Shown piece after piece: positions 1 through 64,000 of a stretch of 64,000 nt of DNA (positions are counted from its first letter, which is position 1; the number at the start of each line of letters is the position of its first letter). This DNA comes from Dermacoccus abyssi (GTDB lineage Bacteria; Actinomycetota; Actinomycetes; Actinomycetales; Dermatophilaceae). The DNA is taken from positions 1 through 64,000 of the forward strand of contig NZ_QWLM01000009.1 of the NCBI RefSeq assembly GCF_003515945.1. The letters run 5' to 3'. The position numbers were made by a program, and so were the translations under genes. The notes under the pieces are model-generated. The model searched no databases. It worked only from the letters and a program-made list of their open reading frames with translations, and was not told the origin of the DNA.

Positions 1-40
1 GTCCTGGCCCGAGGGCTCGCCTGGGTTCTTCTCGTCGGTC

Positions 41-985
41 ATGGTCATGATTCTTACCGTTCCTCTCGGTACGGCTTACACAGACCATCTGACACGCCCT
101 GCCGTCGGCGCCGACGTGAAGGCCGAGCGTCGCAGGACGCGCCCGCAAGATGCGAAGGTCGCCTCGTGTCCGGTGCTGCGTGCGCGCGTGCTGGCAGATC
201 TACGCCAGTCACGCACCCCACGCCAGATCCCGGGCCGCTTGCGCCTCGAAGCAGCAGACGCGAGCGTTGAACGCATGCCGAACTCGCTACTAGCCGACGG
301 GCACGTCGCCAGCCATGAGGCGATCTACCAGTTCATCTACGCCATGCCCCGCGCGGAGCTGGTCAAGCATGGCGTGTTCTTGCAGTCCAAACGCACGCGT
401 CGCCACACACGCCCACAGCCGGGCTCGCGGACGAAGAAGGCCCCGATTGTCGGAATGACGCCCTTGAGTGAACGCGACCTGAGCGCGCTCGAACGGCGCG
501 TCCCGGGCCACTGGGAAGGCGACCTCATCATCGGCAAGAACGGTGCCACGTGCGCGATCACCCTCGTCGAGCGCATGAGCCGCTACGTCACGATCCTGGC
601 CTGCCCGATGGGCAAAGACAGCGCCAGCATCGCGGACATCCTCATCGAACACACCCGCGAACTGCCCGAGATGATGCGCGCGTCGCTGGCATGGGATCAA
701 GGCAGTGAGATAACCCGCCACGCCGCGCTCAGCCTGGCCACTGCTCTGCCGGTCTACTTCGCCGATTCCAGATCGCCGTGGCAGCGCCCGAGCAACGAGA
801 ACACGAACCGGCTGATCCGCGAGTACCTACCCAAGGGCGAGGCCATCCCCGCGCACCAGCCCTACCTACGCGCCATCAGCAGCGAACTCAACGAACGCCC
901 CCGAGCCACGCTCGGCTACCTCACACCCCGAGAATCCTTCCAACGACTTCTCGTCGGACAACCCCACGTTGCTTCCACGCCTTGA
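41..985 (+). mobile_element. IS30-family transposase, N-terminally truncated
   Basis: The reading frame encodes 314 residues matching the catalytic half of IS30-family DDE transposases, which cut and join insertion-sequence ends. The triad is visible as D161 (in HWEGDLI), D219 (in WDQGSE) and E253 (in SNENTNRL); the D219-E253 spacing fits the family DD(33)E pattern. IS30 proteins normally begin with a helix-turn-helix DNA-binding region. Here the first ~25 residues do not resemble one and the frame runs to the window edge without it, so the element is probably 5'-truncated and inactive. I could not identify terminal inverted repeats. It lies beyond the downstream end of the RHS toxin/immunity pair, a common place for insertion debris. 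Confidence 0.85.
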
Positions 986-1435
986 CACCGCCCCGCGATG
1001 CGCGGCATCAGCGGCCTTCACCTCGGCAACGCGAAAATCGACGCCCGCGGATCCTACGTCATCGACAAGGTGCACGCCGAGATGGGAACGACCAAGGCTT
1101 CGACCAGCGCTTGCTCGTCGCCTACCGTTGACAGGATCGGACCGACACGGGCCATTGGTCATGGTTAACTCCGCGCCTGCGGGACGCCGGCGCGCTGATC
1201 GAGGTGGCGGACATCGGCGGGAGCCTGAAGAGTTGGCCGCCGACGTCCTGGATCCACTTCGAGTGCCCCGGCAAGCGGTAACGACCTGACAGAAACGACC
1301 AACGCATTCCTCGAACCCCCTACGCGGCAGCGCGCTCGGATTCAGGAACTTGACCACCCATATCAACCTAACTCTCCTCAAGACAGATACCTTCAGGCGC
1401 CAGCCCCAGACCATCAGCTACCAAGCGTCGGCCCA
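986..1435. other. Gene-free stretch with decayed coding remnants
   Basis: No intact gene is visible between the IS30 remnant and the immunity gene. On the plus strand, one frame running from about 1080 to 1281 reads like ordinary protein apart from a stop at 1129-1131. It contains FDQRLLVAYR before that stop and GHWSWLTPRLRDAG and TSWIHFECPGKR after it. This is compatible with the 3' end of a decayed small gene, possibly an old orphan immunity gene of the neighbouring toxin locus. The family could not be recognised. Confidence 0.35.
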
Positions 1436-2098
1436 CTACCGAGGCCTTGAACCACCGGTCAAAAAGAACGAAGTCGGGAGTTCGAAATAGTCGCCGGCGA
1501 CCTCATAGGAGGGCGCGGACTTAAAGTATCCGTTGCGATGAGAATCTTCAAACAAGGGGCATGAATCGTCCGCGACGATAGACCGCGCAACCCCCTTTGC
1601 CAAAACGTACTCTGCGTAATCATCGGGCAATGAATACAGAGAGAGGCCATCCGAGTGTTTGACCGAAAGCATAAAACTGGGCCCCTCGGTCGAAGTTATC
1701 GTCCACGTGAGCTTAGCTTCCAGAATAGATCTACTCTTCCTAACGGGGAAATCCAAGCGGAAGAAATCCTGCTCCACGCCCTCAAGTCGGCTCTTAAGCT
1801 CCGCCAAGTTGCCACTCGACAGTCGCCCAATCCCTTCGACAATTTGCACTAGGTAAGGAGGCGACGTCGGCCCTGAAGACAGCGTCATATCACTCAGCCG
1901 CGACTCTATCAGCGCCCTAGAATCAGTCATGTCTGCAACCAGGTAGCCTCTGGGCCCCACTAGAGGCCGCTCAAGGTTCGCCAATTCCACCGTTACGTGA
2001 CCCGCAGCGATCGCGGCTAACCAGAACGCCTCTCGGGGCAATTCTACAGTTCCCGGTGGAAGCCTGTCGTCAATCGTTACCACGCGAAGCTTGGACAT
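1436..2098 (-). CDS. Putative immunity protein for the RHS toxin
   Basis: This 220-residue protein has no signal peptide, membrane segment or family motif I recognise. It is proposed as the cognate immunity protein because it lies immediately downstream of the toxin tip on the same strand. Its ATG at 2098-2096 shares one base with the RHS stop codon (TGATG on the minus strand), implying translational coupling. A GTG three codons upstream (2107) is an alternative start. The protein is soluble and mixed alpha/beta-looking, ending in SFFLTGGSRPR. Base composition is visibly more AT-rich than the flanking genes, matching the adjacent toxin tip, as expected when a toxin tip and its immunity gene are exchanged as one unit. 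The function rests on position only. Confidence 0.6.
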   Translation of the reverse strand: MSKLRVVTIDDRLPPGTVELPREAFWLAAIAAGHVTVELANLERPLVGPRGYLVADMTDSRALIESRLSDMTLSSGPTSPPYLVQIVEGIGRLSSGNLAELKSRLEGVEQDFFRLDFPVRKSRSILEAKLTWTITSTEGPSFMLSVKHSDGLSLYSLPDDYAEYVLAKGVARSIVADDSCPLFEDSHRNGYFKSAPSYEVAGDYFELPTSFFLTGGSRPR

Positions 2099-2511
2099 CA
2101 AGAACACCCCTTACTGCTTCCAGTCTTATGCCCGGGTGGGCACTTTCCATTTCTATAGTAATACTTTGCTATCAACGTCATCTCCACGGTTCTTGCCTCG
2201 TAGTAAGAGTATCTAATGCCCTTCTTTCGCCATTTGCAAATGGTTCTACCCCAGGCTTGACAGGCATATATCTGATTTTGGGCACGCTTCCAACTAACCC
2301 CCGAAATACCATACTTCCAAGTTCGCCAAAAACCTCCACCTAAAAATTGAATCTCGTAGATGAAATATTCACGGCGGAGTAGCGATTTTCGAGTTTTCTT
2401 GGGCTTAGCGATAGCATTCTTAGGCGGCTTGTAAGCGCGAGGAGCTGAGCCACGCTGACCATATTGGCCGGCCCTTCCCGGCGCGACAAAACCTCCGCCT
2501 TCGACAGAGCG
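2098..2511 (-). other. Toxin tip of the RHS protein, GIY-YIG/URI-like nuclease domain
   Basis: This is the variable C-terminal region after the conserved DTTGLH motif. A basic linker (KPKKTRKSLLRRE) leads into YFIYEI, TWKYGISG, an Arg in WKRAQ, TVEMTLIAKYYY and KCPPGHK. The order, a Y-I-Y strand, a YGI strand, an Arg helix, a Glu in a helix and a PPG turn, resembles the GIY-YIG/URI nuclease fold used as a toxin domain in polymorphic toxins. The likely metal-binding Glu is residue ~2221. The tip is more AT-rich than the core, indicating separate exchange. Nuclease assignment is from motif pattern only. Confidence 0.62.
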
Positions 2512-5500
2512 GTGCAGGCCTGTCGTATCCCGCAAGTTTAGCGGGTCGTTCGGGTATGCGTAGCTGGTCTCGTTGCCGCCGTAGACGGGATCGAGGCTGG
2601 TGAAGAGTCCGCGTTGGTTGTTGTAGACGCGGGCTCCCATGAGGGTCAGGCCAGCGGTGTCCGGGGTGGTGGCGCGTTGGTGGGCGCCGAGCCATCCGTA
2701 CCCGAGGACACCGCTGCTCGCATTGGTGCCTGTGGTGCCGCCGGTGGTGGGTTGGCCGTACTCGCTGTACGTGCTCCAGTCCGTGATCGAGGTCGCGGGC
2801 GTGTTCGTGCCGTTCACGGCCGCGATCTCAAGGCTAGTGGCGGTGTTGCCGTTCGGGTCGATCAGCGCGATGTTCGCCTTGCCGGTCTCGTCGAGCATCG
2901 CGCCGAGGGAGCCGCTGACGGAGTCGGTGTACCGCTCGAGCCCGCCACCACTGAGTTCCACCCAGGACGGGTTGTCCGAGTCATCGGTGTAGTGCCGCGT
3001 CAGCGTCGTCGCTGCGCCACTGCTCGGCGTTGACGTCTGCGCCTTACGCCGCCCCGCCGAATCCAGTGTGAACGTCGTGACGGTGCCGCCCTGGCTGATC
3101 TTCTGAATCGAGTCGTCCAGGTAGTAGCCGAGCGTCACGTCACCCGCTCCTGGGTTTGGGGCATCCGCCTTCGGCATCAGAGTTTGGCGACCGAATGCGT
3201 CGTAGGTGTACGAGCCGGCACCGTTCTTGCCGGTCGTGGGACGGTCAGCATCGTCGTACGCCATCGTCGCCGATGTGCTCGTCGTGTTGGCCGTGCCGGC
3301 GCAGTCACCGTCAGCGTGGGTGGTTTCGTTGCTAGCGGTGCGGTTACCGTTCGCGTCGAAGGTGTACGTGCGCGCCGCGCACGCCGCGTCCGCACTGACC
3401 TTGGTGTCGGGGTCGATCGCACCCGCACCGGCGGCCTTTTCACGGTCGGTGACCTTCGTCAGGCGCGACAAGCCGTCGTAGGAGTATTCCTTGTCGTACG
3501 CCTTGCCCGTGCCGACGCTCATGTGGCTGGTGTCGCCGTCTTCAGCGATGCCCGGGTCGCCGTCGAACGCCGCACCCGCGCCGGTGTACTGACGCGCCAC
3601 GCGGCCCAGCCCGTCGCGCTCTTGCGTCCACGCCATCCAGGTACCGGTCGTCGGCGTACCGGGCGTCCAGCTCACCGTGCCGTCATCAGCCGTCGTCGCG
3701 GTGACCGGGGTGACCTGCCCCTCGTACGAAAGGCCCGTCACTTCACCGAGGGTGTTGGTGTCGGTGCGTGCGGTGACGAATCCGGGCATGTCTTCCTGCA
3801 TGATCTTGCCGTCAATGTCGAACGCCGCACCGTAGGTCAGGTCACCACCAGTACCGGGGCGTGTCACGCTCATGCCGGTGACGAGGCCGCGGCGCTCCGT
3901 CTTGCCGGCCGCGTCGGTGCCGTCATAGGTGTACGCCGTTGTGCCCTTCGGATCGGACACGCTCGCGACGGCACCGTCAACACCGTACGTCGTCGTCGCG
4001 CTCTCACCGGACTCGTTCGTGTAGGAGGTCTTGCGGCCCCAGTTGTCATAGCCGGTGCTGATGCGATTGCTCGTCGCGTCGGTGCCAGCGTCGTTGGCGT
4101 CACCCGTGTAGTCGACCAGGCCGACCGTGTTGTAGTGCGTGAACGTCGCAGGAATCGCCGTTGCGCCCGGGATGCTGCCAGTGGCCTTCACGAGGACCGG
4201 GCGAGCCGCCGCGTCGTATCTCGTCGTCGTGGTGCGATTCGCGCTGCCGGATGCCTCGACGACAGTGGTGGGGTTGAGCCACATGTCCATGCCCGTGGTG
4301 CGTGCGTCAGGCAGACTCGGCCCGCTCGAGGGCGCAGTACCGGGGAAGACTCGGCACGGTGAGCCGGCCCATTCGGGCTTGTTCCCACATTGCGCGTCAT
4401 CACTGTTCGTACCGGCGGTGTAGAACACCGTGCGACGAGTTCCCGCAGAAGCGGTCGAGGTGGCCTTTGGCTGGCGCTCCTCGATCGTGCGCCCAGCAGA
4501 GTCGTAGCGCGTCGTGCGCGTCACCCCGCCCGTCGTCACTGTCGTCGGCATGCCGAGGCTCCAGCCGTCGGTGTCGCCGCTGCTGATGGCGGCGTACCCG
4601 TTCGTCGTCTTCGACAGCTCACTCAGCTGTGTGCCGGCGTTGTCGATGACCGACGCGGTCACGGTCGTCGCCAGCGAGTACGGCTGCCCCGTCGCGGGGT
4701 TCACACCACTGTTCGGCGCGCCCTGGTCGTAGTCGGTGTGCACCTTCTTACGCGCCGTCACCAACGCGCCACCGACACTCATCTGTGACGCGGGCGTGAA
4801 CACGTCCACCACGCGCGAACCCGCAGGCAACGTCACCGTACCGGAGGCGTCCTTGATGTCGTCGTTGTAGATCGTGCTCGTCGCGTAGAAGTCGCTCGTC
4901 GACTTGACCTCGGCCGCGTCCGCACCATCCGGGGTCGCGTCGAGGGCAGCCTTGATGCCCTGCGGCGTCAGCGTACGGATCGGGTTGCCCTGCGCGTCAT
5001 AGTCGCTGGAGCTGACGAGCCACTGCCCCGCACCGTACTCAGCGCTGTTCACTTCATAGTTGTTCGCATCGACGTAGGACAGCGACGCGTACGACCAGTC
5101 GCCCGCACTGATGTTTGATGCGTTGGTGCTGCTGACGGGGTGGTCTTGGCCGAACACCGCGTACCCCGTCGCCGGGACGGAAGCCTGGGCCCACTTCGCA
5201 ACATCCGTCGCGCCGAGGGACGGCAAGGAACTGTTGCCCGTGGCGGGCACGCCATAGACGAACGAGTACAACGCAGCGCTGTTGCCGCCGGTGGTGGCTG
5301 CGTCGCGAGTGATCTGCTTGACCTTCTTGTCCCCGTCATAGGTGATGCGGAACGCGGCCTGACCTGAAGGGGCGATCGACGCTAGGCGGGTGGAGTCACC
5401 GTCCCACGTGTAGCTCGTCGACAGGTTCGAGCGCGGGTCGGTCACCTTCACCAGGCGCTTGTTGCTGTCGTAGGTGTACGTCGCGACGGGCGTGGACTTC

Positions 5501-8500
5501 ATCGCGTTCGAGGCCGGGTCCCACAGGTACGCGCTGGCGCTCTTGACCTGCCCCGTCACGTCACCATTACCGGTGCTCGCGCCGTAGGTGATGTCCAGGG
5601 CACGGCAACCCTTCTTCGTCAACGCTCCCGTGCCGGGGCAGTCGGCGGAGGTAAAGCCGTCGGGCAGTCCGGACAGGATGCGCGTGACACGGCCGGTGCC
5701 GTCACGTGTGTAGGTTGTCGTGCCGGCCGTACCGGGCTCAGCGACCTTCGACACACCCCACTGACCGTTCGTCAACGTGTACGTCGTGACCGTCTTGTCG
5801 TCCTCGGTCACTGTCATGGACGTGCCGCCCGTCGCGACGACGAGCTTCAGGCCCGAGTCGACGGTGTCCTGCGTGATCGGTTCGTAGGTGCCCGCGAGGT
5901 CCTTCGTGCGCCCACCACCAGGCTGACCGAACACCAACACGCTGCCGTCGGTGTCGGCGAGGATCATCGTGCCGTCCGTAGCGGTCTGGTCGATGACGCT
6001 CATGCCGCCGAGGCCCGCGTCGGGGCCGTCGAGGTTGGCGCTGAAGCCGGGACCGAAGACCTGATCGGCGATCGTGGTCGGCCACCCGTTCAGGGTGCCG
6101 TCACCAGCGAACGATAGGTGCGAACGCGACAGCGTCAGGTCACCGGCCAGGCCGGGGACGGACGCGTCGGAACCGTCGACGTTGAGTTCACCGGTGACCT
6201 GGGCGACCTGCCCGAACCCAGTGTCCTGCGTCGGGAAGGTGCTACCGAACGCATGCGGAAGGCGGGTGATGCGCTCTGCGGTGCCATCCCACGTGCACTG
6301 CGGCGTCGAGTTGCCCGGGTAGGTGAAGCACACCTGCACATCCAGGGTGACCGGAACGCGCGGGTTCAGGCTCGAACCGTCCTTACGCGTCGTCGCCGTC
6401 GCGGTGTCGAACGTGCCATCAGCCTTCGCCACACCACTACTGACGGTCACCGGCAGAGACGGGCCGTCAACCCACTCCGCGCTCGTGGAACTCGTCCCGG
6501 TGACGCGCCACTGCACCTTCGCCGTGGGCGTGGACGAGCCCTGACCGGCCGCGGTCACGCGCACCTTGCCCGACGTGGACGCGCCGTTGACCGGCGAGGA
6601 GACCGTGGCTTTACCCCACCCGAAGCTCGAGGTCGTCGACGCGGACAGGTTCGAACCACCCACGGCGACCGCGCGCACCGAGTGCGCACCGTTCGCCTTC
6701 GGAACCGTCACCGTCGTCGACGTCGCGGTCTGCTTCGCGTCGATCGTCTTCGTCGGCGTCGCAGCACCATCAACATAAATGTCGAGGCGCGTCGCGGCCC
6801 TCACGCCCGAACCCGACGTGGAGACGGTGCACGAGACATCCGCGCTGGGCCCGGTCTGCGCCCACGACCCGTTCGCGTAGTTCGGGCACGAGATGCTCGG
6901 CGCGGCCGGCGCCGTACCGGCGCGCTTGATCGTCGTCCACCCCGACCACGACGAGTTACTCAACCCAAGCTCATCGCTCGCCTTGGCGCGCACGTAATAC
7001 GTGCCACCATCCGGAAGGTCCGTCGCATTAGCGCAACTGACCTTCGCACCCGAAGCACCCAACCCGCTCGTACACGAGGCCACCAACGACGACGAACTCG
7101 TCGTCGTCGAGTTGTGGATCTCGAACGTGGCCTTGACTCGCGACGCGTCCGGGTCAGTGATGACACTCGAGAACGTCACCTTGCCACCCTGCACATACCC
7201 GACACTGCCGTACGTGCCGTTGGCGACGAACGACGGCGCAGCCGCCACATTCGGAGCCCGGTTGTACGTGTACGTCAACTGCGGCGGATTCGACGTCTCT
7301 GACGACGCGAAACGCTTCCACCCGTTCGAGTCCTTCTCATTGTTCGCCTGCAACGCAAGCGAGCCGTTCGACCACCCCGACGACGTGAAGTCCTTCACCG
7401 CCTGCGTGACGTCGATTGCCTGACGCCCGGCCGGACACGTCGAGGCGTTTGCGCCCTTCGCGAATGACGCTGAACCCCCGGAGGCGTACACATTCGGCTG
7501 CGACGTCCACCGGGTCGCCGACGAAGCGGCCGCAGAGCGGCCCACATCAAGACGCGAGGGTGTGCACGACCACGACCACGTCGAGTACAACGACAACGAC
7601 GCTGACACCACCTGCTTACCGGCAAGCCCGGCCAACGGGAAGTTCAGATACGAACGCGCGACCGTTGCCCCGCCGTTAAACGTGCCCGCACGCAGCTCGC
7701 TGTCCGTGGAATGGTCCGAACTCGAATCAGACTGAACCCACGTGTCAAAACTCGCGTTGATGCTTCCCGAGGCGTACGTCGGATCGATCGTGATCGGGAA
7801 CTGACGCGCACCGCTTCGAGCCCACCCCGCATCGACGGAGACCGTGATGATGGCCTTGTTCTTCCCCTTCGACGTCACATCAAGGCGCGTGTCCGTCGTG
7901 CTCGCCGGAATGCCTGCCTTCTCGATGACCTTCGCGTCCCACGCACCCGGCGCCGCGACATGCGACACCACCTTGCCGTCACCATCGACGAACGAAACCG
8001 AACCATCCGCTTCCTTCTTCGCGCTCACCCCATCGAGCTTGACGGGAAACTCAACCGCCAGGCGCCCCTTCGCCGGCCCGTTCTTCGCGATCAAACGCTC
8101 AACAGTCTTCGCGTCCTTGACATCGACAAACGTCTCCATGCCCCGCCGCAACGCCTGCACCCGGTAATCCACACCCGAATCAGCGTTGGCATACGTCGCT
8201 TCGCTGCCCTTCAACTTCGGCTTCGGCAACTTCTTCGGCCACCCGAACACCACACTCGTGTTCACGTCCGGCTTCACCTCGAGCGCGTCTACCCCCTGAT
8301 CGGCCGTGACGCGCGCACTACCTCCGCTCGCCGAGGCATCCCCCGCACCCAGCGTGATCTCGTTCTTCACCGACTTCGGCGCAACCGTGCCATCCGACTG
8401 CTCCACGAGCGTCAGGTCGATGTTCTTCCACGCACCCTGATCGTCCTTGAACCGGGTCGGTGCCGACGTCGCCTTCGTCGTCATCGTCCCGTCCGGGTTC

Positions 8501-8844
8501 GCGAACGTCTGCGAGGTCTCCGAACGCAACGACTCGACCTCAACAGGCGACCCCTGCGCGCGAGCCGACACCGCTGCCGACGTCTCATCCGGGCGCGACG
8601 ACACCCTCGTCTGCTTCTTGGCCTCACCAAACGCCGGCTTCACCGCACCAGCCGCCGTAGCGACAGGCGATGCCTCGATCGAGAACGTCACACCGATCAG
8701 AGCGCACAACGCCCACGCGAGCCAACGCCACGGCGAACGAACACGATCACGGCCGAGGAAGAACGAGGAACTGCCGCCAGCAGGCATAGGGGGTGTCCGA
8801 TCAAGAGAACACGACGAGGCACACAGACGTGAGCAAGGACACAT
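2098..8844 (-). CDS. Secreted RHS/YD-repeat polymorphic toxin
   Basis: The protein has 2248 residues if it starts at 8844; an ATG at 8787 gives a tighter signal peptide and is equally plausible. Basic residues and a hydrophobic helix (WRWLAWALCALIGV) before an Ala-rich cleavage region indicate Sec export. Residues ~360-528 match the DNRLRE module of actinobacterial RHS proteins. The RHS core starts near residue 880, with many YD repeats (for example TYTYDSNKRL, SYDGLSRLTK, YTYDAFGRQ) from ~1050 to ~2100. The conserved core terminus (GLTLMGARVYN, YAYPNDPLNL, DTTGLH) ends at about residue 2111. A variable 137-residue tip follows. RHS cores form a shell that encloses and releases the C-terminal toxin in interbacterial competition. 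The coupled immunity gene follows directly. Confidence 0.93.
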   Translation of the reverse strand: MCPCSRLCASSCSLDRTPPMPAGGSSSFFLGRDRVRSPWRWLAWALCALIGVTFSIEASPVATAAGAVKPAFGEAKKQTRVSSRPDETSAAVSARAQGSPVEVESLRSETSQTFANPDGTMTTKATSAPTRFKDDQGAWKNIDLTLVEQSDGTVAPKSVKNEITLGAGDASASGGSARVTADQGVDALEVKPDVNTSVVFGWPKKLPKPKLKGSEATYANADSGVDYRVQALRRGMETFVDVKDAKTVERLIAKNGPAKGRLAVEFPVKLDGVSAKKEADGSVSFVDGDGKVVSHVAAPGAWDAKVIEKAGIPASTTDTRLDVTSKGKNKAIITVSVDAGWARSGARQFPITIDPTYASGSINASFDTWVQSDSSSDHSTDSELRAGTFNGGATVARSYLNFPLAGLAGKQVVSASLSLYSTWSWSCTPSRLDVGRSAAASSATRWTSQPNVYASGGSASFAKGANASTCPAGRQAIDVTQAVKDFTSSGWSNGSLALQANNEKDSNGWKRFASSETSNPPQLTYTYNRAPNVAAAPSFVANGTYGSVGYVQGGKVTFSSVITDPDASRVKATFEIHNSTTTSSSSLVASCTSGLGASGAKVSCANATDLPDGGTYYVRAKASDELGLSNSSWSGWTTIKRAGTAPAAPSISCPNYANGSWAQTGPSADVSCTVSTSGSGVRAATRLDIYVDGAATPTKTIDAKQTATSTTVTVPKANGAHSVRAVAVGGSNLSASTTSSFGWGKATVSSPVNGASTSGKVRVTAAGQGSSTPTAKVQWRVTGTSSTSAEWVDGPSLPVTVSSGVAKADGTFDTATATTRKDGSSLNPRVPVTLDVQVCFTYPGNSTPQCTWDGTAERITRLPHAFGSTFPTQDTGFGQVAQVTGELNVDGSDASVPGLAGDLTLSRSHLSFAGDGTLNGWPTTIADQVFGPGFSANLDGPDAGLGGMSVIDQTATDGTMILADTDGSVLVFGQPGGGRTKDLAGTYEPITQDTVDSGLKLVVATGGTSMTVTEDDKTVTTYTLTNGQWGVSKVAEPGTAGTTTYTRDGTGRVTRILSGLPDGFTSADCPGTGALTKKGCRALDITYGASTGNGDVTGQVKSASAYLWDPASNAMKSTPVATYTYDSNKRLVKVTDPRSNLSTSYTWDGDSTRLASIAPSGQAAFRITYDGDKKVKQITRDAATTGGNSAALYSFVYGVPATGNSSLPSLGATDVAKWAQASVPATGYAVFGQDHPVSSTNASNISAGDWSYASLSYVDANNYEVNSAEYGAGQWLVSSSDYDAQGNPIRTLTPQGIKAALDATPDGADAAEVKSTSDFYATSTIYNDDIKDASGTVTLPAGSRVVDVFTPASQMSVGGALVTARKKVHTDYDQGAPNSGVNPATGQPYSLATTVTASVIDNAGTQLSELSKTTNGYAAISSGDTDGWSLGMPTTVTTGGVTRTTRYDSAGRTIEERQPKATSTASAGTRRTVFYTAGTNSDDAQCGNKPEWAGSPCRVFPGTAPSSGPSLPDARTTGMDMWLNPTTVVEASGSANRTTTTRYDAAARPVLVKATGSIPGATAIPATFTHYNTVGLVDYTGDANDAGTDATSNRISTGYDNWGRKTSYTNESGESATTTYGVDGAVASVSDPKGTTAYTYDGTDAAGKTERRGLVTGMSVTRPGTGGDLTYGAAFDIDGKIMQEDMPGFVTARTDTNTLGEVTGLSYEGQVTPVTATTADDGTVSWTPGTPTTGTWMAWTQERDGLGRVARQYTGAGAAFDGDPGIAEDGDTSHMSVGTGKAYDKEYSYDGLSRLTKVTDREKAAGAGAIDPDTKVSADAACAARTYTFDANGNRTASNETTHADGDCAGTANTTSTSATMAYDDADRPTTGKNGAGSYTYDAFGRQTLMPKADAPNPGAGDVTLGYYLDDSIQKISQGGTVTTFTLDSAGRRKAQTSTPSSGAATTLTRHYTDDSDNPSWVELSGGGLERYTDSVSGSLGAMLDETGKANIALIDPNGNTATSLEIAAVNGTNTPATSITDWSTYSEYGQPTTGGTTGTNASSGVLGYGWLGAHQRATTPDTAGLTLMGARVYNNQRGLFTSLDPVYGGNETSYAYPNDPLNLRDTTGLHRSVEGGGFVAPGRAGQYGQRGSAPRAYKPPKNAIAKPKKTRKSLLRREYFIYEIQFLGGGFWRTWKYGISGVSWKRAQNQIYACQAWGRTICKWRKKGIRYSYYEARTVEMTLIAKYYYRNGKCPPGHKTGSSKGCS

Positions 8845-8925
8845 TCCCCTGCGTAGACTCCTGCGAGGACCGCGCCACGCGGACCGTTACTCAACCGTTA
8901 TTGACTGGTTTGCGAAAGGCCCGAC

Positions 8926-9225
8926 ATGCGTCTCACCCTCCACAGGAGCTTCGTCGCACTCACAGCACTCGGCGCCTTCTCCCTCACCACAGCATGCACA
9001 AAGGACGAACCCCGCCCCCTTCCCGCTGGCGACCAAAGCGTCTGCAACGCAGCGCACGCAAACAACGCCCGCACCGTCTACAACGTGCGCCACCAACCCA
9101 CCGACGCCGAACTCAAGAAGCAAGCGAACCGCATCTACCCCGGCAGCAGCGACACCAACGACACCGACGCCATCAAGCAGATCAAGACCCGCTGCAAAAA
9201 CCTCGGCTACGAATCGCGCGCATAG
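8926..9225 (+). CDS. Small lipoprotein, function unknown
   Basis: The 99-residue protein begins with a positively charged n-region and a hydrophobic stretch ending in the lipobox LTTAC, so Cys25 is the predicted lipidated residue and the mature protein is anchored outside the membrane. The mature part is short and polar, with two further cysteines (SVC and TRC) that could form a disulfide. An AAAGG Shine-Dalgarno-like sequence lies about nine bases before the ATG. It is divergent from the RHS gene and no domain family is recognised; similar tiny lipoproteins are common in actinobacteria. Confidence 0.75.
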   Translation: MRLTLHRSFVALTALGAFSLTTACTKDEPRPLPAGDQSVCNAAHANNARTVYNVRHQPTDAELKKQANRIYPGSSDTNDTDAIKQIKTRCKNLGYESRA

Positions 9226-9293
9226 CTTCAGCCGCCGTCATGAGGCGGTCCTTCGCGCCCCCCGGTGCAGCGCCAACCGGTCATGATGAACCC

Positions 9294-9791
9294 ATGACGA
9301 CGAACATCACGCCCTGCATCTGGCTCGACGGCACCGCTCAGGCCGCGGCCGACCTGTACCTGTCGCTCTTTCCCAACGCGAAGCGCACGAGCACCGTCCA
9401 GTATCCCACCGACGAGGCTGCCCTCGGCCCGAACGCGCACATGGCCGGGCAGGTGCTCATGGAGGAGGTCGAGCTCGACGGCAACCCCTTCACCCTCCTC
9501 AACGGTGGGCCGCAGTTCCCGCAGACGGAGGCCGTCAGCTTCCAGATCATGTGCGCCGACCAGGCCGAGGTCGACCACTACTGGAACGGCTTCACCGCGA
9601 ACGGCGGCTCCGAGAGCCAGTGCGGCTGGTGCCAGGACCCGTTCGGCGTGAGCTGGCAGGTCATCCCCCGCCGCCTCTACGAGCTGATGAGCGACCCGGA
9701 CCCGCAGGTCGTCACGCGGGTGTCGCAGGCGATGTACTCGATGCGGAAGCTGGACGTCGAGCAACTCGAGCGCGCTGCACGAGGAGCATGA
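9294..9791 (+). CDS. VOC-fold protein, PhnB/demethylubiquinone methyltransferase-like
   Basis: This 165-residue protein matches the PhnB-like branch of the vicinal oxygen chelate superfamily. It opens with ITPCIWLDGTAQAAADLY, contains FTLLNGGPQF, ends the fold with DPFGVSWQVIPRRLYEL and finishes with a short helical tail (MYSMRKLDVEQLE). The length is typical. Members of this branch are usually annotated as 3-demethylubiquinone-9 3-methyltransferase domain proteins, but their substrate is unknown. The start ATG lies six bases after CATGAT, a possible -10 box of a leaderless promoter. Its 3' end overlaps the convergent glycosyltransferase gene by 80 bases. Confidence 0.85.
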   Translation: MTTNITPCIWLDGTAQAAADLYLSLFPNAKRTSTVQYPTDEAALGPNAHMAGQVLMEEVELDGNPFTLLNGGPQFPQTEAVSFQIMCADQAEVDHYWNGFTANGGSESQCGWCQDPFGVSWQVIPRRLYELMSDPDPQVVTRVSQAMYSMRKLDVEQLERAARGA

Positions 9792-10959
9792 CGGCCCTCA
9801 CCGTCAACCACACGAGCAGCATGTTGCGCACGAGAATGACGACGCGCGTCGTCAGCGCGAACAGCGTGTGATCGGAGAAGATCCCGTCGAACAGGAACGG
9901 GAACTCCAGCTGCGTCAGCACGAGCGTCACCGCGCCGAGCAGGCGCAGGCGGGCGTCGTCGACGAGCACGAGCGCCGGAATGAGCCAGATGAGGTACTGC
10001 GGGCTCAGCACCGGACTCGACAGGATGAGCACCGAGATGACGCACGTCATCGTCAGCGCGAGGGTGGTGACGCGCTCGTCACGCCCGGCCCGCCAGCCGA
10101 GGGCGAGCAGCGACAGCGCGAGGACGTAGCCGACGTACTGCGTCGGCTTCACCATCCACATGAGTGAGTTCGCGAGTTCACCCGTGTACTCCCACGAGCC
10201 CTGACGCTTCTCCAGCGAGACGGGCGTGGAACCGAAGATCCGCGCGAAACCGAGCCAGGCACCCCACAGCGACTCCACCTCGAAGCCGCGCTGACCCTGC
10301 CAGGACAGCGGTGACGTGACGCGCTGGGGCCCGGCCAACAGCGCCGTCGTCCCGACCCAGGCGATGCCGCCTGCCATCGCGGCGACCATGTGCGTGACGC
10401 GGCGGCGCGCGGGGCCGAGCAGGCCGAGGCCGAAGACGGCCGGCCACAGCTTGACGGCCGAGCCCATCGCGACCGCGAGCCCGGAGAGCACCGAGCGGCT
10501 GCGCGAATGGGCCGCGCCGTCGTTGAAGATGAGCAGCAGGACGAGCGCGAACGCGGCATACAGGTCGAAGCGCATGTAGAGCAACGGTCCGAGGAGACCG
10601 CCGTAGAGCGTCCACCGCAGCGCGGCCTCGCGCCCGAAGTGACGGTCGAACAGCCGCGTCGCCACGGCGTCACACGCGATGGCGGTGACGACGAATAGCG
10701 CGACGAAGCCCGCGTACGGCAGGGTGCGCGCGGCGGCCATGATCCACAGCGCCACAGGGAAGGGGTACTCGGCCATCGACGACACGACGTCGGAGCGGCC
10801 CGCCTGCGCGTAGTAGTAGCGCAGGTCGCCACGCATGCCCGAGTAGAGGGCGCACAGCGCGAGCATGATGACGCGCGTGAGCGGCCAGAGCACGTTGAGG
10901 CGGCGGTAGAACGGAAGGGACGCACCGTCGCGGGACACCGGGACGGCGAGCTCGATCAC
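9712..10959 (-). CDS. GT87-family polyprenyl-phosphate mannosyltransferase-like membrane protein
   Basis: The 415-residue integral membrane protein has about ten hydrophobic helices. It resembles GT-C glycosyltransferases of family 87 (DUF2029, related to PimE), which use polyprenyl-phosphate sugars on the outer face of the membrane. Family-like features are the early loop SGMRGDLRYYY, AEYPFPVALWI, the MRFDLYAA segment and the later SPVLSPQYLIWLIP motif, which matches the conserved SPQY/W region. Start GTG at 10959 follows TAAGGT by six bases, consistent with a leaderless transcript. The basic C-terminal tail (ARVARRPASAS) is probably cytoplasmic. Substrate unknown. Confidence 0.8.
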   Translation of the reverse strand: MIELAVPVSRDGASLPFYRRLNVLWPLTRVIMLALCALYSGMRGDLRYYYAQAGRSDVVSSMAEYPFPVALWIMAAARTLPYAGFVALFVVTAIACDAVATRLFDRHFGREAALRWTLYGGLLGPLLYMRFDLYAAFALVLLLIFNDGAAHSRSRSVLSGLAVAMGSAVKLWPAVFGLGLLGPARRRVTHMVAAMAGGIAWVGTTALLAGPQRVTSPLSWQGQRGFEVESLWGAWLGFARIFGSTPVSLEKRQGSWEYTGELANSLMWMVKPTQYVGYVLALSLLALGWRAGRDERVTTLALTMTCVISVLILSSPVLSPQYLIWLIPALVLVDDARLRLLGAVTLVLTQLEFPFLFDGIFSDHTLFALTTRVVILVRNMLLVWLTVRAVMLLVQRARVARRPASASSTSPATPA

Positions 10960-10965
10960 GCGCTC

Positions 10966-10971
10966 ACCTTA
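10966..10971 (-). promoter_or_regulatory. -10 box for the GT87 gene
   Basis: TAAGGT on the minus strand is separated by six bases from the GTG start at 10959. Confidence 0.4.
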
Positions 10972-11235
10972 GCGGTTGCTCCCTCGGTGTCTCCGGCGGC
11001 AGGCCGGGGATTTCGCTCGTGTCGCGCTCGCTGCCGCGCGGGGTGCGGGCAGCGGCGTCAGCGGGCAAAGACCCCAGAAACGTTGGATCCCCCGACTGCC
11101 TGGTGCTCTGGGGTCATCAGGTAGCCGGGGGCTAAGAGCAATTATTGGCGGAGACTTCACCTTCTGGAAAGACTTCCAGCAATATTTCTCGCCGGGTGTG
11201 ACCGATGACGCATCGGACGTCCGACCCAGAGCGCA

Positions 11236-11272
11236 CGAAACCCGCCACGAGGACGGTTCGTGGCGGGTTTCG
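11236..11272. terminator. 15-bp hairpin, probable terminator
   Basis: Arms 11236-11250 and 11258-11272 are perfectly complementary with a seven-base loop. There is no U-tract. It lies downstream of the minus-strand gene that ends at 11474. Confidence 0.6.
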
Positions 11273-11473
11273 CGCCGGCGCCCGCGAGTGTCGGGAGCTC
11301 GCGGCACCGGGTGAACCGCGCGAGGAGATGAGCGCGCAGGTCACGTGAGCCTGCAACCGGCCCGCTGGGCGCGGATGGCGCGCCGAACACCACGAACGTC
11401 GCGCGGCGTGAGGCGCCCAGCGCGGCGTCACGATCTGCGTGAACGGCCGGCCGCAGGAGTCTTCGAGGTGGGC

Positions 11474-11743
11474 CTACAGGCGCACGAGCTTGCCGTCGCG
11501 CACGGCGTAGCGGGCGTTCGACTCGACGGCCAGGTTCGTCGGGGCGGGCTTCACGACCTCGGCGGCGTTGCCGGCGTACCGGATGCCGGTGGCCACGCCG
11601 GCTGCCGAGGCGTCGGCGGCGCTCATCGTCGAGACGCCCAGGAGGGCAACCGCGGAGCTGACGACGATGCCGCGGCCGAGGTTCCTGAGCGAGCCGAAGC
11701 GGGAGGTGGCGGCCTGGGACGAGGTGTTCTGTGTGGTGTTCAT
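11474..11743 (-). CDS. Small exported protein, unknown function
   Basis: The 89-residue product has a polar, basic N-terminus, a hydrophobic segment (IVVSSAVALLGVSTM) and an Ala/Ser-rich stretch (SAADASAAG) that looks like a signal-peptidase site, giving a mature exported peptide of roughly 45 residues ending in VRDGKLVRL. No cysteines, repeats or family motifs are visible. The ATG at 11743 is the only reasonable start. It stands alone between the GT87 gene and the divergent DUF3592-type gene, with a strong hairpin downstream. Confidence 0.6.
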   Translation of the reverse strand: MNTTQNTSSQAATSRFGSLRNLGRGIVVSSAVALLGVSTMSAADASAAGVATGIRYAGNAAEVVKPAPTNLAVESNARYAVRDGKLVRL

Positions 11744-11871
11744 GGCCCTGACTCAACGCCGCGTTGCTATGGGGTTCCTGTGCGACGCGTGTGACACCCC
11801 TACGGGGTTTGCGTGCTGCTCGCCGACCGCTGCGCCCACGCCCCGTGACAGCCCGATTGCGCGGTGCTCGT

Positions 11872-11877
11872 TACGCT
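11872..11877 (+). promoter_or_regulatory. -10 box for the DUF3592-type gene
   Basis: TACGCT lies six bases before the GTG start at 11884, an arrangement compatible with a leaderless mRNA. Confidence 0.45.
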
Positions 11878-11883
11878 CGTCGG

Positions 11884-12297
11884 GTGAAGAGTGGATTCGT
11901 GCCCGTTGCTGCCGCCGTCGTCATACTCGTCTTCGGCCTCGCGCTCGCAGCCGCCCTGCTCAAGGGCATCGTGGGTGCTGTGCGCCGCCGCAGCTGGCCG
12001 GTCGTCGACGGCGTCGTCCAGCTCGCCACCGGCGAGGACGGTCGCAAGAACTCCCTCGCACGCATTCGTTACACGGCCCCCGACGGTGGGCGTCACGTCC
12101 TGGAGACGAAGACCGGCGGCATGAGCACGAACGGGCGCGACGGCCAGCGGCTGCCGCTGTCGGTCGACCCGAGCGACCCGGCCAACGCTGTGCCCAAGGC
12201 CGCCAACGGCACCCTCGCGACCATGGGCTGCATGGTCGTCACGTTGCTGCTCTTCGTCGTCTTCGCGGTGTTCGTGCTCGTGCGCGTGCTCGGCTGA
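11884..12297 (+). CDS. DUF3592-like membrane protein
   Basis: The 137-residue protein has one N-terminal membrane helix (VPVAAAVVILVFGLALAAALL), a short extracytoplasmic or cytoplasmic beta-rich domain containing RIRYTAPDGGRH and LPLSVDPSDPANAV, and a C-terminal helix (MVVTLLLFVVFAVFVLV). This helix-beta-helix layout, with a central DPxxP motif, matches DUF3592 proteins. GTG at 11884 is chosen because a TACGCT box precedes it by six bases and the residues before it look non-coding. Its stop codon overlaps the ATG of the following MFS gene (TGATGA), so the two are probably co-translated. Confidence 0.72.
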   Translation: MKSGFVPVAAAVVILVFGLALAAALLKGIVGAVRRRSWPVVDGVVQLATGEDGRKNSLARIRYTAPDGGRHVLETKTGGMSTNGRDGQRLPLSVDPSDPANAVPKAANGTLATMGCMVVTLLLFVVFAVFVLVRVLG

Positions 12298-13534
12298 TGA
12301 CGCAGCCCTCCGCCGCCGCGCCGAGCGACGGCGCCTCCCCCAACGCACCGGGGCCGGCGAGGACGACCGGCTGCGCACGACGCGGCTCTTCCTCCTCGCT
12401 GCGGGGCTTTTCGTCTTCCTCACCGCCGAGATGTACCCGGTCGGCGCCATGCCCGACATGACGCTCGACCTCGGCGAATCCGAATCCGCCGTCGGGCGCC
12501 TCGTCACCTGGTACGCCATCGGCGTCGGAGTGGCGACGATCCCCGTCGTCATGGCCACACGGGCCCTCTCGCGGCGGCTCGTCATCGTCGGGTCACTGCT
12601 CGCACTGTTCGTCTCGATGGCTCTCTCGGCGATCGCCCCGAATCTCCTCGTCGTGACGATCGCGCGACTCATCGGCGCGATCGCACACGGTGGCATCTTC
12701 GCCGTCGTGCCGGTCGCTGCCGCGAGCCTGGCCCGCAAGGGCGCGGAGGCGAAAGCCGTCGGTGGCGCGTTCCTCGGTGCGAGCGTCGGCGTCGTGGCCG
12801 GTCCGCCGTTCGTCGCCGCCGTGAGCGAGCACGTCGGGTGGCGGTTCGCGAGCGGCGTCATCGCCGTCATCGCGTTGCTCGTCGCGATGGCCAGCCAGCT
12901 CAAGCTGCCGCCGCTCGAAGCGCGTTCCGGCGGCGCGTTCTCGCTCCGCATCCCGGTGTCGATGCGCGTGCCGTTCTACACGCTCTGCGGCGTGACGGCC
13001 CTCATCGTCACTGCGCACAACGCGGCCTGGGCGTTCATCGCCCCGATCCTCGAAGCGCGCGGCATCTCCGGCACCGCGTACGCCGTCGAACTGTTCTGTT
13101 ACGGGCTGGCCGGCGCTCTCACGACGGCGTTCGCGAGCCGTCACCTCGACGCCCACCCGCGCCGCGTGACGACCATCGCGCTCACCTGCATGATCCTTGC
13201 GCTGCTCGCCCTGACGTTCCTGCCCGGCACCGCGACGGGCGCCGTCGCCGCCGTGGTCTGGGGTGGAGCGTTCGGCGTGCTGCCCGTTGCCATGCAGACG
13301 CGCGTGCTCGCCACGACACCCGGTCACAACGACGCGGCCACGCCGATCTACGTCGTAGCGTTCCAGATCGGCATCAGCCTCGGTGCGTACATCGGCAGCG
13401 TGCTCATCCTGACGATGGCCGCCACGAGGCTGCCGCTGTTCGCCGCCGTCGTTACGGCGTTCGGGCTGCCGTTGCTCGCGTGGGGTATGCGTGATCGTCA
13501 CGGCTCCGAGGCGAGTACGACCCGCCCCGAGTGA
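12297..13534 (+). CDS. MFS transporter (DHA1-like), frameshifted near the 5' end
   Basis: This is a 12-helix major facilitator, about 412 residues after correction, of the AraJ/YdhP-like drug or sugar efflux type (motifs LVTWYAIGVGV, IARLIGAIAHGGIF, FLGASVGVVAGPP). The ATG at 12297 overlaps the upstream stop (TGATGA), but its frame closes at 12461. The first helix (RLFLLAAGLFVFLTAEMYPV) lies in the frame two bases on, which has no start codon. Adding one base between 12297 and about 12360, where C and G runs occur, joins the two and gives a whole number of codons. The rest of the gene is intact. Either the sequence has dropped a base or this is a recent pseudogene; the helices from residue ~45 onward show no decay. 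Confidence 0.8.
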
Positions 13535-13647
13535 CGAAGATCGTTCACGGGACGAAGGCCCTACGCACCCCGAGAAACGATCAGGGAATTCGCGCTAGGC
13601 TCGCCGCAGGACCGTTCGGCGCACCCGCGCCCCGACGAGGAGATGGA

Positions 13648-13878
13648 ATGAAGGACAACACCGGTTTGAGCATCGGCTACCGCATGGGCTGGCGCCTCGA
13701 GTACATCGGTGTCTCCGTCTTCGGCCCCGCCCAGCACGTGCCCGCGAGCGACCCGAAGCGTCGCCTGCGCCGCGAGCGCGCCCGCCGCGTCATCGCCGCG
13801 CACGAGGCGCGCGGCACCACCGCCCCCGAGTGGGTGCACGAGGTGCTCGCCTCCGGCGGCGACAAGCCGAAGCGCTGA
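13648..13878 (+). CDS. Small basic protein, unknown function
   Basis: The 76-residue product begins MKDNTGLSIGYRMGW and has a strongly basic middle (DPKRRLRRERARRVI) and an acidic/Trp segment (APEWVHEVL). There is no signal peptide or membrane helix and no family was recognised. A good Shine-Dalgarno (GAGGAG) precedes the ATG by seven bases, supporting it as a real gene. It lies 21 bases upstream of the nitronate monooxygenase gene, but that gene has its own -10-like box. Confidence 0.6.
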   Translation: MKDNTGLSIGYRMGWRLEYIGVSVFGPAQHVPASDPKRRLRRERARRVIAAHEARGTTAPEWVHEVLASGGDKPKR

Positions 13879-13887
13879 CCAACCTGG

Positions 13888-13893
13888 GACACT
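13888..13893 (+). promoter_or_regulatory. -10 box for the nitronate monooxygenase gene
   Basis: GACACT precedes the ATG at 13900 by six bases. Confidence 0.35.
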
Positions 13894-13899
13894 GAGGGC

Positions 13900-14952
13900 A
13901 TGTTCTCGTTCGAAAGTCTTGAACTGCCCGTCGTGGCAGCGCCCATGGCAGGCGGCCCCACGACCACGGAACTCGTCATCGACACCTCGAAGGCCGGTGG
14001 CTGGGGCGTGCTCGCCGGGGGCAACAAGGACGTCGACACGATGGCCCGCGAGGTGCGCGACGTGCAGGACGCCGGCGTCGCTGCGGGCGTCAACCTCTTC
14101 ATCCCCGGCCCGCAGAGCACGGACGCCGAGGCGCTCGCCGGGTTGCGCGAGAAGCTCGGCCCCATCGCCAAGAAGTTCGACGTCGAACTCGGCGAACCCT
14201 CCTGGGACGACGACGATTACGGTGCCAAGCTCGACTGGCTCGTCACCCACCCCGTCGACGTCGTCACCTTCACCTTCGGCCTGCCGTCGGCCGAGGACGT
14301 CACGGCGCTGCGCGGCGTCGGCACGAGCCTCGGCGCGATGGTCACCTCCCCCGAGGACGCCCGCGCCGCCGTCGAGCGCGGCATGGACTTCCTCATCGTT
14401 CAGGGCCCCGACGCCGGCGGCCACCAGAGCACGTTCGACCTCTACGCCGAGCCGAGCGATGTCGCCCTGCCGCAGCTCTTCGACGACGTGCGCGGCGCCG
14501 TCGACGTACCGCTGCTCGCAGCCGGTGGCATCGCCACGCCCGCCGACACGCAGGCCGCGCTCGATGCCGGCGCCGTCGCCGTCCAGGCCGGAACGGCCTA
14601 CCTGCGCTCCTCGTCGGCCGGTTCGTCGCTGACGCACCGTTTGGCCCTCGCCTCCGACGATTTCTCCGGGACCGGCCTGACGCGCGCCTTCTCCGGCCGC
14701 TACGCCCGCGGCCTCGCCAACGAGTTCATGGCGATGTTCGACGGAATCACCGCCGTCACGCCGGCCGCCTACCCCGAGGTGAACCGCCTGCTCGCCCCGC
14801 TGCGCAAGAAGGCCGCGGAGACCGGCGACCCGCAGTGGACGCACCTGTGGGCCGGCGAGGGCTGGCGCCGCAGCGCCGCCGCTATGCCGGGGCGAGTCAT
14901 CGAAGGCGACGCCGGGCGCATCACGCGCTGGCTGGCCGGTCGCGAGAGCTGA
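13900..14952 (+). CDS. Nitronate monooxygenase (NPD family)
   Basis: The 350-residue FMN-dependent TIM barrel oxidises alkyl nitronates such as propionate-3-nitronate, detoxifying nitro compounds. Typical sequence features are VVAAPMAGGPTT at the first strand, GGWGVLAGGN, VNLFIPGP, the phosphate-binding VQGPDAGGHQST, and LLAAGGIATPADTQAAL followed by AVQAGTAYLRSS near the FMN site. The length is normal. It is probably cytoplasmic and transcribed alone: a strong hairpin terminator follows its stop. The closest alternative is an enoyl reductase of the FabK type, which shares the fold, but the GGHQ motif fits nitronate monooxygenase. Confidence 0.9.
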   Translation: MFSFESLELPVVAAPMAGGPTTTELVIDTSKAGGWGVLAGGNKDVDTMAREVRDVQDAGVAAGVNLFIPGPQSTDAEALAGLREKLGPIAKKFDVELGEPSWDDDDYGAKLDWLVTHPVDVVTFTFGLPSAEDVTALRGVGTSLGAMVTSPEDARAAVERGMDFLIVQGPDAGGHQSTFDLYAEPSDVALPQLFDDVRGAVDVPLLAAGGIATPADTQAALDAGAVAVQAGTAYLRSSSAGSSLTHRLALASDDFSGTGLTRAFSGRYARGLANEFMAMFDGITAVTPAAYPEVNRLLAPLRKKAAETGDPQWTHLWAGEGWRRSAAAMPGRVIEGDAGRITRWLAGRES

Positions 14953-14960
14953 CACAGGCG

Positions 14961-15004
14961 AAGGCCGCGTCCGGTTCGAGGTGGCAACCTCCGGACGCGG
15001 CCTT
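14961..15004. terminator. 14-bp hairpin terminator
   Basis: Perfect arms 14961-14974 and 14991-15004 with a 16-base loop lie just after the nitronate monooxygenase stop codon. Confidence 0.7.
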
Positions 15005-15074
15005 GGCGCGTGTGCTTGGCAACGAATCGACTCAGAACAGACGGCTCCCCTTCCTCACGGGAGAATGTTCGTGA

Positions 15075-15093
15075 TGAGGTAACCCTAACCTTT
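15075..15093. promoter_or_regulatory. Candidate DtxR/IdeR iron box
   Basis: TGAGGTAACCCTAACCTTT matches the 19-base DtxR/IdeR consensus at about 14 positions by eye. No iron gene is adjacent: nitronate monooxygenase ends upstream and lysG ends at 15162, so the regulated target is unclear. Confidence 0.3.
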
Positions 15094-15161
15094 GCTTCTG
15101 GGCTTTTGGCAATTAGGGCACGCCGAAGTGTCGTAAATGAGATTTCTCGTGCGCGGTCGGG

Positions 15162-16049
15162 TCATCGCAGAGCGTGGGCGGCGGACGTCACCTCGTCGCT
15201 GAGGCGCGCCAGCGACGGAGCGTCGAGGCGCCAGCACTGCCAGTACAAAGGGACGTCGAGCGGTTCGACGCCGGGCACCGGAATCAGCTCGTCGCGCCCG
15301 CCGCCCCTCCCGGCGGGGCCTTCCAGACCCTCGGGGATCATGCCCCACCCGAGGCCCGCACGGACGGCGGCCGAGAAGCCCTCCGCCGACGGCACGACGT
15401 GTTCCAACGGAGGCTCGCCGAGCCCCCGGCGCCGCAGCACGCCGCGCTGCAGGTCGTCACGATCGTTGAAGCGCACCGTCGGTACTCGCTCCAGTGAGCG
15501 CCCGCACGCCTCCCACTGCGAGCGGCGCACCCGCGCGACGTAGCGCATGACGCCCAGCTCTTGAACCGAACACCCCTGCACCGCCACGTCGCTCGCCGTC
15601 ACGGCGCCGATGACCGAACCGTCGCGCAACAGTTGGGCGGAGTGGTCCTGATCCTCGACGAAGACCCGCAGCCGAGCGTCACCCCATTCGCCGACCGTCT
15701 CGAGCACCTCGACGAACCACGTGGCGAGCGAGTCGGCGTTGACGGCGACGGGCAGGTCGACGACGGGGGCACTGACACCACGCTGGCTGCCGCCGCCCCC
15801 GAGCGCCCGGACGAGCTCGGCGTCGAGCAGCGCGCGCTGGCGGCCGGTGCGCAGCACGATCTCGCCCACGGGCGTCGGGCGCACCGGTACCGACCGGACG
15901 AGAACGATCTGCCCGAGTTCCTGTTCGAGGGCCTTGACCCGCTGCGACACCGCCGACGGCGTGATGCGCAGCGCCGCGGCCGCGCCGTCGAAGGTGCCCT
16001 CGTCGACGCAGGCGACAAGGGCCTTGAAGTGGTCGTCGCGCACCCGCAT
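15162..16049 (-). CDS. lysG: LysR-type regulator of lysine export (LysG/ArgP)
   Basis: The 295-residue LysR-family activator has an N-terminal winged helix-turn-helix (FDGAAAALRITPSAVSQRVKALEQELG) and a C-terminal periplasmic-binding-like effector domain. In Corynebacterium, LysG senses lysine, arginine or histidine and activates the divergent lysE exporter; ArgP/IciA is the enterobacterial relative. The same divergent arrangement is present here with lysE starting 85 bases away and an inverted repeat between them. The ATG at 16049 (MRVRDDHFKAL) is chosen because the helix-turn-helix then begins at the usual residue ~17. Confidence 0.88.
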   Translation of the reverse strand: MRVRDDHFKALVACVDEGTFDGAAAALRITPSAVSQRVKALEQELGQIVLVRSVPVRPTPVGEIVLRTGRQRALLDAELVRALGGGGSQRGVSAPVVDLPVAVNADSLATWFVEVLETVGEWGDARLRVFVEDQDHSAQLLRDGSVIGAVTASDVAVQGCSVQELGVMRYVARVRRSQWEACGRSLERVPTVRFNDRDDLQRGVLRRRGLGEPPLEHVVPSAEGFSAAVRAGLGWGMIPEGLEGPAGRGGGRDELIPVPGVEPLDVPLYWQCWRLDAPSLARLSDEVTSAAHALR

Positions 16050-16082
16050 GGCCCCACCGTAGATGAAGCACTGCTTAGGTAT

Positions 16083-16108
16083 CTGTAGAAACATGAACTG
16101 TTCTACAG
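16083..16108. promoter_or_regulatory. Inverted repeat between lysG and lysE, probable LysG operator
   Basis: CTGTAGAA (16083-16090) and TTCTACAG (16101-16108) form perfect eight-base arms around a ten-base spacer. It lies 14 bases upstream of the lysE -10 box, the usual position for a LysR-type activator site. Confidence 0.6.
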
Positions 16109-16121
16109 AGGGCGCGATTCC

Positions 16122-16127
16122 TACGCT
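16122..16127 (+). promoter_or_regulatory. -10 box for lysE
   Basis: TACGCT precedes the lysE ATG (16134) by six bases and lies directly downstream of the putative LysG operator. Confidence 0.5.
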
Positions 16128-16133
16128 CGAGCC

Positions 16134-16733
16134 ATGACGCACCTGCTCACCGGCTTCCTCACGGGCCTCGGCCTCATCGTCGCCATCGGCTCCCAGAACG
16201 CCTTCGTCCTGCGCCAGGGCCTGCTGCGTCAGCACGTCACGCTCATCGTCGTCGTCTGCGCACTCGGTGACATCGCGCTCGAACTGGCCGGCGTGCTCGG
16301 CATGGGCGCCGTCGTCGAAGCTCACCCGACGGCGATCAAGGCGCTCAAGTGGTTCGGCGCCGCCTACCTCGTCTGGTTCGGCCTCAACGCCCTGCGCAGC
16401 GCCCGCCGGGCCAGCTCGCTCAGCCCGGCCGACGCGCCACCGGTGAGCCGGCGCACCGCGGTCCTCACCGTGCTCGGCCTGACGTTCCTCAACCCGCACG
16501 CCTACCTCGACACCGTCGTCATGATCGGCTCGCTCGCCAATTCGCGTGGCCCCGAAGGACGTTGGTGGTTCTACGCCGGCTCGGTGGCGGCCAGCATCCT
16601 GTGGTTCGCGGCCCTCGGGTACGGCGCCCGCGCGCTCACCCCGCTCGTGCGCAAGGCACGCACCTGGCAGGTCATCGACACCGTTGTCGGCGTCATGATG
16701 TTCGGCTTCGCCGGGATGCTCGTCACCACCTGA
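16134..16733 (+). CDS. lysE: LysE-type lysine/arginine exporter
   Basis: The 199-residue membrane protein is the founding type of the LysE translocator superfamily, which exports excess basic amino acids using the membrane potential. The family signature GSQNAFVLRQGLLRQHV is at residues ~21-37, followed by about five helices and the conserved FLNPHAYLDTVV segment. The length is exact for the family. It is divergent from lysG, indicating induction by intracellular lysine or arginine. The TANNNT box six bases before ATG supports the start. Confidence 0.92.
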   Translation: MTHLLTGFLTGLGLIVAIGSQNAFVLRQGLLRQHVTLIVVVCALGDIALELAGVLGMGAVVEAHPTAIKALKWFGAAYLVWFGLNALRSARRASSLSPADAPPVSRRTAVLTVLGLTFLNPHAYLDTVVMIGSLANSRGPEGRWWFYAGSVAASILWFAALGYGARALTPLVRKARTWQVIDTVVGVMMFGFAGMLVTT

Positions 16734-16833
16734 ACACGCACATCCCCTCGGGCGGGAGCAGCGCTTCACCCCTGAGGGCCAGATTCCGCGGCTCGACTAG
16801 GAGAATCACACCTCCATCTGTCACGCTGATCAG

Positions 16834-17424
16834 GTGACCATTTCTGTCTGGTTCGATGGCGACGAAACCCTGTGGGATCGACGGGGATACATGTTGACCG
16901 GTTTACTCGAGCAGGGGGCTCGGGCTGGAGGACGCTCCGACGAGCGCGAGCCGGAACTCTTTGCCGATGTCCTGCCCACGATGGTGGGCCTCAGCGAGAC
17001 GGGCACGGTGAACCTCATCGACTACGCCCCGATGCCCGAGGGGCACGAGTGCCTCCTGCCTCCGTTCAAGGCACGCGTCGACGGTCCGCACGCTCCGAGC
17101 AACGCCGCACCCGAACTCCACACCACCGAGAACCACCTCAACTGGATCGAGACGCTCGATCGCATCGAGTCCGTGGTCGCCGAGACCGGCAAGCCCGTCG
17201 ACCACATCGTGCTCATCAGCAACAACGTCGCAGCCTTCGATCTCGCTGCTGAGCGCGGCTGGCTCACGGTGTGGCTCAACCGTGACCGGGTGGCCAACCT
17301 CTCCGACGTCATGCCGAGCGCCGAGATCCACTCGCTGCTCGACCTGCCCGAGGTGCTCGAGGCCATCGAGGAAGCCCGCGCCGCCGTGGCCGACCTGGAC
17401 CCGGAACCAACGGCGCCCGCCTGA
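16834..17424 (+). CDS. HAD-like phosphatase, substrate unknown
   Basis: The 196-residue protein begins with WFDGDETLWD, a DxDxT-type HAD motif I containing the nucleophile and acid/base aspartates. HIVLISNN in the C-terminal half fits motif II. A clear motif III lysine and motif IV acidic pair are hard to place, so activity is uncertain. The middle insertion is rich in charged residues and gives no further family clue. The start is GTG at 16834. A hairpin terminator follows the stop, so the gene is probably monocistronic. Confidence 0.65.
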   Translation: MTISVWFDGDETLWDRRGYMLTGLLEQGARAGGRSDEREPELFADVLPTMVGLSETGTVNLIDYAPMPEGHECLLPPFKARVDGPHAPSNAAPELHTTENHLNWIETLDRIESVVAETGKPVDHIVLISNNVAAFDLAAERGWLTVWLNRDRVANLSDVMPSAEIHSLLDLPEVLEAIEEARAAVADLDPEPTAPA

Positions 17425-17445
17425 TCATCGCAAGACTATGATTAA

Positions 17446-17470
17446 CGGCCGCACCGCCCAGGTGCGGCCG
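17446..17470. terminator. 10-bp hairpin terminator
   Basis: Arms 17446-17455 and 17461-17470 are perfectly complementary around a five-base loop, between the HAD gene and the POT gene. Confidence 0.6.
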
Positions 17471-17519
17471 TCGTCATCACCCCGACGACGGTGTCCCCCT
17501 ACCGAAGGGCGACCCCCTC

Positions 17520-19118
<1,599 letters not shown>

Positions 19119-19140
19119 CGTGACACGTCCCGTGACGGCA

Positions 19141-19176
19141 CGAACGCCCGGCTCCCTCCTCGGAGTCGGGCGTTCG
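19141..19176. terminator. Bidirectional hairpin between POT and thiD genes
   Basis: Arms 19141-19150 and 19167-19176 are perfect, and the stem continues inward with GCTCC/GGAGT. It separates convergent genes. Confidence 0.65.
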
Positions 19177-19181
19177 CCCGT

Positions 19182-19991
19182 TCACCACCAGGCGTGGAAG
19201 TGGTGGACGGGCCCGTGCCCCGTGCCGGCTCCGACATCGAGACGCTCGCTCGCGGCGAGGGCCTGCGTCAGGTAGTCCTTGGCGTCACGGGTCGCTTCCG
19301 CCCATCCGTCACGCTGGGGACGCAACGCGGCCATGGCGGCGCTCAGCGTGCAGCCGGTGCCGTGGGTGTTCCGCGTCGCGATGCGCGGCGCCGACAGGCG
19401 GGTGACGTCGCCGCCGACGAGGAGGACGTCCTCACTCGAATCGCCCGCCCCGTGACCGCCCTTGAGCATGACGCCCGCCCCCAGTTGCGCCAGCCGTGCG
19501 GCGAGATCTTCGGTCGGCTCCGGCGGGGGCTCGGGCAGATCGAGCAGGACCGCGGCCTCGGCGAGGTTCGGCGTGATGACGTCCGCCGTCGGCACGAGAC
19601 GCGAACGCAGCGCGTCGACGGCGTCCTCGTCGAGCAATCGGTCCCCGCTCGAGGCGACCATGACGGGATCGAGCACGCGCCACGGCACCTCGGGGTGTGC
19701 TTCGAGCGCGTCGGCGACGGTCTCGATGACGGCGGCGGAGCCGAGCATCCCGATCTTGATCGCGTCGATGCGTACGTCGGCCAGGAGGTTCTCGATCTGG
19801 GTGCGCACCTGGTCGGGCGTCAGCAGACCGACGGCCTCGACACCCTGGGTGTTCTGCGCGACGACCGCCGTGACGACGCCGCAGCCGTAGGCGCCCAGGG
19901 CACCGAAGGTCTTGAGGTCGGCCATGATGCCGGCCCCGCCGCTCGGGTCGGTGCCGGCGATCGACAGAACGTTGGGGATGCGCGTCTTCAT
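19182..19991 (-). CDS. thiD: Hydroxymethylpyrimidine/phosphomethylpyrimidine kinase
   Basis: The 269-residue ribokinase-family enzyme phosphorylates HMP to HMP-P and HMP-PP for thiamin synthesis. VLSIAGTDPSGGAGIMADLKTF is the canonical N-terminus. VVAQNTQGV, the central VMVASSGDRLLDEDAV and the C-terminal anion-hole motif NTHGTGCTLSAAMA with the catalytic aspartate/GTGC region are all intact. It is the last gene of the thiM-thiE-thiD operon and overlaps thiE by four bases (ATGA), so translation is coupled and expression falls under the upstream TPP riboswitch. Confidence 0.96.
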   Translation of the reverse strand: MKTRIPNVLSIAGTDPSGGAGIMADLKTFGALGAYGCGVVTAVVAQNTQGVEAVGLLTPDQVRTQIENLLADVRIDAIKIGMLGSAAVIETVADALEAHPEVPWRVLDPVMVASSGDRLLDEDAVDALRSRLVPTADVITPNLAEAAVLLDLPEPPPEPTEDLAARLAQLGAGVMLKGGHGAGDSSEDVLLVGGDVTRLSAPRIATRNTHGTGCTLSAAMAALRPQRDGWAEATRDAKDYLTQALAASERLDVGAGTGHGPVHHFHAWW

Positions 19992-20719
19992 GCCGGCTCA
20001 CCCGCCTCGCGAGCCAGCGCCTCGTCGAGCGCAACCCGCAGGTCGCGGGTGGCCGAGGCGGGATCGGGCTGGCCGCAGATCGCCGAGACGACAGCAACAC
20101 CTCGCGCACCTTCCCGGACGAGGCCGCTGACGTCTGCCTGCTTGACGCCACCGATGACGACAGCCGGAACACCGCCCGCACGGGCCACTGAGACCAGAGC
20201 GCCGACGCCGTCGGCACCGAGCGGCTCCGGAGCGTTCGGCTTGGTCGGCGTGGCCCGGTAGGGGCCGATGCCGAGCAGGTCGAGCGTGCCGGGCGGCATC
20301 GCGTCCACCGCCCGGATCTCGTCGGCGCGAGAGACCGACCATCCGATGTGGAAGTCGTGGCGCCCGAGGGCCTCGGCGATTCGCCGTGCGGCGACGGGAT
20401 CGAGATCGCTCTGACCGAGGTGCACGCCCGCGGCACCCGCCGCGAGCGCCACGTCGAGACGGTCGTCGATGACGAGCGGTACGCCGGTCGGCTCGAGCGC
20501 CTCGACCAGTTCGGCTGCCAGTGCGGCCAGTTCGCGTGTCGTGGCGTCGTGGTCACGCAGTTGGACGATGTCCGCGCCGTGCTTCGCGGCGGCGAGTGCC
20601 GTCTCGACGACGCCCCGTGGGCCGCCACACAGGTGCGTGTCGGTGACGAGATAGAGGCGCGGACACAGGGAGCGCCGCGGGCTGCGCGTCTGGCTCGGGG
20701 TCGTGGCGCGCGTCGTCAT
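19988..20719 (-). CDS. thiE: Thiamin-phosphate synthase
   Basis: The 243-residue TIM-barrel enzyme joins HMP-PP and thiazole phosphate to make thiamin phosphate. Features are RLYLVTDTHL at strand one, DIVQLRDHDAT, VPLVIDDRLDVALAAGAAGVHLGQ, DLLGIGPYRATPTKPN with the phosphate/pyrimidine contacts, and AVVIGGVKQADV. It carries about 20 extra polar residues at the N-terminus. Four-base overlaps with thiM and thiD indicate one polycistronic message. The three enzymes allow salvage of the pyrimidine and thiazole; the de novo genes thiC and thiG are not in the window. Confidence 0.96.
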   Translation of the reverse strand: MTTRATTPSQTRSPRRSLCPRLYLVTDTHLCGGPRGVVETALAAAKHGADIVQLRDHDATTRELAALAAELVEALEPTGVPLVIDDRLDVALAAGAAGVHLGQSDLDPVAARRIAEALGRHDFHIGWSVSRADEIRAVDAMPPGTLDLLGIGPYRATPTKPNAPEPLGADGVGALVSVARAGGVPAVVIGGVKQADVSGLVREGARGVAVVSAICGQPDPASATRDLRVALDEALAREAGEPA

Positions 20720-21552
20720 CGCAGGTCCAGGTTCGCCGTGACGGTCTCGGAGTCGACGCGGGCGAGGGCGTCGAGCAGTTCGACGGCGAAACTGCCGGGG
20801 CCGGCCGCCCGGCGTGCGGCCTCCTCGGCCGCGACCGTGAGGGCAGCCGTGGCAGCGGCTGCCGCGAGGTGTGGAGTCCGTGCCACGGGCAGGTAGGCGG
20901 CAACGATCGCTCCGAGCGCGCAGCCGACGCCGGTCACCTTCGTCATCAGCTGGTGGCCGCTGGCGATCCGCAGCGTCGGCGACTCGGCGCTGACGACGGC
21001 ATCGATCTCACCGCTGACCGCGACGACTCCACCCGTGCGCTCGGCCAGGCGGGCGGCCACGTCGAGGGCGGAATCGACATCGTCCCCGGCGTCCACGCCG
21101 CGGCCCGCCCCGGTTTCGCCGAAGAGACCGAGCACCTCGGAGGCGTTGCCTCGCACCACGTCGGGGCGGTACTCGAGGAGGTCGCGAGCGAGCTTCGTAC
21201 GCACCGGCAGGGTGCCAACGGCAACGGGATCGAGGCACCAGGATCGGCCCGCCGCTGCACGCGAGGCGGCCGTCGCGAGCATGGCCTCCACGGTCGCGGC
21301 ATTGACCGTGCCGACGTTGATGAGCAGGCCGTCGGCGATGCCCGCGAAGATCGGACCCTCCTCGAGCGAATCGACCATGGCGGGCGACGCTCCGACCGCG
21401 AGGAGCACGTTCGCCGTGAAACCGGTGACGACCGAGTTCGTCAGGCACTGCGTGAGTGGTGCGGCCACGCGGACGGCGTCGACCACGGCGGCGATCTCGT
21501 CGACTTCGGCGCGAGGTCGTGTAGGGGCAGGGGTGTTTCGGGGCGCGATCAT
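20716..21552 (-). CDS. thiM: Hydroxyethylthiazole kinase
   Basis: The 278-residue enzyme phosphorylates the thiazole alcohol salvaged from thiamin breakdown. PLTQCLTNSVVTGFTANVLLAVGASPAM is the family N-terminal signature, with NVGTVNAA, DPVAVGTLPVRT and the catalytic MTKVTGVGCALGAIVAAY later on. The ATG at 21552 is chosen because the residues upstream belong to the riboswitch and AGGAG lies at the right spacing. It leads the thi operon. Confidence 0.96.
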   Translation of the reverse strand: MIAPRNTPAPTRPRAEVDEIAAVVDAVRVAAPLTQCLTNSVVTGFTANVLLAVGASPAMVDSLEEGPIFAGIADGLLINVGTVNAATVEAMLATAASRAAAGRSWCLDPVAVGTLPVRTKLARDLLEYRPDVVRGNASEVLGLFGETGAGRGVDAGDDVDSALDVAARLAERTGGVVAVSGEIDAVVSAESPTLRIASGHQLMTKVTGVGCALGAIVAAYLPVARTPHLAAAAATAALTVAAEEAARRAAGPGSFAVELLDALARVDSETVTANLDLR

Positions 21553-21559
21553 CGCGCGT

Positions 21560-21675
21560 CTCCTTCCTACGCCGGCATTACCCGGATCAGGTGTGCCCAC
21601 CGATGACGGTGGATCTGGCGGTCGACGCACACTTGGCGTCTCTCAGCTCGAAGGCTCCCGCGGGACGCTCACCAA
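21560..21675 (-). ncRNA. TPP (THI-box) riboswitch
   Basis: Reading the minus strand 5' to 3', the conserved CTGAGAG of the pyrimidine-sensing arm (21640-21646) is followed about 50 bases later by ACCTGATCCGGGTAATGCCG and GCGTAGG (21569-21590 region), the pyrophosphate-sensing helix. It sits directly upstream of thiM and its 3' end contains the Shine-Dalgarno GGAAGGAG, so TPP binding most likely blocks translation initiation. The 5' boundary is approximate. Confidence 0.92.
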
Positions 21676-21762
21676 TCTACCGATTCCCCTGGCGCCGCGG
21701 GGCGAGGGGGTCGATAGCCTGGAGGCAGACAGGTACACCCCTTCCCAAGGAGTTTGTTGAGC

Positions 21763-22643
21763 ATGCCCCAGGCCCAGACCGGCATCTTCGTCGAAGGTGC
21801 GACGTCGAGCGAGTACATCGAGTTCGACGTCGCGCCCGGTTCGCTCACCTCGCTCTCGCAGCTGCTGCCGCTCTTCGAGGCCGAGCAGGACGACGTGGGC
21901 GTCAACTTCGTCGTCGGTGTGCGCCCCTCGCTCATGAAGGAGATCTCGCCGAAGCACACGCCCGAGAACGTGCACGACTTCGCCGACGACGTCGTCGGAG
22001 CCGACGGTTACGTCATCCCCGCGACGCAGCGCGACCTCGTCTTCTGGGTGTTCGGCGGTGCGCGCGACAAGGTGTTCGACGCGACGCGTCAGCTGCTTGC
22101 CATCGCGCGCGAGATAGTGCCGGGTATCCGCGTCGTCGACGAGACGGAGGGCTGGGTCTACCAGACGAACCGTGACCTCACGGGGTTCGTCGACGGCACC
22201 GAGAACCCCACGACGATCGAGCAGTACGACGAGGCCGTCGTCGCGGACGGCAAGCCCGGCGAGGGCTCGAGCGTGCTGCTGCTGCAGAAGTGGCCGCACA
22301 AGCAGAAGGCCTGGGAGTCGCTCTCCACCGAGGAGCAGGAGGGCGTCATCGGCCGTACGAAGGTCGACTCCGTCGAGCTCGAGGACAAGCCGGAGACGAG
22401 CCACGCAGAGCGCACCGACCAGGACGACTTCGGCCACATCGTGCGCCGCAACATGCCCTACGGCGACGTCAGCTCGCACGGCACGATGTTCGTCGGGTTC
22501 GCGTGCGAGCAGAAGCGTCTGCACGACATGCTCGAGTCGATGGCCGGCGTCGGCGACTACCCGCGCGACGCCCTGACGAAGTACTCGAACGCCGAGACCG
22601 GTTCGTACTACGTCATCCCCCGGTGGACGCGTTCAAGGGCTGA
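21763..22643 (+). CDS. Dyp-type peroxidase, frameshifted at the extreme 3' end
   Basis: This heme peroxidase of the YfeX/DypB-like group oxidises dyes or phenolics with peroxide. DLTGFVDGTENPTT carries the catalytic GxxDG aspartate, GHIVRRNMPYG supplies the proximal heme histidine, and the distal arginine region GTMFVGFACEQ follows. ATG 21763 is set by AAGGAG ten bases upstream. In the given sequence the frame leaves the family pattern after SYYVIP, reading RWTRSRAD and running to 22686. Adding one C in the run at 22617-22621 restores VIPPVDAFKG and a stop at 22641-22643, the usual C-terminus, and a whole codon number. No encapsulin gene or targeting tail is seen. Confidence 0.88.
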
Positions 22644-22668
22644 CGCTCCGCCGCCACGCATGCCGAGC

Positions 22669-22756
22669 GGCCGTAGCCAACTTTGACGTTGGCTACGGCC
22701 GTTGCGGTTGGTGACGTTGCACCGTCACCAACCGCAGCAAACGTCACCGGCTGGGG
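22669..22756. repeat. Dispersed palindromic repeat, copy 1 of 3
   Basis: Two tandem hairpins are present: a perfect 13-bp stem (22669-22681 with 22688-22700) and a second perfect 13-bp stem (22704-22716 with 22723-22735, arm GCGGTTGGTGACG), each with a six-base loop. A tail AACGTCACCGGCTGGG follows. It lies between convergent genes, so it may serve both as a terminator. Confidence 0.8.
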
Positions 22757-22769
22757 ACGTGCCTCGGCG

Positions 22770-23852
22770 TCAGACGGCCCTCGTCAGGGCGGGACGGACG
22801 ACGGGCTGGAAGCGCGTCAGGCCGTACTCGCGGTCGACGAAGCGGCTCATCCAGACGGTGAGGACGAGCGTGGTGACGGCCGACCAGACGACGAACCACA
22901 ACTCCGTCTCACCCTGCGCGAGGGCGTCCGGGACGAACGGCGTGATGAGCCCGATGAACAGGTTGTTCGACACGTGCAGCAGCACCGGCAGCTCAAGTCC
23001 GCCGGACTTCCACGCAAGGTAGGCGGTACACACGGCGAAGAGGGCGATGTCGACGAGACCGACCGCGTCGTACCCGTGCAGCACGGTGAACAGGGGCGCG
23101 GCCACGAGCACGCCCCACACCGGCGAACGAAGCCAGGTTCCGATCATCTGCGGGAGCAATCCGCGGAAGACGTACTCCTCCGCGGCGGCCTGCAGCGGCA
23201 CGAGAACGACGGCGAAGAGGAGGATCCACAGCGTCGTCGACCGCGTGGTCGTCGTGAGGGTGTCCGCGTCGAAGAGGAAGATCGGCGCGAGGACGGCCAC
23301 TGCGGAGACGGGCACGACGACGCGGGCTGCGCGCGCCATGAACTCCCAGCGGTAATGGCCGAACACCGAGTGGATCGTGCCGCGTCGGCCACCGACGCGG
23401 ACAGCCACCCACACGACCGGCAGGAAGAGCGCGACGGAGAGGAACCCGTAGAAGAAGTCAGCCGGATTGCGTGAGTCCCCGAGGTCTTCGGTGGGTCGAC
23501 GCAGTTCCGGGAAGATCGCGTGGACCGCGAAGGCAAGGCCCGTGGCCACGGCTGCGACGACGAGCGTCGTGGCGACGAACATGACCAGCATGACGAGCGG
23601 CCGCCACCACCGCCCGGAACGCGGGGTGACGTGGGCGAGCCGGTGGTAAGGCAGGTTCGCCCAGCGAGGCTCTGTGCTGGAAGCCGCCATAGCCTCGTCG
23701 GGAGCCTGGGTCGTCGGCAGAACCGGTTGCGTCGGAGCCCCCGCATCGAGGCCGACCGGGCGAACCGGCAGGGTGTTCGTGTGCGGCTCGTCGTGCCCGA
23801 CGCCCACCGGCGTCGTGTGCTGCGGCTGTGGCTGCGTCTCGTCTCGTTCCAT
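22770..23852 (-). CDS. CPBP-family intramembrane metalloprotease
   Basis: The 360-residue membrane protein has a disordered, Pro/Thr-rich cytoplasmic N-terminus (~75 residues) and about eight helices. The CPBP/Abi glutamic protease motifs are present in order: EEYVFRG (EExxxR), LFTVLHG (FxxxH) and LHVSNN (HxxxN). Such enzymes (Rce1-like) process prenylated proteins in eukaryotes and, in bacteria, are linked to bacteriocin self-immunity or peptide maturation; no substrate gene is adjacent. It is divergent from the histidine kinase gene. Confidence 0.85.
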   Translation of the reverse strand: MERDETQPQPQHTTPVGVGHDEPHTNTLPVRPVGLDAGAPTQPVLPTTQAPDEAMAASSTEPRWANLPYHRLAHVTPRSGRWWRPLVMLVMFVATTLVVAAVATGLAFAVHAIFPELRRPTEDLGDSRNPADFFYGFLSVALFLPVVWVAVRVGGRRGTIHSVFGHYRWEFMARAARVVVPVSAVAVLAPIFLFDADTLTTTTRSTTLWILLFAVVLVPLQAAAEEYVFRGLLPQMIGTWLRSPVWGVLVAAPLFTVLHGYDAVGLVDIALFAVCTAYLAWKSGGLELPVLLHVSNNLFIGLITPFVPDALAQGETELWFVVWSAVTTLVLTVWMSRFVDREYGLTRFQPVVRPALTRAV

Positions 23853-23984
23853 GCCTCAACCCTCGTCGTTCGAGCATGCCCGACGCATCGGCCCAGGGCA
23901 TGGTCGTCGAGGTTCATTCTTTCGGCTGACGTACCGCGTCAGGGAGCGACCTTCGGCCGATACCGTCATCCCTTCGCGCGTTCC

Positions 23985-23990
23985 TACGAT
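23985..23990 (+). promoter_or_regulatory. -10 box for the histidine kinase gene
   Basis: TACGAT ends six bases before ATG 23997. Confidence 0.5.
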
Positions 23991-23996
23991 GGCGGT

Positions 23997-25235
23997 ATGC
24001 CACTTTCCGCCGGCACATCGCTGGCCACCTCGAACAACGAACGCCTCGCCGGCCCGCGGCGCTGGCGTCCGTTCGCGGTGAGCGCGGCCTGTTTCGTCCT
24101 CGGCGTCGTGATCTTCGGCATCCAGATCGAAACGCTCGAGGAGGACGGTCTTTCCTCCTACGAGAACGGGCTGCTCCTCTGGGATTTCCTCGTCGGCTTC
24201 GTCGCGGTGATCGCTGTGGGCCCGATGTCTCGCGCGGGGCGGTGGAACTACCTGCTCCTGCTCGCCTCCGCCGTCAGCGCGTTCGCGACACCCGCAGCGA
24301 TGGTCGCCGTCGTCCGACTCGGTGGGCTGCGCCGTCGCCGGGACGACGTCGCGGTGCTCGCTCTTCTCGTCGCGACGGGTCTTGTCCAGACGGCACTGAC
24401 CGAGCAGCGGCTGTCCCTCGACTGGTCGACCCTCCTGTGGTCGCTCATCATGGTGCCGATCGGCTATGCCTTCCTCGCCTGGGGACGTTCGCGGGCCGAG
24501 CGGGCGGAGTTGCTCGCGTCGTGGAAGGCGCAGGCCATCGCCGCCCAGCGCGAGCGTGCGGCCATCGAACGCGAACACGCTGCCCTGGCCCGCTCGAAGC
24601 AGATCGACGCGGAGCGTGCCCGTTCGGAGGAACGCACCGCCATCGCGCGCGACATGCACGACAGCCTTTCGCACCACCTCTCCCTCATCGCGATGCACGC
24701 CGGCGCGCTCGCCTACCGTGAGGACCTCTCGCCGGAACAGATGCGCGCCACCGCCCGCACCCTGCGTGACGCCGCAGGAACTGCGAACACCGAGCTGCGC
24801 GAGGTGCTCTCCGCGCTGCGCAGCCCCACACCCGACGCGCGGCCCCTCCCGTCGGCTCGTGATGTCCTCACGCTCGTCGAGGACGCTCGTGCGCAGGGCC
24901 GCCTCGTCACCGTCAATTTCGAGGGCCTGGAGGAGACCGACCTCGGGACGCTGACCGGCACCAACGGCGCGGCAGTGCACCGCATCGTCAGTGAACTCGT
25001 CGTCAACGCGGGCAAACACGCTCCCGACGCTCCGCTCGCGCTCACGTTCCGCCGTGACGAGGACGCGTTGGTCGTCGTGAGCACCAACCCCACGGCCGCG
25101 TCGTCGGAGGCCCTGAGCACCGGTCTCGGACTCGTCGGGGTGGGCGAGCGGGTGCGTCTGCTCGGTGGCACGATGAACCGACGCGAGACACCCGGCTACT
25201 TCACTGTGGAGGTGGGCATTCCGTGGCGCAGCTGA
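23997..25235 (+). CDS. NarL-type sensor histidine kinase
   Basis: The 412-residue membrane kinase has roughly four to five N-terminal helices (residues ~25-160) with little outside the membrane, a coiled segment (AERAELLASWKAQAIAAQRE), a HisKA_3 dimerisation domain with the phosphorylated His221 in IARDMHDSLSHHLS, and a C-terminal HATPase_c domain with N-box VVNAGKHAP and G-box STGLGLVGVGERV. The architecture resembles DesK-like sensors. It overlaps the response regulator start by 13 bases, so the two form a coupled pair. Signal unknown. Confidence 0.9.
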   Translation: MPLSAGTSLATSNNERLAGPRRWRPFAVSAACFVLGVVIFGIQIETLEEDGLSSYENGLLLWDFLVGFVAVIAVGPMSRAGRWNYLLLLASAVSAFATPAAMVAVVRLGGLRRRRDDVAVLALLVATGLVQTALTEQRLSLDWSTLLWSLIMVPIGYAFLAWGRSRAERAELLASWKAQAIAAQRERAAIEREHAALARSKQIDAERARSEERTAIARDMHDSLSHHLSLIAMHAGALAYREDLSPEQMRATARTLRDAAGTANTELREVLSALRSPTPDARPLPSARDVLTLVEDARAQGRLVTVNFEGLEETDLGTLTGTNGAAVHRIVSELVVNAGKHAPDAPLALTFRRDEDALVVVSTNPTAASSEALSTGLGLVGVGERVRLLGGTMNRRETPGYFTVEVGIPWRS

Positions 25236-25971
25236 CCGACCCCGACGCCCGCGTTCGCGTGCTCGTCGCCGACGACGAGAACCTCATGCGTGCCGGGCTG
25301 CGGCTCATGATCGACGGCGCTCGCGGCATCGAGGTCGTGGGCGAAGCCGCCGACGGTGCCGAAGCCGTCACGCTCACGCGTGAACTCGACCCGGACGTCG
25401 TCCTCATGGACGTTCGCATGCCGCGTATGAACGGGCTCGACGCCACCCGGGCGCTCGCCGACGAAGGGGCACGGGCGCGCGTCGTCGTCCTCACCGCGTT
25501 CGACACCGACGACTACCTGCTCGACGCGCTGCGCGGCGGGGCGGTGTCGTTCCTGCTCAAGGACTCTCCCCCGGAGGCCGTCGTCGAAGCCGTGCTCGAC
25601 GCAGCCCGAGGTGGCGCTCGGTTCTCGCCGTCGGTGCTGACGCGGCTCGTGCGGTTGGCTGCGGGCCGGCCGCGGGTGCTGCTTCTGCGCCGAGTGACGA
25701 CATCGGGCTGGGCGGCGGTTCGGTAGGTGAATCAGGCCCCGGAGCGCCGTCAGCGGTGCCATCGCCTGCGGCAGCGCCGGCCGGCGTCACGGAGCGCGAG
25801 TGGGAGGTGGCCCAGCTCATCGCCCAGGGCCTGACGAACGCCGAAATCGCTCAGCAGCTCTACCTCAGCATGCCGACGATCAAGACCCACACGAGCCGAC
25901 TGTTCGACAAGCTCGGCGTGACGAACCGCGTCCAGTTGGCCATCCGGGTGCTCGAGCTGTCCGAAACGTAG
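25223..25971 (+). CDS. NarL/LuxR response regulator, frameshifted in the linker
   Basis: This is the partner of the preceding kinase. GTG 25223 begins a receiver domain with acidic pocket DDEN, phospho-acceptor D63 in LMDVRMPRMNG, conserved Thr in VVLTAFD and Lys in FLLKDSPP. The LuxR helix-turn-helix (LTNAEIAQQLYLS, TIKTHTSRLFDKLGV) lies in another frame, ending at 25971. The two frames join without stops if one base is added in the G/C-rich run near 25660-25672, giving a 249-residue protein with a Gly/Ala/Ser linker of about 45 residues, long for the family. As written, the receiver frame stops at 25726 and the DNA-binding half would not be made. Confidence 0.85.
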
Positions 25972-26050
25972 CCAACCTCGACGTTGGCCACGTTTCTTGC
26001 GGTTGGTGACGGTGCAACGTAGCCAACCGCAACGAACGTCACCGGCTGGG
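25964..26050. repeat. Dispersed palindromic repeat, copy 2 of 3
   Basis: The first hairpin (25964-25976 with 25983-25995, one mismatch) begins inside the last codons of the response regulator. The second uses the same GCGGTTGGTGACG left arm as copy 1, but its right arm carries CGTAGCC instead of CGTCACC, so it is imperfect. The same tail AACGTCACCGGCTGGG closes the copy. Confidence 0.75.
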
Positions 26051-26083
26051 TCCACCGCTGGGGTGGCCCCTCACCACCCCGCC

Positions 26084-26089
26084 TACACT
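26084..26089 (+). promoter_or_regulatory. -10 box for the SDR gene
   Basis: TACACT lies six bases before GTG 26096, which supports that codon over the ATG at 26111. Confidence 0.45.
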
Positions 26090-26095
26090 TGCCGG

Positions 26096-27691
26096 GTGGA
26101 TTCGGACGACATGGCAGCCCCTGAGCACGTGCACGAAGAGGCGCTGACGCCCGAGCAGGAGCAGCTGTTCGCCGAGACCGCGATCGACGCCCACGAGATG
26201 GCGACGACGTTGCGCGTCCTCGGCATGCTGCACGAACTGCCGGCGGGCCACCCCGACATCCAGCGGGTCAAGCGCGCCACCGGCACGATGTACAAGCGGG
26301 TACGCAAGGCGCGGCGCAACGAGGCGCGCGAGGCCGAGCTCGGGCCCTTGCGCGCCCACGACACGAAGGTGCTCGAGTCCACGGCTACCGGTTCGCCGCT
26401 TCGGATCGACGACGAGACGAAGGGCATCCCCCTGACGTCGAGCACGGTCGGCGACATCGCAGGCGAGCTGCACACGCCGCGCGGTTGCTACATCTGCCAC
26501 GAGAAGTACACGACCGTCGACGCGTTCTACCACTGGCTCTGCCCGAAGTGCGCGGCGATGAGCCACGCCAAGCGTCACCAGCGCGTCGACCTCACGGGCA
26601 AGCGCGCGCTGCTGACGGGCGGGCGCGCCAAGATCGGCATGTACATCGCACTCATGCTGCTGCGTGACGGCGCGCACCTGACGATCACGACGCGCTTCCC
26701 GCGTGACGCGGCCCGCCGGTTCGCGGAACTCGCCGACTCGCCGGAGTGGATCGACCGGCTCAAGATCGTCGGCATCGACCTGCGCGACCCGACGCAGGTC
26801 ATCGCCCTGGCCGACGAGGTGGCCGAGGCGGGGCCGCTCGACATTCTCATCAACAACGCGGCGCAGACGGTGCGGCGCACGCCCGGGGCGTACTCGAACC
26901 TCGTCGCGGGTGAGGAGCTGCCGCTGCCGCGCGACATCGCGTTGCCGCAGATCGTGCAGTTCGATCGCATCAGCGACGCGCACCCGGCCAACCTCGCGGG
27001 CACGCTCGCGGCGCACAAGCACACGCATGCGGCGGACGACGAGAACCATGACGAGGCGGGAGCCCGGGCGTCCGAGCTTGAGGCGCAGTCGGCGGCGGCG
27101 ACGACGTCGCTCGCCCTGTCGGCCGGGCACGCGAGTCTCGATGCGTACCAGGCGGGTACGGCCGTCGACGCGGGCGGGTTGTTGCCGGACACGCAGCGCG
27201 TCAACAGCTGGAAGCAGAAGGTCGAGGAGGTCGACCCGCTCGAGCTTCTCGAGGTGCAGCTGTGCAACTCGACGGCGCCCTTCCTGCTCGTGAGCCGGCT
27301 GCGGCCGTCGATGCGTCAGGCGGTGAAGAACGGTGCGCGGCGGGCGTACGTCGTCAACGTCTCGGCGATGGAGGGACAGTTCTCGCGCCGCTACAAGGGG
27401 CCCGGACACCCGCACACGAACATGGCGAAGGCGGCGCTCAACATGATGACGCGCACGTCGGCGGGCGAGATGTTCACGACCGACAAGATCCTCATGACGG
27501 CGGTCGACACGGGCTGGATCACCGACGAGCGCCCGCACCACGAGAAGCTGCGCATCGCTGAGGAGGGCTGGCACGCGCCGCTCGACCTCGTCGACGGCGC
27601 CGCCCGCGTCTACGACCCGATCGTCATGGGCGAGAACGGAATCGACCAGTACGGCATCTTCCTCAAGGACTTCGCCGAGCACCCTTGGTGA
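26096..27691 (+). CDS. Zinc-ribbon SDR-family oxidoreductase
   Basis: The 531-residue protein has a helical N-terminal domain, a four-cysteine zinc ribbon (C131-x2-C134-x14-C149-x2-C152, in CYICHEK and LCPKCAA), and then a Rossmann short-chain dehydrogenase domain starting RALLTGGRAKIG, with LDILINNAAQTVRR (NNAG-like). An insertion of about 100 residues rich in Ala/His follows before LCNSTAPFLLVSRL. At the usual YxxxK site the sequence reads HTNMAKAAL: the Lys is present but the Tyr is replaced by Thr. Long SDRs of this type occur in actinobacteria and fungi; substrate unknown. The nonstandard active site may mean a changed reaction or a binding role. Confidence 0.82.
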   Translation: MDSDDMAAPEHVHEEALTPEQEQLFAETAIDAHEMATTLRVLGMLHELPAGHPDIQRVKRATGTMYKRVRKARRNEAREAELGPLRAHDTKVLESTATGSPLRIDDETKGIPLTSSTVGDIAGELHTPRGCYICHEKYTTVDAFYHWLCPKCAAMSHAKRHQRVDLTGKRALLTGGRAKIGMYIALMLLRDGAHLTITTRFPRDAARRFAELADSPEWIDRLKIVGIDLRDPTQVIALADEVAEAGPLDILINNAAQTVRRTPGAYSNLVAGEELPLPRDIALPQIVQFDRISDAHPANLAGTLAAHKHTHAADDENHDEAGARASELEAQSAAATTSLALSAGHASLDAYQAGTAVDAGGLLPDTQRVNSWKQKVEEVDPLELLEVQLCNSTAPFLLVSRLRPSMRQAVKNGARRAYVVNVSAMEGQFSRRYKGPGHPHTNMAKAALNMMTRTSAGEMFTTDKILMTAVDTGWITDERPHHEKLRIAEEGWHAPLDLVDGAARVYDPIVMGENGIDQYGIFLKDFAEHPW

Positions 27692-28006
27692 CGCCGACGT
27701 GCGGCCGGACTCCATCGGCTGGCTTCGTGACGCTGCCATCGGCTCATGGGGCGATCTGTGTCAGATCAGACGGTCGCCAGATCATTTCTAAGTGAGCGGT
27801 CCCAAGCAGTCTTTGTAACTTCAGGGCCCTAAAGTCACAAAGACTGGCGGCGGTTCGCGTCGCAGAGCCCCCTAGCCCGGGCAACGTCGCCGCGACGCGT
27901 GCGCGGCACTCATCGGGTGAGGTAGCTCACCCTCAGGTCACAGCGACCTAACGGTTCGGTGAACGGATCGCGTCGGCGTGGCGTCGCCCGCGTGAAATCG
28001 GCAACC
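27692..28006. other. Gene-free region with two inverted repeats
   Basis: No gene is seen here. GATCTG-TGT-CAGATC at 27753-27767 is a perfect 15-base palindrome that could be an operator. A 14-base hairpin follows (27808-27821 with 27832-27845, one mismatch, ten-base loop), AT-richer than its surroundings, which may terminate the SDR transcript. The remaining ~110 bases up to the SGNH gene should contain its promoter but no clear box stands out. Confidence 0.5.
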
Positions 28007-28891
28007 ATGGGCGCCATGCGAGACCTCTCCGCCGAACGCCGCTCGTCCGGGCTCGCCCGCACGATCCGACGCGCACGCGAACGGGCCTCCTCCCCCGCCC
28101 CCGGCTGTTCGTTGCCGACGATGTTCCTGCGCGCGCCGGTGCTCTACGTCCAGGGCCGCGCGGCCAAGCGCGACATCGCGCGCCTTACCGGCGCCACCGC
28201 ACGCGAGGGCGTCGCGAGCACGGTGCCCGACGCCGCGCACACCGAGGAGCACGACGAACATCACCTCGTCGTCCTCGGCGACAGCGTGGCCGACGGCGTC
28301 GGCATCGAACACCACCGCGACAGCATCGCGGGCCGCCTCGCCTGCCGCATGTCGGAGCGCTTCGAGCACCCCGTCGCCTGGCACGTCATCGCCCGCTCCG
28401 GTGCCGACGCCCACGACGTCGCGCTCCTCGCCGGCACCGACGCCGCCCGCAACGAGCTCGCGCGCGCGGACGCCGTCGTCATCAGCGTCGGCGTCAACGA
28501 CGTCAAGAACCTGCGCACCGAGGACGCCTGGCGCACCAGCCTGAGCGCGCTGCTCGACACGATCACCGAGGTGAACCCGCTCGTGCAGGTCGTCGTGCTC
28601 GGCGTGCCGCCGATCCAGGAGTTCCCCTCGATGCCGACGTTCCTCGGCCACACCCTCGGCGAACGCGCGCTGCGCTTCGACGCCGTCGCTGCCGACGTCA
28701 TCGACACGTACCCCAACGTGCAGCACTACCTGCTCACCGACTCGGGACTGCTCGAGAAGGGCAAGGCCTTCGCCGAGGACGGTTTCCACCCCTCCGCGTG
28801 GCTGCACAAGAAGCTGGCCAAACGCCTCGACGCCCTCATCGCCGAACCCAAGCGACCCACCGACACGCACCTGCTCACCGAAGCGAGCTGA
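28007..28891 (+). CDS. SGNH/GDSL-family hydrolase
   Basis: The product (294 residues from ATG 28007; GTG starts at 27959 and 27992 are possible) is an SGNH esterase/lipase. Block I is [12 protein letters not shown] with the nucleophile Ser, block III is [10 protein letters not shown] with the Asn, and block V is [15 protein letters not shown] with the catalytic Asp and His; the block II Gly lies in [12 protein letters not shown]. The N-terminus is arginine-rich and lacks a clear signal peptide, so the enzyme is probably cytoplasmic. Substrate unknown. A luciferase-like monooxygenase gene follows after 11 bases and may be co-transcribed. Confidence 0.85.
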
Positions 28892-28902
28892 GCCGCCGGG
28901 GA

Positions 28903-30027
28903 ATGCCGGCCCCGACGCCGGGCGTTGACCCGAACGTGAGTGACAACGGCGCATCCCACCCGACTGACCCGACGACCCGCGCGAGCTCCTCGCCGGACGA
29001 CACCACGATCGAGACCGTGTCGTTCGCCAAGAAGGCCGGTGACATCCCCCTGTCGATCCTCGACCTCGCCCAGGTGGGCGGCGGCCAGAGCGTCGGCGAC
29101 GCCATCAACGCGAGCGTCGAACTCGCCCAGGCGGCTGAGGCGACGGGCCGTTTCGAGCGCATCTGGTTCGCCGAGCACCACAACATGAAACACATCGCGT
29201 CCGCGGCGACGTCGGTGCTGCTCGCGCACGTCGCGGCGCGCACGAACACGATCCGTGTCGGCTCGGGTGGCGTCATGCTCCCGAACCACTCCCCGCTCGT
29301 CATCGCCGAGCAGTTCGGCACCCTCGCCGAACTGCACCCGGGCCGCATCGACCTCGGCCTCGGACGGGCGCCCGGCACCGACCAGCGGACCTGGCAGGCC
29401 CTGCGACGCGACCCGCACGCCAGCGACCGCTTCCCCCAGGACGTCGTCGAACTCCAGGGCCTGCTCTCCGACGAGAGCCCCCTCGCCGGCATCGAGGCCG
29501 TGCCCGGCCAGGGCACCCACGTGCCTCTCTACATCCTCGGCTCGAGCATGTTCGGTGCCAAGCTCGCCGCCGCTCTCGGCCTGCCGTACGCCTTCGCGAG
29601 CCACTTCGCGCCCGACGCGCTGCAGGCCGCGGTTCACGCCTACCGCACCGAGTTCCGCCCCTCCGAGCAACTGGCCGAGCCGCACGTCATCGCGGCCCTC
29701 AACGTCGTGGCGGCCGAGACCGACGACGCCGCGGCGACGATGTACGAGGAGGTCCTGCGCGCCCGCGTTCGCTCCCTCGCCACCCGCTTCGGCGCTGCCG
29801 ACCGCCGCCTCAGCGACGACGAGATCGAGATGCTTCTCGACTCCCCCGCCGGCCAGCAGGCCAAGCACATGCTCACGTACACCGCCATCGGCGGCCCCGA
29901 GCGCGTCGGCGCCTACCTCGAGCAGTTCGCCGAGCACGCCATGGCCGACGAGCTCATGATGACGAACGCGGCCCGCGGCCTCGAGGCCCAGAAGCGCGCT
30001 CTCGAGATCGTCGCTGCCATCCGCTGA
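28903..30027 (+). CDS. Luciferase-like flavin-dependent monooxygenase (MsnO8 type)
   Basis: The 374-residue product is an LLM-class TIM barrel that uses reduced FMN from a partner reductase. It has [16 protein letters not shown] at strand one, [51 protein letters not shown], and [17 protein letters not shown], all typical of the MsnO8 subgroup. The first ~35 residues are disordered; a GTG at 28936 would remove part of this. Substrate unknown. It lies directly downstream of the SGNH hydrolase on the same strand. Confidence 0.88.
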
Positions 30028-30161
30028 CGCCCCCTCGAGCACCCGCTTCGGGGGCTCGAGCCGGTCCGATAGCGCACGGGCCGCGCTTACCGGCACAATC
30101 GCCGGAAGACGGCCGAGGCTCCCGGCCCGGCCGGCCGCTAGAACACGAGAGGAACGCAAGA

Positions 30162-30632
30162 ATGACGTCTGTGGTGTTCGTCTGCTGGGGCAACATCTGC
30201 CGCTCGCCGATGGCCGAGCGCGTCGCAGCGAAGTACTTCGCCGAACACGGCCTCGGCGACGTCGAGCTGACGAGCGCCGCGACGTCCACCGAGGAGATCG
30301 GCAACCCGATCGACCCTCGCGCCGTCACCGAACTGAAGAAGGCCGGCTACGACGCCGACGATCACAGCGCGCACCAGATCACGCGCGACGAGATCGACGA
30401 GAACGACCTCGTCGTCGCCATGGAGGACATCCACCTCGACCGGATGCGCGACATCTACGGCGGGGACCTGCCTGACCACGTCGTCCTCCTCACCGACTAC
30501 GACCCCGAGGCCGAGCCCGGCGACGGCGTGCCCGACCCCTGGTACGGCGGTCAGGACGGCTTCGTCACGACGCTCGCGACGATGGAGCGGGCCATGCCCG
30601 CCCTCGCCGACGCGGTGCGCGAGCTCGGCTGA
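30162..30632 (+). CDS. Low-molecular-weight protein-tyrosine phosphatase
   Basis: The 156-residue enzyme dephosphorylates phosphotyrosine on proteins. The P-loop is VFVCWGNICRSPMAE (CX5R, Cys nucleophile at residue 8), and the general-acid aspartate lies in VPDPWYGGQDGF. The length and single-domain layout are standard. The Trp following the catalytic Cys is found in several actinobacterial PtpA-like proteins. No tyrosine kinase gene is adjacent. About 20 bases upstream GAGAGGAA can act as ribosome binding site. Confidence 0.92.
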   Translation: MTSVVFVCWGNICRSPMAERVAAKYFAEHGLGDVELTSAATSTEEIGNPIDPRAVTELKKAGYDADDHSAHQITRDEIDENDLVVAMEDIHLDRMRDIYGGDLPDHVVLLTDYDPEAEPGDGVPDPWYGGQDGFVTTLATMERAMPALADAVRELG

Positions 30633-30760
30633 CGCCACCGGCGCCGCGGGTCCGTCGGGTAGCGCGACCCCGCGAATTGCCTCTGGTGCCCGGAACATCC
30701 GCGTGGCAGGGTTCGTTACGACAGGTAAGACCTTCCATCGAACCCACCAGGGAGACGATC

Positions 30761-31525
30761 ATGGGATTCACCGACAAGCTCAGGGCCAAGGCAGCCGAAC
30801 TCGGCCTCGACCAGAAGGCTCAGCTCGCCAAGGAGAAGGCCGCCGCCGCGGCTGACGGCAACCGCGAGAAGATCGCCGAGGCCGTCCAGAAGGCCGGCGC
30901 CACCGTCAACGACAAGACCGGCGGCAAGTACGCCGACAAGGTCGCCAAGGCGCAGGATGCCGCCATGACCGGCGTCGACAAGGTGTCTGCCAAGGGCGCC
31001 GCCACCGGCGCTGCAGGCACGACGACCGGTGACTTCGGCGACACGGCGGTCGCCAGCGAAGAGGCCATCGACCGCGCCATCGGACAGGACGGCCTGCAGA
31101 CGGCCGACGACCAGTTCGGCGGCGACAGCGCCGTCGATCGTGCGGTCGGCGCCGACGCGCCGACGAGCTCGCTCGACCCGAACACCGCCTACTCCGTCGA
31201 CGACAACGAGCCTGTCACGGACCCGGAGATCAACTCCGTCCACGGCGAGGCCGACGGTCTCGGCGAGAACCGCACCACCACCGACGGTTTCGGTGACGAC
31301 GCCGGCGCGCGCGACGTACGCAACGCCGACATCGACAACGCAGCCGTGACCGATCCCGAGATCAATTCCGTGAACGGCGACTTCGGTGACGACGCGGACA
31401 CGGGCGAGGCACTGGCCGACCCGGAGGTCTCCGCCCTCAGCGGCGAGGCCGAGCAGGAGAACGCGGTGCGCCGCGTCGGCGAAGGCCTCGGCGAGGACGG
31501 CCCGCAGGGCGACGCCCTGCGCTGA
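30761..31525 (+). CDS. MT0933-like antitoxin-domain protein with acidic repeats
   Basis: The 254-residue, strongly acidic, soluble-looking protein has an N-terminal ~85-residue Lys/Ala-rich helical region (MGFTDKLRAKAAEL, then DKTGGKYADKVAKAQDAA) resembling the MT0933/Rv0909 antitoxin family. The rest is low-complexity Asp/Gly-rich sequence with repeated units VTDPEINSVHGEADG, VTDPEINSVNGDFGD and LADPEVSALSGEAEQ. AGGGAG lies seven bases before ATG. No toxin gene is beside it, so an antitoxin role is doubtful; a stress-related or nucleoid-associated protein is an alternative. A strong terminator follows. Confidence 0.6.
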   Translation: MGFTDKLRAKAAELGLDQKAQLAKEKAAAAADGNREKIAEAVQKAGATVNDKTGGKYADKVAKAQDAAMTGVDKVSAKGAATGAAGTTTGDFGDTAVASEEAIDRAIGQDGLQTADDQFGGDSAVDRAVGADAPTSSLDPNTAYSVDDNEPVTDPEINSVHGEADGLGENRTTTDGFGDDAGARDVRNADIDNAAVTDPEINSVNGDFGDDADTGEALADPEVSALSGEAEQENAVRRVGEGLGEDGPQGDALR

Positions 31526-31570
31526 CTCGCGGCCGGTGCCCGAGGGCATCGCCGGCATCACCTCTGACGC

Positions 31571-31607
31571 CGACGCGCGTCCCGGTTCTCGGCCGGGACG
31601 CGCGTCG
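31571..31607. terminator. 15-bp hairpin terminator
   Basis: Perfect arms 31571-31585 and 31593-31607 with a seven-base loop separate the MT0933-like gene from the DAC-like gene. Confidence 0.75.
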
Positions 31608-31713
31608 TCGTGTCGGCCCGGATGTCAACGCGCGACGACCGCCTCCACGACGATTGCCGACACCCATCCACCGCGTGGGACGTGCCTCACGGCACCGGAG
31701 TCGCCGTGCGAAA

Positions 31714-33512
31714 ATGCGGTCCATGGAAGCAGTTCGGGGGGAAGCTGCGTCTCTGTGGGGTGACCAGGGCGAGCTGCGGTGGTCGATGGAACGACTCGCC
31801 GACGAGTCGCTCGATCGCGCCGGCGTCGAACTCGACCCACGCGGCTTCCTCATCGGTTTTCCCCTCGACGAGTCCGGTGCAGTCCTCATCGAACCCGAGC
31901 GCAACGCGTTCGACGTCGAACCGCTCGCCGGCCTCCTCGCTCGGGCCGACGCGCTGTTCGCGGAACGACGGCGCACCACCTGCCCCGCCTTCTGCCCCGA
32001 GGCGCGTTCCGTCCAAGCCGGAGCGCCCCACCCGGCGGACGAGGAGTGGCACCCGGAGCACTACCTCACCGCCCTGCTCGAAGGCTGTCGACGTCAGGTT
32101 CTCCTCGAAGCCCTCGACACCGCAGCGCGATTCGACGACCGCCGACTCTTCGTCGGGATGAGCGTCGTCGTCGACGACCACCGCGTCTTCCCCGTGCTTG
32201 CCGTGTCGAGCGAGCCGTGGGCCGAACTGCCGAAACTGTCGACCACGACGATCGACGGCTTCGCGGCCGCGGCCTGTTTTCCCGAAGCCGTCATCGACGA
32301 CGTCCTGCGCGCGGCCAGCCACGAACTCGACCGCAAGCACCCCGTCTCCCTCATCGGTATCGACGCCGGCGCCGTACTCCGTTCCGCAGCAGACACCTTC
32401 GTCAACGGATGCGCTTCGCGCGCCGGTCAGGAGTTCGCACTCGGCCTGCGTGACGCCCTCGACGCCGTGTCGGCACAGACCTACGAGGGGCGCGCCAGCC
32501 TCGGCACCCTCGTGCTCGCCCAACCCGGCCACGGGGCCGTTCGCTGCGATGTCGCGTTCGAGCACGAGGTGGCCGTGTCCGTGCCCCGCGCCTTCCGCAA
32601 GGCCCTCGAAATGACGGGCCCGGGCTTCGAGCTCCTGTGCGACGGGCGCAAGGTGTACGGCCTCGGCACCCTCGAAGACTCCTACGACCCGGCGGGCGAG
32701 CGCTGCTTCACCGTGCGTGTCGTCGGTAACGGCTCGTGGGAGTTGTGGCACGCGACGACGCCGTTCCTTCGCGTCGACAACGGCCAGCCCACGCTCCCGC
32801 GCGACCTCGTCGACGCCGACACGTTCGTGCACACCGTGCGGCGCGTCTTCCCCGAGGCCACCGACCAGCACGCGAACATCCTGTGGGACATGGCCCAGGC
32901 CTGCATCCGTCAGCAGCACGGCACGATGCTCGTCGTCCACCCCGATGCTCGCGCCGAGGGCGAACGCCTTCTCCCGCAGGCGTACACCGTCGAGCCGACC
33001 CGCCTCGGCCGAACGCGTTCCACGCCCTGACGAAGATCGACGGCGCGGTGCTCGTCAGCCCGGAGGGTCACTGCCACGCCGTCGGCGTCATTCTCGACGG
33101 CGCCGCCACGGGCACCGGCGACATCTCGCGCGGCGCTCGGTACAACTCGGCGATCCGCTACCTCGCGGGGCGCGGCAAGGGTTCGATGGTCATCATCGTG
33201 AGCGAGGACGGGCGCATCGACATCCTGCCGCAGCTGGCTCGTCGAATGCGCCGCTCGACGATAGAGCGTGTCGTCCAACAGCTCGTCAAGGCTGCGCACG
33301 AGGGGCACGACTACGAGAAGTTCGCGCGCCTCGACGCCCGCGCCACGCAGTTCGAGTTCTACCTCGACGCCGAGCAGTGCGAGGCCGTCAACGACGCACG
33401 CGAGACCGTCGAGCAGCGACGGTGGGCCGAGGAGCGCGTGCGCATGCAGGTCGTTCCCATCGCGCCGCACCCTGCGATGGACGACTCCTACTTCGTCACC
33501 CCGGAGCAGTAG
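31714..33512 (+). CDS. Sensor protein with C-terminal diadenylate-cyclase-like (DisA_N) domain; frameshifted
   Basis: After adding one base this is about 599 residues. Residues 1 to ~390 form an unrecognised soluble domain likely to be a sensor. The C-terminal ~150 residues align with diadenylate cyclases, which make c-di-AMP from ATP: QQHGTMLVV corresponds to the first strand, D443-G444-A445 in KIDGAVLVS to the catalytic DGA, RGARYNSAIRY (R476-Y477-N478) to the RHR region, and MVIIVSEDGRIDILPQ to the VVSEE strand. RHR has become RYN, so activity is uncertain. The given sequence breaks at about 33013-33017: one more C in CTCGGCC joins PTRLG to PNAFHALTKIDG. ATG 31723 is an alternative start. 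A K+ channel gene lies downstream, fitting c-di-AMP control of potassium. Confidence 0.78.
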
Positions 33513-33584
33513 CCCGTGAGCGAGCGCCCACCGCGAGGAACCTTCCCATCGGCACCGCGATGGAGGGCGGACCGTTCGACGCCG

Positions 33585-33590
33585 TACGCT
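33585..33590 (+). promoter_or_regulatory. -10 box for the DUF6394-type gene
   Basis: TACGCT lies seven bases before ATG 33598, so this gene and the channel may be transcribed separately from the DAC-like gene. Confidence 0.4.
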
Positions 33591-33597
33591 TTCACGT

Positions 33598-33975
33598 ATG
33601 AACCTCGAAAAAGTCGTCTTCGGCTTCTTCGTGCTGCTGGCCGCTACGATGAACTTCGGTTTCTTCATCGGCGACATGAGCGACCCGAAGCTGCACAACA
33701 TCAACGAGCTGTACGTGGCGATCTTCGTCAACCTCATCGCGCTCGTGCTCAAGTTCGGTGACCGCACGCAAATCGGCGCTGTCCACCTCGCCACGTCCCT
33801 CGTGGCTGTGCTCCAACTCGTCTCCGCGGCAGCTTTCTACGTTCTCGCCGGCGGATACGAGAACGACCCCGGCACCACCTCCAGCATCGTCTCGCTCTCC
33901 GGCGGCGCCCTGCTCGCGAACATCGTCAGCGTGGTGCTGCTCGTGTCCGAGACCATCTCCTACCGCCGACGCTGA
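33598..33975 (+). CDS. Small four-helix membrane protein, DUF6394-type
   Basis: The 125-residue protein has four hydrophobic helices (about residues 5-26, 38-56, 63-85 and 97-118) with a conserved-looking core: FGFFIGDMSDP, LVLKFGDRTQIGAVHLATSLV and SLSGGALLANIVSVVLLVSE. From memory this matches DUF6394, a family of unknown function often next to potassium channel genes; I could not run a search. It sits 13 bases upstream of a K+ channel gene, so it may be an accessory or regulatory subunit of that channel. Confidence 0.72.
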   Translation: MNLEKVVFGFFVLLAATMNFGFFIGDMSDPKLHNINELYVAIFVNLIALVLKFGDRTQIGAVHLATSLVAVLQLVSAAAFYVLAGGYENDPGTTSSIVSLSGGALLANIVSVVLLVSETISYRRR

Positions 33976-33988
33976 ATCCCTGCGCCCC

Positions 33989-35716
33989 ATGAGCGCGATG
34001 CTCGCCTTCTTCACCCGCCACAGCCACCGCCACCGCACCCGGCTGCGGCGGCCCGTGCGCATCCCCGACGAGGCACCGTCGACCGACGCGATCTTCATCG
34101 TCATCCGCCGGATGCGTTCGCCGCTCGTGTTCATCACGACGGTGTTCGCCATCTCCGTGCTGGGGCTGTCGATCATCCCGGGCAAGGACGCGAACGGAAA
34201 CGCGACGCACCTGTCGCCGTTCGAGGCGTTCTACTTCATCTCCTACACCGCCTCGACGATCGGCTTCGGCGAGATCGTGCCCTTCACCACCGCCCAACGG
34301 ATGTGGGTGACGGTCTGCATCTTCATGACGGTCGTCGGCTGGGCGTACGCCATCGGTACGTTGCTGTCGCTGCTTCAATCGGCGAGTTTCCAGGACGCCG
34401 TCGCGATGCAGCGCTTCCGGCGCAAGGTCAAGCGCATCCGCGAACCGTTCCTCATCGTCTGCGGGTACGGCCAGGCGGGCCGTCAGGTCTGCCGCGAACT
34501 CGACGAAGCCGGCCGCCGTTTCGTCGTCATCGACAGCCACGACGGGCGCGTCGAACGCATTGCCACGGACGAGTTGGAGAGCGACGTCCCCGCCCTCGAG
34601 GCCGACGCGAGCCTACCGAGCGTGCTCGGCATGGCGGGGCTCTCCAACCAGTACTGCGAAGGCGTGCTCGCCCTCACCGACGACGACACCGACAACCTCG
34701 CCATCGTCATGGCGACGACCCTGCTGCGCCCCGGCACGAGCGTCATCGCGCGATGCATGGACCGCGTCGTCGAGGAACGCATGGACGACTTCGCGCCGAA
34801 CGCCGTCATCAACCCGAGCGACCGCTACGGCGCCTACCTCGTCCTCGCGCTCCAGCGCCCCGCCACGTACAACCTCGTGAAGTGGCTCATGGACCCGCGC
34901 GACGACGCGATGCCCAAGCCGCTCCAGCCCAAGCCTGGCGGCTGCTGGGTCGTGTGCGCCGACGGCGAATTCGCCGAGGAGGTGACGAGCGATCTCGAAC
35001 GGGCCGGCATGAACGTCACCGTCGCCGACCCCAAGGATGGCCACCCCGATGTCTCGCGGGCCAACGGATTCGTCGTCGGAACGGACAACGACACGACCAA
35101 CCTCGCGCTCGCCGAGCACGCCAAGATCGCTCGCTCCGACCTCTTCGTCGCCGTCCGCCAGCAGTCGGACGCCCGCGCCTCGCTCGTGAGCGCGCTCGCC
35201 ATCGACTCCGTCTTCACGCCCACGGAACTCGTCGCCCAGGAGAGCCTCGCGCGCGTCGTCACGCCGCTGTTCTGGAGCTTCGTCGAGTACGCAGTCCAGC
35301 AGCCCAACGAGTTCGCCGAGGGGATCATCGCGCGCCTCACGGCGCACTGCGGCCATACCGGCAAGGAGCGGATGCTCGTCGACCTGTCGGCCCAGGGCTC
35401 ACCCGCACTGCACCGCTGGTTGCTCCACGACGAACTCACCGTCGGGCAGATCCTCAAGAGCTCCGACGGCCGCGACGAGCACCTCCCGCTCGTACCGCTC
35501 GTCCTCGTCCGCAACGGCGAGCACATCTTCGCTCCCGACGAGTCGACGACCGTGACGACCGACGACCACCTGCTCGTCGTCGGTCACCGCTCGGGGCTGG
35601 TCGCGCTGCACGAAACGCAGTACTCGGACGCTGCGGCGGAGTACATCGCGACCGGCGCCCACGTGCCGGAGACGTGGCTGTGGCGCAAGCTCAAGCGTCA
35701 CCGCCCCGCGGCCTGA
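33989..35716 (+). CDS. Two-helix potassium channel with two RCK (TrkA-N) domains
   Basis: The 575-residue protein has two membrane helices (residues ~44-64 and ~108-130) flanking a pore loop with selectivity filter T90-I91-G92-F93-G94. The first RCK domain starts FLIVCGYGQAGRQVCREL (Rossmann GxGxxG) and the second near residue 315 with GCWVVCADGEFAEEV. A C-terminal region with LVVGHRSGLVAL resembles a partial RCK_C-type fold. RCK domains gate K+ flux in response to nucleotides or ions, and c-di-AMP binds RCK_C domains in several bacteria. The preceding DAC-like and DUF6394-type genes suggest a functional unit. The gene overlaps the convergent acetyltransferase by 19 bases. Confidence 0.9.
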   Translation: MSAMLAFFTRHSHRHRTRLRRPVRIPDEAPSTDAIFIVIRRMRSPLVFITTVFAISVLGLSIIPGKDANGNATHLSPFEAFYFISYTASTIGFGEIVPFTTAQRMWVTVCIFMTVVGWAYAIGTLLSLLQSASFQDAVAMQRFRRKVKRIREPFLIVCGYGQAGRQVCRELDEAGRRFVVIDSHDGRVERIATDELESDVPALEADASLPSVLGMAGLSNQYCEGVLALTDDDTDNLAIVMATTLLRPGTSVIARCMDRVVEERMDDFAPNAVINPSDRYGAYLVLALQRPATYNLVKWLMDPRDDAMPKPLQPKPGGCWVVCADGEFAEEVTSDLERAGMNVTVADPKDGHPDVSRANGFVVGTDNDTTNLALAEHAKIARSDLFVAVRQQSDARASLVSALAIDSVFTPTELVAQESLARVVTPLFWSFVEYAVQQPNEFAEGIIARLTAHCGHTGKERMLVDLSAQGSPALHRWLLHDELTVGQILKSSDGRDEHLPLVPLVLVRNGEHIFAPDESTTVTTDDHLLVVGHRSGLVALHETQYSDAAAEYIATGAHVPETWLWRKLKRHRPAA

Positions 35717-36321
35717 CCGCCTTCCCACTCACGGCGCAGAAGCGAGTAGAGGCACGCGTCGACGAACTTGCCGTCGATGAGGCCGTCGTCGACGAAGTAG
35801 CCCTCCTGACGAAAACCGTTGCGTTCGAGCACGGTGCGCGACGCGACGTTGTCGGCGAACACGTCGGCCTGAATGCGGTGCACGTGCGGCTCGGCGAACA
35901 GGTGGGCGACGAGTGCTCCGACGAGTTCGGTGCCCAGGCCGCGCCCCGCCACGAGCGGTGACATCGCGTAGTGGATTCGCGCAACGAGGCGGTCAGTGGG
36001 CGCCTCGTTCTGCGTCCACACCCTTGCCACCTTGAAGCCGCAGTCGCCGACGACCGCCGCGTCATCGTCCTGAGCGAGCGCCTCGACGACGAGCTGGACC
36101 TCGCGTTCGACGTCGTTGGCCAAGGTGGTGCGGGCCATCCGGAGCCGCAGCCTGGCCTCGAGCTGGGCGGGCGTGAGCGCACCGTGGCTCAGGTAGGCGT
36201 AGACCTCGGGCTGGGCGCGAATTGCCGCAGCCGCCGCGACGTCGTCGCTCGTCATCGGGCGCAGACGGAGGCGCGGCGTCTCGACGGGTGTGCTCGACAC
36301 GAAACTCGGCAGCGTGCTCAT
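35698..36321 (-). CDS. GNAT-family N-acetyltransferase (RimJ/RimL-like)
   Basis: The 207-residue protein begins ETPRLRLRPMTSDD, the usual start of RimJ/RimL-like acetyltransferases. The acetyl-CoA binding motif A is MSPLVAGRGLGTELVGALVAHLF (R/Q-x-x-G-x-G/A), followed by ADVFADNVASRTVLERNGFRQEGYF, the typical NxxSxxxxEKxGF segment. It modifies amino groups of small molecules or protein N-termini; substrate unknown. ATG 36321 (MSTLPSF) is preferred to an upstream ATG at 36348 because the homology begins shortly after it. Confidence 0.88.
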   Translation of the reverse strand: MSTLPSFVSSTPVETPRLRLRPMTSDDVAAAAAIRAQPEVYAYLSHGALTPAQLEARLRLRMARTTLANDVEREVQLVVEALAQDDDAAVVGDCGFKVARVWTQNEAPTDRLVARIHYAMSPLVAGRGLGTELVGALVAHLFAEPHVHRIQADVFADNVASRTVLERNGFRQEGYFVDDGLIDGKFVDACLYSLLRREWEGGQAAGR

Positions 36322-36353
36322 GGCGTCACTGTGCCACGAGCGGCCCAAGCGTT

Positions 36354-36743
36354 TCAGCCCTGAGCTACGCCACAGCGCTCCGCGTCCGCGGTGAGGACGC
36401 AGAACTCGTTGCCCTCCGGGTCGGCGAGCACTGCCCAGCCCTCGTCAGGCTGACGTAGATCGTCGACCATCGTGGCGCCGTGGGCGAGCAGACGCTCAAC
36501 CTCCTCGTCACGCGTGGTGTCGACCGGACGAACGCACACGTGCATGCGGTTCTTGACCTGCTTCGGTTCGGGCACCTTGAGAAACACGAGGTCCCGCCCC
36601 ACGGGGCCGGCCAACCAGGCCTCCTCGTCGGTCCACTCGTCCTGCTCGTCGGCCTCGAAGTCGTCGACCACGTCGGCCCACCACAGGGCCAAGGCCCGCG
36701 GGTCGGCACAGTCAATGCAGAAGTTTGCTGTTCTCGTCGTCAT
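36354..36743 (-). CDS. VOC/glyoxalase-like protein
   Basis: The 129-residue single-module VOC protein starts MTTRTANFCIDCADPRALALWWADV, contains GRDLVFLKVPEPK, RMHVCVRPVD and ends DPEGNEFCVLTADAERC, the standard paired beta-alpha-beta-beta-beta layout of bleomycin-resistance/glyoxalase-like proteins. Potential metal ligands are limited (His in MHV and Glu in NEF), so it may bind a small ligand rather than catalyse. It lies upstream of the acetyltransferase gene on the same strand with a 32-base gap. Confidence 0.82.
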   Translation of the reverse strand: MTTRTANFCIDCADPRALALWWADVVDDFEADEQDEWTDEEAWLAGPVGRDLVFLKVPEPKQVKNRMHVCVRPVDTTRDEEVERLLAHGATMVDDLRQPDEGWAVLADPEGNEFCVLTADAERCGVAQG

Positions 36744-36881
36744 GAATCAAGACTGCCACGGCCCGGTGACAACCGCGGCGTTCCGCCGAGCCGCGTTCGA
36801 CCGCGCGCCTCACCCGCGACGGCGCTGTCACCCGCGGCGGCTATGGTGAGCGCAGTATTTACCCCGTCAGAAAGGCACCCC

Positions 36882-37310
36882 ATGTCTCTGTCCGAGAAGC
36901 TCCTCGCCCCCGCCGTGCGCCCTGCTGTCGCCGCCGACCTCGCGGCCACGATCGACACCGAGGTCTCGAACAAGCGCGGCCTCTCCGGTGCCGCCATCAA
37001 GACGGGCTACGCCGCCGCCAAGAAGAAGGCCGACGTGCCGAAGGTGCTCAACGAGAACCTCGAGCAGATCACCGCCATCTTCGACCCGTACTGGGAGCAG
37101 TTCGGCGGCCAGGGCGACTTCGGCGCCTACCTCGCCGGCCGCGGCGACGAGGTGACCGCCGACATCCTCAAGGTTGCCGACGCCCGCGCTCAGGCCACGA
37201 GCCGCGACCAGATCTCGAAGGTCTACGGCAGCATGCGCGGCAAGGCCGCCGACCTCATCAAGGAATCGCTGCCCGCCATCGGCGCCACACTGCAGAAGCA
37301 CGCCGGCTGA
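36882..37310 (+). CDS. DUF6918-type protein
   Basis: The 142-residue Ala/Lys-rich soluble helical protein begins MSLSEKLLAPAVRPAVAADLA and ends with MRGKAADLIKESLPAIGATLQKH. The pattern, with KRGLSGAAIKTGYAAAKK and a central FDPYWEQF, fits the actinobacterial DUF6918 family as far as I remember it; its function is unknown. An AAAGG ribosome-binding sequence precedes ATG 36882. It is transcribed alone and followed by a perfect hairpin, which suggests a well expressed single gene. Confidence 0.72.
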   Translation: MSLSEKLLAPAVRPAVAADLAATIDTEVSNKRGLSGAAIKTGYAAAKKKADVPKVLNENLEQITAIFDPYWEQFGGQGDFGAYLAGRGDEVTADILKVADARAQATSRDQISKVYGSMRGKAADLIKESLPAIGATLQKHAG

Positions 37311-37325
37311 ATCGACCACTTCTGC

Positions 37326-37360
37326 CCCGAGCGTCCACCGTGACACGGTGGACGCTCGGG
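37326..37360. terminator. 15-bp hairpin terminator
   Basis: Arms 37326-37340 and 37346-37360 are perfectly complementary with a five-base loop. Confidence 0.75.
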
Positions 37361-37420
37361 TGCGTTCGGGGTGACGGCGTGCCTCGCGGAATGCCGCCAT
37401 GACGCGCTTTATGCTGCGGT

Positions 37421-39691
37421 GTGCACGTGAACTCCCCCGGCTCGTCCCTCTCTCTTCGCCGTCTCGAGGCCTCCGACGCCGTCGGTGCATTCACGTTCCT
37501 CGCCGGCGCTTTCGCCGTCAACCGAGCTGGCGTCGCCTGGCCCGACATCGCGCGTCTCGTCTTCGCGTACGGCCTCACCGTCCTCGGCCCCGGGCTCGTC
37601 ATCACGCGGCGCTTCCCGACGCTCACACGGGTGGGACGGCTGAGTGTTGCCTTCACCGCCGGCCTTGCCGCGCAACTTCTCGGGTGGGCCGTCGGTGTCG
37701 CCACCGGACAGACCTGGCTGGTCCTAGTAACGCCCGCGCTGTTCGCGGGCCTGTGGGAACTCGCGTTCCGCCGCTTCGCGCCCGCACCTCGCACCCAGGA
37801 AACTGCCGAGGCGCCCCGCAGCCGCTGGTGGGCCGTCGGCGCACTCCTCGTCAGTAGCGCCGTCGCCCTGCATTCCCTGGCACTTACCCTGTGGCGCATC
37901 ACGCCTCTCGACCACCACCTGCGCTGGTACCAGGACATGGAGTGGCACGTCGCGATCTCCGCACTCGCCATGCATCAGGTGCCGCCGACCGATCCCCAGT
38001 CAGCTGCCGAAGGACCCTTGTCCTACCACTGGTTCAGCAACGCCCACGGCGCCGCACTGAGCCTTGCGAGCGGGGTCGACATCGACGCGGTCTCCGTCGT
38101 CGCGTGGTTCCTGCCCGTGGGGTTGGCGACGCTCGGCCTCGCCTACGAGATGGGTCTTTCCCTTTCTCGTTCGGCCCTCGTCGCGGCCCTGGCTCCGCTG
38201 CTCATCGCCGTCCCACCCGTCGCGCTGTTCAGCGAGGTCATCGACACCGGCTCGACGTTCGCGCTCATCTGGCTCAGCCCTTCGCACCTTTTCAGCCTGC
38301 CCCTGTGCCTGTTGCTCACCTGGGTCGTCATCATCATCCTGCGAACGCCTCGCGTCCCGGTGCCGACGGCGGCGCTGGCTCTCCTGCTCGCTCTCATGGG
38401 CCCGGGTACGAAGGTGTCGATCCTGCCGACGCTCATGGGCGGTCTCGGCATCGTCACCGTGCACGCGCTGTGGCGCCGGCGCGGTGTCGTCCGGCCCATC
38501 GTGCTCGGCGCCGTCGGCGGAGCCATCGTGCTCGGGACAGCACCTCTCTTCGCCGGCGGCGGGGGCGGTTCGATCTTCCTGCTCGGTGCCACCGCCCGCC
38601 AGCTGCGGCCGTGGAGAGAACTTCAGAAGATGGGGCGCGAGCCGGGTTTCGACGTGCTCGCTCTGTTCGTCGTGGCGTTGCTCGCGACCTACGCAGTCAT
38701 CCTCTTGGTGGCGGCGATCGACGACGTCGTGGCGCGCTCGATGTTCATCGGTATGTTCCTGGTAGCCGTGGCGGCCATGTTCGCGCTCGCTCACCCCTCC
38801 CTGTCGCAGGTCTACTTCATGCGCGGGCTGCAGCCCGTGTCGGCGGTCTTCATCGCCTGGGGGTTCGTCGCGTTGGTCAACGGGGCACGCAGACGCTCCG
38901 ACACGCGGGCGGTGGCCCTGGCCGCTGGAATCATCGGCGGCGCCTCGTTCGGTGTGGCCCTCGTGTGGCAACGCACGTCCGTCTACGAGCACCTCGCGCC
39001 GCTTCGGATGTCGCGTATGGCCCCGATCGCCGGTGTTGTCCTCCTGCTCGCCCTCGTGAGCATCGTGTTGCTCGCGCGCCGCAAGCGGCACCCGCGGGCC
39101 GCACTCTCACTGGGGGCTTCCGTTCTCGGCTACAGCCTGGCTGCCCCCGTCCTTGCCACTGCGTACACGATGACCCCCGAATACGCCCCGGTGGTCAAGC
39201 CCGCCAATCCGCCGACCGCCACCTCTCCACTCACCGAGGACGAACTCGAGGCGGGTCGCGCCCTTGCGCAGGCGAACCCGGAGTCGTCACTCGTGGCGAC
39301 CAACGTGCACTGTGCGGCCGTCGTGACCGTCGATCACTGCGATGCACGGGGTTTCTGGGTGTCGGCCATCACGCGTTCGCCGGTCGACATCGGGGCCTGG
39401 GCCTACAGTTCCAGCGCCCGGATCCGGAACGGTGTGGGCGGTTACCGCTACATGTACCAGCCGTACTACGACACGACGGCGTTCGCCCAGAACGAGCGAG
39501 CGTTCTCGGCTCCGGATCGTCAGGTGCTCGACGCTCTCGCCGCACGCGGGGTGCGCTACCTCTACGCCGACTCCCGCGCGTCGAGGGTCTCGCCGGAGTT
39601 GGCCGACCTCACGACCACGATCTTCAGTTCGCCCACGGTCTCCGTCTACGAACTGCCCCCGCCCTCGAAGGCCGCCAGTAGCGCGAGCTGA
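37421..39691 (+). CDS. Large polytopic membrane protein, GT-C-like
   Basis: The 756-residue protein has about 14 hydrophobic helices up to residue ~590 and an extracytoplasmic C-terminal domain of ~150 residues. Features suggesting a GT-C-type membrane glycosyltransferase are an acidic loop early on (HLRWYQDMEWHVAIS) and the periplasmic loop PLSYHWFSNAHGA. No family signature is decisive, so an unassigned cell-envelope membrane protein is the safest call. GTG starts at 37421 and 37427 are both possible; the first is five bases after TATGCT. The 3' hairpin at 39705 marks its end. Confidence 0.65.
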   Translation: MHVNSPGSSLSLRRLEASDAVGAFTFLAGAFAVNRAGVAWPDIARLVFAYGLTVLGPGLVITRRFPTLTRVGRLSVAFTAGLAAQLLGWAVGVATGQTWLVLVTPALFAGLWELAFRRFAPAPRTQETAEAPRSRWWAVGALLVSSAVALHSLALTLWRITPLDHHLRWYQDMEWHVAISALAMHQVPPTDPQSAAEGPLSYHWFSNAHGAALSLASGVDIDAVSVVAWFLPVGLATLGLAYEMGLSLSRSALVAALAPLLIAVPPVALFSEVIDTGSTFALIWLSPSHLFSLPLCLLLTWVVIIILRTPRVPVPTAALALLLALMGPGTKVSILPTLMGGLGIVTVHALWRRRGVVRPIVLGAVGGAIVLGTAPLFAGGGGGSIFLLGATARQLRPWRELQKMGREPGFDVLALFVVALLATYAVILLVAAIDDVVARSMFIGMFLVAVAAMFALAHPSLSQVYFMRGLQPVSAVFIAWGFVALVNGARRRSDTRAVALAAGIIGGASFGVALVWQRTSVYEHLAPLRMSRMAPIAGVVLLLALVSIVLLARRKRHPRAALSLGASVLGYSLAAPVLATAYTMTPEYAPVVKPANPPTATSPLTEDELEAGRALAQANPESSLVATNVHCAAVVTVDHCDARGFWVSAITRSPVDIGAWAYSSSARIRNGVGGYRYMYQPYYDTTAFAQNERAFSAPDRQVLDALAARGVRYLYADSRASRVSPELADLTTTIFSSPTVSVYELPPPSKAASSAS

Positions 39692-39704
39692 GCCACCGAA
39701 GGGC

Positions 39705-39741
39705 CCGAAGGGTCGGCCGAGGTGCCTGGCCACCCATTCGG
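39705..39741. terminator. Hairpin after the large membrane protein gene
   Basis: CCGAA/TTCGG outer arms and GGGTCGGCC with GGCCACCC inside form an imperfect stem with one bulge. Confidence 0.5.
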
Positions 39742-39788
39742 TCTGCCTACCGTCTGTCGCGCTACGGTCTCGATCACATCGCGCCTCG

Positions 39789-40367
39789 ATGACGATTCAA
39801 ACCGTTGACGGCATCATCCGCGGTGCCTACCACTTCGCGAATCCCTCGTCCGCCACCGGAGCGCAGCAGGCCGACTTCTTCGTGTCGAACGGCGGCGGGT
39901 GGTCGAACGACGGCAAGACCCTGCCCGGGGCCCTCGACATGGAGTGGAACCCCTACGGCTCCATGTGTTTCGACATGACCCAGACGCAGATGCGCACGTG
40001 GATCAACGACTTCGTCACCCAGCACCGCACGCGTACCGGCGTGAACCCGATGATCTACACCGCCTCGACCTGGTGGAACCGCTGCGTCGGCACTGATGCG
40101 AGTGCCGCAGGTTCGAACGGGTCGCTCCCGCAGACCGGAACGACGCAGCAGGCCGTCGTCGTCAAGGATTCCGTTCTCGCCCAGAACCCGTTGTGGCTCG
40201 CGCGCTACAGCAGTTCGGTCGGCCCGCTGCCGACCATGTGGTCGTCACAGAACCGCATGCACGCGATCTGGCAGAACGCCGCGCTGGATGCGAAGGGCTA
40301 CGACACGAACATCTTCAACGGCTCGCTGACGCAGCTGCGCGCCTACGCGACCACCGGCAAGCTCTGA
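39789..40367 (+). pseudogene. GH25 lysozyme, missing the N-terminal part
   Basis: The 192 residues match the C-terminal two-thirds of Streptomyces-type GH25 muramidases: GIIRGAYHFANPSSATGAQQADFFV, GALDMEWNPYG with the DxE catalytic pair, VNPMIYTASTWWNRC and NPLWLARYSSSVG. The signal peptide and the first strand with the conserved DVSxxQ aspartate are absent, and no frame upstream to the stop of the previous gene encodes them. ATG 39789 falls exactly at the break. The gene is therefore a 5'-truncated remnant, unless it encodes an unusual short cytoplasmic form. Confidence 0.75.
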
Positions 40368-40376
40368 TCCCACCGT

Positions 40377-40410
40377 GAGCGGCGCCCGGGCCTTCGCTCG
40401 GGCGCCGCTC
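40377..40410. terminator. Bidirectional 12-bp hairpin
   Basis: Arms 40377-40388 and 40399-40410 are perfect, with a ten-base loop, between convergent genes. Confidence 0.65.
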
Positions 40411-40417
40411 GCCTGCG

Positions 40418-41362
40418 TCAGGACTCGAGGAACGAAGCCGGATCGTTCATGAAGTGACGCCACTGCCGCACGAGCCCGGCGTCGTCGTGATCGACCTCGC
40501 GGAAGCCCCGATCGTCGAGTTCGATGATGGTGGCGCCCGGCAGCGCCGCGAGGATCGGTGAATGGGTGGCGAGCAGGATCTGGTGCCTGCCCGTGCCCAT
40601 GAGCGCGGTGAGGTGACGCAGGAGGCGCAGTTGGTTGTCGAACGACAAGGCTGACTCCGGCTCGTCGAGCACGTAGAGGCCGGGCCGCTTCGGCTTGAAC
40701 CTCAGTTCCACGAGCGCGACGAATGACTCGCCGTGGCTGAGCTGGTGGAAGAGCGGCTCTTCGGGATCATTGCCCGGGTTGTCCTCGAGGTAACTGAAGA
40801 ACGAGTGCATCGTCTCGGCGCGCAGGAAGTAGCCGCCCTTGCCCTCACCGGCGTTGCGCACGATGTGCAGCTGATCACCGAGACCGGCCTCGGTGTTGCG
40901 CGTGCGGTGCCTGCTGCCCGTCGAACCGCCCTCGGGCGCAAGGCCGTAGGCCATGGCGATGCCCTCGGCGAGCGTCGACTTGCCGCTGCCGTTCTCGCCG
41001 AGCAGCACCGTTGCGGGGCCGGGCGTGAACCCCTCGAGCAGGAACTGACGGACGGCGGGGATGCCCTCCCACCAGTGGTAGCCGGGTTCGAGGGGCGCTT
41101 CGGACTCGTCCTCTTCGGGCTCCTCAAGCGACAACCACTGACGTTGGAAGTCGGTGAGGCCGTCGTCGGGTTCGGCGGCCTGCTCGGCCGCTGCCGGCTC
41201 GGGCGTCCCGGCGGTCTCGGGTGAGTCGTCGGCTTCTTCGCCGGGCCACTCGACGACCTCATCGTCCTCGAGCGAGTGCGCGATGAGCCGCTCGCGGACC
41301 TCGGGCCAGGCCTCGATGGTGCGCACGGGAAGGCGCGAGCGCACCCACTCCTCGTCACTCAT
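40418..41362 (-). CDS. AAA/ABC-type ATPase, standalone
   Basis: The 314-residue protein has an acidic, probably disordered region (residues ~30-90) and then an ABC-fold ATPase domain with Walker A GENGSGKST (~residue 122), a signature-like QLSHGESF, Walker B LYVLDEPE (~residue 228) and the H-loop ATHSPIL. This matches the AAA_21/YbjD-like group of small cytoplasmic ATPases lacking membrane partners. ATG 41362 follows AGGAGG at a good spacing. It is 26 bases downstream of the LOG gene on the same strand. No nuclease or defence partner is adjacent. Confidence 0.85.
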   Translation of the reverse strand: MSDEEWVRSRLPVRTIEAWPEVRERLIAHSLEDDEVVEWPGEEADDSPETAGTPEPAAAEQAAEPDDGLTDFQRQWLSLEEPEEDESEAPLEPGYHWWEGIPAVRQFLLEGFTPGPATVLLGENGSGKSTLAEGIAMAYGLAPEGGSTGSRHRTRNTEAGLGDQLHIVRNAGEGKGGYFLRAETMHSFFSYLEDNPGNDPEEPLFHQLSHGESFVALVELRFKPKRPGLYVLDEPESALSFDNQLRLLRHLTALMGTGRHQILLATHSPILAALPGATIIELDDRGFREVDHDDAGLVRQWRHFMNDPASFLES

Positions 41363-41388
41363 GAGACACCTCCTTGAAGCGACCGTGC

Positions 41389-41988
41389 TCAGAAACCGGG
41401 GCGCAGTTGTTGGCCGGTCACCGTGCATCGCGCGGCGAGGGCGTCGAGGGCCCGCTCGATGGTCGGCTCGACGACGGCGTCGTCGATGACGCTGCCGCGC
41501 ACGAACCCTGCGTCACTGATGCCCCGCAGCGCGTCGAGCAGCGGCCGCCAGAAACCGTCGACGTCGAGGAAGCCGACGGGCTTCGAGTGGTAACCGATGG
41601 TGCGCCAGGTCCACACTTCGAAGATCTCCTCGAGCGTGCCCAGTCCACCGGGAAGGGCGAGGAAGGCGTCGGCCCGCTCAGCCATCCCGGCTTTGCGGGT
41701 GTGCATCGTGTCGACCACGTGGAACTCCGTGAGGTCGCTGCGACCCCACTCGCGCTCGACCATGAGCGTCGGGATGAACCCGACGACCTCGCCGCCGGCG
41801 TCGAGGGCACCCTGGCTCACCGCGCCCATGAGACCCCCGCCGCCCGCGCCGTAGACGAGCACGAGGCCACGCTCGGCGATGACGCGCCCCGCCTCGTAGG
41901 CGGCGTCCATGAGGCCGGGATTCTTGCCCGGTGTGGAGCCGCAGAAGACGGCGACGCTGCGAAGCGGTGACTGGGATGACGTCGACAT
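41389..41988 (-). CDS. LOG-family protein (cytokinin riboside monophosphate phosphoribohydrolase-like)
   Basis: The 199-residue Rossmann-like protein has both LOG signatures: GSTPGKNPGLMDAAYEAGRVIAER and the active-site motif PGGLGTLEEIFEVWTW (PGGxGTxxE), with VYGAGGGGLMGAVSQGAL between them. LOG enzymes release cytokinin bases or, more generally, hydrolyse nucleoside monophosphates; in actinobacteria the physiological role is unclear. ATG 41988 (MSTSSQSP) is chosen because the fold begins ten residues later. It is adjacent to and probably co-transcribed with the AAA ATPase gene. Confidence 0.92.
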   Translation of the reverse strand: MSTSSQSPLRSVAVFCGSTPGKNPGLMDAAYEAGRVIAERGLVLVYGAGGGGLMGAVSQGALDAGGEVVGFIPTLMVEREWGRSDLTEFHVVDTMHTRKAGMAERADAFLALPGGLGTLEEIFEVWTWRTIGYHSKPVGFLDVDGFWRPLLDALRGISDAGFVRGSVIDDAVVEPTIERALDALAARCTVTGQQLRPGF

Positions 41989-42125
41989 GCGGCACACCCT
42001 AACGGGCCGGTCCGACACGACCCGATGCTGCGTCGTGGCCCTACCCTTGCGATGGGGCCGACAGCCACGACTCCAGTGCCGCGGCATGCCATGGCACCCC
42101 GGCCGACCCAACCTTCGTCGAGACG

Positions 42126-43517
42126 GTGACATCCTTGCCCAGTTCCAGCCCTCCCGAGCGCACAGCGCGCAGTTCAGCGACGGCGAGCGCTGACGACCTC
42201 TTCTCCTTCGCTCTGCGGATCGGGGAGTCACTCCTGCGCATTGGCGCGTCCTCGGAGGTCGTCACACGGGCCCTCCTCGCACTGGCGCGCACCAACGGTT
42301 ACCCCGACTGCACGGTCAACGTGACGATGGGGCAGATCACGCTGGGCTACGTACCGACCGAGACACTGCAACCGGTGACCCTCGTCAAGAACGTGGGATC
42401 CGTCGAACTCGACATCCCCACGTTGACGGCCATCGAGGACCTCGTGGGGGAGACGGTGACGGGGCGCGTCGGTGTTCTGGAAGCGTTCGAGAAGCTCAAC
42501 TTCATCATCGACCACGGTCGCTCTCCTCTGACCCTCCGGTTGATGGGGGCCTTCCTCATGGCGATGGGGTTCGCGTGGTTGCTCGGGGCGGATCTCGCCG
42601 CTGCACTCGTGGCGGCCGCGACGGCGGTGCTCACCGAGTTCCTCTCGACCGGTGCGAGCCGCATCATGCTCCCCCCGTTCTACGCGCGTGTGCTGAGCAG
42701 CGTCCTCGCCGTCGGTGCAGCCAGCCTCGCGCTCGCCTTGACACCGCTCACGCAGCCCGGTGTCGTCATCACGGCGTCCATCGTCACGCAACTTGTCGGT
42801 AGCGCTTCCGTGAGCGCCGTGCAGGATCTCCTCACCGGCTGGCTCCTGACCGCATGTGGCCGACTCATCGAGGCCGCCCTGCTCACCACGGGTCTCGTCG
42901 TCGGGACGATGGGTGGCCTCACCCTCGCCGAGAAGGCGGGACGATCGCTCGAACTGACCGCCGTGCAGCCGGCGTTGGATCTCTCCCAGACGTCGGTCGC
43001 TGCCGTCCTCATCGCCGCCGGTTACGCCGTGTCCTGCCAGGCGGGGCCGCGCAGCATCATTCTGTTCTCCCTCCTCGGCGCCCTCGGGCACCTCGTCTAC
43101 ACCGTGTCCGATCGCTCGGGTGTCTCGGGCATGAGTTCTACGGCCGCCGCCGCTACTGTGCTCGGCATCCTCACGGTCCTCCTCGCTCGCCCCATGAACT
43201 GGCCTGCCTCGGGGGCCCTCGACATCGCCGTCATCCCCCTCGTGCCGGGGATGGCCTTCTACCAGGCTCTGGCCGGGTTCGTGAACCACGACGCCAATGC
43301 GGCGGCCCATCTCTTCGAGGGCCTTGCCACGTCCATCGCCATCGGCGCCGGCGCCGTGCTGGGGCAGTTCGTCTCGAGTCGTGTGCTGTGGCAGGCGCGC
43401 AGAGCGCAGGTCAACCACCTCGCGAAGCGTGACGGCACGTCGATCGCCGAGGCCGAGTTCGAGGCGCAGGGCCTGACGACTCCCGACTTCCGACGCCCCT
43501 TCCACCGTCAGGCCTGA
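42126..43517 (+). CDS. thrE: ThrE-type threonine/serine exporter, copy 1
   Basis: The 463-residue protein is a single-chain ThrE transporter: an N-terminal cytoplasmic domain (DUF1212, beginning DDLFSFALRIGESLLRIGASSEVVTRALLAL), five helices, then a second five-helix DUF3815-type half (from about SSTAAAATVLGIL). ThrE exports threonine and serine using the proton gradient. GTG 42126 is the only in-frame start before the domain. A second ThrE homologue lies at 55867. The gene ends overlapping the convergent DUF1697 gene by ten bases. Confidence 0.88.
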   Translation: MTSLPSSSPPERTARSSATASADDLFSFALRIGESLLRIGASSEVVTRALLALARTNGYPDCTVNVTMGQITLGYVPTETLQPVTLVKNVGSVELDIPTLTAIEDLVGETVTGRVGVLEAFEKLNFIIDHGRSPLTLRLMGAFLMAMGFAWLLGADLAAALVAAATAVLTEFLSTGASRIMLPPFYARVLSSVLAVGAASLALALTPLTQPGVVITASIVTQLVGSASVSAVQDLLTGWLLTACGRLIEAALLTTGLVVGTMGGLTLAEKAGRSLELTAVQPALDLSQTSVAAVLIAAGYAVSCQAGPRSIILFSLLGALGHLVYTVSDRSGVSGMSSTAAAATVLGILTVLLARPMNWPASGALDIAVIPLVPGMAFYQALAGFVNHDANAAAHLFEGLATSIAIGAGAVLGQFVSSRVLWQARRAQVNHLAKRDGTSIAEAEFEAQGLTTPDFRRPFHRQA

Positions 43518-44032
43518 TCGGGCACCATCTTCTCGAGGGTGTTGAGGTTGCGCGTGGTCGTCGTCGCCTTGTACTCGCGCTTCGCCAGCAGCTTGGCCAC
43601 GGGCGTCGACGTCGTCGAACCCTTGAGGCAGCGCCAGTAGAGGTCGTCGCCGAAGACCGCGACGTGCTCGTCGTGGGGCGAGGCGTCGATGGCGGCCTGG
43701 GCGGCCTCGAACGCGGCGCCTCCCCCGAGGACGATGTAGCGGTGGTGGGCGTCGTCGAGTGTGAACGGCCAGTTCTCGACGAGGTCACGCACAGTCTCGG
43801 CCTCGCGCACGAGCACGTACGCCTCGTAGTCGAACGCGTCGCCGATGGCCCGCTCGGCCACCGTCTTCAGCTCGTCGGCGCTGCCGTCGAAGTCAACGCG
43901 GACGTTGCCCGTGGCGAGCCACGTCGTCACGTCGCGGCATCCCGCGTCGGCGAGCACCTTCCGCAACTCGGGCATCGGCACGCGAATGCCGCCGACGTTG
44001 ATGCCGCGCAGGAACATGACGTAGGTGCTCAT
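43508..44032 (-). CDS. DUF1697 protein
   Basis: The 174-residue protein starts YVMFLRGINVGGIRVPMPELRKVL and continues GCRDVTTWLATGNVRVDFDG, the conserved N-terminal pattern of DUF1697. RYIVLGGGA and EYKATTTTRNLNTLEKM complete the family features. The family has a ferredoxin-like fold and no known biochemical role. The gene is soluble, single-domain and convergent with thrE. Confidence 0.9.
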   Translation of the reverse strand: MSTYVMFLRGINVGGIRVPMPELRKVLADAGCRDVTTWLATGNVRVDFDGSADELKTVAERAIGDAFDYEAYVLVREAETVRDLVENWPFTLDDAHHRYIVLGGGAAFEAAQAAIDASPHDEHVAVFGDDLYWRCLKGSTTSTPVAKLLAKREYKATTTTRNLNTLEKMVPDQA

Positions 44033-44095
44033 GGGTCGAGTCTGCCCCGTCGCACCGGACTGTGGGGGCGCCGTGCCGCCGTCAGTCGTCAGTCG

Positions 44096-45630
44096 TCAGA
44101 CCGAATCGGAGGTCTCGGCGATGCCCTCCTCGGCGGCCTCGACGATCTCGCGGTCGCTACCGCCGCTGAACCCGTGACGCACGAACGACGCCACGAGGAC
44201 GACGGCGGCCACGGCGAGGCTGAACCACAGGTTCTGGCTCTGCTCCGAGTCGAACGCCATCATGACGAGCACGAGGACGATGAACGCGATCGTCGCGTAC
44301 GTGAGGCTCGGGAAGAGCCACATGCGCACACGCACGGCCACGCCGGCGGCGTCCATCGCGCGACGCGAGCGCAACTGCGTGAACGAGATGCACAGGTAGA
44401 CGAAGAGTGCCGCGCACCCGGCCGTCGAGAGCAGGTAGCCGAAGATCTCGTCCGGCAGCACGTAGTTGAGCCCCACGCAGAGGAACCCGACGACGACACT
44501 CGCGAGAATGGCCGCCACCGGCACGCCGCGGCTGTTCGTCCGCCCGAACGCGGCGGGAGCGTCACCGCGTTGGCCGAGGCTGAACGCCATGCGGCTCGCA
44601 GTGTAGAGCGCTGAGTTGAGGCAGCTCGCGACGGCGGTGAGGATCGCGAGGTCGAGCAGCGTCGTCAGGCGTCCGAGGCCGATCGTCTCGAGGGTGAACT
44701 GGTACGAGCCGACCTCCGCGAGCTTCGGGCTTCGCCAGTTGACCAGGGCCACGACGACGAAGATCGAGCCGAGATAGAAGATCGAGATGCGCCAGATGAC
44801 GCTGTTCACCGCGCGGCGAATGCCGCTGACGGGGTTCTTCGACTCGGCCGCGGCGATCGTCACGATCTCCGTGCCGAGGTAGGTGGTGGTCGTCGTGAGC
44901 ATGGCGGCGAAGATGCCGCCGAGGCCGTCGCCGAAGAAGCCGTTGGCCGTGAGGCCGGAAAGGCCCGAGACGTCACTCGTCGGCAGTAGGCCGAGGATCG
45001 CGAGGAGGCCGACGGCGATGAACGCGATGATGACCACCACCTTGACGAGGGCGAACCAGAACTCGAACTCGCCGTAGTTGCCGACGCTCACGAGGTTGGT
45101 GGCCGTGAGGATCGCCGTGATGAGGAAGGCGAAGACCCACTGTGGCCAGTCGATCCAGTTCGTCAGGATCGTCGCCCCGGCCGTTGCCTCGACGGGGATG
45201 ATGAGCGCCCAGGCCCACCAGTAGAGCCATCCGATGGAGAAGCCCGCCCACTTGCCGAGCGCGCGGTCGGCGTAGACGCTGAACGACCCGGTGTCGGGGT
45301 TGACCGTGGCCATCTCGCCCAGCATCCGCATGACGAGGACGACGACGAGACCAGCAGCCGCATAGCTGATGATGGCGGCCGGCCCGGCCAGTTTGATCGC
45401 GTTCGCCGACCCGACGAACAGGCCCGCGCCGATGACGCCGGCGATGGAGATCATCGTGACGTGACGCGGCTTGAGGCCGGATTCGAGGTGGTCGCGCCCG
45501 GCTCGGTGCTCGTCGCGGGCCCCTCCGGGGGCGACGCACACGTGCGCACCGGCTCGTCGTGGCGGGTGTCGTTCTGCTGCTCTGGACTCGGTGACGAACT
45601 GCGTTCGTCACCGCCTTCGTGAGTCGACAT
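44096..45630 (-). CDS. Amino-acid permease (GabP/AnsP-type APC), frameshifted near the 5' end
   Basis: After correction this is about 511 residues with 12 helices. GLKPRHVTMISIAGVIGAGLFVGS is the amino-acid transporter (AAT) signature and MLGEMATVNPDTGSFSVYA the following loop; GabP, AnsP and CycA are relatives, so substrate is uncertain. ATG 45630 has an excellent ribosome site (GAGGAGG) but its frame closes at 45451. The permease frame joins when one base is added in the C run at about 45528-45532 (reads ASPPGGARDEH), giving whole codons. Without that, the only start is GTG 45541, which has no ribosome site. A 41-residue zinc-ribbon gene lies upstream on the same strand. Confidence 0.85.
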
Positions 45631-45708
45631 GGCGTCCACCTTCCTCCTCAGCGGCGGTGAACACCACTCGAACGCCACGATCGGCTCACGTCGTGACGGC
45701 GTGCGGCG

Positions 45709-45834
45709 TCAGCTCGGGCAGGGGGCGCCCTCGCAGCACGGGCGGATCCAGCCGCAGCCGTCGCAGCGTTCGTGGGAGGTTTCCCAGCGCATCATCGTTC
45801 CGCAGTTGGGGCAGGGTTCGGTGAGGTCGGCCAT
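45709..45834 (-). CDS. 41-residue zinc-ribbon protein
   Basis: A short but well formed gene: MADLTEPCPNCGTMMRWE, then ERCDGCGWIRPCC and EGAPCPS. Two CxxC pairs (CPNC and CDGC) form a zinc ribbon and three more cysteines follow. It lies between the permease and the HAD gene, on the same strand as both. Function unknown; its size and spacing fit the tiny zinc-ribbon proteins scattered in actinobacterial genomes. The gene can be missed by length cut-offs. Confidence 0.65.
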   Translation of the reverse strand: MADLTEPCPNCGTMMRWETSHERCDGCGWIRPCCEGAPCPS

Positions 45835-45874
45835 GCGTCATACCATGCCACGCACCGGTGGCAACCCGTGAGCC

Positions 45875-46564
45875 TCAGGCGAGTTCGTCGATCCACGCAC
45901 CGACGCGCAGGTCGGTGACGGCGTCGTACACGGCCACCGCGCCCGCGTCCTTCAGCTCCGCGGCGGAGAAACCGCCGGTGCGGACGGCGACGCAGAGCAT
46001 GCCCGGCTGCGGCACGCGACCGGCCGATTCGGCGTCCCAGGTGGCGTCACCGACGAGCACACCGCGTCGGCCACCGGCCTCCTCGAGTGCCGCGACGAGG
46101 ATGTCCGGCTCCGGTTTGCTGTTGTCCGCGTCGTCGGAGGAGGTGACGGCGTCGACGTCGTCCCGCGTGAGCCCGAGCTTCTCGAGCGCGGCGTCCGTGA
46201 ACTCACTCTTACCCGAGCTCGCGAGCGCCACCTTGTAGCCCTTCTCCTGCACGGCCCGCACGGCGTCGGCCGCCCCGTCGAAGGCCCGCAGGTCTGGCAG
46301 CATCTGGCGGTACTCGCCCTCCCACGCGGTGCGCAGTTCGTCGCCGAGGCGCTCCTCGACGTCGTCGCCGACGACGCTCGGCACGAGCTGGTCGCCGCCC
46401 ATGCCCACGGCGCGGTGGATGCGCCACATCGGCGGGTGGAGGTCGTGCTGCGCGAAGGCGCGCGACCACGCGACGGCGTGGCGGTAGGTGGAATCGATCA
46501 GCGTGCCGTCGACGTCGAACAGGACGGTGTCGATGGCCTCCGCGGCCTCATCGTGCGTACTCAT
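45875..46564 (-). CDS. HAD-family hydrolase (phosphoglycolate phosphatase-like)
   Basis: The 229-residue HAD enzyme has motif I TVLFDVDGTLIDS, motif II VALASSGKS, motif III lysine in NSKPEPDIL and motif IV GVLVGDATWDAESA, so all catalytic residues are present. The alpha-helical C1 cap between motifs I and II fits the beta-phosphoglucomutase/phosphoglycolate phosphatase group. Substrate unknown. ATG 46564 (MSTHDEAAEA) is favoured over 46576. Confidence 0.9.
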   Translation of the reverse strand: MSTHDEAAEAIDTVLFDVDGTLIDSTYRHAVAWSRAFAQHDLHPPMWRIHRAVGMGGDQLVPSVVGDDVEERLGDELRTAWEGEYRQMLPDLRAFDGAADAVRAVQEKGYKVALASSGKSEFTDAALEKLGLTRDDVDAVTSSDDADNSKPEPDILVAALEEAGGRRGVLVGDATWDAESAGRVPQPGMLCVAVRTGGFSAAELKDAGAVAVYDAVTDLRVGAWIDELA

Positions 46565-46579
46565 GCGATCAGCCAACCG

Positions 46580-46617
46580 CCCTTCGGGTCGCCCGGCAAG
46601 GCAGGACGCCCGAAGGG
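46580..46617. terminator. Hairpin after the Q/N-rich membrane gene
   Basis: CCCTTCGGG (46580-46588) pairs with CCCGAAGGG (46609-46617) across a 20-base loop. Confidence 0.5.
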
Positions 46618-46626
46618 GTGACGGCG

Positions 46627-47889
46627 TCAGTCACGCAGAGCCGCGAGGGCCGCGGCGCCACCGGAGACGAGCGAGAAGAAGATGACGAACACGAGGCCCC
46701 AGCCCACCGACGCGACGTCACTGACATTGCCGTAGTCGATGAGCCCGACGATGAAGGAGATCGCAGCGGCGACCACGATGCCCCACAGGAACTTCGCCGG
46801 AACCTTGCCGAGAAGGTGCGCGACACCGAGGCCGATGATGGCGAGCGACAGCAGCAGGACGATGACGCCGTCGCCGTTCATGCCCGAGACCGAGCTGCCC
46901 CACACGCTGGCCCACGGGCCGAGGCATCCGATGATGACGAAGAACTGCGCCGCGAGGGAGGCGAGCAGGCCGACGCGCCCGATGCGCAGCGACCCGTCCG
47001 GGTTCTTCACCTGCAGGGCTGCGGCAGCACCCTGGCCGCCGGCACCGAACGGGCTGTTCGCGTTGTTCGCGTCACCGCCCTGCCAGGCGTTGTTCTGGCC
47101 GTACTGTCCGTTGTGGCCGGGCTGACCGTTCTGGTGGCCCTGCCCGCTCTGACCCGGGAAGCCGTACTGGTTCTGGCCGTACTGACCGCCGCCCTGCGGG
47201 GCGGAGTCGTACTGGTTCTGATGGGTCGAGAAGCCCTGGCCGATCGACGAGTTCGCACCCTGGGAATTCTGGCCGTACTGCGCGTTCTCGGTCTGGTTGG
47301 GCTGACCGTACTGGCCACCCTGCGGCGTCGAACCGTAGGAGTTCTGACCGTACTGACCACTCGACGGCGGGGCGGAGTCGTACCGGTTCTGGTTGCTCTG
47401 CGGGCTCGACGAGCCGTAGCCCGCATCGCCTTGGGGCGCCGAGCCGTACTGGGGCGAGCCGTACTGGTTCTGTTCGTTCGAGAAGCCCTGACCGATCGAC
47501 GAGTTGTTCTGCCCGTACTGCTGGCCCTGAGCGTTGGCGCCGTAGGGAGACTGGCCGTACTGTCCACCCTGCTGCTGCCCGTTCTGGCCACCCGCCGCGG
47601 GAGCCGAACCGTACTGAGCCTGGTCACCGGCATTCTGGGTGCCCGACTCGTTGGGAGCGGTGAAGGCCCGCGTGCGGTCCTCCGAGGAGTCGTTCTGTCC
47701 CGTCGTGCCGGTGTTCTGGGCGCCTGACTCGTTGGGGGCGGTGAACGCGCGGGTGCGCTCTTCGGACGAGTCGTGCGGGGCCTCGGCGTTGTTGCTCCCC
47801 TGAGCCGGCGAGGCACCCCACTGACGGGTCGCGTCGTCCTCCTGCCCGGGCGTGCCCTGCTCGCGCTTGGTCCAGTCGTTGTCGCTCAT
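46627..47889 (-). CDS. Membrane protein with prion-like Gln/Asn/Gly/Tyr-rich N-terminus
   Basis: The 420-residue protein has ~285 residues of low-complexity Q/N/G/S/Y-rich sequence with at least seven QYGQ units, two copies of DSSEERTRAFTAPNES (the second with DRT) and two copies of NSSIGQGFS. The C-terminal ~130 residues hold about four membrane helices (LLASLAAQFFVIIGCLG, GVIVLLLSLAIIGLGVA, FLWGIVVAAAISFIVGLI and WGLVFVIFFSLVSGG). The N-terminus is probably cytoplasmic. Such sequence composition favours phase separation or protein assembly. Family unknown; the RTRAFTAP repeats contain Thr residues that could be phosphorylated. It is divergent from the next membrane gene. Confidence 0.75.
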   Translation of the reverse strand: MSDNDWTKREQGTPGQEDDATRQWGASPAQGSNNAEAPHDSSEERTRAFTAPNESGAQNTGTTGQNDSSEDRTRAFTAPNESGTQNAGDQAQYGSAPAAGGQNGQQQGGQYGQSPYGANAQGQQYGQNNSSIGQGFSNEQNQYGSPQYGSAPQGDAGYGSSSPQSNQNRYDSAPPSSGQYGQNSYGSTPQGGQYGQPNQTENAQYGQNSQGANSSIGQGFSTHQNQYDSAPQGGGQYGQNQYGFPGQSGQGHQNGQPGHNGQYGQNNAWQGGDANNANSPFGAGGQGAAAALQVKNPDGSLRIGRVGLLASLAAQFFVIIGCLGPWASVWGSSVSGMNGDGVIVLLLSLAIIGLGVAHLLGKVPAKFLWGIVVAAAISFIVGLIDYGNVSDVASVGWGLVFVIFFSLVSGGAAALAALRD

Positions 47890-48007
47890 GACGCTCTCCC
47901 GTCGGTGGTGCTCGGTCGGTCCGATGCCGCGAGAATATCCGCCCCGCCCCCGCTACGGAGCGGTTCGGCCCACACGCGCCGTAGCGGGCCACAACTCGCC
48001 CCCGACC

Positions 48008-48013
48008 TACGAT
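48008..48013 (+). promoter_or_regulatory. -10 box for the 48020 membrane gene
   Basis: TACGAT lies six bases before ATG 48020. Confidence 0.5.
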
Positions 48014-48019
48014 GGCAGC

Positions 48020-48955
48020 ATGATCGACCCGAGCCGCCACGCCGTCCTGTGGCTGCTCATCGCGTTCGTCTTCACGACGGCGGCCACCCGCACGACGACG
48101 CGCTACATCCGCCACAAGGCCGACCGCGCCGAGGCATACCTCAAGGAGAACGCCGAACCCGGGCTCATCCGCAACATCGTCGTCGCCGGCATCCACGTGC
48201 ACCACCAGGTGTGGGGCATCCTCATGGTGCTCTTCAGCGGTCTGCTGCTCATCACCTACCTGCCCGAGCGGGGGCTCGCGCTCAACGTCCTCGCGGCCCT
48301 GTTCGGCATGGGCGCGGCGCTCACGCTCGACGAGTTCGCCATGTGGCTCCACCTCGACGACGTGTACTGGCAGGAGGAGGGACGTCAGTCGGTGACGGCG
48401 CTCATCGTCGCGGTGACGATCACCGCGGCGCTCGTCATCGGTGCCAACCCGCTCGACGTCGTGCCCACCGGCAACGACCTGCCCGGCGCACTGCTGTCGG
48501 CGCTCGGCATCGTCAACCTCGGTTTCGTCGTCGTGACGATTCTCAAGGGCAAGCTGCCCACCGGCCTCGTCGGCGTCTTCGTGCCGCTCGTCGGGATCAT
48601 CGGCGCCGTGCGCGTGGCGAAGCCGGGGTCATGGTGGGCGCGGCGGCGCTACAAGAAGGACGGATGGCTCGCGCGACGGGCCGAGCGCCGGTTCGACGCG
48701 ACGTACGACGCGCGCTGGAACGCCATCCGCGACATCATCGGCGGCCGCCCCTACCCGCGCGAGCAGATGCGCGAGGCGGTGCGGGAGCAGATGAAGGCGG
48801 TGCGCGTGCGTCGTCAGGAACTGCCGCTCGAGCGAGCGCAAGCGCGGGTGGCCCGCCAGGCCCGACGCCGCGAACGCCTAGGCGACATGCCTGGTGCCGC
48901 ACAGCGCACCGGCTCGACCCGAGCAGGCGACGAGCGTCCACCCGAGGAACCGTGA
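48020..48955 (+). CDS. Conserved integral membrane protein
   Basis: The 311-residue protein has about six helices in its first 200 residues and a basic cytoplasmic tail of ~110 residues (RAERRFDATYDARWNAIRD, then ERAQARVARQARRRERLGD). The conserved-looking HVHHQVWGILMVL and TLDEFAMWLHLDDVYW segments place histidines and acidic residues at helix ends, which could bind metal or protons. No named family is recognised. ATG 48020 is set by the promoter box. Confidence 0.65.
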   Translation: MIDPSRHAVLWLLIAFVFTTAATRTTTRYIRHKADRAEAYLKENAEPGLIRNIVVAGIHVHHQVWGILMVLFSGLLLITYLPERGLALNVLAALFGMGAALTLDEFAMWLHLDDVYWQEEGRQSVTALIVAVTITAALVIGANPLDVVPTGNDLPGALLSALGIVNLGFVVVTILKGKLPTGLVGVFVPLVGIIGAVRVAKPGSWWARRRYKKDGWLARRAERRFDATYDARWNAIRDIIGGRPYPREQMREAVREQMKAVRVRRQELPLERAQARVARQARRRERLGDMPGAAQRTGSTRAGDERPPEEP

Positions 48956-48973
48956 GGAACAGCCGCCCCTCGG

Positions 48974-48979
48974 TAGCGT
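48974..48979 (+). promoter_or_regulatory. -10 box for the 48987 VOC gene
   Basis: TAGCGT is seven bases before the ATG. Confidence 0.4.
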
Positions 48980-48986
48980 GTCGGTC

Positions 48987-49424
48987 ATGGCCATCACCCT
49001 GGACAACGTCGGCATTGCCGTCGACGACCTCGACGCCGCCGTCGCCTTCTTCACCGACCTCGGCCTGAACGTCGTCGGGCGTGACGAGGTCAGCGGCGAA
49101 TGGGCCGACACCGCAGTCGGACTCGACGGCAACCACGCCAAGATCGCCCTGCTCGAGGTGCCGGACGGCTCGGGGCGCATCGAACTGTTCGAGTACCTCC
49201 ACCCCGACGCGATCGCGACCGAGCCAACGCTGCCGCACGAGAACGGGATGCACCGTGTGGCGTTCCGCGTCGACGACCTCGGCGAAGCGCTCGCCGTCGC
49301 CGCGCGGCACGGCTGCCACCCGTTGCGTGGCGTCGCGAACTACCAGGACGTCTTCGCGCTCACCTACGTGCGCGGGCCGAGCGGCATCCTCGTCATGTTG
49401 GCCGAGGACCTGACGAAGCGCTGA
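48987..49424 (+). CDS. VOC-family protein (glyoxalase/epimerase-like)
   Basis: The 145-residue protein starts ITLDNVGIAVDDLDAAVAFFTDLGL and contains HAKIALLEVPDG, IELFEYLHP, GMHRVAFRVDDL and GPSGILVMLAEDL. The paired VOC modules with His in MHRV and Glu residues in ELFEY and AED give candidate metal ligands, so a dioxygenase, epimerase or lyase activity is possible. Its closest appearance is to methylmalonyl-CoA epimerase-like or glyoxalase I-like proteins. Substrate unknown. Confidence 0.85.
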   Translation: MAITLDNVGIAVDDLDAAVAFFTDLGLNVVGRDEVSGEWADTAVGLDGNHAKIALLEVPDGSGRIELFEYLHPDAIATEPTLPHENGMHRVAFRVDDLGEALAVAARHGCHPLRGVANYQDVFALTYVRGPSGILVMLAEDLTKR

Positions 49425-49466
49425 TCTTCCGGAGTCCACTGCCCACGCACGTGCTCACCTCGGGCG

Positions 49467-49472
49467 TAGCGT
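49467..49472 (+). promoter_or_regulatory. -10 box for the transhydrogenase gene
   Basis: TAGCGT precedes ATG 49480 by seven bases. Confidence 0.4.
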
Positions 49473-49479
49473 CGGAGCC

Positions 49480-50718
49480 ATGAGCGAGACGATCTTCACC
49501 TACGGCAGCCCGCACCTGAAGTACGGCACCGGAGCTGTCACCGAACTCGGCCACGACGCGACGACGCTGGGCGCCCGCAGCGCCGCCGTCGTGAGCGACC
49601 CCGGCGTGGCCGCCGCGGGCATCGTCACCCCGGTCGTGGAGGCGCTGGAAACGTCGGGGTTGCGGGTCGACGTCTTCACCGACTCGCACGTCGAGCCGAC
49701 CGACGCCTCTCTCGTGGAGGCCACCGCGTGGGCGCGCCAGCACGGACCGTGGGACGTCATCGTCGCGGTCGGGGGCGGGTCGAGCATCGACACCGCCAAG
49801 GCCATCAACCTCATGACGACGAACGACGGCGAGCTGATGGACTACGTCAACGCGCCCGTCGGAGGGGGCGCGAACCCGACGAAGCCGCTCGTGCCCCTCA
49901 TCGCGGTACCGACGACGACGGGCACGGGCAGCGAATCGACGACGATCTGCGTGCTCGACGTGCTCGAACAGAACGTCAAGACCGGCATCAGCCACCCGGC
50001 GCTGCGCCCGCGCATGGCCGTCATCGACCCCGACCTCACGATCAGCCAGCCGGCCGGCGTCACTGCGGCGTCGGGCATGGACATCCTGTGCCACGCGCTC
50101 GAGAGCTACACAGCGAAGCCGTACACCGAGTTCGCCCGCAAGAAGGCCGAGGAGCGGGTGCCCTACTGCGGCGCGAACCCGATCAGCGACATGTGGTCGC
50201 GCGAGGCCGTACGTCTGCTCGCCGGCTCGTTCGGCACGCGCGGGGCCATGGCGCTCGCGGCGACGTTCGCGGGCATGGGTTTCGGCAACGCGGGCGTACA
50301 CCTGCCGCACGCGAACGCCTATCCGATCGCCGGCATGGTGCGCGACTTCCGGCCTGACGGGTACGACGCCGACCACGCGATGGTGCCGCACGGCATGGCC
50401 GTGGCGCTGACGGCGCCGGCGGCCTTCGCACTGCTCTACCCCGCGAACCCGGAGCGTCACCACGAGATGGCGGCGCTGCTCGAGCCCGACACGTCGGTGA
50501 GCGACCTGGGGCGCGACGCCCTACCGAACGCCCTGCGTCGCCTCATGCGCGACATCGGCTTCCCCAACGGGCTTGCCGCCGTGGGGTATTCGGACGCCGA
50601 TCTTGCGAGGCTCGTCGAGGGAACGATGAAGCAGCAGCGCCTGCTCGCCACGGCGCCGGTCGAGATCACCGAGGCCGACGTCGAGCGCGTGCTGCGCGAG
50701 TCGATGACGCTCTGGTGA
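49480..50718 (+). CDS. Hydroxyacid-oxoacid transhydrogenase-like iron alcohol dehydrogenase
   Basis: The 412-residue group III metal-dependent dehydrogenase is closest to HOT (ADHFE1), which transfers hydride between 4-hydroxybutyrate and 2-oxoglutarate. Features are VIVAVGGGSSIDTAKAINLM, VPTTTGTGSESTTICV, GMDILCHALESYT with metal ligands, GFGNAGVHLPHANAYPIAG, DHAMVPHGMAVALTAPA and the C-terminal NGLAAVGYSDADLARLVEGT. Between EAVRLLA and AMALAATFAG it is about 11-14 residues shorter than HOT proteins I remember, suggesting a small in-frame deletion. The metal histidines are retained. Confidence 0.85.
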   Translation: MSETIFTYGSPHLKYGTGAVTELGHDATTLGARSAAVVSDPGVAAAGIVTPVVEALETSGLRVDVFTDSHVEPTDASLVEATAWARQHGPWDVIVAVGGGSSIDTAKAINLMTTNDGELMDYVNAPVGGGANPTKPLVPLIAVPTTTGTGSESTTICVLDVLEQNVKTGISHPALRPRMAVIDPDLTISQPAGVTAASGMDILCHALESYTAKPYTEFARKKAEERVPYCGANPISDMWSREAVRLLAGSFGTRGAMALAATFAGMGFGNAGVHLPHANAYPIAGMVRDFRPDGYDADHAMVPHGMAVALTAPAAFALLYPANPERHHEMAALLEPDTSVSDLGRDALPNALRRLMRDIGFPNGLAAVGYSDADLARLVEGTMKQQRLLATAPVEITEADVERVLRESMTLW

Positions 50719-50805
50719 CGAACTGACGAAGCCCTAGCCGCGACCGTGCGAGTTCGGTGAGCCTGCTGGTAACTGAGCGGCGAGGCGAGTGCCGACCGCG
50801 GTGTT

Positions 50806-51695
50806 CTACGCCTTCGCGGGCAGGCGCAACAACCCCCGGCTCGCCATGATGGCCAGCACGATGACGACTCCGCCGAGAGGCTGGGTCCACGTCATGGATT
50901 CGCCGAGGAGCAGCACGCCCGCCGACGACGCCGACGACGGGCGACACGTAGGTCACCGTCGAGGCCGTCGTGGCGCCCCAATCGCGCACGATGGTGGTGT
51001 TCCACAGGTAGGCCAGGCCCGTTCCGACGCCGCCGAGGAGCAGCATGCTGACGGCGACCCGCCACGTCACGTGGCGCCGGTTGCGGCGATCGGCGTGAGG
51101 GCCAGCATGACGACGGCGGCCAGCGAGACCTGCACCGCAGCGACGCTGACCGACGGCAGGGCGAGCGGCGTGACGAAGCGGCGCAGGTAGGTGAAGCCCA
51201 TGCCGTAGCAGGCCGTAGCGCCGAGGCAGGCCAGCTGGCCGGCAAGACCGCTGTGCCCCAACCCGTTCCAGGGTGCGAGGACCACGATGACGCCGACGAA
51301 CCCGAGCAGGAGCCCGAGCGTCTTGTCACGTGTGCGCGGTTCGCTGGGCAGCACGAGCATGGCCACGGCCATCGTCATGAGCGGTGTCGTGGCGTTGTAG
51401 ACGCTCGCGAGGCTTGAGGAGATGTGCCGCTCGGCCCACGCGAACAGGAGGAAGGGCACAACGCACAGGAGGAGACCGACGACGAGCAGATGGCCCCGGC
51501 CCTCCGCCTCGGCAGCGGCTGACGCCTCACGGCGCACATGGCGAGCAGCACCGCAGCGCCGCTCGCGAGGCGGGCGAGCACCACCTGCCCGGGCGAGAGC
51601 CCCTCCAATCCGACCTTCATGAAGAGGAAGCTCGATCCCCAGGCGAAAGCCAGGGCGACGAACTGCACCCAGGTCGGAACACGTTTCCTGGGCAC
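50806..51695 (-). pseudogene. EamA/DMT-type transporter broken by three frame changes
   Basis: The ten-helix EamA exporter is spread across frames. GTG 51695 opens VPTWVQFVALAFAWGSSFLFMKVG, which continues to MCAV; a missing base near 51535 leads to the frame with GHLLVVGLLLCVVPFLLFAWAERHI through ALTPIAAT. A second missing base near 51070 leads to TWRVAVSMLLLGGVGTGLAYLWN, and an extra base near 50920 leads to GVLLLGESMTWTQPLGGVV, ending with TAG 50806-50808. Net correction gives a whole codon number (about 296 residues). All helices are recognisable, so decay is recent or these are sequence errors. It is downstream of the TetR gene on the same strand. Confidence 0.75.
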
Positions 51696-51748
51696 ACTGT
51701 GCCACCGGCTGGGCAGCGCGCCCGGCAGGCGCCACGATGCGGCGGACG

Positions 51749-52360
51749 TCAGCGGAGGTGCACGGCCACCGTCGGGGCCAGCACGCGCACGATCTCCTCC
51801 TTCGACAACGCCACGAGCGGACCGACCCGCAGCAGGTAGCGCCCCATGACGAGCCCCGCGATGCACATGCCGACTCCGGCGGCCCGGACGGTGGCATCCG
51901 GTCCGCCGATGCGGGTCGCCACGACGGCCAGCACCTCCCGCTCCATGAACTCGGCGACGTTGCTCCGCGTGCTCTCTTCGGCCATTGCCTCACGGAGCAT
52001 CGCGACGAAGGGGTCGCTGAGGTGCGCGTCGTCCCACACCGTGACGACAGTGCCCACGAACCGTCGCGCGAGCATGGCCGGGGTCTCACCCGGCCGCTGT
52101 CGCAGCGCTTCACCGAGGACCTGCGAGGGCGTGAGGGTCAACGACATCACCTCACCGAAGAGACCCTGCTTCGAGCCGAAGTGGTAATTGACCAGCGAGT
52201 GCGAAACACCGGCCAGCTGCGCGATCATCCGCAACGACGCCCGCGCGTAACCAACTTCCATGAACACGGTTTTCGCAGCCTCGATCACGCGCTCACGCGC
52301 ATCGCTACGGCCCGGCGGACGTCCGCGGCGAGAATTGACCACCTTCGCATTATCGCCCAT
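51749..52360 (-). CDS. TetR-family regulator, divergent to an ABC exporter
   Basis: The 203-residue repressor has an N-terminal helix-turn-helix (RERVIEAAKTVFMEVGYARASLRMIAQLAGVSHSLVNYHFGSKQGLFGEV) and a C-terminal ligand-binding helical domain. ATG 52360 is 22 bases from the divergent ABC ATPase start, so the regulator and the exporter share a very short control region containing an imperfect palindrome. It most likely represses both. The ligand is probably the drug or metabolite exported by the ABC transporter. Confidence 0.9.
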   Translation of the reverse strand: MGDNAKVVNSRRGRPPGRSDARERVIEAAKTVFMEVGYARASLRMIAQLAGVSHSLVNYHFGSKQGLFGEVMSLTLTPSQVLGEALRQRPGETPAMLARRFVGTVVTVWDDAHLSDPFVAMLREAMAEESTRSNVAEFMEREVLAVVATRIGGPDATVRAAGVGMCIAGLVMGRYLLRVGPLVALSKEEIVRVLAPTVAVHLR

Positions 52361-52372
52361 CCGCACCCCACA

Positions 52373-52386
52373 CTCAGAGCTATGAG
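52373..52386. promoter_or_regulatory. Candidate TetR operator
   Basis: CTCAGAGCTATGAG is a 14-base palindrome with one mismatched pair, lying in the 21-base gap and running over the ABC ATPase start codon (52382). Confidence 0.4.
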
Positions 52387-53119
52387 AGAGCATCCAACCC
52401 AAGGGGCGCACCGAAGCCGCCCCGCAGCCGTCACCGCCCGCGGCCTTCGCGTGGAGCGAGGCGGGCGCACCGTCCTCGACGGTCTCGACTTCGAGATCGC
52501 ATCCGGCAGCATCACGGGCCTGCTGGGCCCGTCCGGCTGCGGCAAGTCGACGCTCATGCGGGCCGTCGTCGGCGTCCAGGACAACGTCAAAGGTGACCTC
52601 GTCGTCCTCGGCGAACCGGCAGGGGCGGCCGATCTGCGGCAACGCATCGGGTACGTCACCCAGGCTGCCAGCGTCTACCCCGACCTCACCGCAACGGAGA
52701 ACCTCCGCTTCTTCGCCGCGGTCGTCGGCGCGGATGCTGACGCCGTCGCGAGAGCTCTGCGCGCCGTCGACCTCGACGCCCGCGGCGACCAGCTCGTCCG
52801 CGACATGAGCGGCGGCCAACGCTCCCGCGTCAGCCTCGCGGTGGCCCTGCTCGCCACGCCCACCCTGCTCGTCCTCGACGAGCCGACGGTCGGCCTCGAC
52901 CCGGTGCTGCGTGTGGAGCTCTGGCGCCTCTTCCGCTCACTCGCGGACGACGGCGTCACACTCCTCGTCTCGAGTCACGTCATGGATGAGGCGGAGCACT
53001 GCGACGCGCTCTTGCTCATGCGTGACGGCGCACTCGTCGCCGACACGACGCCGGAACGCCTCAAGTGGGAGACCGGCTGCGACACCGTCGAATCCGCCTT
53101 CCTGGAGGTCGTTCGATGA
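52382..53119 (+). CDS. ABC transporter ATPase subunit (ABC-2 exporter type)
   Basis: The 245-residue ATPase has Walker A LLGPSGCGKSTLMR, Q-loop YVTQAASVYPDL, signature RDMSGGQRSRVSLA, Walker B TLLVLDEPTVGLDP and H-loop LVSSHVMDEAEH. It resembles the drug/natamycin-type ABC-2 exporters (DrrA/NodI-like). The start codon lies inside the candidate operator. Its stop overlaps the permease start (ATGA), and the two together form an exporter half-pair under TetR control. Confidence 0.93.
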   Translation: MREHPTQGAHRSRPAAVTARGLRVERGGRTVLDGLDFEIASGSITGLLGPSGCGKSTLMRAVVGVQDNVKGDLVVLGEPAGAADLRQRIGYVTQAASVYPDLTATENLRFFAAVVGADADAVARALRAVDLDARGDQLVRDMSGGQRSRVSLAVALLATPTLLVLDEPTVGLDPVLRVELWRLFRSLADDGVTLLVSSHVMDEAEHCDALLLMRDGALVADTTPERLKWETGCDTVESAFLEVVR

Positions 53120-53853
53120 CGCCCCGCGTCACCCTCGCGGTCACGGCACGCGTGCTCACGCAGCTGCGCCGCGATCACCGCACTCTCGCGCTCCTCCTCG
53201 TCATGCCTTGCCTTCTCATGACGCTGCTCGCATGGATCTTCGCCGACTCCGACAGCGGCGTCTTCGATCGCGTCGCGCCAGGGCTGCTGGCGCTGTTCCC
53301 GTTCATCGTCATGTTCCTCGTGACGTCGGTGACCACCCTGCGCGAGCGCACGAGCGGAACGCTCGAGCGCCTCCTCGCGATGCCGATGGGTCGGCTCGAC
53401 CTCATCCTCGGCTACGCCCTGGCCTTCGGCGTCGTCGCCTGTGCGCAGGCGGCCCTCGCCGTGGCCCTCAGTGTCGGCGCGCTCGGCCTCGACATCGCCG
53501 GCAGTGTCTGGCTGCTCGGGGCGATCGCCGTGCTCGACGCCGTGCTGGGAACCGCCCTAGGCCTCTTCGTCAGCGCGTTCGCGCGCACCGAGTTCCAGGC
53601 CGTGCAGTTCCTGCCCGCCCTCGTCATTCCGCAGATGTTGCTGTGTGGGCTTCTCGTGGCGCGCGATCAGTTGCCTCGAGCGCTCGAACTCGTGTCCGAC
53701 GTCCTACCGCTCTCGTACGCCGTGGACGCGATGACGGCCGTCTGCAGAGGCGATGCGACGTGGGACATCGCGAGCGATATCGGCCTCGTGGCGGCCTTCG
53801 TCGTCGGCTTCGTCGCCCTCGGGGCTCTCACCCTGCGTCGGCGCACACCCTGA
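53116..53853 (+). CDS. ABC-2 permease subunit
   Basis: The 245-residue protein has six helices in the ABC-2 arrangement: a large loop after helix one (ADSDSGVFDRVAPG), the conserved TLRERTSGTLERLLAMPMGR cytoplasmic segment that contacts the ATPase, and SAFARTEFQAVQFLPALVIPQMLLCG followed by VLPLSYAVDAM near the end. It forms a dimeric exporter with the preceding ATPase. Substrate not predictable. A hairpin follows the stop. Confidence 0.92.
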   Translation: MTPRVTLAVTARVLTQLRRDHRTLALLLVMPCLLMTLLAWIFADSDSGVFDRVAPGLLALFPFIVMFLVTSVTTLRERTSGTLERLLAMPMGRLDLILGYALAFGVVACAQAALAVALSVGALGLDIAGSVWLLGAIAVLDAVLGTALGLFVSAFARTEFQAVQFLPALVIPQMLLCGLLVARDQLPRALELVSDVLPLSYAVDAMTAVCRGDATWDIASDIGLVAAFVVGFVALGALTLRRRTP

Positions 53854-53876
53854 CCCGATTTCGATTTGTGAGCTTC

Positions 53877-53914
53877 GGCCCGGGGCGTGAGCAGCGCGGC
53901 TCACACACCGGGCC
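53877..53914. terminator. Hairpin after the ABC permease gene
   Basis: GGCCCGG/CCGGGCC outer arms and GTGAGC/GCTCAC inner arms are separated by a 3x3 internal loop. Confidence 0.55.
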
Positions 53915-53982
53915 GTACCTCACACCTCGAGCCGGCGGTCGAACCCAGGAATCGAACTCACGCTCATGACGTTTCACCCCGC

Positions 53983-54714
53983 GTGAAGATCGACATCTGG
54001 AGCGACATCGTCTGCCCGTTCTGCTACATCGGCAAGCGCCACCTCGAGCTCGCGCTCGACGGGTTCGAGCACGCTGACGACGTGGAGATCGTCTGGCATT
54101 CCTACGAGCTCGACCCGACGATCGAGGCCGTGCCCGACACGACGCTCGTCGAGAAGATCGCGGCGAAGTACGGCATGACGCCGGAGCAGTCCGAGCGCAG
54201 CCAGGAGGACATCGCCGCCCGCGCCGCCGAGGTCGGCCTCGAGTTCAACTGGCGCGAAGCCAAGTTCGGCAACACGTTCGACGCTCACCGTCTCGTCCAC
54301 CTGGCCGCCCAGCACGGGCGCGCCACCGAAGCGCACGAGCGCCTCATGCGCGCCTACTTCACCGAGGGCGTCGCGGTCGGCGACGTGAACGAGCTGCAGC
54401 GCCTCGGCGAAGAGCTCGAGCTGCCCTTCGACGAACTGCGTGAGCTGCTCACCGGCACCGACTACGCCACCGAAGTCCGTGCCGACGAGGAGCAGGCCCG
54501 CTCCCTCGGCATCAGCGGCGTGCCGTTCTTCGTGCTCGGCGAGAAGTACGCCGTCTCAGGCGCCCAGCCGGTCGAACTCTTCGAGCAGGCGCTCGCGCAG
54601 ACGTGGAACGAGCTCCACGGCGATACCGCGGCCTCGACGAGCGATGATGCCGTCACGGCTCAGGCTGCCCACGACCACGGCCCGTCCTGCGAAGGCGACC
54701 ACTGCGCCGTCTGA
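53983..54714 (+). CDS. DsbA-family FrnE-like thiol oxidoreductase
   Basis: The 243-residue cytoplasmic protein starts KIDIWSDIVCPFCYIGKRHLE; the CPFC is the redox-active thioredoxin-fold motif. A helical insertion and SLGISGVPFFVLGEKYAVSGAQP (cis-Pro loop) follow, typical of FrnE, first known from frenolicin biosynthesis and later shown to be a disulfide isomerase in Deinococcus. GTG 53983 is the start; no signal peptide. The C-terminal tail has extra cysteines (PSCEGDHCAV). A terminator follows. Confidence 0.92.
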   Translation: MKIDIWSDIVCPFCYIGKRHLELALDGFEHADDVEIVWHSYELDPTIEAVPDTTLVEKIAAKYGMTPEQSERSQEDIAARAAEVGLEFNWREAKFGNTFDAHRLVHLAAQHGRATEAHERLMRAYFTEGVAVGDVNELQRLGEELELPFDELRELLTGTDYATEVRADEEQARSLGISGVPFFVLGEKYAVSGAQPVELFEQALAQTWNELHGDTAASTSDDAVTAQAAHDHGPSCEGDHCAV

Positions 54715-54728
54715 TCGGGACGGCCCGA

Positions 54729-54772
54729 AGGGTCGGTGGGCATGCAAATAACCGCGTGCCACCGGCCCTTTT
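54729..54772. terminator. Intrinsic terminator after the FrnE-like gene
   Basis: Arms 54729-54745 and 54754-54769 form a long stem with one bulge and wobble pairs and are followed by TTTT. Confidence 0.7.
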
Positions 54773-54805
54773 GTCGTTCTACAGCCTGTTCACCCGGCGC
54801 GCGCA

Positions 54806-55756
54806 ATGAACGAACGGCCGCGTTCGCCCACCGACACCGCCCCTCTGCGGCATCCTGGCGTGGTGACGAACCCGAGCCGACACGACGAAGCTGCCCAGGT
54901 CCGCGCGTACGCCGAGCGTCTCGGGCTGCCGGGCCTCATCGACGTCCACACACACTTCATGCCGCAGAACGTGCTCGACAAGGTGTGGGCCTACTTCGAC
55001 GCCATCGACACCCCCGCGGGCGAGTGGACGATCACCTACCGCACCGACGAAGCCGAGCGCGTTGCCACCCTGCGTGACTTCGGCGTCACCCGCTTCAGCT
55101 CCCTCAATTACCCGCACCGGCCCGGCATGGCCGAATGGCTCAACGCCTGGTCGCGCGAGTTCGCCGCGAACACGCCGGAGGCCATCCCGAGCGCCACGTT
55201 CTACGCCGAACCCGAGGCTCCCACCTACGTCGCCGAGGCCCTCGACGCGGGTGCGCAGATCTTCAAGGTGCACATCCAGGTCGGCGGCTACGACCCTCTC
55301 GATCCCACCCTCGACGACGCCTGGGCACAGCTCGAGGCGAAGGGCACGCCCGTCGTCATCCACTGCGGCTCCGGCCCGATGCCAGGTGAGTTCACGGGTC
55401 CTGACCGCGTCGAATCCCTTCTTGAGCGCCACCCCGCGCTGACGCTCCTCATCGCCCACATGGGCAACTCCGAGTACGGGCGCTTTCTCGACCTCGCCGA
55501 ACGCTTCGAACGCGTCCACCTCGACACGACGATGGCGTTCACCGACTTCACCGAATCGCTCACGCCGTACCCGCGCGAGTATCTGCCGCGCCTCGTCGAC
55601 ATCGGCGACAAGGTGGTGCTGGGCAGCGACTTCCCCAACATCCCTTACCCCTACATCCACCAGCTCGACGCCCTGGCGCGCCTCGACCTCGGTGACGACT
55701 GGATGCGCGGCGTTCTCCACGACAACGCCGCCAGACTGCTCGAGCCCCGCTCCTAG
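54806..55756 (+). CDS. Amidohydrolase-family protein (Amidohydro_2)
   Basis: The 316-residue TIM-barrel metal hydrolase has GLIDVHTHFMPQ (HxH metal motif) near residue 48, IFKVHIQVGGYDPLDP, PVVIHCGSGPMPGEF with a metal histidine, LLIAHMGNSEYGRFL, and KVVLGSDFPNIPYPY with the catalytic aspartate. This is the ACMS decarboxylase/4-oxalomesaconate hydratase-like group; substrate unknown. ATG 54806 gives an extra ~30-residue disordered lead; GTG 54862 is an alternative. The third copy of the dispersed repeat begins right after its stop. Confidence 0.87.
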   Translation: MNERPRSPTDTAPLRHPGVVTNPSRHDEAAQVRAYAERLGLPGLIDVHTHFMPQNVLDKVWAYFDAIDTPAGEWTITYRTDEAERVATLRDFGVTRFSSLNYPHRPGMAEWLNAWSREFAANTPEAIPSATFYAEPEAPTYVAEALDAGAQIFKVHIQVGGYDPLDPTLDDAWAQLEAKGTPVVIHCGSGPMPGEFTGPDRVESLLERHPALTLLIAHMGNSEYGRFLDLAERFERVHLDTTMAFTDFTESLTPYPREYLPRLVDIGDKVVLGSDFPNIPYPYIHQLDALARLDLGDDWMRGVLHDNAARLLEPRS

Positions 55757-55758
55757 CT

Positions 55759-55816
55759 GGTGACGTTTGCTGCGGTTGGTGACGGTGCAACGTCACCAAC
55801 CGCAACGAACGTCACC
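55759..55816. repeat. Dispersed palindromic repeat, copy 3 of 3
   Basis: Core stem GCGGTTGGTGACG (55772-55784) with CGTCACCAACCGC (55791-55803), enclosed by outer arms GGTGACGTT (55759-55767) and AACGTCACC (55808-55816), can form a large cruciform. It starts three bases after the amidohydrolase stop codon. Confidence 0.8.
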
Positions 55817-55854
55817 ACGAACGCGAGGGGCGGCTCGGCACGTGAAGACCCGCG

Positions 55855-55860
55855 TACCAT
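55855..55860 (+). promoter_or_regulatory. -10 box for the second thrE gene
   Basis: TACCAT lies six bases before GTG 55867. Confidence 0.45.
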
Positions 55861-55866
55861 CGTCCG

Positions 55867-57150
55867 GTGACTGCGAGCCCCGACGCCCTCACTGACGCCC
55901 AGACGCGTCAGCTGCTCGTCTACCTCGCAGCCGCGCACATGGCCGGCGGCGCCGGCGCCCACGAGGCCACCGAGGACGTCGTGCGCGCAGCCCGCGCGAT
56001 CGGTCTCCCCGGTGCGCAGATCAACGCCACCCCGGACGGCGTGACGCTCAGCCTCGGCCACGGCGCCGCGGCGACGTTCGAGTCGGTCGAAGGCTCGCTC
56101 CGACTCGACCAGACGGCACGCGTCGCGGCCATCCAGCACGGTCTCGAGACGGGCGCCCTGACGCCGACCGCCGCGCTCGACGCTCTCAAGGGCCTGCGCG
56201 CGCAGCGTGCCCGTTTCCCCGTCACCGGCATGTACCTCGGTGGGTTCACCGTGGCGGCGGGCATTGCCGGCATCCTCCAACCGACGTGGCCGAGCGTGCT
56301 GTTCGCAGCTGTCGCGAGCCCCATCACGATCGCCCTCATCCGCCTCACCGGGCGACGCCTCGTACCGAGCGCCCTCCTGCCGCTCTTCGCCGGATTCCTC
56401 GTCGCCGCGGCGGCCTTCGCCGCGTTCCAAGCGGGCTTCATCACGAGCCCGCTGCGGACGATGTTGCCGCCCGTGGCCGTCCTGTTGCCGGGTGCCCTGC
56501 TGGTCACGGGCTTGTCGGAACTCGTCGCCGGGGCCATGGTCTCCGGCGCCTCACGCCTCGCCTACGGCACGACCCAGCTCGTCATGTTCGCGGCCGGTGT
56601 CGCCGGCGCGAGCATCCTTCTCGACGTGCCCCCGGAGGCCTTCGCCAACGGGCGCGTCGACGAGATCGGCCCGCTCGCGGGCTTCGTCGGCCTCTTCCTG
56701 CTCACCCTCGGCATCTGCTTCATGGAGTCGGTGCCGCGCCGCCTCGCGCCCGGAGTCCTGTTCGTCACCGCCTCGACGTACGTGACGCAGTGGTCGGTGC
56801 AGAACTGGGTCGACGCCCCGGCCTGGGGCGGCGCGCTCGCAGGGGCCTTCGTCGCGAGCTTCAGCGCCTGGGTCATTGCCCTGGCCCGCCCGACGATGTC
56901 GCGCATGGTGCTCTTCCTGCCCAGCTTCTGGCTCCTCGTTCCCGGCTCGTTGGGCCTCGTGACGGTGACCCAGCTCGGCATCGATCCGCGCGAGTCGTGG
57001 CCGACGGCGATGAACGCGACGAGCGTCGTGCTCGCCATCGCCCTCGGCCTCGTCTTCGGCACGAGCGCCGCCCGAGCCCTGCGCTTCACGATCCGCCGCG
57101 GCCTTCGCCGCCGCGCGGACGCCCGCGCGGCGTCTACCCTGGTGGAATGA
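55867..57150 (+). CDS. ThrE-type threonine/serine exporter, copy 2
   Basis: The 427-residue protein has the ThrE layout: an N-terminal DUF1212 region (LLVYLAAAHMAGGAGAHEATEDVVRAARAIGLPGAQINATP), five helices, then a second half with five helices ending SFWLLVPGSLGLVTVTQLG. It differs clearly from the copy at 42126 and lacks the longer C-terminal tail. A TACCAT box precedes GTG 55867 by six bases. Its stop overlaps the ATG of a 53-residue membrane protein (ATGA), suggesting a partner peptide. Substrate may differ from threonine. Confidence 0.85.
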   Translation: MTASPDALTDAQTRQLLVYLAAAHMAGGAGAHEATEDVVRAARAIGLPGAQINATPDGVTLSLGHGAAATFESVEGSLRLDQTARVAAIQHGLETGALTPTAALDALKGLRAQRARFPVTGMYLGGFTVAAGIAGILQPTWPSVLFAAVASPITIALIRLTGRRLVPSALLPLFAGFLVAAAAFAAFQAGFITSPLRTMLPPVAVLLPGALLVTGLSELVAGAMVSGASRLAYGTTQLVMFAAGVAGASILLDVPPEAFANGRVDEIGPLAGFVGLFLLTLGICFMESVPRRLAPGVLFVTASTYVTQWSVQNWVDAPAWGGALAGAFVASFSAWVIALARPTMSRMVLFLPSFWLLVPGSLGLVTVTQLGIDPRESWPTAMNATSVVLAIALGLVFGTSAARALRFTIRRGLRRRADARAASTLVE

Positions 57151-57308
57151 GCAACTCTCCGCGCCTGCGCGTCTTCCTGCTCGGCCTCGCCGGGGTGACC
57201 CTGGGTATCGCGCTGGCCAAGCTGTCCGGAGGTTCACTCGCCGCGGTCGTCGCCATCGTCCTGGCGCTCATCTGCTTCGTCCTGTTCCGCATGCGGACCG
57301 GTCGCTGA
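57147..57308 (+). CDS. 53-residue membrane peptide
   Basis: The protein has two hydrophobic segments (VFLLGLAGVTLGIALA and LAAVVAIVLALICFVLF) joined by KLSGGS and a basic C-terminus (RMRTGR), so it is a small hairpin in the membrane. It overlaps the ThrE stop codon by four bases and a TACCCT box lies six bases before its ATG, allowing both coupled and independent expression. Function unknown. Confidence 0.6.
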   Translation: MSNSPRLRVFLLGLAGVTLGIALAKLSGGSLAAVVAIVLALICFVLFRMRTGR

Positions 57309-57426
57309 TCATAACCTCGGGAAATTACTGTCAGGTAACTGTTTCGTCTCCATTCGCCGCAGTGCCGCACGCATGTTCACGGCGCGTGGGCACAGTGATG
57401 GAGACCCCTTTCTGAGAGGAACCGCC

Positions 57427-57810
57427 ATGACCAACCACACCGACCGTCGCCGCGTCGACGGCGACATCACCTTCTCTGCCGCCGCCTGGATCGCCATCGA
57501 CCTCGTCGCTCTCGGCGTCCTCGTCCTCCTCCTGTGGATTTTCCAGCCGGAAAAGGGCCTCCTGCCCGAGCCGAGCTGGCTCATCGACCCGGTCGTCGGC
57601 TGGCTCATCGGCAACGTGGTCGGCTTCGTCGCCTTCCGCGCGCTGCTGCGCATCCCGCCGGCAGCTGTGGCCGCTGCCTGCCTCGTGCTCGTCGCGCTGT
57701 CGCCTGTCGTTTTCGTCAAGTACCCAGCGATGGGTGCGTTCTTCGCGGGCCTCGTCATCGGGCTCGGGTCGGGTGCGCTCATCCACCGCGCCCGGGTCGA
57801 ACAGGCCTGA
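57427..57810 (+). CDS. Small membrane protein, unknown function
   Basis: The 127-residue protein has a short polar N-terminus (MTNHTDRRRVDGD) and three to four hydrophobic helices, with LLRIPPAAVAAACLVLVAL and FFAGLVIGLGSGALI. AGAGG lies eight bases before ATG 57427. Nothing identifies a family. Upstream, TTAC-N6-GTAA (57325-57338) is a small inverted repeat that might be regulatory. A perfect 16-bp hairpin terminates it. Confidence 0.6.
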   Translation: MTNHTDRRRVDGDITFSAAAWIAIDLVALGVLVLLLWIFQPEKGLLPEPSWLIDPVVGWLIGNVVGFVAFRALLRIPPAAVAAACLVLVALSPVVFVKYPAMGAFFAGLVIGLGSGALIHRARVEQA

Positions 57811-57824
57811 CGCTCCGCGCGCAC

Positions 57825-57863
57825 GAAGGCGCCCACCCGTCGACTTCACGGGTGGGCGCCTTC
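57825..57863. terminator. Bidirectional 16-bp hairpin
   Basis: Arms 57825-57840 and 57848-57863 are perfect around a seven-base loop, between convergent genes. Confidence 0.75.
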
Positions 57864-57878
57864 ATGCGTCCGGACGAG

Positions 57879-59171
57879 CTACTTGAGGCCCGCCGCGGTG
57901 GAGCAGTTGCCCGTCGCGGGCGCTCCGGAGAGTCGCTGCACGACCCAGTCACGCGCGGTGAGCTGGTCGGCCAGCATCGGGTTGGCGTGGTTGAGAAGCG
58001 ACTTCGGCCCGAGCGAGAGGCCCGGAATCGGCGCGTACGTCACGTTCGCGCCCTTGCCACACCAGTCGAGTGCGAGCTGCTTCGACTGAGCGTGCGGGAC
58101 GACGTCGTCCGCGACGCCCGTGGCGACGCGCACGGCCGCCGTCGGCTTCATCGTGCCGGTGCGCTGCGCGCGCACGAACCCGGTGACTTCCTCGCTGCGC
58201 GCTATGACGGCCGCGATGGGCTCACCGGTGGCCGTGAAGTCGCTCGTCTTGCGGTAGCCGTAGGACACGACGGTGTCGACCGTGCACTGACCCGACGTGC
58301 GCGAGAGCATCGTCTTGCCCGTGGCGTTGACGCTCTCGTCGGCGAACGCCTTGACGGCCGCGCTCGAGCTGGCCGCCCCGTTGATGAAGTAGCCGATGAC
58401 GCCCGCGATCGGGCTGCCGTCGACACCGGCGAGCACCTTCTGGAGGTCGGCCGGCGGGGCTCCCACGTAGGCGGCCGCGACGTCGAGATCCGGGGCGTAC
58501 GTCGGCGCGGCCTCGACGGCAGCGGCCGAGGCGCCGCCGCCCTGGGAGTAGCCGTACGTCGCGACCTTGGAGTTCGCCTTCACGGTGGCGCCGGGCACCT
58601 TGCTCGCGACGCGCGCGGCGTCGAGCATGGCGTGCGCCTGGTCGTCACGGTTCATGTACGTGTGCGGGCGGCCCGGCGTACCGAGCCCGATGTAGTCGGT
58701 GACGACGACGGCGACGCCCTTGGCGAGCAGGTTGTTCATACCCTGCGTCTCGTAGTTCACCCCGAGCGACCCGGGCGTCGAGAGGTTGATGGAGCTCGCC
58801 ATCATCCGCGACGGCGCGCACTGGTCGCCCTGGCCGATCGTGCCGACGCCGTAGACGACGACCGGGCGCGGACCCGGGCCCTTCCACGCGGCCCACGGCT
58901 CGATGTAGGCGCCCGTGACGGCCGTGGGCTGCCCGTTGTCGTCCTTGGAGGAGTACATGATGCGGGTCGTGTTGCCCCACATGTTGAGGCCGGTGAAGAA
59001 CTTCTCCGACTTCATGAGGGTGCCCGGCTGAGCCGGAACAGCAGCCGGGGGCGTGTAGAAGTCGCCCGTCGCCGCGGAGGCGGAAGAGGCGGTGGCGGTC
59101 GTGGTGACGCCGAGGCCGAGGGAGGCGGCACAGGATAGACCGAGTGCGGCGGTGAAACGGGAGGGTCGCAT
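57879..59171 (-). CDS. Secreted LIP-family lipase
   Basis: The 430-residue protein has a Sec signal peptide (MRPSRFTAALGLSCAASLGLGV to ASSASA) and an alpha/beta hydrolase domain of the LIP family, which hydrolyses triacylglycerols or other esters. VAVVVTDYIGLGTPG, the nucleophile elbow TYGYSQGGGAS, the aspartate in GVADDVVPHAQS and the histidine in LLNHANPML give a Ser-Asp-His triad. Two cysteines (CAPS, and later DWC and GNC) may form disulfides in the extracellular enzyme. ATG 59171 is the signal-peptide start. Confidence 0.9.
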   Translation of the reverse strand: MRPSRFTAALGLSCAASLGLGVTTTATASSASAATGDFYTPPAAVPAQPGTLMKSEKFFTGLNMWGNTTRIMYSSKDDNGQPTAVTGAYIEPWAAWKGPGPRPVVVYGVGTIGQGDQCAPSRMMASSINLSTPGSLGVNYETQGMNNLLAKGVAVVVTDYIGLGTPGRPHTYMNRDDQAHAMLDAARVASKVPGATVKANSKVATYGYSQGGGASAAAVEAAPTYAPDLDVAAAYVGAPPADLQKVLAGVDGSPIAGVIGYFINGAASSSAAVKAFADESVNATGKTMLSRTSGQCTVDTVVSYGYRKTSDFTATGEPIAAVIARSEEVTGFVRAQRTGTMKPTAAVRVATGVADDVVPHAQSKQLALDWCGKGANVTYAPIPGLSLGPKSLLNHANPMLADQLTARDWVVQRLSGAPATGNCSTAAGLK

Positions 59172-59292
59172 GGCGGGTCCTTCGTTCGGGGTGTGGTTTA
59201 CGTCACAGTAGCCAGCCCGATGGCCCGATTGGGCCCCTTCCCGAAACTCGAAAAAGGTCGCTCGTCCGTCTCGTGGCGTCGACCGCGCGGCG

Positions 59293-60297
59293 TCAGCGCG
59301 TTCCGGTCCGCGCGAACGCCGAGCGCGGCGAAGCCTCGGACACACTGCACTCCGGTCCGGCCTGCGGACCCCGATCGAGAATGCGCGCGACATCCTGCGC
59401 AAGCTGCACCGTGGCCTCGATCTCCACCCTGCGAGTCGAGACGCTCTCGACGTTGAAGCCGAACGGCAACCCGAGATACCGGCAGAAGCGCGCCAGTTCG
59501 TGCGCGGCCGCGATGCAGTGTTCGTACGACGCCTCGAGCGTGTCGTGACTGCGGCGCAGTTCGTTCTGCACCCAGCGCGGCACGTCGACTCCGAGCCACT
59601 GGAGGAAGTCGAGCGTCTTCTCCGAACCGCACAGCGACAGGGTGAACACGACGCGCGCCGGCGCGACGCCACGCTCCTCACACGCATAGACGTAGTCGGA
59701 GATCATGTCCTTCGCCTCGCCCGTGTCGTAGACGACCTGACTGACGAAGAAGCCCACGCCACCGTCCTGCTTGCGCAGCAGACGCTCGTGCTCGTCCTGC
59801 GTGCGCGCGTGGCGCTCGGGGATGACGACGCCGCCGAGCAGCACGTCGCGCTCGGCCTCGGCGTGCACCTCGATGGCGCGCGGGAGGGTGGTGCGCACCG
59901 GCTTGTCCGTCGAACTCGCCCCGACGAAGACGGTGGCGTCACCGGGCGCACGCTCGTCGAGGAACGCGGCGAGTTCCTGCTCCTCGTACTTGCCGACGCA
60001 GCGGTAGACGATCGCGTTGCCCTGCCACGCGGACAGGGGCCCGGCGAGAAAAGCCGCAGGGTCCATCGTCTCGAGGTAGGGGAACGGGCGCTCGTCGCCC
60101 GCACGGTCGGACTCGTCGTCGAGGTCGTAAAGGATGAGTCCGTCGACGTCGAGTTGCTCGAGGCGCGAGAGAGCTGCGTCGGCGATCTCCTGAACCCGCT
60201 CGTCGCTCGTCGTGCGCCGCGGTGGCGTCATGGCGAACAGCAGGAGTTCGCGGTCACCGGAGACGAGGTCGGAGAAGGGCGCGGCAGGGTCACTCAT
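59293..60297 (-). CDS. Methylenetetrahydrofolate reductase-like protein
   Basis: The 334-residue flavoprotein-type TIM barrel has LLFAMTPPRRTTSDERVQEIADAAL at the start (the PPR region of MetF homologues), VDGLILYDLDDE, GGVVIPERHA (GVAGYPExH-like) and GVGFFVSQVVYDTGEAKDMISDY (FxTQxxFD-like), which together match methylenetetrahydrofolate reductases. Key residues are partly changed, so it may be a divergent paralogue rather than the housekeeping MetF. There is no adjacent metE/metH. Confidence 0.75.
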   Translation of the reverse strand: MSDPAAPFSDLVSGDRELLLFAMTPPRRTTSDERVQEIADAALSRLEQLDVDGLILYDLDDESDRAGDERPFPYLETMDPAAFLAGPLSAWQGNAIVYRCVGKYEEQELAAFLDERAPGDATVFVGASSTDKPVRTTLPRAIEVHAEAERDVLLGGVVIPERHARTQDEHERLLRKQDGGVGFFVSQVVYDTGEAKDMISDYVYACEERGVAPARVVFTLSLCGSEKTLDFLQWLGVDVPRWVQNELRRSHDTLEASYEHCIAAAHELARFCRYLGLPFGFNVESVSTRRVEIEATVQLAQDVARILDRGPQAGPECSVSEASPRSAFARTGTR

Positions 60298-60336
60298 GGG
60301 TGTCGACCCTAGAGGCGACCCCGCCGCGTCACCGAT

Positions 60337-60844
60337 TCACAGGACGGAGGATGAGACGCCCACCAGCGTCTGCGCTTCATGTGCGCGCGTGTCGACGTAG
60401 CGCAGCTGCGTGGCGAAGAACGAACCGGGGATTCCGCCCAGCTCGGCCATCGCCTGGGGCACCTTGCGACGCGGCACCTGGTGCGCGACGGTGACGTGCG
60501 GCAACCACACGGCCCGGTGCAGGCCCGGCACGGCAGCACGCAGGCGACCCACGGCCTCGGCCGATTCCGGATAGGGAGACCTCGGGCCCGTCACCGAGCG
60601 CGAGGATGCCACAGACGTCGAGGCGCGCCGGCAACATCGCCCCCACGATGTCGCGCGCCAGCTGCGCCGCCCCCTACGGCATCGATTCTGCAGTGGCCAG
60701 CACGACACGGGGCGCGGGGGTCATCGGCGACGACGATTCCACTCCATCTGCGGTGCGGCCGGCGAACCGCAGGCTCTCCTGTGCACACTCGACGTCCGAT
60801 TCGCCCCCGACGTCGAGCCCCAACTCGATCATGATGTCGTTCAT
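60337..60844 (-). pseudogene. Decayed 2H phosphoesterase (2'-5' RNA ligase-like)
   Basis: The second HxTx motif (LPHVTVAHQVP) and the C-terminal PGSFFATQLRYVD segment are clear. Upstream, the reading frame changes near 60565 (one extra base) and an in-frame TAG lies at 60674-60676 just after AESMP. At the expected first HxTx the sequence reads PRVVLATAE, so the His is lost. With both lesions corrected the gene would give ~167 residues, a plausible length for the family. It is therefore a pseudogene, or at least not made as written. Confidence 0.65.
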
Positions 60845-60875
60845 AGATCGATCGTGCGCATGATGGGTGTGCATG

Positions 60876-61008
60876 GCATCTATTTAAGAGAAGCAACCCC
60901 ACGCAAATGCGCGAATAGCGTTGCCCGGCAATAATTTTCGTTGAAAAGTCTCTTTATGCACTTGTTGGGAAAATCGCCCACAGACGGTACGGAATTAAAA
61001 ACCTATCG
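60876..61008. other. AT-rich intergenic stretch
   Basis: About 130 bases between the decayed phosphoesterase and the DedA gene are visibly richer in A and T than anything else in this half of the window (for example AATTAAAAAC and TTTCGTTGAAAAG). No gene, hairpin or promoter is evident. Confidence 0.4.
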
Positions 61009-61674
61009 TCAGGAGGACGCGCTCGGACGCTGCCTCAGACGGTGCTGAACGAAGTACACGAGTGCCACGACGACCAGCCCGATGACCACCTTCTCCGCCA
61101 CCCCGACGTACGGCTCGATGACGGGCCAGTTGGCCCCCAGGACATAGCCGGCGAGGACGAAGGCGGTGTTCCACAGGAGGCTGCCCAACGTCGTCAGGAC
61201 GGTGAACTTCCACACGGCCATGCCGGTGAATCCTGCGGGAACGCTGATGAGCGAACGGAACACGGGCACCATGCGCCCGAGGAACACGGCCTTGTCGCCG
61301 TGGCGGGCAAACCAGCGCTCAGTGCGTTCGAGATCCTCGACCTTCATGAGCGGCATGCGATCCAGGATGCGAACGAGCTTCTCGCGGCCGATGGCTCGGC
61401 CCAGCCAGAACAGGGCAAGTGCACCGATGACGGAGCCCGCCGTCGTCCAGAGGATGGCTCCCCACAGGGTGATGACACCCTGGGCCGCGGCGAAACCCGC
61501 GATCGGCAGGATCGCCTCGCTGGGAATCGGCGGGAAGAGGTTCTCTGCGGCAACGAGCAGCCCTGCCCCCACGCCGCCGATGCTCTCCATGAGGTCGACG
61601 GCAAAGCCGGCGATGCCGGAGGTGGGTCCACCTTCGACACGCTCGGAGGGCTGGACGGCGAGGACGGTCATCAT
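61009..61674 (-). CDS. DedA-family membrane protein
   Basis: The 221-residue membrane protein matches DedA/VTT proteins, which flip or recycle undecaprenyl phosphate and support membrane homeostasis. The early NLFPPIPSEAILPIAGFAA motif, the amphipathic RWFARHGDKAVFLGRMVPVFRSLISVPAGFTGM region containing the family GxRxxxxxPAG arginine, and the final helices are in order. A short N-terminal tail (MMTVLAVQPSERVEGG) precedes the first helix. Monocistronic. Confidence 0.93.
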   Translation of the reverse strand: MMTVLAVQPSERVEGGPTSGIAGFAVDLMESIGGVGAGLLVAAENLFPPIPSEAILPIAGFAAAQGVITLWGAILWTTAGSVIGALALFWLGRAIGREKLVRILDRMPLMKVEDLERTERWFARHGDKAVFLGRMVPVFRSLISVPAGFTGMAVWKFTVLTTLGSLLWNTAFVLAGYVLGANWPVIEPYVGVAEKVVIGLVVVALVYFVQHRLRQRPSASS

Positions 61675-61751
61675 ACCCGCCAGTTTCTCAGTTCCCCCAC
61701 GGTGGAGCGAAATTCATCGGAGCTGCGGCCGCGTTGCTCACACCAGGCGTG

Positions 61752-63038
61752 TCAGCCGTCGTGGCGCGGCGATTCGTCCGGCTCCGGCGCCGCGTGGCGC
61801 CCTCGTGGCGCCGGGTGGTCACCCGCGTCGGAGTCGGCGTCAACGTCCGTGTCGTCAGCGGTGTCGGCATCGCCAGCGTCCTTCTCAGCCGGCTCGCGCG
61901 CCTCGCTCGCATCGGCCTCACTGTGCGACGGCAGGTGGTGTTCGACGAACTCGCCAACGACACCCACCGAGTCGTCCTCGATCTCGCTGACGCCCTGCGG
62001 CGAGAAGCGGTAGGTGTTGTTGCCGACCATCCAGATCATCCACAGACCGGCGACGGCCCAGGCCAGCACGACCCACAGCGGGCGTTCGAGGTCGACGCCC
62101 CCGAAGTAGGACAGGGAGCGCACCGCGTCGACTCCCGCGCCGTTGGGCAGGTACGGGCCGACCGTGCGCCAGGGCTCGGGCAGCACGTCGTAGGCGAACG
62201 CACCACCGGCCGAGGGGTTTCCGAGGATGACGAAGATGAGGATCGACAGGCCGATGCCGACGGTGCCGAACATCGAGGTGAGGCCGTAGGTGAAGGTACT
62301 CACGGCGAAGACGAGCGCCGCACCCATGAGGGCGATGGGCCAGAAGTCGCCGCGCAGTGCGTCGAGGCCGTACTGCGCAATGGCCGTGCCGACGATGCCG
62401 GAGACGATCGCGTAGGCGGCAAAGAGGCCGAGACGCAATCGCGCGCCAAGGGCCGAGCGCGCACGGGTGCCGACGGCCGTCGTCATGGCCGAGGGCAGGA
62501 GGTAGGCGCCCACCAGCCACGCGAGGACGAGGTAGAACGCGGCGGTGCCACGGGTGTCGTCAGGCGCCGCCTTGACGATGTCGTGCGTCTTCAGGCCACG
62601 TTCGGCGTTCTTGGCGACGTTCTGGCCCACCGTCTGCGCAACCTGAGCCCGCGAGGCGCCCTGCGCGGAGGCGTAGTAGAGGTGGTCCGTCGGGTTCTTC
62701 TCCGTCTTCGAGGGGTTGAAGACGTAGACGCCGACGACCTTGCCCTCGCGCACCTGCTGCAGGGCGGCCTTCTCGTCCGTGGTGATCGTGGCACGCACGG
62801 GGTCGCCTTCGACGGCGTTGAGCTTGTTCGCGATGTAGCCCGCGTTGCCCTCGTGGTGGCTGACGACGAGGAACGGCGCGTTCTTCGGGTCCGGCTTGCC
62901 GAACGCACCCATGTAGGACAGGCCCATGAGGGCCTGCACGACGACGCACATGATCGCCAGGATGATCATGCGCGGCACCATCGTGCGGATGAACTGCTTG
63001 TGGTCGTCGTGGGCGGACGCCGGCGCGGGTTGGGACAC
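61752..63038 (-). CDS. DUF3533/ABC-2-like membrane protein
   Basis: The 428-residue protein has one helix near the N-terminus, a ~150-residue extracytoplasmic loop (FLVVSHHEGNAGYIANKLN to DDTRGTAAF) and five to six C-terminal helices with GNPSAGGAFAYDVLPEPWRTVGPYLPNGAGVDAVRSL, typical of the YhgE/Pip-like or DUF3533 group of ABC-2-type membrane proteins. The C-terminus is a long acidic tail (DADSDAGDH). GTG 63038 is favoured because GAGGAG lies seven bases before it. No ATPase is adjacent. A perfect palindrome upstream suggests a TetR-type operator. Confidence 0.82.
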   Translation of the reverse strand: MSQPAPASAHDDHKQFIRTMVPRMIILAIMCVVVQALMGLSYMGAFGKPDPKNAPFLVVSHHEGNAGYIANKLNAVEGDPVRATITTDEKAALQQVREGKVVGVYVFNPSKTEKNPTDHLYYASAQGASRAQVAQTVGQNVAKNAERGLKTHDIVKAAPDDTRGTAAFYLVLAWLVGAYLLPSAMTTAVGTRARSALGARLRLGLFAAYAIVSGIVGTAIAQYGLDALRGDFWPIALMGAALVFAVSTFTYGLTSMFGTVGIGLSILIFVILGNPSAGGAFAYDVLPEPWRTVGPYLPNGAGVDAVRSLSYFGGVDLERPLWVVLAWAVAGLWMIWMVGNNTYRFSPQGVSEIEDDSVGVVGEFVEHHLPSHSEADASEAREPAEKDAGDADTADDTDVDADSDAGDHPAPRGRHAAPEPDESPRHDG

Positions 63039-63071
63039 GAGAAGACTCCTCAAAGAACGGAACGAGCCAAC

Positions 63072-63085
63072 ACTACACCTGTAGT
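63072..63085. promoter_or_regulatory. Perfect palindrome upstream of the DUF3533-type gene
   Basis: ACTACACCTGTAGT forms perfect six-base arms with a two-base centre, about 34 bases upstream of GTG 63038. It is probably a repressor operator. Confidence 0.45.
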
Positions 63086-63130
63086 AACACTCCCCAAAAC
63101 TCCTGCTCCGGCGACCGACTCAGACGTTCG

Positions 63131-64000
63131 TCACCAGCTTCGCGGAATGTTGCGGAGGTTCGATCGTCCCATGGCGACGGCCTCGCCGGCACCACCGTTG
63201 AGGACGATCTTGCTCATCGCCGTCGCGAAACCGAACACCTGGTCGCTCGTGATCTTCGGCGGGATCGACAGCGCCATCGGGTCCGTGACGATGTCGACGA
63301 GGCTCGGGCCCTTGTACGCGAGCGCCTCGGCGTAGGCGGCCTCGAGATCCTTCGGGTCCTCGACGCGCACGGCGTGCCATCCCATGGCCTCGGCGATGGC
63401 GGCGTAGTTCGTTCCGGGCACGTCGACGCCGAAGTCGGGGAGCTTGTCGACGAGCATCTCGAGCTTGACCATGCCGAGCGTCGAGTTGTTGAACAGCGCC
63501 ACCGTGAGCGGCAGGTCGTAGGTGCGCGCCGTCAGCATGTCGCCGAGGAGCATCGACAGGCCGCCGTCACCCGACATCGAGACGACCTGACGCTCGGGGT
63601 AGGCGAACTGGGCGCCGATGGCCTGCGGCAGCGCGTTCGCCATCGAGCCGTGGAGGAACGAACCGATGAGGCGGCTCTTGCCCGTCGGGTTGAGGTAGCG
63701 CGCCGACCACACGTTGCACATGCCGGTGTCGGCCGTGACGATCGCGTCGTCCGCGAGCATGCCGTCGAGCACCGACGCGGCGTACTCGGGGTGGATCGGC
63801 TTCTGCTTCTCGACCTTGCGCGTGTACGCCCCGACGGCCTTGTCCATCAGCTTGCTGTGCTTCTTCAGCATCTTGTCGAGGAACTTGGAGTTCTTCTTCT
63901 CCTCGACGAGCGGCAGCACGGTCGCGAGCGTCGCCTTGACGTCACCGTGGACCGGCAGGTCGACGGCGGTGCGGCGACCGAGGTTCTCGGGGCGCGTATC
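63131..64000 (-). CDS. poxB: Pyruvate oxidase/dehydrogenase (PoxB type), 3' part
   Basis: The gene continues past the right edge of the window; 289 C-terminal residues are visible. They match the thiamin-diphosphate enzyme PoxB, which converts pyruvate to acetate and CO2 while passing electrons to quinone. PEYAASVLDGML, DTGMCNVWSARYL, GSMANALPQAIGAQFAYPER, the thiamin-diphosphate motif GDGGLSMLL ... FNN, and the C-terminal GPSLVDIVTDPMALSIPPKI are typical. The C-terminal segment, which in E. coli PoxB becomes a lipid-binding peptide, is short and ends IPRSW. A 92-base gap separates it from the DUF3533-type gene. Confidence 0.9.
   Translation of the reverse strand, partial: DTRPENLGRRTAVDLPVHGDVKATLATVLPLVEEKKNSKFLDKMLKKHSKLMDKAVGAYTRKVEKQKPIHPEYAASVLDGMLADDAIVTADTGMCNVWSARYLNPTGKSRLIGSFLHGSMANALPQAIGAQFAYPERQVVSMSGDGGLSMLLGDMLTARTYDLPLTVALFNNSTLGMVKLEMLVDKLPDFGVDVPGTNYAAIAEAMGWHAVRVEDPKDLEAAYAEALAYKGPSLVDIVTDPMALSIPPKITSDQVFGFATAMSKIVLNGGAGEAVAMGRSNLRNIPRSW

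Follow-up and report, generated by a model that had tools for sequence, protein, structure and literature searches.

The closest described relative of the first gene of this locus is the third gene of DS-2, a validated Escherichia coli anti-phage system of three genes that encode a phospholipase, a cGAS-like enzyme and a diadenylate cyclase (DAC) (PMC13092281). The DAC is required in that system, as mutation of its predicted catalytic residues abolished defence, and CBASS adjoins 15 of 30 homologues of the DS-2 DAC (PMC13092281). In Actinobacteria, DisA has been termed the sole DAC protein (PMC10117811). The RCK_C domain mediates the action of c-di-AMP on CpeA of Streptomyces and on KhtT (PMC10117811). 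We analyzed three genes in a 64,000-nucleotide stretch of Dermacoccus abyssi DNA (the window), where a DisA_N-like protein, a small membrane protein and a K+ channel had been proposed to form a self-contained signal/channel cassette. The genes are co-directional, and the predicted gaps, 85 bases between gene 1 and the DUF6394 gene and 13 bases between the latter and the channel gene, agreed with our coordinates. The features of the locus are as follows.

31723..33006, forward strand: gene 1, first reading frame, encoding DACNG, DACNH and the first DAC strands (from relatives and Pfam)
31753..32403, forward strand: DACNG sensor domain (PF21752; Pfam, 142 bits)
32443..32754, forward strand: DACNH sensor domain (PF21750; Pfam, 99 bits, residues 241-344)
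33003..33012, forward strand: frameshift site of gene 1, within the DAC domain (from intact copies in relatives)
33006..33512, forward strand: gene 1, second frame, encoding the remaining DAC domain and a C-terminal helical region (from alignments)
33039-33047, forward strand: DGA motif of gene 1 (subfamily alignment)
33138-33146, forward strand: R-Y-N of gene 1, where RHR is expected (merged alignment with DisA)
33598..33975, forward strand: DUF6394 protein (PF19931), 125 amino acids, four predicted transmembrane (TM) segments (Pfam, hydropathy)
33989..35716, forward strand: K+ channel with a 2-TM pore (Ion_trans_2), a TIGFGE filter, two TrkA_N (RCK) stretches and a weak TrkA_C

The start of gene 1 is either 31723 or a further in-frame ATG upstream at 31714. 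The domains, fold, lesions, gene order and distribution that we observed point to a decaying defence-type DACNG-DACNH-DAC cyclase gene upstream of an independent operon of DUF6394 and the K+ channel, a reading that we consider likely.

Domain architecture and family of gene 1

The N-terminal ~390 residues of the gene 1 product had been described as an unrecognised sensor. Instead, the N-terminal ~345 residues correspond to two Pfam domains, DACNG (residues 11-227, E 2.7e-41) and DACNH (residues 241-344, E 1.3e-28), the N-terminal arrangement that marks the DS-2 DAC family. The top NCBIfam match was DS2_3_antiphage (NF053872), aligned over positions 10-428 with 289 bits, which is below the curated equivalog cut-off of 630 bits in a scan that had only the N-terminal part in the right frame. 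We found the E. coli DS-2 locus, and it carries a protein of the same architecture. Thus, like gene 1, the third DS-2 gene (NF053872, from the DefensePredictor study) combines DACNG, DACNH and DAC over its full length, and it shares the motifs DG[AT] and RGxR[YLF]N with the gene 1 subfamily. However, gene 1 differs from DS-2 in that no CBASS phospholipase or CD-NTase adjoins it, the gene is disrupted, and its score lies far below the equivalog cut-off. Judged by its domain composition, gene 1 belongs to a family of cyclases previously described in phage defence, and its homology to DS-2 (PMC13092281) suggests a defence role. The DS-2-type DAC family thereby gains actinobacterial members, which often are broken.

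Sequence profiles recognized the C-terminal part poorly. The Pfam DAC model did not match the joined gene 1 protein, an HMMER profile of the C-terminal domain found no DAC among PDB sequences, and HHalign comparison of the subfamily with DisA, both represented by shallow alignments, aligned the DGA stretch alone with 9.8% probability. Two intact relatives scored above the PF02457 cut-off (L019, 40.1 bits; L017, 28.8 bits). The C-terminal part of gene 1 is 61% identical to that of a further relative (L014), and an AlphaFold2 model of the intact domain of this relative had a mean pLDDT of 73.7. The best PDB matches of the model in Foldseek were all DACs (E 1.3e-6 to Mycobacterium tuberculosis DisA), and its VIA Z scores were 11.1 with DacM and 10.6 with DisA and CdaA, with DACs scoring 9-11 and the next unrelated fold 5.6. 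When a full-length model was compared with the PDB, the confident matches were DAC structures only, with no fold assignment for DACNG or DACNH. Because the fold comparison settled the question, we accepted a C-terminal DAC fold despite the weak sequence profiles; going by the modeled relative, the C-terminal part of gene 1 is a true DAC domain. The DAC fold anticipated by the original prediction was recovered in the structure prediction of this relative. The genome also encodes an intact DisA on another contig (C14), so that gene 1 represents, as proposed, a second protein of the diadenylate-cyclase type.

In the alignment with DisA, gene 1 retains the canonical DGA motif of diadenylate cyclases but not RHR, which is replaced by R-Y-N. 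Almost all members of the subfamily, among them the DS-2 protein of E. coli, show this replacement. The DAC fold (Z 9-11) and the DGA motif are therefore common to gene 1, DisA and CdaA/DacM, whereas gene 1 has R-Y-N in place of RHR and carries N-terminal sensors, not a C-terminal DNA-binding region or membrane helices. In an intact DACNG-DACNH-DAC protein, the N-terminal domains would sense a cue, possibly linked to phage, and would switch on a dimerising DAC domain, whose cyclic-dinucleotide product would then act on an effector encoded elsewhere or as another protein.

Disruption of gene 1

Gene 1 is not a single intact open reading frame. The first frame stops at 33028-33030, and, after a frameshift at ~33003-33012, the remaining protein is encoded in a different frame that ends at 33512. 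The break falls between the first DAC strands (GTMLVVHP) and the DGA strand; the DAC-type identity of the predicted DisA_N-like protein was upheld, but the gene is broken inside that very domain. The sole congener (G001) also carries a broken copy, at residue ~319 instead of ~428 as in the source genome. Programmed frameshifting was considered and ruled out, since the lesion sites of the two species do not coincide.

Among DACNG-positive members of the bacterial family, 6 of 14 copies were disrupted at differing places, by frameshifts in the source genome (G000), its congener, G802 and G832, by a stop codon in G883 and by a 5' truncation in G872. A relative outside the family (G168) has a stop near the start of its DACNG gene. 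The channel genes were disrupted in 0 of 13 cases, significantly less often than the 6 of 14 cyclase genes (Fisher p 0.016). Between the two species of the genus, dN/dS was ~0.2 for the DAC part, 0.11 for DUF6394 and 0.35 for the channel. Given this purifying selection on the DAC part, the lesions would have arisen recently, with sequencing errors as the less likely alternative, and the gene losses look recent. As read from the sequences, the disrupted gene most likely makes no active cyclase in the source genome and its congener.

A competing explanation is that the frameshift arose as an error of sequencing or assembly, in which case gene 1 would encode a functional, intact cyclase with no relation to the channel. 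The low dN/dS of the DAC part fits such an error, as does the site, a single-base change in G+C-rich sequence. However, no further frameshift was found in 43 aligned genes of the source genome (~14,000 amino acids), and independent frameshifts, stops or truncations disrupt the gene in the congener and four more relatives, and we therefore regard an error as unlikely. In the congener, the background was one candidate frameshift in 39 genes (~11,800 amino acids), so that such changes are rare in both assemblies.

DUF6394 and the potassium channel

The product of gene 2 matched Pfam DUF6394 (E 1.1e-32) and showed four hydrophobic segments in a hydropathy analysis. The TIGFGE filter, which fits the pattern T-I/V-G-F/Y-G, the Ion_trans_2 pore and two TrkA_N stretches identify gene 3 as a K+-selective 2-TM tandem-RCK channel, although by sequence it has no strong relative among solved structures and gave only weak matches to solved channels. 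These three features are shared with the tandem-RCK 2-TM K+ channels of the GsuK/MthK/BK type, from which gene 3 differs in that, across the sampled genomes, DUF6394 always accompanies it. A tandem-RCK channel gene directly followed DUF6394 in all 42 other genomes examined. DUF6394 and the tandem-RCK K+ channel thus form a strict and widely conserved two-gene unit, which apparently has not been described so far; DUF6394 was not mentioned in the literature that we searched. A plasmid search with DUF6394 returned nothing. From the constant linkage, the four-TM DUF6394 protein would most likely be an accessory subunit of the channel, which gives this domain a testable role.

Two DUF6394-linked channels (L105 and L111) carry the variant selectivity filters TVGYTE and TVGYSE, and their selectivity may differ. 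In one genome (G010; L105 5695-8714), DisA lies ~1.55 kb from the DUF6394-channel pair in divergent orientation. We took this proximity as coincidental, as it was absent from the other 41 loci, 30 of which were covered with a flank of only ~1.4 kb.

Relation between the cyclase and the channel

The three-gene order was found in only two genomes, the source genome and its congener, within a syntenic block, and unrelated genomes did not share it. Adjacency of the cyclase and the channel thus appears to be specific to the source genus. In nine further loci of the family and in nine other loci, the DAC gene had neither the channel nor DUF6394 nearby. Gene 1 has no adjoining CD-NTase and effector of the kind that defines DS-2 and CBASS, and a SMODS match was absent from the whole source genome. 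A SMODS CD-NTase was present in 2 of the 11 DACNG genomes tested and in none of the other 9; therefore, most of these actinobacteria, the source genome among them, have no CBASS partner. Some of our observations run counter to a decaying gene next to an independent operon: both species of the genus retain the gene order, DACNG and DUF6394 co-occur more often than at random in the family, the DAC part is under purifying selection, and most DACNG genomes have no CBASS partner.

The co-occurrence could reflect a long-range partnership in the family and in Propioniciclava-type genomes, in which the DACNG-DAC protein would act on the DUF6394 channel as its effector, perhaps in defence, from genes that are mostly unlinked, are joined in the source genus and are being lost in several lineages. 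In the family, DUF6394 was present in 12 of 14 DACNG genomes versus 43 of 174 others (p 8e-6, uncorrected) and, when counted by genus, which was the only correction made for descent, in 6 of 8 versus 13 of 45 (p 0.019). Both domains also occurred in two of three Propioniciclava-type genomes, and the lack of a CBASS CD-NTase in 9 of 11 genomes likewise fits a partnership. However, DUF6394 was absent from the DACNG genomes outside the family and the Propioniciclava group (G168, G220 and G251), and most DUF6394 genomes lack DACNG. The published c-di-AMP signature of RCK_C, (I/L)(I/L)X2DX1RX5N(I/L)(I/L) as quoted in PMC10117811, was found in none of 13 channel proteins, that is, in neither the channel of the window nor its 12 relatives, with strict or with relaxed residue classes. 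Taken together, we consider such a partnership improbable, at about the level of the error discussed above. A more detailed version of it seems marginally less probable still. In that version, in actinobacteria that mostly have no CBASS CD-NTases, the orphan DACNG-DACNH-DAC protein would use the unlinked DUF6394 and tandem-RCK channel as its effector in a response to phage or stress that works by nucleotide gating of a K+ channel, which would be costly and so repeatedly lost, with the two halves adjoining only in the source genus.

Like CpeAB of Streptomyces, KhtTU and KtrA, gene 3 encodes a K+ transport protein whose regulatory region is of the RCK/TrkA_C type, but the protein is a channel and not an antiporter, and the published dinucleotide signature is absent. 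The original proposal of a single operon, in which c-di-AMP made by gene 1 binds the RCK domains of the adjoining channel with DUF6394 as a helper, is in keeping with the common strand, the short gaps, the order kept in both species, the DAC fold and the action of c-di-AMP on CpeA and KhtT (PMC10117811), but it is very unlikely given that the order is absent outside the genus, the two genomes that have it carry cyclase genes with lesions at different sites, the DUF6394-channel pair stands on its own in 42 of 42 genomes, RHR is replaced, the RCK_C signature is lacking in 13 of 13 channels, and, in another genus of 168 genomes, DUF6394 occurred in 15 and DACNG in 1 with no overlap. The locus is probably not a cyclase-to-channel signalling cassette, which is a weak proposition, and lying next to a K+ channel does not turn this DAC into a K+ regulator. 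Overall, we retain the reading of a decaying defence-type cyclase gene beside an independent channel operon.

Outside the source genus, the neighbourhood of the DAC gene differed in the genera that we examined. No matches were obtained in phage records searched with a gene 1 relative, in viral contigs searched with the window protein alone or in plasmids searched with the window DNA. Relatives of gene 1 were present in CBASS or other defence settings, as on Citrobacter and Gluconobacter plasmids, where a patatin phospholipase and a CD-NTase adjoin, and on Priestia plasmids, where they lie near a nucleotidyltransferase or beside restriction-modification genes. One IMG/VR contig (L171 745-4073) carries a SMODS CD-NTase, the cyclic-dinucleotide receptor Cap15 and DACNG-DAC in a row, an arrangement that is a CBASS variant with a second cyclase. 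Elsewhere, the neighbours, mostly assigned by eye, were cation-efflux, Pup-proteasome, TPR-like or restriction genes. In one genus (g35; L008 6126-8302, L019 5547-9202 and L164), the DACNG-DAC gene lies among Pup-proteasome genes as assigned by eye, in L008 between pup and a PafA/Dop-like gene. In both species of another genus (g9; L007 8212-9249 and L160 7874-8911), the DACNG-DAC gene is separated by a few bases from a cation-efflux (CDF) gene downstream.

Follow-up and report, generated by a model that had tools for sequence, protein, structure and literature searches.

Rv0954, ranked by its authors as a mycobacterial core gene, encodes a protein with four membrane helices, a Pro/Gln-rich cytoplasmic tail and a predicted N-in/C-in topology. 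The protein is reported to be found at mid-cell, to co-purify with PknH, LamA and PbpA, and to bear four phosphosites in its tail (PMC8093794). For Rv1747 of M. tuberculosis, a review states that phosphorylation by PknF lowers the droplet threshold and that PstP reverses this (PMC9312465). Ser/Thr kinases of M. tuberculosis recognize a consensus made of an acidic run, T, x, x or V, and a large hydrophobic residue, as given in a second review (PMC6888350).

The tail gene and its surroundings

The window (the whole stretch of 64,000 nucleotides that was analysed) encoded on its minus strand a 420-residue protein, P0001, whose open reading frame spanned exactly positions 46627-47889. The features of the gene, and the next gene on the same strand, are as follows.

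46627..47889, minus strand: whole gene of P0001, 420 residues, ATG start
47023..47889, minus strand: disordered Q/N/G/S/Y-rich tail, residues 1-289 (from composition and very low AlphaFold2 confidence)
47818..47844, minus strand: putative kinase site 1, QEDDATRQW (T21), by match to the consensus in PMC6888350
47713..47769, minus strand: repeat copy 1, SSEERTRAFTAPNESGAQN, with putative kinase site 2 (T46)
47632..47688, minus strand: repeat copy 2, SSEDRTRAFTAPNESGTQN, with putative kinase site 3 (T73)
47551..47562, minus strand: QYGQ unit, residue 110
47509..47520, minus strand: QYGQ unit, residue 124
47479..47505, minus strand: NSSIGQGFS repeat copy 1, residue 129
47344..47355, minus strand: QYGQ unit, residue 179
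47302..47313, minus strand: QYGQ unit, residue 193
47269..47280, minus strand: QYGQ unit, residue 204
47227..47253, minus strand: NSSIGQGFS repeat copy 2, residue 213
47173..47184, minus strand: QYGQ unit, residue 236
47095..47106, minus strand: QYGQ unit, residue 262
46630..47022, minus strand: four-helix membrane domain, a distant relative of Pfam DUF5336 (from Pfam, hhalign, hydropathy and AlphaFold2)
45875..46576, minus strand: HAD-family hydrolase, next gene on the same strand as P0001, order kept in the congeneric genome

The original prediction had described about 285 residues rich in Gln, Asn, Gly, Ser and Tyr ahead of the membrane helices, and this region was recovered as residues 1-289, where the five amino acids accounted for 63% of the sequence. 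Q, N, G, S and Y reached 17.3, 10.4, 18.7, 11.1 and 5.5%, respectively (sampled proteome, 2.8, 2.2, 9.0, 5.8 and 2.0%); Tyr was recurrent, charged and aliphatic residues were very few, and Leu, Val and Cys were absent altogether. Among 367 genes in a 464-kb sample of the 3.16-Mb genome, called by a custom codon-usage script, P0001 displayed the highest Q/N/G/S/Y density in a 200-residue window (0.75; next 0.48). Prion-like sequences are commonly recognized as Q/N-rich stretches with 30 or more such residues in 80. P0001 held 30 in 80, tied first of the 367 with an RDD protein (30) likewise equipped with a QYGQ tail, and followed by a third gene with 15, and the prion-like character ascribed to this membrane-anchored protein was borne out as a matter of composition.

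QYGQ occurred exactly seven times in the tail (at least seven had been claimed), and at most twice in any of 2000 composition-preserving shuffles. The paired longer repeats also predicted were RTRAFTAPNESG, at residues 45 and 72, and NSSIGQGFS, at residues 129 and 213; the former, with 12 residues, was the longest exact repeat of the tail (8 at most in shuffles). Both hydropathy and AlphaFold2 agreed with the prediction of four membrane helices after the tail, and the single-sequence AlphaFold2 model placed them at residues 305-331, 340-359, 365-385 and 389-419. Run without an alignment, the model had a mean pLDDT of 43.8, with the tail below 50 and the helices mostly between 50 and 70.

Positive charges were located on the N side of TM1, in the TM2-TM3 loop and at the C-terminus, so that P0001 is predicted to be N-in/C-in, with its tail inside the cell. 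Repetitive Q/N/G/S/Y sequences are generally known from surface proteins too, which would suit an extracellular tail acting in the wall or in adhesion. We consider such an arrangement very improbable, as the distribution of positive charges would leave both termini and the TM2-TM3 loop inside, and hydropathy displayed no hydrophobic N-terminal segment in P0001. It also fits poorly with Rv0954, predicted to be N-in/C-in and phosphorylated in its tail (PMC8093794).

The neighbors of P0001 were the HAD hydrolase, a GABA-permease-like (amino-acid permease) transporter and a protein with a weak DUF7269 match only; no division gene adjoined P0001 among these neighbors, and no perM operon was found among the neighboring genes examined. 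The same gene order was found in the congeneric genome: permease, HAD hydrolase, tail gene, membrane protein and iron-alcohol-dehydrogenase-like gene (the last label given by eye). Of 38 genomes, 10 had relatives of the HAD neighbor (E <= 1e-30), and two of these 10 belong to the same genus. At the other eight loci, no tail protein was encoded by the frames examined in about 1.5 kb on each side, a set restricted by omission of frames with low third-position GC. Elsewhere in the window (2098-8844), a 2248-aa RHS/YD-repeat-like protein ended in a C-terminal segment that by eye looked unlike the repeats, and which is possibly a polymorphic toxin-type tip.

DUF5336 relatives, the orthologue and other tailed proteins

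We take Rv0954 to be a member of the Pfam family DUF5336 (PF17270), a name that was not found in a literature search of PMC papers. P0001 scored 11.5 bits against this family (E 0.4), under the gathering cut-off of 28.6, and its orthologue from the congeneric genome, P0002, scored 17.3-19.2 bits (E 0.0064 for the whole protein and 0.0016 for the domain alone), also under the cut-off; the whole P0001 genome contained no DUF5336 match at E 0.001. Profile comparison of the P0001 family with 12 DUF5336 members gave 94.1% by hhalign, over helices 2-4 only. The two-sequence and five-sequence profiles scored 34.6 and 49.3, above both sets of controls (56 multi-TM segments of the same genome, maximum 20.8; reversed profiles, maximum 19.8). 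Single sequences scored 38.4 (P0001) and only 25-28 (orthologue and paralogues). Because the Pfam score lay below the cut-off and yet the profile match stood above the controls, the helix domain is judged, from sequence profiles, to be a distant relative of DUF5336 and not a member.

DUF5336 matches at E <= 0.01 were obtained in 102 of 345 genomes of the class, 47 of which passed the cut-off, and the strongest family among the 345 is presumably mycobacterial. In the 29 of 30 loci that were read (L031 was left out), the four-helix domain of the DUF5336 proteins was flanked by Q/G/Y/P/S-rich tails, often with YGQ repeats; tails of 12 'diverse' members, chosen by hand with the sequences already known, had 43-62% Q/N/G/S/Y and up to 12 YGQ. 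The two-row family profile found matches in 5 of 186 genomes, and a search of the order found matches in 10 of 396. Two candidates were rejected: L015, where a stop was present and the best frame was not membrane-domain-like, and L087, a transporter probably matched by chance. Among the frames read across the order, a set without L082 and L085, the helix domain was present and the tail absent at L081, L083, L084 and L086, so the tail is not obligatory. L081, L083 and L084, from one genus of the order, are frames of about 140-155 aa with the four-helix domain almost alone, which makes them natural tail-less comparators.

Orthologues were compared through one sequence, P0002, from the only other species of the genus compared, scans of genome contigs having revealed no further orthologue of P0001. 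The membrane domains were 53% identical. The tail of P0002 had 221 residues and 4.1% Asn (10.4% in P0001), with one QYGQ versus seven and no RTRAF versus two; its longest repeat was 4 residues, within chance, and no TRAF block was present. All three kinase-type Thr sites of P0001 were absent, and inspection of P0002 revealed no T[QR]x[FWY]. Gene position, helix domain and rough composition were thus kept, and the repeats were not. The original prediction had staked itself on repeat number and composition being conserved in orthologues: the former was not, whereas the latter was roughly so in this one orthologue (51% Q/N/G/S/Y versus 63%).

Loss of the repeat number and motifs with persistence of the rough composition is what would be expected if the tail were only a spacer or entropic brush under loose constraint, disordered and soluble but lacking specific stickers and phospho-sites, with repeats produced by replication slippage and drift. 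This is the main rival explanation, unlikely in our judgement but to be taken seriously: the helix domain occurs elsewhere without a tail, and the NSSIGQGFS pair is nearly identical in DNA (1 synonymous and 2 non-synonymous codon differences over 14 codons), as a recent duplication would leave. The RTRAFTAP pair argues otherwise. With 9 synonymous and 2 non-synonymous differences in 19 codons it is not a fresh duplication and points to an old one in which the peptide was kept, and so many synonymous differences with the peptide almost unchanged argue for selection on the peptide. Recurrence of tails of the same kind on unrelated membrane domains is a further point against a mere spacer.

In the P0001 genome, the QYGQ-coding pattern was matched 17 times, against 4 for the reversed control. 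Fifteen of these matches fell in four genes, all encoding small membrane proteins with N-terminal tails: P0001 (7), an RDD protein on contig C8 (3), a 4-TM protein on C20 (2) and a 2-TM protein of 152 residues on C25, which matches no family (3). Of the other two, one lay close to the end of the 2248-aa RHS-like frame and one opposite a sugar-transferase-like frame on C16. The pattern was not enriched in the congeneric genome (6 matches versus 8 in the control), where four of the six fell in three tailed membrane-protein genes (L104, L106/L107, L108); the L105 and L109 matches lay in frames without a membrane helix and are probably due to chance.

Q/N/G-rich tails were also found in the C20 paralogue (L101 4109-5119) and in its second-species counterpart, both with a four-helix domain related to that of P0001 (hhalign, 95.0% between the P0001/P0002 pair and the C20 pair). 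A gene on C4 (L007 6634-8031) combined QYGSAPQGGQYNS-type repeats with a helix domain that matched the C20 pair (95.7%) but showed no direct match to the P0001 pair (9.6%); the C4 and C20 genes also had weak DUF4064 Pfam matches, under the cut-off. The C4 product, a membrane protein of 465 aa, has Q-rich stretches flanking its helices and QYGSAPQGGQYNSAPQGQYGAG repeats that are long and close to perfect, the longest exact one being at least 29 residues. The gene right beside the C20 paralogue, read in the same direction (L101 3442-3990), encoded a TM2-domain protein whose N-terminal tail is rich in Tyr, Pro, Gly and Ser.

Since tailed genes recur and tail-less relatives of the helix domain exist, the tail is a recurrent, fast-changing attachment and not a rare invention. 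The assertion that this design is unusual in bacteria was not supported: it recurs in mycobacterial DUF5336 proteins and, within the P0001 genome, in the RDD protein, the 2-TM protein and two other 4-TM proteins. P0001 is unusual-looking but not unique, with a similar design in its distant mycobacterial relatives. Such tails were not described in the titles and abstract openings of the literature on prion-like or low-complexity membrane proteins of bacteria and actinobacteria, nor in the available parts of two bacterial prion surveys.

Candidate phosphorylation sites and possible roles of the tail

At three threonines of P0001 (T21, T46 and T73), two or more of the five preceding residues were acidic and position +3 was aromatic, in agreement with the kinase-substrate motif (acidic upstream of T, large hydrophobic at +3). 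P0001 alone of the 367 proteins displayed three such strict sites (four others had two), and none of 5000 shuffles of its tail reached three. The broader motif T[QRT]x[FYW], defined with the sequences already known, was found in DUF5336 tails at 27 sites in 19 of 29 loci, most of them one family (shuffled mean 7.1, maximum 16 in 1000 shuffles). The P0001 genome harbored seven FHA matches and seven kinase-domain matches. On contig C12, fhaA, fhaB, a PP2C phosphatase, an FtsW/RodA protein, a penicillin-binding protein and a kinase followed in this order. Of these, fhaB passed its NCBIfam cut-off, and the phosphatase, FtsW/RodA and penicillin-binding proteins scored below the cut-offs of their specific NCBIfam models. 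The suggestion that the RTRAFTAP repeats are kinase targets therefore stood in part: the motif match, with acidic residues upstream and Phe at +3, and the kinases and FHA proteins of the genome speak for it, and the absence of the sites from P0002 speaks against it. The C12 kinase gene (L100 6638-8499) seemed to be split into two frames, a kinase domain (6638-7705) and a part that looked PASTA-like by eye (7702-8499), which could reflect a genuinely divided gene, a frameshift or a misassembly.

Our preferred reading, which may equally prove right or wrong, is that P0001 is an actinobacterial anchor distantly related to DUF5336 and Rv0954, and that its tail is a phospho-regulated multivalent scaffold. 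The four-helix anchor would hold the long disordered tail in the cytoplasm, where its Tyr/Gln/Asn-rich repeats would allow weak self-assembly, and co-assembly with similar tails of other membrane proteins. Membrane Ser/Thr kinases would phosphorylate the three N-terminal-proximal acidic-T-x-x-aromatic sites, creating or releasing docking sites for FHA domains, and the protein would probably act at the cell envelope or the division apparatus. Counting against such a scaffold are the sub-threshold DUF5336 score, the low single-sequence profile scores of the orthologue and paralogues, the restriction of the hhalign match to helices 2-4, the absence of the Thr sites from P0002 and its single QYGQ, the tail-less relatives, the lack of division genes among the neighbors and the post hoc choice of the T-motif. 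The same applies to Rv0954 itself, of which the phospho-null and phospho-mimetic forms remained at mid-cell and the deletion gave no visible growth or shape phenotype (PMC8093794).

The content of Q and N, the recurrent Tyr and the scarcity of charged and aliphatic residues would also suit a tail with an intrinsic capacity for phase separation or amyloid-like assembly at the membrane, tuned by phosphorylation. By analogy with Rv1747 (PMC9312465), condensation at the membrane by the P0001 tail is possible; however, composition by itself is no proof of assembly, and Rv1747 has FHA domains whereas Pfam found none in P0001, so that tail-driven assembly seems to us rather improbable. As a long shot, the QYG tails could be a shared 'sticker' tag of the genus, co-assembling DUF5336-like, RDD and 2-TM proteins into one kinase-controlled membrane condensate with P0001 as its phospho-switchable hub. 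Were the tails indeed to bring unrelated membrane proteins together, they would amount to a simple code for membrane condensates in bacteria. The analysis connects a seemingly exotic, prion-like protein of the membrane with Rv0954/DUF5336, a little-studied family, outside the mycobacteria. It also yields a testable rule, namely that T-[QRT]-x-[FYW] sites, as possible kinase/FHA docking points, are present in these tails.

Comparison with known systems

P0001 resembled Rv0954 by its four helices, its disordered, Gln-rich and predicted cytoplasmic tail, and a distant profile relation. Ser/Thr phosphorylation was shown for Rv0954 and is predicted for P0001; the main tail of Rv0954 follows the helices and is Pro/Gln-rich, while that of P0001 precedes them and is Gln/Asn/Gly/Ser-rich. 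Unlike Rv0954, P0001 was not beside perM and fell below the Pfam cut-off. Five DUF5336 proteins (L017, L029, L030, L042 and L043) shared with P0001 the YGQ repeats and the four-helix domain, and harbored T[QRT]xF sites in their tails; in contrast to P0001, these tails lay on both sides of the helices and contained little Asn. Within the genus of P0001, RDD and TM2 proteins as well as small 2-TM proteins (L075, L101, L103, L106 and L108) shared an N-terminal QYGQ- or Y/P/G/S-rich tail and a short membrane domain, although the RDD and TM2 domains are Pfam families unrelated to the domain of P0001. Rv1747 offers a works-like precedent, with a membrane anchor, a disordered cytoplasmic segment and control by kinase and phosphatase; it differs from P0001 by its FHA domains and ABC transporter, and the likeness is one of function, not drawn from sequence comparison.
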